Of a stretch of DNA of 15,989 nucleotides, positions 1 through 15,989 are shown piece by piece (positions within the stretch are counted from its first letter, which is position 1; each line of letters opens with the position of its first letter). The position numbers and the translations under genes are program-made. The notes below the pieces were generated by a model. It saw only the letters and a list, made by a program, of their open reading frames with translations, was not told where the DNA came from and did not search any database. The stretch is from an uncultured Prevotella sp. (GTDB lineage Bacteria > Bacteroidota > Bacteroidia > Bacteroidales > Bacteroidaceae), in NCBI GenBank assembly GCA_900557035.1, contig USRA01000050.1, positions 1 through 15,989 of the forward strand, written 5' to 3'.

Positions 1-21
1 AATTGCATTAATTACTTCCAT
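1..21 (-). CDS. rpsI: Ribosomal protein S9, 5' end only
   Basis: Only the first seven codons are in the window: ATG at 19-21, reading MEVINAI, then the gene runs off the left edge. Bacteroidota S9 proteins characteristically begin MEV(V/I)NA(L/I)GRRK, and S9 follows L13 in the usual rplM-rpsI operon, so start and context agree. An AAGG Shine-Dalgarno-like sequence lies four bases before the ATG on the minus strand. The gap from the rplM stop is 10 bases, so the two genes should be co-transcribed. S9 is a small-subunit protein whose C-terminal tail reaches the P-site tRNA; that part is outside the window. Confidence 0.85.
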
Positions 22-31
22 TCTACCTTAA

Positions 32-493
32 TTATTTATACTGGTTAATATCAATTGCCTTTGGCTGCTGAGCCTCATGCTTGTGCTCTGTGCCATCGTA
101 AATGAAGAGGTTGTCCATCAAAGAGCGACCGAGAGGGCCCTTTGGCAACATACCCTTAACTGCGTGACGGAGGATCTTGTCCATTCCATCAGGACGCTTG
201 CGCAACTCAGCTGGAGTATTGAAGCGCTGACCACCAGGGTAACCAGTGTAACGTGTGTAAACCTTATCAGTCTCCTTCTTGCCAGAAAATACAGCCTTAG
301 CTGCGTTGATAATGATTACGTTGTCACCACAATCTACGTGCGGAGTGAAAGTTGGCTTGTACTTACCACGAAGCAACTTAGCTACCTTTGAGCAAAGGCG
401 ACCTACTACCTGGTCTGTTGCATCGATTACAACCCACTCTTTCTTAGCTGTCTCCTTATTAACAGAGATAGTCTTGAAACTTAATGTGTCCAT
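32..493 (-). CDS. rplM: Large ribosomal subunit protein L13 (uL13)
   Basis: This 153-residue protein is an L13, an early-assembling protein of the large subunit that binds 23S rRNA. Family landmarks are visible: WVVIDATDQVVGRL near residues 20-33, KLLRGKYKPTFTPHVDCGD around 40-58, YTGYPGG near 80-86, and the block AVKGMLPKGPLGR near 111-123. I chose the ATG at 491-493 (MDTLSFKTISVN) because it gives the usual Bacteroidota N-terminus. The open frame continues upstream to a GTG at 542-544, but that part reads through the leader region and is probably untranslated. No Shine-Dalgarno is seen; an A/T-rich stretch precedes the ATG, as is common in this phylum. It is the first gene of the rplM-rpsI operon. 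Confidence 0.97.
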   Translation of the reverse strand: MDTLSFKTISVNKETAKKEWVVIDATDQVVGRLCSKVAKLLRGKYKPTFTPHVDCGDNVIIINAAKAVFSGKKETDKVYTRYTGYPGGQRFNTPAELRKRPDGMDKILRHAVKGMLPKGPLGRSLMDNLFIYDGTEHKHEAQQPKAIDINQYK

Positions 494-646
494 TTTAAAA
501 TTTAAATTTACTACTAAAAAACGTTTTAATCTTTTCTTACTCACTTAATTTCGGATAGGTGATTCACTAACCGCAAATCCCGGCCACAGGATGTGCTATT
601 AACACACCATACCCAGGGGACTCTAAGTGTATCCCCGAAATAATCG
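494..646 (-). ncRNA. Structured 5' leader of rplM (candidate L13 leader)
   Basis: Between a promoter box (652-659) and the L13 ATG there is about 150 nt of untranslated sequence with visible structure. In the minus-strand RNA the first hairpin pairs 632-636 with 616-620 (GGGGA/UCCCC), and a second pairs 603-606 with 592-595 (UGUG/CACA). Known biology: ribosomal protein operons often use leaders bound by one of their own products, and an L13 leader family has been proposed for Bacteroidia. That this is the same family is my inference from position and structure. The 3' part is A/U rich and carries the translation start region. A covariance-model search would settle it. Confidence 0.5.
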
Positions 647-651
647 GACTG

Positions 652-659
652 CAAAATTA
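652..659 (-). promoter_or_regulatory. Promoter -7 box of the rplM-rpsI operon
   Basis: The minus strand reads TAATTTTG here, an exact match to the Bacteroidota TAnnTTTG -7 consensus. It sits just upstream of the two leader hairpins and about 160 nt from the L13 start. A clear -33 TTTG box is not evident, so strength is uncertain. Transcription would begin near 646. Confidence 0.5.
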
Positions 660-871
660 CACATTTTTATTTGATTATGTGTAAGTTACGAGCCGCAGTC
701 CCTATCTTTTATAATAATTTAACTTAGTTTGTCGTGTTTTGTTATTTCCATCCGTTTTTATGGCTTTTTGCATTTCCCAAGCATCATTCTGCCGGGGCAT
801 CCACAGTATAAACAAAACATTCTCTCTAAAAACCATTTGGTTCTCTATATATAATAAGGTATATGAGGGCA

Positions 872-975
872 TAAAAACAGCAATGGGATTTCGATACCCC
901 TATCGAAACCCCATTGTTATTCTTGTATAAGTAAAAGATGATGAAAGCGTTTCACAACGCCGTTTTATTTTTTCT
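872..975 (-). ncRNA. Candidate small RNA (about 100 nt)
   Basis: A TACCTTTG promoter box at 980-987 is followed on the minus strand by about 100 nt with no open frame, ending in a strong hairpin with a U-run at 873-916. A short internal hairpin (GCGUU/AACGC, near 948-961) lies in the 5' half. Promoter, short structured body and intrinsic terminator together are the layout of a free-standing small RNA. It could instead be a terminator for read-through from the DUF5675 gene, whose stop is about 200 nt upstream. I do not recognise the RNA family. Confidence 0.35.
873..916 (-). terminator. Strong hairpin plus U-run
   Basis: The arms 881-896 and 901-916 pair over 16 bases with a single mismatch around a four-base loop (897-900). 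On the minus strand the stem is followed by CTGTTTTTAT (871-880), giving a five-U tail at 873-877 typical of intrinsic termination. The plus strand has only a weaker TTGTTATTCTTG tail, so the minus orientation is favoured. Confidence 0.65.
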
Positions 976-979
976 GATG

Positions 980-987
980 CAAAGGTA
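980..987 (-). promoter_or_regulatory. Promoter -7 box for the candidate small RNA
   Basis: The minus strand reads TACCTTTG, an exact TAnnTTTG match. The sequence around the expected -33 position is ACCCCCTA rather than TTTG, so this may be a weak or regulated promoter. Its downstream product is the short structured transcript ending at about 872. Confidence 0.4.
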
Positions 988-1007
988 CAACAAAAACCGT
1001 ATGCTAG

Positions 1008-1075
1008 GGGGTAATTTTTATCATATATGGGGGCAAAATCTATTTTTTCAGCATATATTAAGCCAAAATTACCCC
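1008..1075. repeat. Imperfect inverted repeat with 11-bp outer arms
   Basis: The outer arms GGGGTAATTTT (1008-1018) and AAAATTACCCC (1065-1075) are perfectly complementary. Inner arms ATATATG (1023-1029) and CATATAT (1052-1058) extend the symmetry, leaving a central loop of 22 bases. The right arm contains TAATTTTG on the minus strand (1064-1071), a TAnnTTTG promoter match, so the repeat may be an operator or a structured 5' end rather than a terminator. It lies between the DUF5675 stop and the small RNA promoter. Confidence 0.5.
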
Positions 1076-1182
1076 TCCCTAAACGATTTTTACCACCTAA
1101 CTCATCTTTTTTCAAGGTCAAAATCTAAAGAAAAAGAACTTAAATATACGATTACTACCATATCTATGAAACGATCCCTTCA

Positions 1183-1743
1183 TCAGATGACGGTAATCCA
1201 GATACCTTCCCCTTGATTCTCCGCTGCCATGATGCGATTCATCAGACGATGGAGCCAGATGCGGGAGTTCACCACCATTCCCTTTACCCGGTTCTCGCCC
1301 ACCAGAATGCAGCCCTGGGTATCGTCGGGATAGTTGCCGGCATGGATGCGGATGCCCTCGAAACCGGGCACACCCTGCACATACGGCAGCCACTTCTTGA
1401 ATCGCGGCGACTTGGTGATAAGCACACGATACGAGCCCTCGGGGATGGCGGTGTGGCCCGGAATCTTTCTCGCCACCTTGCCGCTCTCTCTGCTGAAACG
1501 GGCATTCTCCTCCTCCGGCTTCAGCTCTATCCCCTTCAGGTTGCGCCAGGTTGGCTCCAGGGTGTCACAGAAGTAACTCTCCCTAGACAACTTCTCCATA
1601 TCGAAACTATGCTCAAAACTGCGCTTGTCACCGGCAGTCTTGCCGGAAAGAACCTTGCGCTTCACATCACCATCAGCCAACAGATAAAGTCGGCCGATGG
1701 TATAAGTATTCTTCTTAGCTATACGCTCTAAAACTATTTCCAT
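1183..1743 (-). CDS. DUF5675 family protein
   Basis: This 186-residue protein has the hallmarks of DUF5675: an IPEGSYRV segment (residues about 100-107), then [20 protein letters not shown] (about 124-143), then CILVG and a late VVNSR segment. The GIRIHAGN...GCILVG core carries conserved His, Asn and Cys and resembles small cell-wall-active or phage-lysis-associated folds, but the family's biochemistry is not established. No signal peptide or membrane segment is seen. It is the last gene of a three-gene cassette, 57 bases after the DUF3987-type gene, with no promoter box between them, so co-transcription is likely. In other Bacteroidota islands an amidase often occupies the comparable position beside DUF3987 genes; an analogous wall-related role here is inference. 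Confidence 0.75.
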
Positions 1744-1800
1744 AAGTAATTCTGAATTTTAATGAATGACTAAAATGTGTGAATCATAAGCATCGGCGGT

Positions 1801-4266
1801 TTACTGACTCAAATCCTGCCCATCACATCTGTATTTCAGCTTCGTAAAACTGTGATAACTGTTATTGTGACAGTTATCGCTGCCACGTTTCACGTATTTT
1901 CTATAGACCCAGGTAGAAAGCAGATGCGCCGTCCCCTCTTCCGAGAGTCCCAGGGCTGCACGAGCCTCCACCACCTGCTGCTCGGTAAACGTATCCGGCA
2001 ACGACTGGAGAAGATTGGAAGGACCACGCTTGTTGGAATGCTCGCCCACATTGTTCGCCTTCTGGATGTCCTCCTCGAAGAAACGCATCTTGCACCACAG
2101 GTCGTAACGCTCACTCCAGCGGATGAAATCCTCTATTTCCGGCTCCCATCTGCAGCCGTTGGCAACATAGAGCACGCACGCCTTGAGATAGGCTATCACG
2201 TTGGCACGGAACGTGAAGTTCTCGTAGATTCTGTTCTGGGTAACCTGCGAAAAATCCGCATTCTCCTCACTCAGAATCTCAGCCAAGCGGTAAGCCTCGG
2301 GGCAATCTATCAGGCCGGTAGCCATACAGAGGTTCTCGATATAGGGCTTCAGCTCCTTGCGAAACTGATCGTCGTAGGTGCCATACACTGGAATCTTATC
2401 GCCGATTTCTCTTTGGGGAATGGTGCAGAAGTTGATTCGGCTCAGCGGACCGTCGGTCAGCACCTTGGAGAAATAACGCTGTCCCTTCTGGATGGTGGTA
2501 GAGGCATTCCAGTTGAAACGGACGGTTACTCGCTCGGTGACGCTTTGGGTTCCCACTCGTGTTTGTCCATATTGATTACCCGGGTCAAAGGCGAGGCACA
2601 TGATACGGAAATGCTGGTTGCCGATACCTTTCAGGGCATCAAACTGGTCAATCTCGTTGAGCGAAGTATAGAGGAAGTGGCCTTTGGCTTCTGCCGTACG
2701 CATCACGAAGGCAGGGTTGGTCATATCCGCATCTATCTCTTGTATAATGAGATTATCGGGTCTTTTGCGCTTATCCTTGTTGGCACCCTTACGCATCATC
2801 TCCTCTTTCCATTCCTTCTCACGCTTCAGGTTTTCCTGGTCACGCTTACGGATATCCTCCATGATCATCGAAATCGGCATCTGCACACAACTTTTACCTG
2901 CACCTGTGCCTGCAAGGAGGCAGGTCATCAGGGTGGCTTCGTGCTCCACATTGTCGATATATCTGAATCTGGTATTCCAGAGATGGGTAGCCAGCGGAGG
3001 GAAAATGGCGTGTGCCACAGCCGGCTGATAAATCTCCGGAGTCTTGGATACAAGGAGTTCCACGAGCTTGGGAAGCTTCTTGGGCATGGGTGGCGGAGCA
3101 GGATATTCATCTTTGCTACCTTGAACTCGCGACATGGAAACCTGAGCTGTATGATTAGCTCCGCTAGCCTGTTTCTCAGCCGTAGCATTGATACGAATCA
3201 CATCCCTCGAAAACGGCTTGGAGCTATCCCCATATTTCGCATAGAAATCGTGAATCAGCTGATGGCAATCCTTCTCCTGATAATAGCTCGGCATTCTCCT
3301 CGCCACCACCTTCATCAGGTCCTCCTCACTCATCACACGAGAAGCGCCAGCACTCATAATAGCGAGCAGGGAAGAATGCCTTGACCCGATGGTATCGATA
3401 TTCATCCCCTTGAGGCCTGCGGAATCCTGGAAGAGGTCGAAGGCTATGAGATTCTTCTCACTGGCACTTTCTGCTTCTTGGGCTGCCAGTCCGCCAGCTT
3501 TCTGAGAACCTCCAGTATGGCTGATATAATCATCATCAGTACGATGGCTATTACCAGGTTGGGCAGGCTGAATAGCAGCGCCAGAAGGAGTCCCCTTACC
3601 ATCAATCGTAAGCCCACGCTTCAGGAAAGCCTCTCTGCGGGCTTGAATCTCCTCAGCCGGCAACACCCCATACCACTCCTTCGAGCGATAAATCTCGGAG
3701 TCCTTATCCGTGATAAAGATGATTCGCTCCGGCGTGATGCAACTTTTATCGTAGGGAATCCCAGCCGCCTCGCAATACGCCTTCTGCGTCTCCTCTATCG
3801 TCATGCCCATCGGCATGCGGATATCGATATGCAGCTTCTTTCTAGCCGAATACTCCAGATGCAGCAGCTTCCCCTTCCATATCGTGTTGCTGCAGTTCAG
3901 CTCACGAGCCTTCTCCAATGCAGCATCCACATAATCCACATCATCCACATCGATGGTAGTCTGAAAGAGGAAGCTTTCAGGCACCGCATCTTCACTAGAG
4001 CGGTGATTATTCCTGAACTTAGAATAATGAATGGCACGGATAGGCAGCTGTCTTTTCAGCCCCTCGCGTGCCTTCTTCACCGCCTTTTCATCACCAGCAT
4101 CTACGCCGGGGATAGCCTTCTCCCCACGTATCTGCGCAATCATACCCTTCAGCCACGGCTGTGCTATCAGGGTGTCATAGACATACAGGGGCTGGGAAGA
4201 ATTCAATCTTCCCATATTGCCCTTGCGTGCCGGATTTAAAGCCATTACCTGTTGCTTTATCGCCAT
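1801..4266 (-). CDS. DUF3987/VirE-N-like P-loop protein (BT4734-type)
   Basis: This 821-residue protein begins with a region like the VirE/BT4734 N-terminal domain (about residues 25-215), with an acidic FQTTIDVDDVDYVD segment near 101-114 and a LHIDIR segment near 145-150. A polar linker (about 220-275) and a helical region follow, then a DUF3987-like ATPase domain from about 400. Its Walker A is AGTGAGKS (452-459), and the acidic FLYTSLNEIDQFD stretch further on is a probable Walker B equivalent. Bacteroidota proteins of this layout are thought to be primase/helicase-like factors of mobile elements, but the activity is not demonstrated. The gene lies 17 bases after the Bro-N gene and just before the DUF5675 gene. 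The frame is intact. Confidence 0.7.
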   Translation of the reverse strand: MAIKQQVMALNPARKGNMGRLNSSQPLYVYDTLIAQPWLKGMIAQIRGEKAIPGVDAGDEKAVKKAREGLKRQLPIRAIHYSKFRNNHRSSEDAVPESFLFQTTIDVDDVDYVDAALEKARELNCSNTIWKGKLLHLEYSARKKLHIDIRMPMGMTIEETQKAYCEAAGIPYDKSCITPERIIFITDKDSEIYRSKEWYGVLPAEEIQARREAFLKRGLTIDGKGTPSGAAIQPAQPGNSHRTDDDYISHTGGSQKAGGLAAQEAESASEKNLIAFDLFQDSAGLKGMNIDTIGSRHSSLLAIMSAGASRVMSEEDLMKVVARRMPSYYQEKDCHQLIHDFYAKYGDSSKPFSRDVIRINATAEKQASGANHTAQVSMSRVQGSKDEYPAPPPMPKKLPKLVELLVSKTPEIYQPAVAHAIFPPLATHLWNTRFRYIDNVEHEATLMTCLLAGTGAGKSCVQMPISMIMEDIRKRDQENLKREKEWKEEMMRKGANKDKRKRPDNLIIQEIDADMTNPAFVMRTAEAKGHFLYTSLNEIDQFDALKGIGNQHFRIMCLAFDPGNQYGQTRVGTQSVTERVTVRFNWNASTTIQKGQRYFSKVLTDGPLSRINFCTIPQREIGDKIPVYGTYDDQFRKELKPYIENLCMATGLIDCPEAYRLAEILSEENADFSQVTQNRIYENFTFRANVIAYLKACVLYVANGCRWEPEIEDFIRWSERYDLWCKMRFFEEDIQKANNVGEHSNKRGPSNLLQSLPDTFTEQQVVEARAALGLSEEGTAHLLSTWVYRKYVKRGSDNCHNNSYHSFTKLKYRCDGQDLSQ

Positions 4267-4283
4267 ATTTCCATTTTTAATGA

Positions 4284-5393
4284 TTATCCCAAATTCTTCA
4301 CCTCATACAGTTCAGCAAGCTCCCAGAATCTGTGGGCCAGATCATGGATAAACTTCCTGCCCTTCTCGGTCCATACCAGATAGGTATGCGTCACCGCCTT
4401 GCCCATCTTTTCCTTTCTGCCATCGCATTTCGGATCCAGGAAGGCATTGTATCGGGTGCGGCTCTTCGCCAGTCCCATGTGCGCATACTCCGCATAGAGC
4501 ATATACTGCCCGCTCTGGTAATACTGGATATGCAGGGCACAGAGCGAGCGGTTCAGCTCCTGCGCCGTAATCCCCAGCTCCTTCGCCACCTGGGTGGTGG
4601 TGAAGCAGGAAACGGAATCCAAGACATTATCCGAGTAGATCGCCTTCGGCATCAGCCCATCCACCTGCTTCTCCAGGTTGATGACGTTCTCGCCCTGGAT
4701 GGAAGCCCATCTCGTTTGCTCATCCAGCACGCCGTTGAGACGTCTGATTTCCACATCCTGCTCGCCGATGAGCTTCTTGTCAAGCCCCAACTGTACCTCC
4801 TGCTGATGCAGCAGCTTCTTCTGCTGCTCCAGCAGTTCCTCCTTCTTCTTTAGGGTGGCACGGAGAATCTCTTCGGCATTGCGAATCGTCTCCTCCTCGC
4901 TCTCCCCCTCGTGCACCGGGATATAACCGCCCGTCTTGCGAATCTGCGGCAGCACCACCGAGGTAACCCAATCCTTGAACTTCACCGCCGAAGCCAGTTT
5001 CGAACCCAGCACCAGAGCATAGAAGCCGCTCTCGTTTACGAAGATCATCTGCGTTAAACGTTTGGCAGGAGTCCCATCCTTCTTCTTGCCCACCTCTACC
5101 CATACACCACGTTTCATGGTGTCATCATACCTAACATGCTGTTTTACAGAGTCTGACGATTTCTTATATCCCAGCACATCACACAAATCCTTCGCACAGA
5201 ACCAAGGCTCGCCCTTCTCATCAGTAGCGGTTCTTACCGTTCCGAACTCCGGATTCTCAAAAACAGCCACCTGTGCAGCCTGCTTCTTGTTGGCTTCTTT
5301 CTTGTCAGCCACCTTCTTACCAGTCTGCACACTCTTCTTGGCAGAGCCGGCATTCTTGCCATCCTCTGCCTTCTGAATTTTTGAATTCATCAT
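4284..5393 (-). CDS. Phage antirepressor-like protein (Bro-N plus KilAC)
   Basis: A 369-residue protein with two phage regulatory domains. After a Lys/Ala-rich tail of about 40 residues comes a Bro-N domain (about 44-155), with PWFCAKDLCDVLGY, the SDSVKQHV helix, the FVNESGFYALVLGSKL block and FKDWVTSVVLPQIRKTGGY. A Glu/Lys/Gln-rich coiled coil follows (about 165-225). The C-terminus (about 250-355) matches a KilAC/ANT domain, with FTTTQVAKELGITAQELNRSL. Such proteins bind DNA or repressors to switch phage or mobile-element transcription. I start at ATG 5391-5393; a TTG two codons earlier is less likely, and another ATG follows directly. It heads the three-gene cassette, with a hairpin 29 nt upstream and a promoter box near 5618. 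No phage structural genes are nearby. Confidence 0.85.
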   Translation of the reverse strand: MMNSKIQKAEDGKNAGSAKKSVQTGKKVADKKEANKKQAAQVAVFENPEFGTVRTATDEKGEPWFCAKDLCDVLGYKKSSDSVKQHVRYDDTMKRGVWVEVGKKKDGTPAKRLTQMIFVNESGFYALVLGSKLASAVKFKDWVTSVVLPQIRKTGGYIPVHEGESEEETIRNAEEILRATLKKKEELLEQQKKLLHQQEVQLGLDKKLIGEQDVEIRRLNGVLDEQTRWASIQGENVINLEKQVDGLMPKAIYSDNVLDSVSCFTTTQVAKELGITAQELNRSLCALHIQYYQSGQYMLYAEYAHMGLAKSRTRYNAFLDPKCDGRKEKMGKAVTHTYLVWTEKGRKFIHDLAHRFWELAELYEVKNLG

Positions 5394-5421
5394 AAGCAAA
5401 AAAAATTAAGTAAATATATAA

Positions 5422-5442
5422 AAGGTACCCGATGGATACCTT
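5422..5442 (-). promoter_or_regulatory. Hairpin with U-rich tail upstream of the antirepressor gene
   Basis: On the minus strand AAGGTA (5437-5442) pairs with TACCTT (5422-5427) around a nine-base loop, followed by TTTTATATATTTAC. It ends about 29 nt before the ATG at 5393. The position and U-rich tail could make it an attenuator or a translation-control hairpin, but the stem is only six base pairs. Confidence 0.25.
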
Positions 5443-5577
5443 CGTTAAAAAAACACTAAAAGTTTCCACAATAAAAAAATGTATCAACCTTGTCAAAGAC
5501 CGATGGGCTGATACGCTGCGCCACTTACAACATGGCAGGAAACCTATCCCAGCATCCTGGCGATAGAAAACGCAAAA

Positions 5578-5736
5578 GCCCCAGACCTCAGAACCGGTAT
5601 CGTTCTGAAATCTGGGGCAAAAGTAGAAAGAATACTCCGTTACGCCTTTTCCGCCGAATGCGCCAAATAGAATTCGGCGGAAACAAGAAAGGGGCAAAAC
5701 CATCATCTTGCCCCTCTATATCAATACTTTATAGAG
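5578..5736. repeat. Cluster of four inverted repeats in the intergenic region
   Basis: Four hairpins lie almost end to end. First, GCCCCAGA (5578-5585) with TCTGGGGC (5611-5618), continued inside by CAGAAC (5589-5594) with GTTCTG (5602-5607). Second, 5648-5659 with 5672-5683 (a 12-bp TTTCCGCCGAAT stem). Third, GGGGCAA (5691-5697) with TTGCCCC (5708-5714). Fourth, CTCTATA (5714-5720) with TATAGAG (5730-5736). The first and third share a GGGGCAAAA motif. They separate the gene ending at 5788 from the antirepressor gene, so some may be terminators; the first overlaps the expected transcription start of the antirepressor transcript. Pairing is directly seen; function is not known. Confidence 0.6.
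5618..5625 (-). promoter_or_regulatory. Promoter -7 box of the antirepressor cassette
   Basis: The minus strand reads TACTTTTG, an exact TAnnTTTG match, immediately upstream of the GCCCCAGA hairpin. Transcription would start near 5612 inside the hairpin, giving a leader of about 220 nt before the antirepressor ATG. No clear -33 box is present. Confidence 0.4.
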
Positions 5737-5787
5737 ATATAATTATTTTCTTTACGTCAAATGAAGTCTATCATTCGGCGCAAGATT

Positions 5788-6354
5788 CTATATATTGTGA
5801 GACTTTGCGAAATCCTCCACAAAACCCTCTACCTCATAATCTACATTCCCGTCATTGATCTTCTTTCTGATATAATTGCCATACGACTTTTGGGTAACAC
5901 CCAGTTCCAGATGACAATCATCGTGCAGAAAACGAGTAATGGATGAACCATTAGGAACACCAGCGTTCACATAGCCCTGATTAGACCAACGCTGGAAAAA
6001 CGCCACCACACTCTTGTTCAACAAACCATCGGAAGTGGAAAGCTGACTGTCTGAAATATGATGCAGCTTGAGATATTTCACAAAAGCATCCGCCATCTTC
6101 CCCGTAAGCCCCACATCCTTTTCACCCTCAGGAGTAGAAAAGAGATTCTCGGCACTTCTTCCCGCAGAAGATGAAGCACACTTCACCTTAACACTCTGTT
6201 CAAAAACAACTTCATCGGTATCATTCTTCATTTCAGAAGAATCATCGGAATCCTTATGTTGATGTTCATGACTCTCATAATAGTTCTCTATATAGGTTAC
6301 GGAACCTGCAAAATGGAAATTTCTACTCATCAGTATGTGGTTTTGTGTCTTCAT
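5788..6354 (-). CDS. Hypothetical protein, 188 residues
   Basis: I do not recognise this protein. The start at ATG 6352-6354 gives MKTQNHILMSRNFHF; a second ATG eight codons later (6328-6330) is an equally plausible start. The first 90 residues are polar and acidic (a HEHQHKDSDDSS run near 29-40), probably disordered. The C-terminal half (about 85-170) looks folded and helical, with KMADAFVKYLKLHHIS, VVAFFQRWSNQGYVN and a YGNYIRKKI segment near 160-168. No signal peptide, membrane span or catalytic motif is evident. It stands alone: 316 bases separate it from the gene upstream, and a hairpin cluster follows. The helical C-terminus with basic positions could be DNA-binding, but that is a guess. 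Confidence 0.6.
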   Translation of the reverse strand: MKTQNHILMSRNFHFAGSVTYIENYYESHEHQHKDSDDSSEMKNDTDEVVFEQSVKVKCASSSAGRSAENLFSTPEGEKDVGLTGKMADAFVKYLKLHHISDSQLSTSDGLLNKSVVAFFQRWSNQGYVNAGVPNGSSITRFLHDDCHLELGVTQKSYGNYIRKKINDGNVDYEVEGFVEDFAKSHNI

Positions 6355-6670
6355 CAGAATTCTCGTAATTATTCTCTATATATTTGCTATTAGACTGTAC
6401 ATACACAACATTCTTGTACAAGCAAACACCACCGTTTTTACACAAAAAACGGATAATTCTAAAAAATGATATTCTATCCATATCTTAAGTAGTTTAAATT
6501 ATTACTAAAACTTGATATGGTCCTCTAATTGGTACGCGGAGGGCTAGACTAGAATAGCCAAGGAGAGCTTCTTAGGGTGGCATCCTCGATGCCGGTAGAC
6601 AAGTCTTCCCTAGGTAAGTGTATTAGTTCGTTTCATGTTGATTTTTTTAGATAAATGTTATTGTTATTCA
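6355..6670. other. Gene-free spacer with structured elements
   Basis: No credible coding region. It holds a small hairpin with arms CCGTTTTT (6432-6439) and AAAAACGG (6445-6452), an inverted pair CCATATC (6478-6484)/GATATGG (6514-6520), and a more GC-rich structured stretch (6522-6636) listed separately. A plus-strand TATATTTG (6379-6386) matches the -7 consensus, but no plus-strand gene follows it. Confidence 0.5.
6522..6636. ncRNA. Candidate structured RNA or leader, strand uncertain
   Basis: A GC-rich island in A/T-rich surroundings with nested pairing. An outer stem joins CTTAGGG (6571-6577) to CCCTAGG (6608-6614), enclosing the hairpin GGCAT/ATGCC (6579-6583 with 6589-6593); a separate hairpin pairs GGCTA (6542-6546) with TAGCC (6555-6559). 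On the minus strand a tiny frame ATG...TAG (6610-6636, MKRTNTLT) ends inside the outer stem, as a leader peptide might. If minus, it would be the 5' leader of the 188-residue gene or the 3' region of the 151-residue gene. I do not recognise any named RNA family here. Confidence 0.3.
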
Positions 6671-7126
6671 TTATTTATTTTTAGGCACAAAAAGCTTTTG
6701 GTATTTTGCTATATGTGCTTCCAAATTGTTAAGTTGCTTCAAGTCTCTCGCAAAAGTAATCCACTGCGAAAAAGCTTCATTGAAATTCTTCTCAAACTGA
6801 CTCTTGTCAAACTTCTTACCTTCCGCCGTATGTCGTTTGATCAATTCATCAACGATTCTATCCCAATTATATAGGATACAGCAGCACCATCTTCTCTGCT
6901 GCAAAGGCTGAAGACTTACACTTCTCTTCAGCACTCTGAGCACTGTATCACACTTTATATGCGTGATATTAGAAAACTGATATGCAGATATCTGTTCAGC
7001 TTTGCCACCAATAAATGAATTGAGATACAAGATGATGCATTCTTCCTGTATCTTATCAATTCTTTTGTCTAGCTGAGCTAAATTCTCCAGAATCAACACC
7101 CTTCTATGTTCTGCTATATCCAGCAT
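6671..7126 (-). CDS. Hypothetical protein, 151 residues
   Basis: I cannot assign a family. The protein starts MLDIAEHRRVLILENLAQLDKRI from ATG 7124-7126. It looks mostly helical, with a YLNSFIGGKAEQISAYQFSN segment near 34-53, an unusual Cys triplet in RRWCCCILYNWD near 78-89, and a basic, lysine-rich tail. No membrane segment or signal peptide is apparent. It has its own promoter box (7193-7200) and lies after the terminator that closes the six-gene operon, so it is a separate unit and probably not part of that system. The stretch YQFSNITHIKCDTVLRVLKR (about 49-68) could be a helix-turn-helix-like segment, but the evidence is weak. Confidence 0.55.
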   Translation of the reverse strand: MLDIAEHRRVLILENLAQLDKRIDKIQEECIILYLNSFIGGKAEQISAYQFSNITHIKCDTVLRVLKRSVSLQPLQQRRWCCCILYNWDRIVDELIKRHTAEGKKFDKSQFEKNFNEAFSQWITFARDLKQLNNLEAHIAKYQKLFVPKNK

Positions 7127-7192
7127 ATTAATTGTAAATTTATGCGAATTTACTACTAATAGTTGGAACAGCCAAATGCATTACCCACATAG

Positions 7193-7200
7193 CAAAAATA
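7193..7200 (-). promoter_or_regulatory. Promoter -7 box of the 151-residue gene
   Basis: The minus strand reads TATTTTTG, matching TAnnTTTG, 66 bases before the ATG at 7126. It follows the operon terminator at 7258-7302, so it gives the small gene an independent start. No clean -33 box is seen. Confidence 0.45.
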
Positions 7201-7257
7201 GGAGGGTATATTTTTCAGAAACGTTAATACTTGAACAAAAATTAACTACAGAATAAC

Positions 7258-7302
7258 AAAAAAAGAGAGAAAGTGAGCATTTTTAGTGCTACACTTCCTC
7301 TC
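7258..7302 (-). terminator. Intrinsic terminator of the six-gene operon
   Basis: Stem segments pair GAGAG (7265-7269) with CTCTC (7298-7302), AAGTG (7271-7275) with CACTT (7292-7296), and AGCA (7276-7279) with TGCT (7287-7290), around a seven-base loop. On the minus strand the stem is followed by seven Us (7258-7264). It begins nine bases after the stop of the coiled-coil gene. Confidence 0.85.
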
Positions 7303-7310
7303 CTCGACTT

Positions 7311-7676
7311 TTATGGATGGATAGGCAATTCTATTACCATTTCCACAGCTCTTGTGAACGACATGAGAGGAGGAATTTTCACCCCAGCGCTTCTCAGATA
7401 GTTCACCAGTTTCTTCTTGCCCCAGTTGATTCTGGAATCTCTTTCACGATAGAGTTCCCTGAGCTGTTTGACATTGGAAGGCAGAGAATCCAGCTTTTTC
7501 TTCAGCTCGGCAGGATCTCCATACCGGGTCATTTCCTCTATTCGAGCCTTCAAGGCCTTGTTCTCCTCCACCAGCTGGTTATAATGGCGGAGCAAGACTT
7601 TTACCTGCTGCTCGTAAGGCAGGTCTTTGTTCATTTCATGCATAAGCATTTCTATTTTAGAATTCCAGGTATACAT
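7311..7676 (-). CDS. Small coiled-coil protein, last gene of the operon
   Basis: A 121-residue protein I do not recognise. Residues about 20-50 form a likely coiled coil (QQVKVLLRHYNQLVEENKAL), followed by a basic helical region, LRELYRERDSRINWGKKKLV near 72-91. The first ATG (7674-7676) overlaps the end of the SF1 helicase gene by 25 bases in another frame. A later ATG at 7647-7649 starts two bases after the helicase stop and would give 112 residues; both imply translational coupling and the sequence does not decide. A strong terminator follows. The small size, the coiled coil and the end-of-operon place suggest an adaptor or regulator of the helicases, but this is inference. Confidence 0.65.
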   Translation of the reverse strand: MYTWNSKIEMLMHEMNKDLPYEQQVKVLLRHYNQLVEENKALKARIEEMTRYGDPAELKKKLDSLPSNVKQLRELYRERDSRINWGKKKLVNYLRSAGVKIPPLMSFTRAVEMVIELPIHP

Positions 7677-9352
7677 CTGTTCAAGTCTGGACTCATCAAC
7701 AGAAGAACCTTACTCTTAGCTCTACTAATCATCACGTTCAGCCTATGTTTCTCCAGAACGAAAGGCAATTGTGCCTCCATACTGCCATAACGGGCATTAA
7801 GCACGAAACTGAGGATAATGATTTCTACATCCTGCCCCTGTAAGCATTCTACTGTATTGATAAGCGGCATCTTCTCCTTAGGAAATTTCGTTTTCCATAA
7901 GGTACGGATGCATTTAACCTGTCTTCGATACGGAGTAACAATAGCAACATCTTTCAGTCGGATACCACCTTGAATGGCTTTCCTAGCCAGCTCTATGGCC
8001 TGCTCTGCCTCCGCTACATTGACATCACATTCCATCTCCATCAATTCGCTCTCTTCAGGAACAACTTCTATTGTCTGTATCGGTTCTTGGGATATCCCTT
8101 CTACATCCAGCCTTCTGTCCTTGGCGGAATCAGCTGATATCAACTTGATCCCATTCTCATCAGACTCATAGAAATTTCTACTGATGAAATCAGTAATCTC
8201 GTCGTTCATGCGATAGGTAACATCGAGAGTATGACGAAGAGTAGGATATCTGTTACAGAGATATTCGAAGATACTTACCGACAACGGATTCTCTGCCAGC
8301 TGCGGATGGAAGATTGGCGGCATCTGCTTATCATCTCCGATGAAAATGATACTACCGCACCCAAAGGCACCAATCAAACTGGCATATGCCAAAGGCATCT
8401 GACCTGCCTCGTCTACCAAAACAATCTTAGGCTTAAAACCTGAGTTTCGTAAACCTAAATGGATGATGGCAGCATGCAGCGTCATACCCACGACATCGGC
8501 TGGAGCCATTCGCTTCTTGCTATTCTTTCGATAAGCAAGATAATTGTTGTAGGTTCCTGCCTTGATTATCTTCTTGTTCAGTCCTTCACCCTTAATCTTC
8601 TCTCCTATTTTCACCACATCGAAATTGCCAGTCTGCTCTGCAATCTTATTCAATGCATTATTTACAGCCTGATGAGTATTGGATATCACCAAAACCTCCT
8701 TGCGCATGGATGCATAGACTTGCGCTATTGTAGAGAGTACCGCCGTCTTACCTGTGCCTGGAGGACCTTGCAAGCAGTAAACGGATGGTCGTTTCAGACA
8801 GTCTACTACCACCCTATTCTGACCTGTGTTGAGTGTTTTAGGTATTGCAACATATCTTGCATCTATAGCACCTAAGCCTTTTGCACGAGGAACATCCTTC
8901 CCAGCCAGCAGATTCAGGAAGCTATACCCAGGATAACCTTCACGGATTCCATCAAGCAATTCGAGCATAGGATCAAGCATCATATGTTCTTGAACTTCTA
9001 TGTCTACCAAATCTTTAACAGATAAGGCTACAGAAGTTTCTATACTCAAGCCATCAAGATAAAGGTCAATAATCTTAGCCTTATCAGAGAAAGAGCAACT
9101 AGAGAGCTTAACGCTATCGCCCACCCTGAGCTTGGTATTATCTTCCGTGGTATGAAGTTCATACTGGTTGTCGCAGACCTTCACCACCAGAGCATCCTTG
9201 ATCAATAAGCCAGCCTCTACTTTTTCTTCATCGGTAAGCAGAGAATTAGCTTCAATATCAGCCAACTCCAACTCTTTTTGTTGCTGCAAATAATCATAGA
9301 TACGCTGGTGCATATCTTCTATTAAATTTTCCTCCATATCTTTATTCTCCAT
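7652..9352 (-). CDS. UPF1/DNA2-like superfamily 1 helicase
   Basis: A 566-residue SF1B-type helicase of the UPF1/DNA2/SMUBP2 group, which unwinds nucleic acid using ATP. Visible motifs: Q motif LNTGQNRVV (174-182), Walker A GPPGTGKT (196-203), the Ia-like SNTHQAVNNAL (224-234), Walker B VDEAGQMP (313-320), motif III GDDKQMPP (339-346), motif IV VTYRMND (378-384), VTPYRRQV (472-479), motif V VECLQGQD (501-508) and motif VI RLNVMISRAK (537-546). The N-terminal 140 residues hold a helical start and a small beta-rich region that may be the accessory barrel. No nuclease domain is seen. The ATG at 9350-9352 overlaps the upstream stop by 11 bases; a second ATG at 9335-9337 has GGAG at good spacing and may be used instead. 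All motifs look intact, so it is probably active. Confidence 0.88.
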   Translation of the reverse strand: MENKDMEENLIEDMHQRIYDYLQQQKELELADIEANSLLTDEEKVEAGLLIKDALVVKVCDNQYELHTTEDNTKLRVGDSVKLSSCSFSDKAKIIDLYLDGLSIETSVALSVKDLVDIEVQEHMMLDPMLELLDGIREGYPGYSFLNLLAGKDVPRAKGLGAIDARYVAIPKTLNTGQNRVVVDCLKRPSVYCLQGPPGTGKTAVLSTIAQVYASMRKEVLVISNTHQAVNNALNKIAEQTGNFDVVKIGEKIKGEGLNKKIIKAGTYNNYLAYRKNSKKRMAPADVVGMTLHAAIIHLGLRNSGFKPKIVLVDEAGQMPLAYASLIGAFGCGSIIFIGDDKQMPPIFHPQLAENPLSVSIFEYLCNRYPTLRHTLDVTYRMNDEITDFISRNFYESDENGIKLISADSAKDRRLDVEGISQEPIQTIEVVPEESELMEMECDVNVAEAEQAIELARKAIQGGIRLKDVAIVTPYRRQVKCIRTLWKTKFPKEKMPLINTVECLQGQDVEIIILSFVLNARYGSMEAQLPFVLEKHRLNVMISRAKSKVLLLMSPDLNRCIPGILK

Positions 9353-11546
9353 TAAGTAATTCGCGTACGTAAGCCCTTGTTTCTTCGTCCTTAATATAGA
9401 TGGTTACACCTTTGATAGCTCGGGTTAGAAGAATGCGATAGGCTTGGGCTACGGTTTCGAACAATGTATGGGCTGCTGGAAAACGAGGATCAAAACCAGG
9501 AACCTCGTCTATATCTTTCATCTTACCCTTAATGAACTTGTTTCGGATAGCTTCCTTCTGCTCGTCTCTAGCACGTTTGCGAGAACTGGCTGTTGCCGTT
9601 TCTTCATTGTGCTTGATACTCACATACCATTTGCCATTTCTAACGTAAACATCCTCTAGCCACAGCAATCCTACATAGTCAAAATCAAAGCCTCTTACTA
9701 CATACGGACAGCCCACTTCCGAAAGAGGATCCTGATGCATCATAGAATTTCCTGCACCCTGCACATAGATAGCATAGCCATTCGGATTATTCCAATATCG
9801 CTGCCAACGCTTTCCATTCTTATCAGCTAAATCGAAATCGAAGTCAGCATCCGCATCATGCAAAGGAGCCAAATTGCTCATTGATTCCCATTTGCGAGTA
9901 TAAGAAGAAAGAATTCGGCAAGATTTATCGCCTCCTACCATTTGAGCCCGGATATCAGCTTCCATATCTGAAGGGTAATCCACAACCTTTACTTTGAATT
10001 TATACTTCCACTTTGTAACGTTCTTCAACGGATTCTCAGTAAACAGGCCGTCAATCCAATCTACATATTCCTTGGAACCGGCACAACGGAACTGCATATC
10101 CTCAAGAGAAATAAGCGTAAACTCAGCACCCAGTTTTTTAGCCCATCTTTCTATATCCTCTATTTTTGTAGACTCATTGTCTCGGAAAGACTGCTTACCA
10201 TCGGTAAAGAATATGCTCACCTGGCTTTCACGGATGATATGGTACACCTGCGGTCCCATCTGAAAGCACCAGCCAGCAGTTTTGTTGCTACTAAATCCAT
10301 CTGCAACAGGATTAATCAAAGCATGCGCCTCGTCGACAACTGAAAGAAAATGAAGGTTATCCTTATAATTTCTAGTCATATCATGTTCTATCATATAATC
10401 AAGATAATCTTCAAAATACTCATACTTGAGAGAATTTTCATTATCATCACTCACGTATTTTGGATCAATCTGTTCCATCAATGGCAACAATTCATTTTTC
10501 ATTCTGCCACCACTCATACCAGGATTGAAATCATTGGCTTTCAATATTAAATCAGAAGCATGATATTGGTATCCATAATAATTGAAGATTTCACTCCAAT
10601 TATCACTCTGGCTTCCCGATGTCGTCACAAACACGATATTGCCGCAATCCTTCTTTTTAGAGTGTTTCATGACGCTTTCTATCCAGAGATTGATGGCTAC
10701 GGCAGATTTACCTGATCCCGGAGGACCCTGCACCACAATCACTTCCTTCTTGCCATCCTTCACTCTCTGCTCCAAAGTCTGCATCACAAGGTTAAAGCCC
10801 AGACGCTGCTCATCAAGCAACACGAAAGGACGAGCCGTAGCAGAATTTGCACTCAGGTTTTCGGCAACCTGGCGCAAGATGTTTCTATCCTGCTTGTAAT
10901 AGCCATTTACAAAACTGGCAGCAAAAGCCTGGTCACCCTTGCAGATTTTGGATGTTACATACTCAGCCAGATTGTCTGAAGAATCTTTATTATACATCGG
11001 ATACTCTGAAGTAAGCTGATCATTAGGTGCCTGGCGGTAAGGCTTCAAATCGATAGGTTGCGTAAAATATACACAGCCATTTACCTCAGCTCCTTCATCG
11101 AGCACCACAGAATGGAATCTTCTGCAATATTCGGTATATCCCTTAACCTGGTCGGCAGGATGCTTGATCACGCTTCCCTTATGTATCATCAAGCCTTCAT
11201 AAGAGCCTGGAGCATCATTGGGATTTTCCAGATAGTTTTTCAACTCCACGATGATCACCTCTTTCCTGTTCTCCTCGTTGGCACCCAGCAATACCAAGTC
11301 GCACCAAGCCGATGCAGCAGGGAGCTTATATTCAAGCAGCAACTCTGTAGTAGAGATATGGGCATCGCCAATAGCCGGCTGCTTCTTCATAGCTTGCACC
11401 AACATATCTGCCACCACAGGATAAGAACCAGCATAGGCCTTCTTCTCCTCGTCACTCACATAACGAGTGATGCCAGCCACCTCGTCTATCAGACCATTGA
11501 GATCATCCTGGACATAACCACAAAATTCTCTAACTGTGTATAGCAT
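9342..11546 (-). CDS. PD-(D/E)XK nuclease fused to DUF2075 helicase (copy B)
   Basis: A 734-residue fusion. The N-terminus shows a PD-(D/E)XK-like nuclease core: E72 (LLLEYKLP), D83 (AWCDLVLLG), E101-L-K103 (VIIVELKNY), then a HPADQ motif (129-133) as seen in related nucleases. The DUF2075 helicase part has Walker A GPPGSGKS (274-281), Walker B VVDEAHAL (403-410), motif III-like FFTDGKQSF (446-454), QFRCAGSKEYVDWID (485-499) and a late LLTRAIKG (706-713). It is a diverged paralogue of the product of 12025-13872. One difference stands out: where copy A has TCQGLEFEYVGV, this one reads VVRGFDFDYVGL (616-627), replacing the conserved Gln with Arg. It lies 32 bases after the EVE-like gene and overlaps the SF1 helicase gene by 11. 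A nucleic-acid cleaving and unwinding role is inferred from motifs. Confidence 0.82.
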   Translation of the reverse strand: MLYTVREFCGYVQDDLNGLIDEVAGITRYVSDEEKKAYAGSYPVVADMLVQAMKKQPAIGDAHISTTELLLEYKLPAASAWCDLVLLGANEENRKEVIIVELKNYLENPNDAPGSYEGLMIHKGSVIKHPADQVKGYTEYCRRFHSVVLDEGAEVNGCVYFTQPIDLKPYRQAPNDQLTSEYPMYNKDSSDNLAEYVTSKICKGDQAFAASFVNGYYKQDRNILRQVAENLSANSATARPFVLLDEQRLGFNLVMQTLEQRVKDGKKEVIVVQGPPGSGKSAVAINLWIESVMKHSKKKDCGNIVFVTTSGSQSDNWSEIFNYYGYQYHASDLILKANDFNPGMSGGRMKNELLPLMEQIDPKYVSDDNENSLKYEYFEDYLDYMIEHDMTRNYKDNLHFLSVVDEAHALINPVADGFSSNKTAGWCFQMGPQVYHIIRESQVSIFFTDGKQSFRDNESTKIEDIERWAKKLGAEFTLISLEDMQFRCAGSKEYVDWIDGLFTENPLKNVTKWKYKFKVKVVDYPSDMEADIRAQMVGGDKSCRILSSYTRKWESMSNLAPLHDADADFDFDLADKNGKRWQRYWNNPNGYAIYVQGAGNSMMHQDPLSEVGCPYVVRGFDFDYVGLLWLEDVYVRNGKWYVSIKHNEETATASSRKRARDEQKEAIRNKFIKGKMKDIDEVPGFDPRFPAAHTLFETVAQAYRILLTRAIKGVTIYIKDEETRAYVRELLNGE

Positions 11547-11578
11547 AAGCCTTTATTTCTTAAGATTGTTATTTACTA

Positions 11579-12028
11579 TTATTCGTTTTCCAGTGCATCA
11601 TAGATGATTTTTCTCTTGAGCAGATAATCCTCATCCGATAATTCATCTATGGATGCTTGCATCAATTCTTCAAATTTATCATCAATTTCAGATGCTGTCG
11701 ATATGTCAAAAAGACGCGGGTATTCATCTCCTTCTTCACTTAACTCTAGGGATGGATATTTGCTCAACAACAAGTCATCCGAAATTTCCATATTCTGTAC
11801 GGCCATCGTGTCACAGAAGATCTCACCATCGTCAGCTATCCATGCATCCAGTCTTGAAATAGAGAGGCGATAAAGCAATCGTGCCCCATATTCAAGCGTG
11901 GCAATAAAAACAATATCACCTCGCTTCATTTCATCCAGCTGAGGAAGATACGCTGTCCCGGAATGTTCTATCATATCAACCACCGAGAAGGTATCTGGCT
12001 CATCCAGTATGTATATCCAATATTTCAT
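11579..12028 (-). CDS. Small EVE/PUA-like protein
   Basis: A 149-residue protein with an N-terminal part that resembles EVE/PUA-like folds: it begins MKYWIYILDE, followed by LDEMKRGDIVFIATLEYGAR (about 32-51), with the KRGD turn before a beta-strand typical of such domains, then LLYRLSISRLDAW. EVE domains can read modified bases in DNA or RNA. The C-terminal 60 residues are strongly acidic and helical and may mimic DNA or bind a partner. I prefer the ATG at 12026-12028, which overlaps the upstream TGA by four bases (ATGA), over an ATG two codons earlier. It sits between the two DUF2075 nuclease-helicases, so it could guide or license them. The EVE assignment is by eye and is the least secure of the operon calls. 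Confidence 0.5.
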   Translation of the reverse strand: MKYWIYILDEPDTFSVVDMIEHSGTAYLPQLDEMKRGDIVFIATLEYGARLLYRLSISRLDAWIADDGEIFCDTMAVQNMEISDDLLLSKYPSLELSEEGDEYPRLFDISTASEIDDKFEELMQASIDELSDEDYLLKRKIIYDALENE

Positions 12029-13872
12029 ACCCATTGTTTTATGTAATTTCTAAGTTCTTCGTCGCAGACATAAACGTAACAGCCCTTCATACCTCGGGTC
12101 ATCAGCGTGCGGTAGGTGTTCTTAATTAGAGCTCGCAGCTTGTCATGGGTAGATTCCCTGTCTTCCTGCTCCATCTTTTTCCACCCCCAGATACTGCGAT
12201 CATTAGAAGACCTTTTAGAAGGATTTACTTTAATAATGCCATCTCTATAGACCAAGTCTTCTCCGATGATGACTCCTACATATTCGAATTCCAATCCTTG
12301 GCAAGTATGAATACAACCAATCTGATCTACCGAACCTTTTGATATGCTCCAAGTATCATCATTAGATAGATTCCATTTGTAGGCAAAATCATCACCTATG
12401 ACAATATCTTTCTGATGACTGTTCTTTCTGGAATTCCAATCCCAGCAATAACCTGCAACCATTCGGCTTTTATTCTTATATCTATTCAGCTTCTTGATTT
12501 CAGCCATCATTTCCGAAGGAGAATCAAAAATCTTGAATTCATAGGTAGTGCCGCTTAACTTCATTGGGAGCAGATTGTTATATTGCAGAAGATGATCGAG
12601 CCAATTCAAATACTCATCGCTTCCCGAACAACGAAGCTGTACTGTCAATTGATGATGATGCACATCAGCCTGCTCATATTCAGCCCAAGCCTCGATTGCT
12701 GCTACCGAGCCAATATCCCTGAAATCAACCAATTGTTTTTCGTCAATGAAAAATACGCTTACTTTTGCAGCCAATATGATTTCCTTGATCTGGTTCTCAC
12801 CCAGATTACCATAACGACCACTAAACTGCTGCAAGCGATGAGCCTCATCTACGATCAGCATATCCAGTTCGTTTACCTTCTTATCAAAATATCCCCCACT
12901 TGATTTAAAAAGATTTTTGATGGAAGAATGAACATCTTTTGATTCCATAAACTTCTTATAGAACACATTTCTTGGAGCACTGTTTTTAGATACATAATGA
13001 GCCAGCAACTTTCTTCGTGTCATCTCAACCAACAACTTGACAGCAATCACACTCTTGCCGGTTCCCGGTCCGCCCTTCACGATAACCACCTGTTTTCTTC
13101 CAGTTCTAAGATATTCGTCATAAGCCCAGAGAATGTTCTGATAAGCCACTTTCTGCTCATCAATCATCTTGAATTCAGGCTTGCCTTGTGCCATTTTAAC
13201 AACACTATCTATCAAGCTCTTGGAAGGTGCAATCTTGCTGTTTTCCACAACATAGATAGATTTATTCTGGTCACTCTTACAAACATATGTAGTGATAAAT
13301 TCTCTCAGCTTATCTTCTTCGCCCTTGCAGAATACAGGAGCCTTCTGGGTGTATTTCTGATAGCGGGCATCAGATATGCTTCCGTCATCCACATAATTGT
13401 GCATAAACACACAAGGATGCAGACTTACCTTTCGCTGCTGAACCGCCTCCTTAAAATCATAGAGAAGAGAAGCATAGCAAGCCACCTGATAACTGGGATG
13501 GGTAGTCTCCTTCAACCCATCTTCATAATGGGTTACCACCAGTCCATCCTTCTCTGTAGCCTGAACATGCTGCCATTGTTTCAACTCTATCATAACAACA
13601 TTGGATTTTTCTTCGCTATCCAATCCTGTTATGATAAAGTCAATACGATTATTGGTTACGGGAATATTATATTCCAGGGCTATTCCCGTATCATCAGGAA
13701 TTACCTGACTATCTACAACCTTCGCCATAAATCTTAACGAATTATGCCAGGAGCGAATTTCACCTTCACTCGTATCCTCACCCATTTTGGCCTTTACATT
13801 GGATGACAATATGCCTTCAATGTGGGGGATATCATTCAGGAATCCCCTTTTGGTATTGTTATAGATAATCAT
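12025..13872 (-). CDS. PD-(D/E)XK nuclease fused to DUF2075 helicase (copy A)
   Basis: A 615-residue nuclease-helicase fusion. Nuclease core: E67 (ALEYNIP), D78 (NNRIDFIITG), E96-L-K98 (VVMIELKQW), and THPSYQ (124-129). DUF2075 helicase motifs: GGPGTGKS (267-274), LIVDEAHRL (339-347), FFIDEKQLVDFRD (374-386), QLRCSGSDEYLNWLD (412-426), TCQGLEFEYVGV (523-534) and MTRGMKG (591-597). All are intact, so both activities are plausible. I chose ATG 13870-13872 because GGAG lies eight bases before it and MIIYNNTKRGFL fits the family start; the open frame extends to a TTG nine codons earlier that lacks support. The gene follows the TPR gene by 35 bases with no promoter box, and overlaps the EVE-like gene by four. 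DUF2075 proteins are usually annotated only as ATPases of unknown role. Confidence 0.85.
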   Translation of the reverse strand: MIIYNNTKRGFLNDIPHIEGILSSNVKAKMGEDTSEGEIRSWHNSLRFMAKVVDSQVIPDDTGIALEYNIPVTNNRIDFIITGLDSEEKSNVVMIELKQWQHVQATEKDGLVVTHYEDGLKETTHPSYQVACYASLLYDFKEAVQQRKVSLHPCVFMHNYVDDGSISDARYQKYTQKAPVFCKGEEDKLREFITTYVCKSDQNKSIYVVENSKIAPSKSLIDSVVKMAQGKPEFKMIDEQKVAYQNILWAYDEYLRTGRKQVVIVKGGPGTGKSVIAVKLLVEMTRRKLLAHYVSKNSAPRNVFYKKFMESKDVHSSIKNLFKSSGGYFDKKVNELDMLIVDEAHRLQQFSGRYGNLGENQIKEIILAAKVSVFFIDEKQLVDFRDIGSVAAIEAWAEYEQADVHHHQLTVQLRCSGSDEYLNWLDHLLQYNNLLPMKLSGTTYEFKIFDSPSEMMAEIKKLNRYKNKSRMVAGYCWDWNSRKNSHQKDIVIGDDFAYKWNLSNDDTWSISKGSVDQIGCIHTCQGLEFEYVGVIIGEDLVYRDGIIKVNPSKRSSNDRSIWGWKKMEQEDRESTHDKLRALIKNTYRTLMTRGMKGCYVYVCDEELRNYIKQWV

Positions 13873-13880
13873 GGTAAGTT

Positions 13881-13884
13881 CTCC
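13881..13884 (-). promoter_or_regulatory. Shine-Dalgarno deciding the start of nuclease-helicase copy A
   Basis: GGAG on the minus strand, eight bases upstream of the ATG at 13872. Clear Shine-Dalgarno sequences are scarce in this window, so it is informative: it favours the ATG over the upstream TTG at 13897-13899. Confidence 0.6.
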
Positions 13885-13907
13885 GATTGTTATTATCAAT
13901 TACTAGT

Positions 13908-15929
13908 TTATTGATTGCCCTTTTTCTTCTTCCACATTTCCTGAGCTGTAGCCCAGGCTGTATCGAATGGAAGTCCCAGGGATGCCAGCATCTCTGGTAT
14001 TGCCAATGCCCAGCTTACATAATAGTAGGCCAAGAGCTGATAGCCACCAAAGTCTTTCTCCGGAATAGAAGGAACTTTGTAGCCACTCTTCTTGTCCGGT
14101 GAAATGCCAGTAGTACCAATCATAGCGATTTCGAAAGCAATCTTCTTGATTTCCATCTTATCCATACCATCGAAATACTCCAGTGCACCCAACATATACA
14201 TAGACATCATCATGGTCTTCATCGGGTCTTCACCATCCTTGTTCTGGGCATAGAAATCATCCTGATTCTTTTTCTGCTCTTCAGTCAGACCATCAAAGGA
14301 GTTTCCACCAGCAGGGGCATCCTCGCCCAGCGCAGCATCACGCATAGCCTTGGTTTTCTCCATTCTATCGAAGCTATCATCGAAATAGTCAGACAACGGC
14401 AAGATTGACATGAATCTTTCGGCATGGAGAGAATCCATAAAATACTCTACCAGCTCATACTCCTCGCCCGGTTTGTAGTCATCATAAGCAAGGAATTCAT
14501 CGCAGAAATCCTTTGCCTGATCAAATTGAGCTCTTGTAGGCTTATACTCCTGATAGAATCTCAAACCGAAGAGATGCTCGAAATGCATTGAGGTAACAAT
14601 ATTCATCACCTTGCTGTTCTGTACAATATCGAGTGGAACGAATTTTGAATTTTCAGAGCCTTTTATCGCCTTGATATTGTAGGTTTCCTGCTCCATCAAC
14701 GACAATAACTGAATAGCCCTAACAATAGGATACTTATCATACATCCGCTTTTCCACGAACAAATCCAGAGGGCAGTTCATCACCTGGAGCATATATCCTC
14801 TATGAATCTGCTCTACCAGATTCATTGCCTTGGAATGCTCAAAGCGATTCACCAATTTCTTGATCCAAGCAGCATATTTGGTTCTGAAAGCTATGACGTT
14901 ATCATTGTTTGAAATGATGACCTTATTGTTGTTCACCTTATCTGCCTCCAAATTCATCTGAAGGTGCATCATTTCATGGATAGCGAGATGCTCCATAAAA
15001 GGCTTCTTAGGATTATACTTAATAAGATGATAATCACGATGATGGGTTGGTCCATATTCCAGCTTAGCAGAAAGATCGAGAGTATCATCCTTCACGATTT
15101 CTATCTTCTGGTTATATTTCATCTCTATCTCATCCTTGATGCCCAGAACCACGTTCATATAGTTGGTAGACTCTACTACGGCGTGAGCTGAAGCCAGCAT
15201 AATCTTATGGAGTTCATCCATTACCTGAGGATTCTCTGAACGGATATTAGCCAGCAGGCAGCCCTTCAAGGCTGTATCAAAAGCCTTCTGATTTTCACGC
15301 TGATTATAATAGCAAACAGCCAAACCATAATAAGCGTTTGCATATTTCTTATCACCTTCCAATGATTTCTCGAACAAAGGTATAGCACTTTCATAATCCT
15401 CGTTTTCCATCATCAAAGCTGCAACATTATTGATGGCGATGAAGTTATCTGGTGAATATTTCAGCACGCTATCATAGTAGGTACGTCCAATCTCATAGTT
15501 GTCTTTATACTTACTATAGAGGTTACCCATCAGAATTAATGCCCAAATATTCTTAGGATTACATCTCAAGGCCTCAATATCGATATCAATTGCCTTATCG
15601 ATATTGCCTGCCTCCATCTCCATCTGGGCAAGAATACGATAACCCTCACTATGGCGTGAGTGCTTCTTCAGGAATTGCTCCAGGCGGCTATGTGCTTCTT
15701 TGAATTGGCGTTTTTCACAGAGCGCTGTAATCTCATTGAATTCTTTCTGAGATTGCTCTAAATCTTTTTGGTCAACTTTTACTTTTACGAAATCTCCATC
15801 GATGGTTACTTCTGCTGAGTATCCATCCACGGTATAGTAGGCTAAGAGTTTGTCTCTCAACTCTTCAGGAGAATGGGCTTCAAATACCCCCCCAGCCCGT
15901 CCGAGAACGGCCGTTTGGGGGTGTATCAT
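13908..15929 (-). CDS. TPR protein with HEMMH zincin-like motif
   Basis: About 673 residues from ATG 15927-15929. Tetratricopeptide-like repeats span roughly residues 58-225, with NPKNIWALILMGNLYSKY, SPDNFIAINNVAALMM and KYANAYYGLAVCYYNQ giving the usual spacing. The central domain carries HEMMH (318-322), an HExxH zinc-binding motif, in a helix (HLAIHEMMHLQ), and a Glu in LFVEKRMYD (about 394) is a candidate third ligand, 72 residues on. The C-terminal third is acidic, then helical and Met-rich near residue 575, ending KKKKGNQ. TPRs bind proteins, so a regulated metallopeptidase is plausible but unproven. It is the first visible gene of the operon. The start is uncertain: a GTG at 15948-15950 is in frame, and a TTG at 15858-15860 would skip a hairpin and G-tract whose translation looks like non-conserved repeat. 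Confidence 0.75.
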   Translation of the reverse strand: MIHPQTAVLGRAGGVFEAHSPEELRDKLLAYYTVDGYSAEVTIDGDFVKVKVDQKDLEQSQKEFNEITALCEKRQFKEAHSRLEQFLKKHSRHSEGYRILAQMEMEAGNIDKAIDIDIEALRCNPKNIWALILMGNLYSKYKDNYEIGRTYYDSVLKYSPDNFIAINNVAALMMENEDYESAIPLFEKSLEGDKKYANAYYGLAVCYYNQRENQKAFDTALKGCLLANIRSENPQVMDELHKIMLASAHAVVESTNYMNVVLGIKDEIEMKYNQKIEIVKDDTLDLSAKLEYGPTHHRDYHLIKYNPKKPFMEHLAIHEMMHLQMNLEADKVNNNKVIISNNDNVIAFRTKYAAWIKKLVNRFEHSKAMNLVEQIHRGYMLQVMNCPLDLFVEKRMYDKYPIVRAIQLLSLMEQETYNIKAIKGSENSKFVPLDIVQNSKVMNIVTSMHFEHLFGLRFYQEYKPTRAQFDQAKDFCDEFLAYDDYKPGEEYELVEYFMDSLHAERFMSILPLSDYFDDSFDRMEKTKAMRDAALGEDAPAGGNSFDGLTEEQKKNQDDFYAQNKDGEDPMKTMMMSMYMLGALEYFDGMDKMEIKKIAFEIAMIGTTGISPDKKSGYKVPSIPEKDFGGYQLLAYYYVSWALAIPEMLASLGLPFDTAWATAQEMWKKKKGNQ
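15884..15926. repeat. GC-rich hairpin with seven-base C/G tract at the 5' end of the TPR gene
   Basis: ATAC (15884-15887) pairs with GTAT (15923-15926), five Cs (15889-15893) pair with five Gs (15917-15921), and CCGT (15897-15900) pairs with ACGG (15907-15910). The C7 run (15887-15893) is a G7 tract on the coding strand. The element is far more GC-rich than the neighbouring coding sequence and resembles an interspersed palindromic repeat or an upstream terminator. It overlaps the annotated 5' end of the TPR gene, which makes that start doubtful. Confidence 0.55.
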
Positions 15930-15989
15930 AGAGGGCAGAACCGCTATCACGACTCCACCTAAGCCCCTCTAAGGGCATATCTTTTTTCA
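15930..15989. other. Window edge, upstream of the TPR gene
   Basis: No gene or clear TAnnTTTG box is visible here. In the TPR frame a TAG at 15969-15971 closes the frame upstream, so a long N-terminal extension is excluded. The operon promoter, if close, must lie beyond the edge or be non-consensus. Confidence 0.5.

Follow-up and report, generated by a model that had tools for sequence, protein, structure and literature searches.

A putative two-module anti-phage locus combining a TPR-HExxH protein with Schlafen-type nuclease-helicases in an uncultured Prevotella

The locus presented here resembles parts of several described systems. PDC-S41, a single-gene computational phage-defence candidate in PADLOC, is matched by two of its genes, g2 (1.1e-18) and g4 (1.5e-8). 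Menshen consists of NsnA, NsnB, and NsnC together. In passages of PMC11090510, CoCoNuT type IV restriction recurrently combines a UPF1-like helicase, coiled coils, a YTH-like domain, and PD-(D/E)XK nucleases. For the modification-dependent systems with EVE domains, passages of PMC7641849 name a SWI2/SNF2 helicase-nuclease, a COG1743 methyltransferase, and DUF499 as partners.

We analyzed a stretch of 15,989 nt (the window) of contig USRA01000050.1 (GCA_900557035.1), from an uncultured Prevotella sp. The ORF listing of the window contains six consecutive minus-strand ORFs, g1 to g6. They are probably a horizontally acquired locus against phages or mobile elements, formed by two modules: g1 with g2, and g3 to g6. 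Unlike the single-gene PDC-S41, the window pairs two paralogues with a putative TPR-peptidase, an EVE/YTH-like protein, and a UPF1-like helicase. The components that those passages of PMC11090510 give for CoCoNuT (UPF1-like helicase, coiled coil, YTH-like domain, PD-(D/E)XK) have counterparts in the window, with low confidence for the YTH-like one. The Schlafen-type nuclease-helicases and the putative TPR-peptidase are additional. The McrB-type GTPase with McrC, by which CoCoNuT is recognized, had no match among the eight minus-strand window proteins (Pfam, PADLOC), and Pfam found no SmpB-like domain in g5. The operon recalls the systems in passages of PMC7641849 in that a separate gene, for a tentatively EVE-like protein, accompanies a helicase-nuclease; however, 'UPF1' and 'MazG' are absent from the main text of that article. 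The likeness to BREX is that one g1 relative (L147) directly precedes brxA. Nevertheless, PADLOC matched neither BrxC/PglY nor PglZ among the same eight proteins, and the main text of a BREX survey (PMC12839542) does not contain 'TPR', 'tetratricopeptide', 'zincin', or 'MazG'. Of the three Menshen components, the eight proteins gave a weak PADLOC match to NsnC only (4e-6), at 6671-7126, beyond the terminator of the operon.

The ORF coordinates reproduce the arrangement given by the earlier note, including its overlaps and gaps. A gap of 35 nt separates g1 from g2, g2 and g3 overlap by 4 nt, g3 and g4 are 32 nt apart, and overlaps of 11 and 25 nt join g4 to g5 and g5 to g6. The first possible start of g2 is a TTG at 13899; we took the ATG at 13872 because the g2 relatives begin there. 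The strong terminator proposed for the operon end is also present (7255..7305, minus strand). It consists of an 18-pair stem (7262-7305) followed by a U-run. Its fold has -23.5 kcal/mol, against -12.1 (sd 2.46) in shuffles (z -4.63), and 0 of 200 shuffles were as good. A simple scan did not list this terminator, which was seen by comparing its fold with shuffles. Elsewhere in the window, the ORF at 1801-4266, provisionally labelled DUF3987, is without a Pfam match and is treated as unclassified.

The two genes called PD-(D/E)XK-DUF2075 nuclease-helicases, g2 (12025..13872, minus) and g4 (9342..11546, minus), keep this assignment. Pfam PF09848 (cut-off 24) matches them with 333.7 and 174.8 bits, respectively, and both have Walker A and Walker B. 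The PD-(D/E)XK residues E-D-ExK are at the N-terminus of each protein, assigned by eye from aligned residues; the Pfam nuclease models had no match in either. Judged by domain and residues together, g2 and g4 are predicted Schlafen-group-3 (PF09848) nuclease-helicases with an SF1 helicase. PF09848 corresponds to Schlafen group 3 and is DUF2075 in older annotation. The two proteins share 25% identity and are deeply separated in the PF09848 tree, from which L245 was left out. There, g4 groups with a homologue from a Victivallales locus (L012) with support of 1.0 and 36% identity. At 1e-40, none of 149 relatives and none of 295 genomes of the order gave g4, with few candidates scored per genome and no independent positive control. 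Viral-contig scans with g2, g3, and g4 gave no relatives; the scan with g1 found two loci (L172, L173).

The g1 gene (13908..15950, minus) encodes an N-terminal a/b domain, a TPR array, and an HExxH (zincin-like) domain. The earlier description as a TPR-HEMMH protein is correct: Pfam matches the TPRs, and HEMMH is present in the sequence. Most of the N-terminal domain is also carried by the g1 relative of L118. The HExxH motif occurs in 26 of 27 g1-family ORFs. The candidate third ligand, D396/E400 (DxxxE), is kept in 21 of 22 alignment rows. The exception is L164 in both cases, and so this relative is without either. From these residues, g1 is a candidate zincin metallopeptidase. Its model (pLDDT 84.8) has strands preceding the HExxH helix. 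The matches listed by the structure search were mainly TPR proteins covering mainly the TPRs of g1, and did not confirm a zincin fold. PADLOC models gave no match at all to g1.

The 149-aa g3 protein (11579..12028, minus) had been proposed as EVE/PUA-like. It has no Pfam match, and the resemblance comes from a low-confidence model (pLDDT 63.4), for which Foldseek and VIA-align return YTH/EVE/ASCH folds (Foldseek E of 0.1 or more). By sequence, its best match among solved structures has an E of 0.22. With low confidence, g3 is thus a predicted modified-base reader of the EVE/YTH-like type (PUA superfamily). The sequence search found 20 homologues, and plasmids had no match to g3. The g5 gene (7652..9352, minus) has AAA_11/AAA_12 by Pfam and the helicase motifs in place. 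Its nearest solved structures by sequence are DNA2, SMUBP-2, and UPF1, in agreement with the UPF1/DNA2-like helicase originally suggested. We found g5 in 0 of 349 genomes of the family (1e-90; few candidates scored per genome, without an independent positive control). In the genome-collection scan with the g5 alignment, generic SF1 helicases swamped the matches listed; among these (L001-L105), L012 is the sole locus with another operon component. Finally, g6 (7311..7676, minus) encodes 121 aa, and several Pfam matches to coiled-coil families, all below the curated cut-offs, agree with its description as a coiled-coil protein.

The earlier note treated the six genes as acting together. The full g1-g6 set was in no other genome searched, and the recurrence of its parts favours two modules instead. 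We considered 29 g1-family loci (L115-L118, L145-L164, L165, L166, L172, L173, and L247), leaving out four further places of the Bacteroidota scan and the plasmid hit H4. A MazG-like gene adjoins g1 in nine of them (L115, L116, L117, L118, L145, L160, L165, L166, and L247) and is not beside it in the other 20. In seven of the nine, all except L117 and L166, MazG is followed by a PF09848 gene, directly or one gene on. This cassette of g1, MazG-like, and g2-type genes occurs in Bacteroidota, in plasmids, and in a Microcystis element (L247). Among nine PF09848 loci of the window type, MazG is directly upstream in seven and one gene further in L222, which is the same place as L160. It is not directly upstream of the g2-type gene in L166, L167, L168, or L223. 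Both genes are patchy: of 395 Bacteroidota genomes, 21 have g1 and 40 have PF09848 (1e-40). From those 40, we took 30 PF09848 loci. For 21 of these, the g2 profile gives a low score or none and the short flanks are without MazG, so PF09848 alone is not a marker of the cassette.

The window genes g1 and g2 are adjacent, on the same strand, and homologous to the cassette genes. Yet a six-frame search of the window (424 fragments), run with all filters off and at the highest sensitivity, gave no MazG-like gene or remnant. With none between g1 and g2, the window is a variant of the g1-MazG-g2 cassette and not a full member. This missing gene, like the IS-like sequence at the g1 start described below, was overlooked before. 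We found no description of the g1-MazG-g2 cassette in the open-access literature, judged by titles and abstract openings; within that scope, the word 'undescribed' is fair for the cassette.

The evidence points to one module of g1 and g2, usually with MazG in relatives, and another of g4 and g5, to which g3 and g6 probably belong. The order g1-MazG-g2 recurs, and g4-g5 has one further case. The nearest rival agrees largely with our explanation and differs from it in the cooperation of the modules. It considers the MazG-less g1-g2 cassette and an EVE/UPF1 system (g3-g6) as two independent defence systems, in the same defence island and on a shared transcript. We give it slightly less than an even chance. 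The deep separation of g2 and g4 agrees with it, as do three loci with g1-MazG-g2 but without g3-g6 nearby (L116, L118, and L247). Likewise, L012 has g4-g5 adjacent without g1-g2, on a contig that ends within g5. On the other hand, the run g1-MazG-g2-g5 in L115, where nothing separates g2 from the g5 relative, means that the first module can be accompanied by a helicase of the g5 type. In an archaeal plasmid (L169), a UPF1-like gene lies two genes ahead of MazG-g2, and the g2/g3 border is tight, with its 4-nt overlap.

The start of g1 coincides with an IS-like sequence. Positions 15888-15989 are 99.0% identical over 102 bp to a Segatella copri plasmid (NZ_CP137558.1), and the matched plasmid stretch adjoins a gene for an IS1182-family transposase. 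For g1 there are two candidate start codons, at 15950 and 15929, and each falls inside these positions; the g1 N-terminus differs here from that of many relatives. Most likely, this is the end of an IS1182-family IS that breaks into the beginning of g1, so that roughly 21 codons at the front of the ORF would be IS sequence. No inverted repeats of at least 14 nt join the two ends of the plasmid IS, so its boundary is based on the match and its position. Near-identical DNA in plasmids was limited to this IS-like end, and the phage collection had none for the window. Because an IS probably occupies the g1 start, this copy of the operon may be inactive. In this strain, it could be silent or driven by read-through from the IS, or else the second module could be all that is left.

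The locus could then be a decaying remnant, which no longer protects the strain. This reading is somewhat less likely than not. In its favour are the IS1182-type sequence that stands where g1 would begin and the lack of any MazG trace in the six-frame fragments. However, apart from this, none of the six reading frames is broken and their motifs are present, and the g1 ORF continues without a stop into the IS, which offers possible starts. Sequence collections commonly contain near-identical copies of g5 (98%, in a 504-member cluster) and g3 (96-98%). Moreover, an adjacent MazG is also absent in some g2-type relatives.

The neighbourhoods of the g1 relatives bear on the two-module defence explanation. 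Scoring chosen neighbours, at least seven of the 29 g1-family loci adjoin BREX, McrBC, GmrSD, Mrr, or R-M genes. This count leaves out L154, with a full-length match to a PsyrT model, and L149, with helicases only. In L147, the g1 relative lies 15 nt before brxA-brxB-brxC-x-x-pglX. In L146, it is on the same strand as a SNF2/DrmD-like helicase and a type IIG enzyme. Other neighbours are McrBC (L166), GmrSD (L160), Mrr with HsdR (L173), BrxC/PglZ/DndA (L172), and type III R-M (L148). Many of the 20 loci without MazG had no recognized known defence gene.

With PADLOC (1e-20), 103 neighbours of g1 matched 145 models against 16 models for 110 control proteins, figures that count models, which overlap, rather than loci. 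Neighbours were proteins of at least 200 aa encoded no more than 5 kb from g1; 103 of 104 were used (L161:1-873 was left out), representing 23 of 24 loci, and ORFs above 50 bits on the g1, MazG, SLFN-g3, or UPF1 profiles were excluded. The control drew on 13 of the same genomes, where 13 of 15 stretches supplied 110 of 112 proteins (L185:1-1446 and L187:3413-4327 were left out). The putative defence role of the locus is well supported by this context. The original proposal of defence gains from it, and also from the rare and patchy occurrence, the plasmids, and the Microcystis element. A repair, replication, or recombination module of mobile elements is very unlikely: DNA2/UPF1-like and RecB-like activities also act in repair, Bro-N/KilAC and DUF5675 genes adjoin, and plasmids carry the cassettes, but g1 relatives co-locate with BREX and restriction genes when compared with the control stretches, an EVE/YTH-like partner suits recognition more than repair, and Pfam matches no integrase or replication-initiation protein in g1-g6.

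In the two-module defence locus, the first module would join the g1 TPR protein, with its zincin-like peptidase site, to the g2 nuclease-helicase. The second would contain the g3 reader, the g4 nuclease-helicase of the same family, the g5 helicase, and g6 as a coiled-coil linker. Invading nucleic acid could be sensed through g3, or through abnormal ends or structures. Then g5 and the helicase domains would move along it, and the PD-(D/E)XK domains would cleave it. The TPR array of g1 may detect a protein or nucleotide signal. Its peptidase could turn a partner on or off, a threshold control of toxic nucleases. The MazG-like enzyme of relatives probably adjusts a nucleotide signal or pool; its gene would have been lost from this locus, or never present.

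The locus points to a mobile cassette of candidate TPR-peptidase, MazG-like, and nuclease-Schlafen helicase genes, which extends from Bacteroidota to a cyanobacterial element, beside known immunity genes. The peptidase-like g1 component is also beside BREX, which raises the question of whether a protease switch is common to several bacterial immune systems. More broadly, the TPR-HExxH protein might be a general proteolytic switch for many of them, here gating a composite Schlafen-type/EVE/UPF1 attack on modified phage DNA or RNA; we consider this unlikely. Such a switch would serve BREX, McrBC, R-M, and MazG-Schlafen cassettes, in Bacteroidota and others. On that reading, if true, the locus would be a defence system of a distinct type, related to Schlafen immunity but gated by proteolysis. 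Human group-III Schlafens are antiviral and have the same helicase family, so the bacterial relatives may inform the origin of that family.

The six genes are consecutive on the minus strand of the window, bounded by an IS-like end and a terminator. Their coordinates bear out the spacing described in the earlier note: a 35-nt gap, a 4-nt overlap, a 32-nt gap, and overlaps of 11 and 25 nt. We favour reading them as a two-module nuclease-helicase defence locus, with g1 and g2 in module A and g3 to g6 in module B. Its domains, catalytic residues, gene order and genomic surroundings are observed; its trigger, the target of its peptidase, its DNA or RNA substrate and the cooperation of the two modules are what we infer. 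Against this reading count the absence of the full g1-g6 set from the other genomes searched, the 20 of 29 g1 loci without MazG, the weak structural evidence for g3, the incomplete evidence for a zincin fold in g1, and the IS that may have silenced this copy.

In module A, g1 (13908-15950) presents an N-terminal α/β domain, a TPR array, and then strands and helices that hold the HExxH site and a second conserved motif, DxxxE; the model has a pLDDT of 84.8. HExxH is present in 26 of 27 g1-family ORFs, and the sole exception also lacks the second motif. On incomplete structural evidence, g1 may adopt a zincin fold. The g2 gene (12025-13872) consists of a PD-(D/E)XK nuclease fused to a PF09848 helicase.

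A MazG-like gene (PF12643) often lies between the g1-type and g2-type genes of relatives. Among 149 relatives g1 has four matches; MazG adjoins all four, and a PF09848 gene is adjacent as well in three. In a 395-genome phylum sample, MazG and PF09848 accompany 2 of the 20 g1 loci fetched. The g1 and MazG genes also occur together in all three records examined from a Hymenobacter plasmid, a Marivirga plasmid and a Microcystis entry filed as phage. In the Marivirga record g1 and g2 are fragmented into multiple ORFs, through decay or sequence errors. The Microcystis record (PP438423.1, 22 kb; locus L247) has g1, MazG and g2 all open and in a row. This record also bears ParA-like and SMC-type ATPase genes, and it may be a plasmid-like element. 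MazG is lacking beside g1 at 20 of the 29 g1 loci, is absent from both viral-contig g1 loci, and was found in no frame of the window. The g2-type genes at loci L166, L167, L168 and L223 have no adjacent MazG either. So, we class the window as a variant of the g1-MazG-g2 cassette rather than as a full member. No published description of this cassette was found in the literature searched. DefensePredictor places MazG among predicted, unvalidated defence domains (PMC13092281).

The nuclease part varies in relatives. A Schlafen-group-3 helicase in a g1-MazG cassette (L145:6644-8335) has at its N-terminus a weak match to GIY-YIG that falls just short of the curated cut-off, an apparent nuclease swap. 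Six further loci (L116, L118, L120, L168, L245 and L246) carry an S24/LexA-like peptidase domain in, or just after, the g2 relative. This domain hints at self-cleavage or damage-linked control.

Known defence systems lie close to at least 7 of the 29 g1 loci. At L147, the g1 relative (8148-10127) ends 15 nt before a brxA-brxB-brxC...pglX run (10143 onwards), making the TPR-HExxH gene the first of an apparent BREX operon. The words TPR and zincin do not occur in the main text of a BREX survey (PMC12839542). Other g1 relatives are beside an SNF2/DrmD-like helicase and a type IIG enzyme (L146), or near type III R-M (L148), McrBC (L166), GmrSD (L160), Mrr and HsdR (L173), and BrxC/PglZ/DndA on the opposite strand (L172). 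Near one more g1 relative, a protein (L154:8981-11062) gives a full-length match to the PADLOC model PsyrT (3.7e-269); it was left out of the count. At 1e-20, 103 proteins within 5 kb of g1 match 145 PADLOC models, and 110 control proteins, drawn from arbitrary regions in 13 of the genomes that bear these g1 loci, match 16; since the models overlap, this is a contrast and not a statistic. The control matches include GajB (UvrD-like), RtcR, DpdF and PsyrT. In our judgement, such models can also be hit by housekeeping helicases and regulators. On a Priestia plasmid, MazG-g2 with an MrcB_N gene has N-6 methylase and subunit-S genes as neighbours.

In module B, g4 (9342-11546) shares only 25% identity with g2 and clusters in the tree, at support 1.0, with a homologue from Victivallales (Lentisphaerota). 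In that genome (L012), a g5 homologue directly follows g4, and the contig ends there. The g5 gene (7652-9352) encodes a UPF1/DNA2-like helicase. At L115 the gene directly after g2 is a g5 relative (36% identical), and a UPF1-like gene is near MazG-g2 on an archaeal plasmid. The g5 homologues P0106 and P0118 (836 aa) have a C-terminal extension of ~270 aa with no Pfam domain; by eye, that of P0106 shows a RecB-like DYKT motif. For g3 (11579-12028) there are 20 homologues. Two of them (P0134, P0137) and two g5 homologues (P0026, P0027) have equal longest-contig figures, a hint of g3-g5 linkage and no more; the g1 homologue P0245 also lists 10,891. Among the 50 best VIA-align rows of the low-confidence g3 model, the matches are to YTH, ASCH and EVE-type folds throughout; VcaM4I, a restriction enzyme, and THYN1 are two of them. 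The model weakly suggests an EVE/YTH-like fold. Searches of the 149 relatives, of 295 genomes in the order and of the 46 other genomes in the L012 order found no g4, and 349 genomes of the family gave no g5 at 1e-90. Module B is thus rare, or was overlooked by the first-look filter.

Going left from the operon, two small ORFs come first, followed by a Bro-N/KilAC gene, an ORF of 821 aa that matches no Pfam family, a DUF5675 gene and then L13, which has an L13-Bacteroidia ribosomal leader upstream (561-636; Rfam RF03127, 70.3 bits). The first small ORF (151 aa, 6671-7126), beyond the operon terminator, weakly matches the Menshen protein NsnC (4e-6); the scan of 8 window proteins gave no other match to Menshen. 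The second spans 5788-6354. Strong terminator-like hairpins of 17 pairs (5578-5618) and 16 pairs (881-916), both minus strand, fall outside the operon. In another species, the surroundings of a g1-MazG pair resemble the window in holding Bro-N and an 821-aa ORF relative (L117, 15652-16332 and 17704 onwards); the two may share a carrier element.

At its L13 end the window shares 98% identity with the nearest genome. Together with the Segatella copri plasmid match at the opposite end, this makes Segatella/Prevotella the likely source. As far as its contig reaches to the right of L13, that nearest genome has the 821-aa ORF and Bro-N at 84-93% DNA identity; g1, g2 and g4 are absent from it at the thresholds applied. 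In seven further genomes, the 4.7-20 kb beyond L13 holds unrelated genes and no other gene of the window; an eighth stretch was too short to judge. The site right of L13 is variable, as expected of an acquired island.

The IS-like end (15888-15989) is 99.0% identical over 102 bp to a stretch of the Segatella copri plasmid NZ_CP137558.1. That stretch is flanked on one side by a fimbrillin gene and on the other by the gene for an IS1182-family transposase, and the 3' end of the latter gene is ~107 bp further in. No inverted repeats of at least 14 nt joining the two ends of the plasmid IS were found, so we call it an IS end from position and annotation. The g1 ORF extends into it, and both start codons that fit the coordinates first read for g1 are inside. 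Many g1 relatives start with ~20 residues (pattern M..IIH..NDFLFELFP) that are missing from the window g1; the L118 relative also has most of the N-terminal domain. The closest relatives (L115-L117, 45-47% identical) lack this whole domain, so g1 is not necessarily disabled by losing it alone. With the IS-like end over the g1 start, the operon was probably separated from its original promoter region in the window strain. The IS may have silenced this copy.
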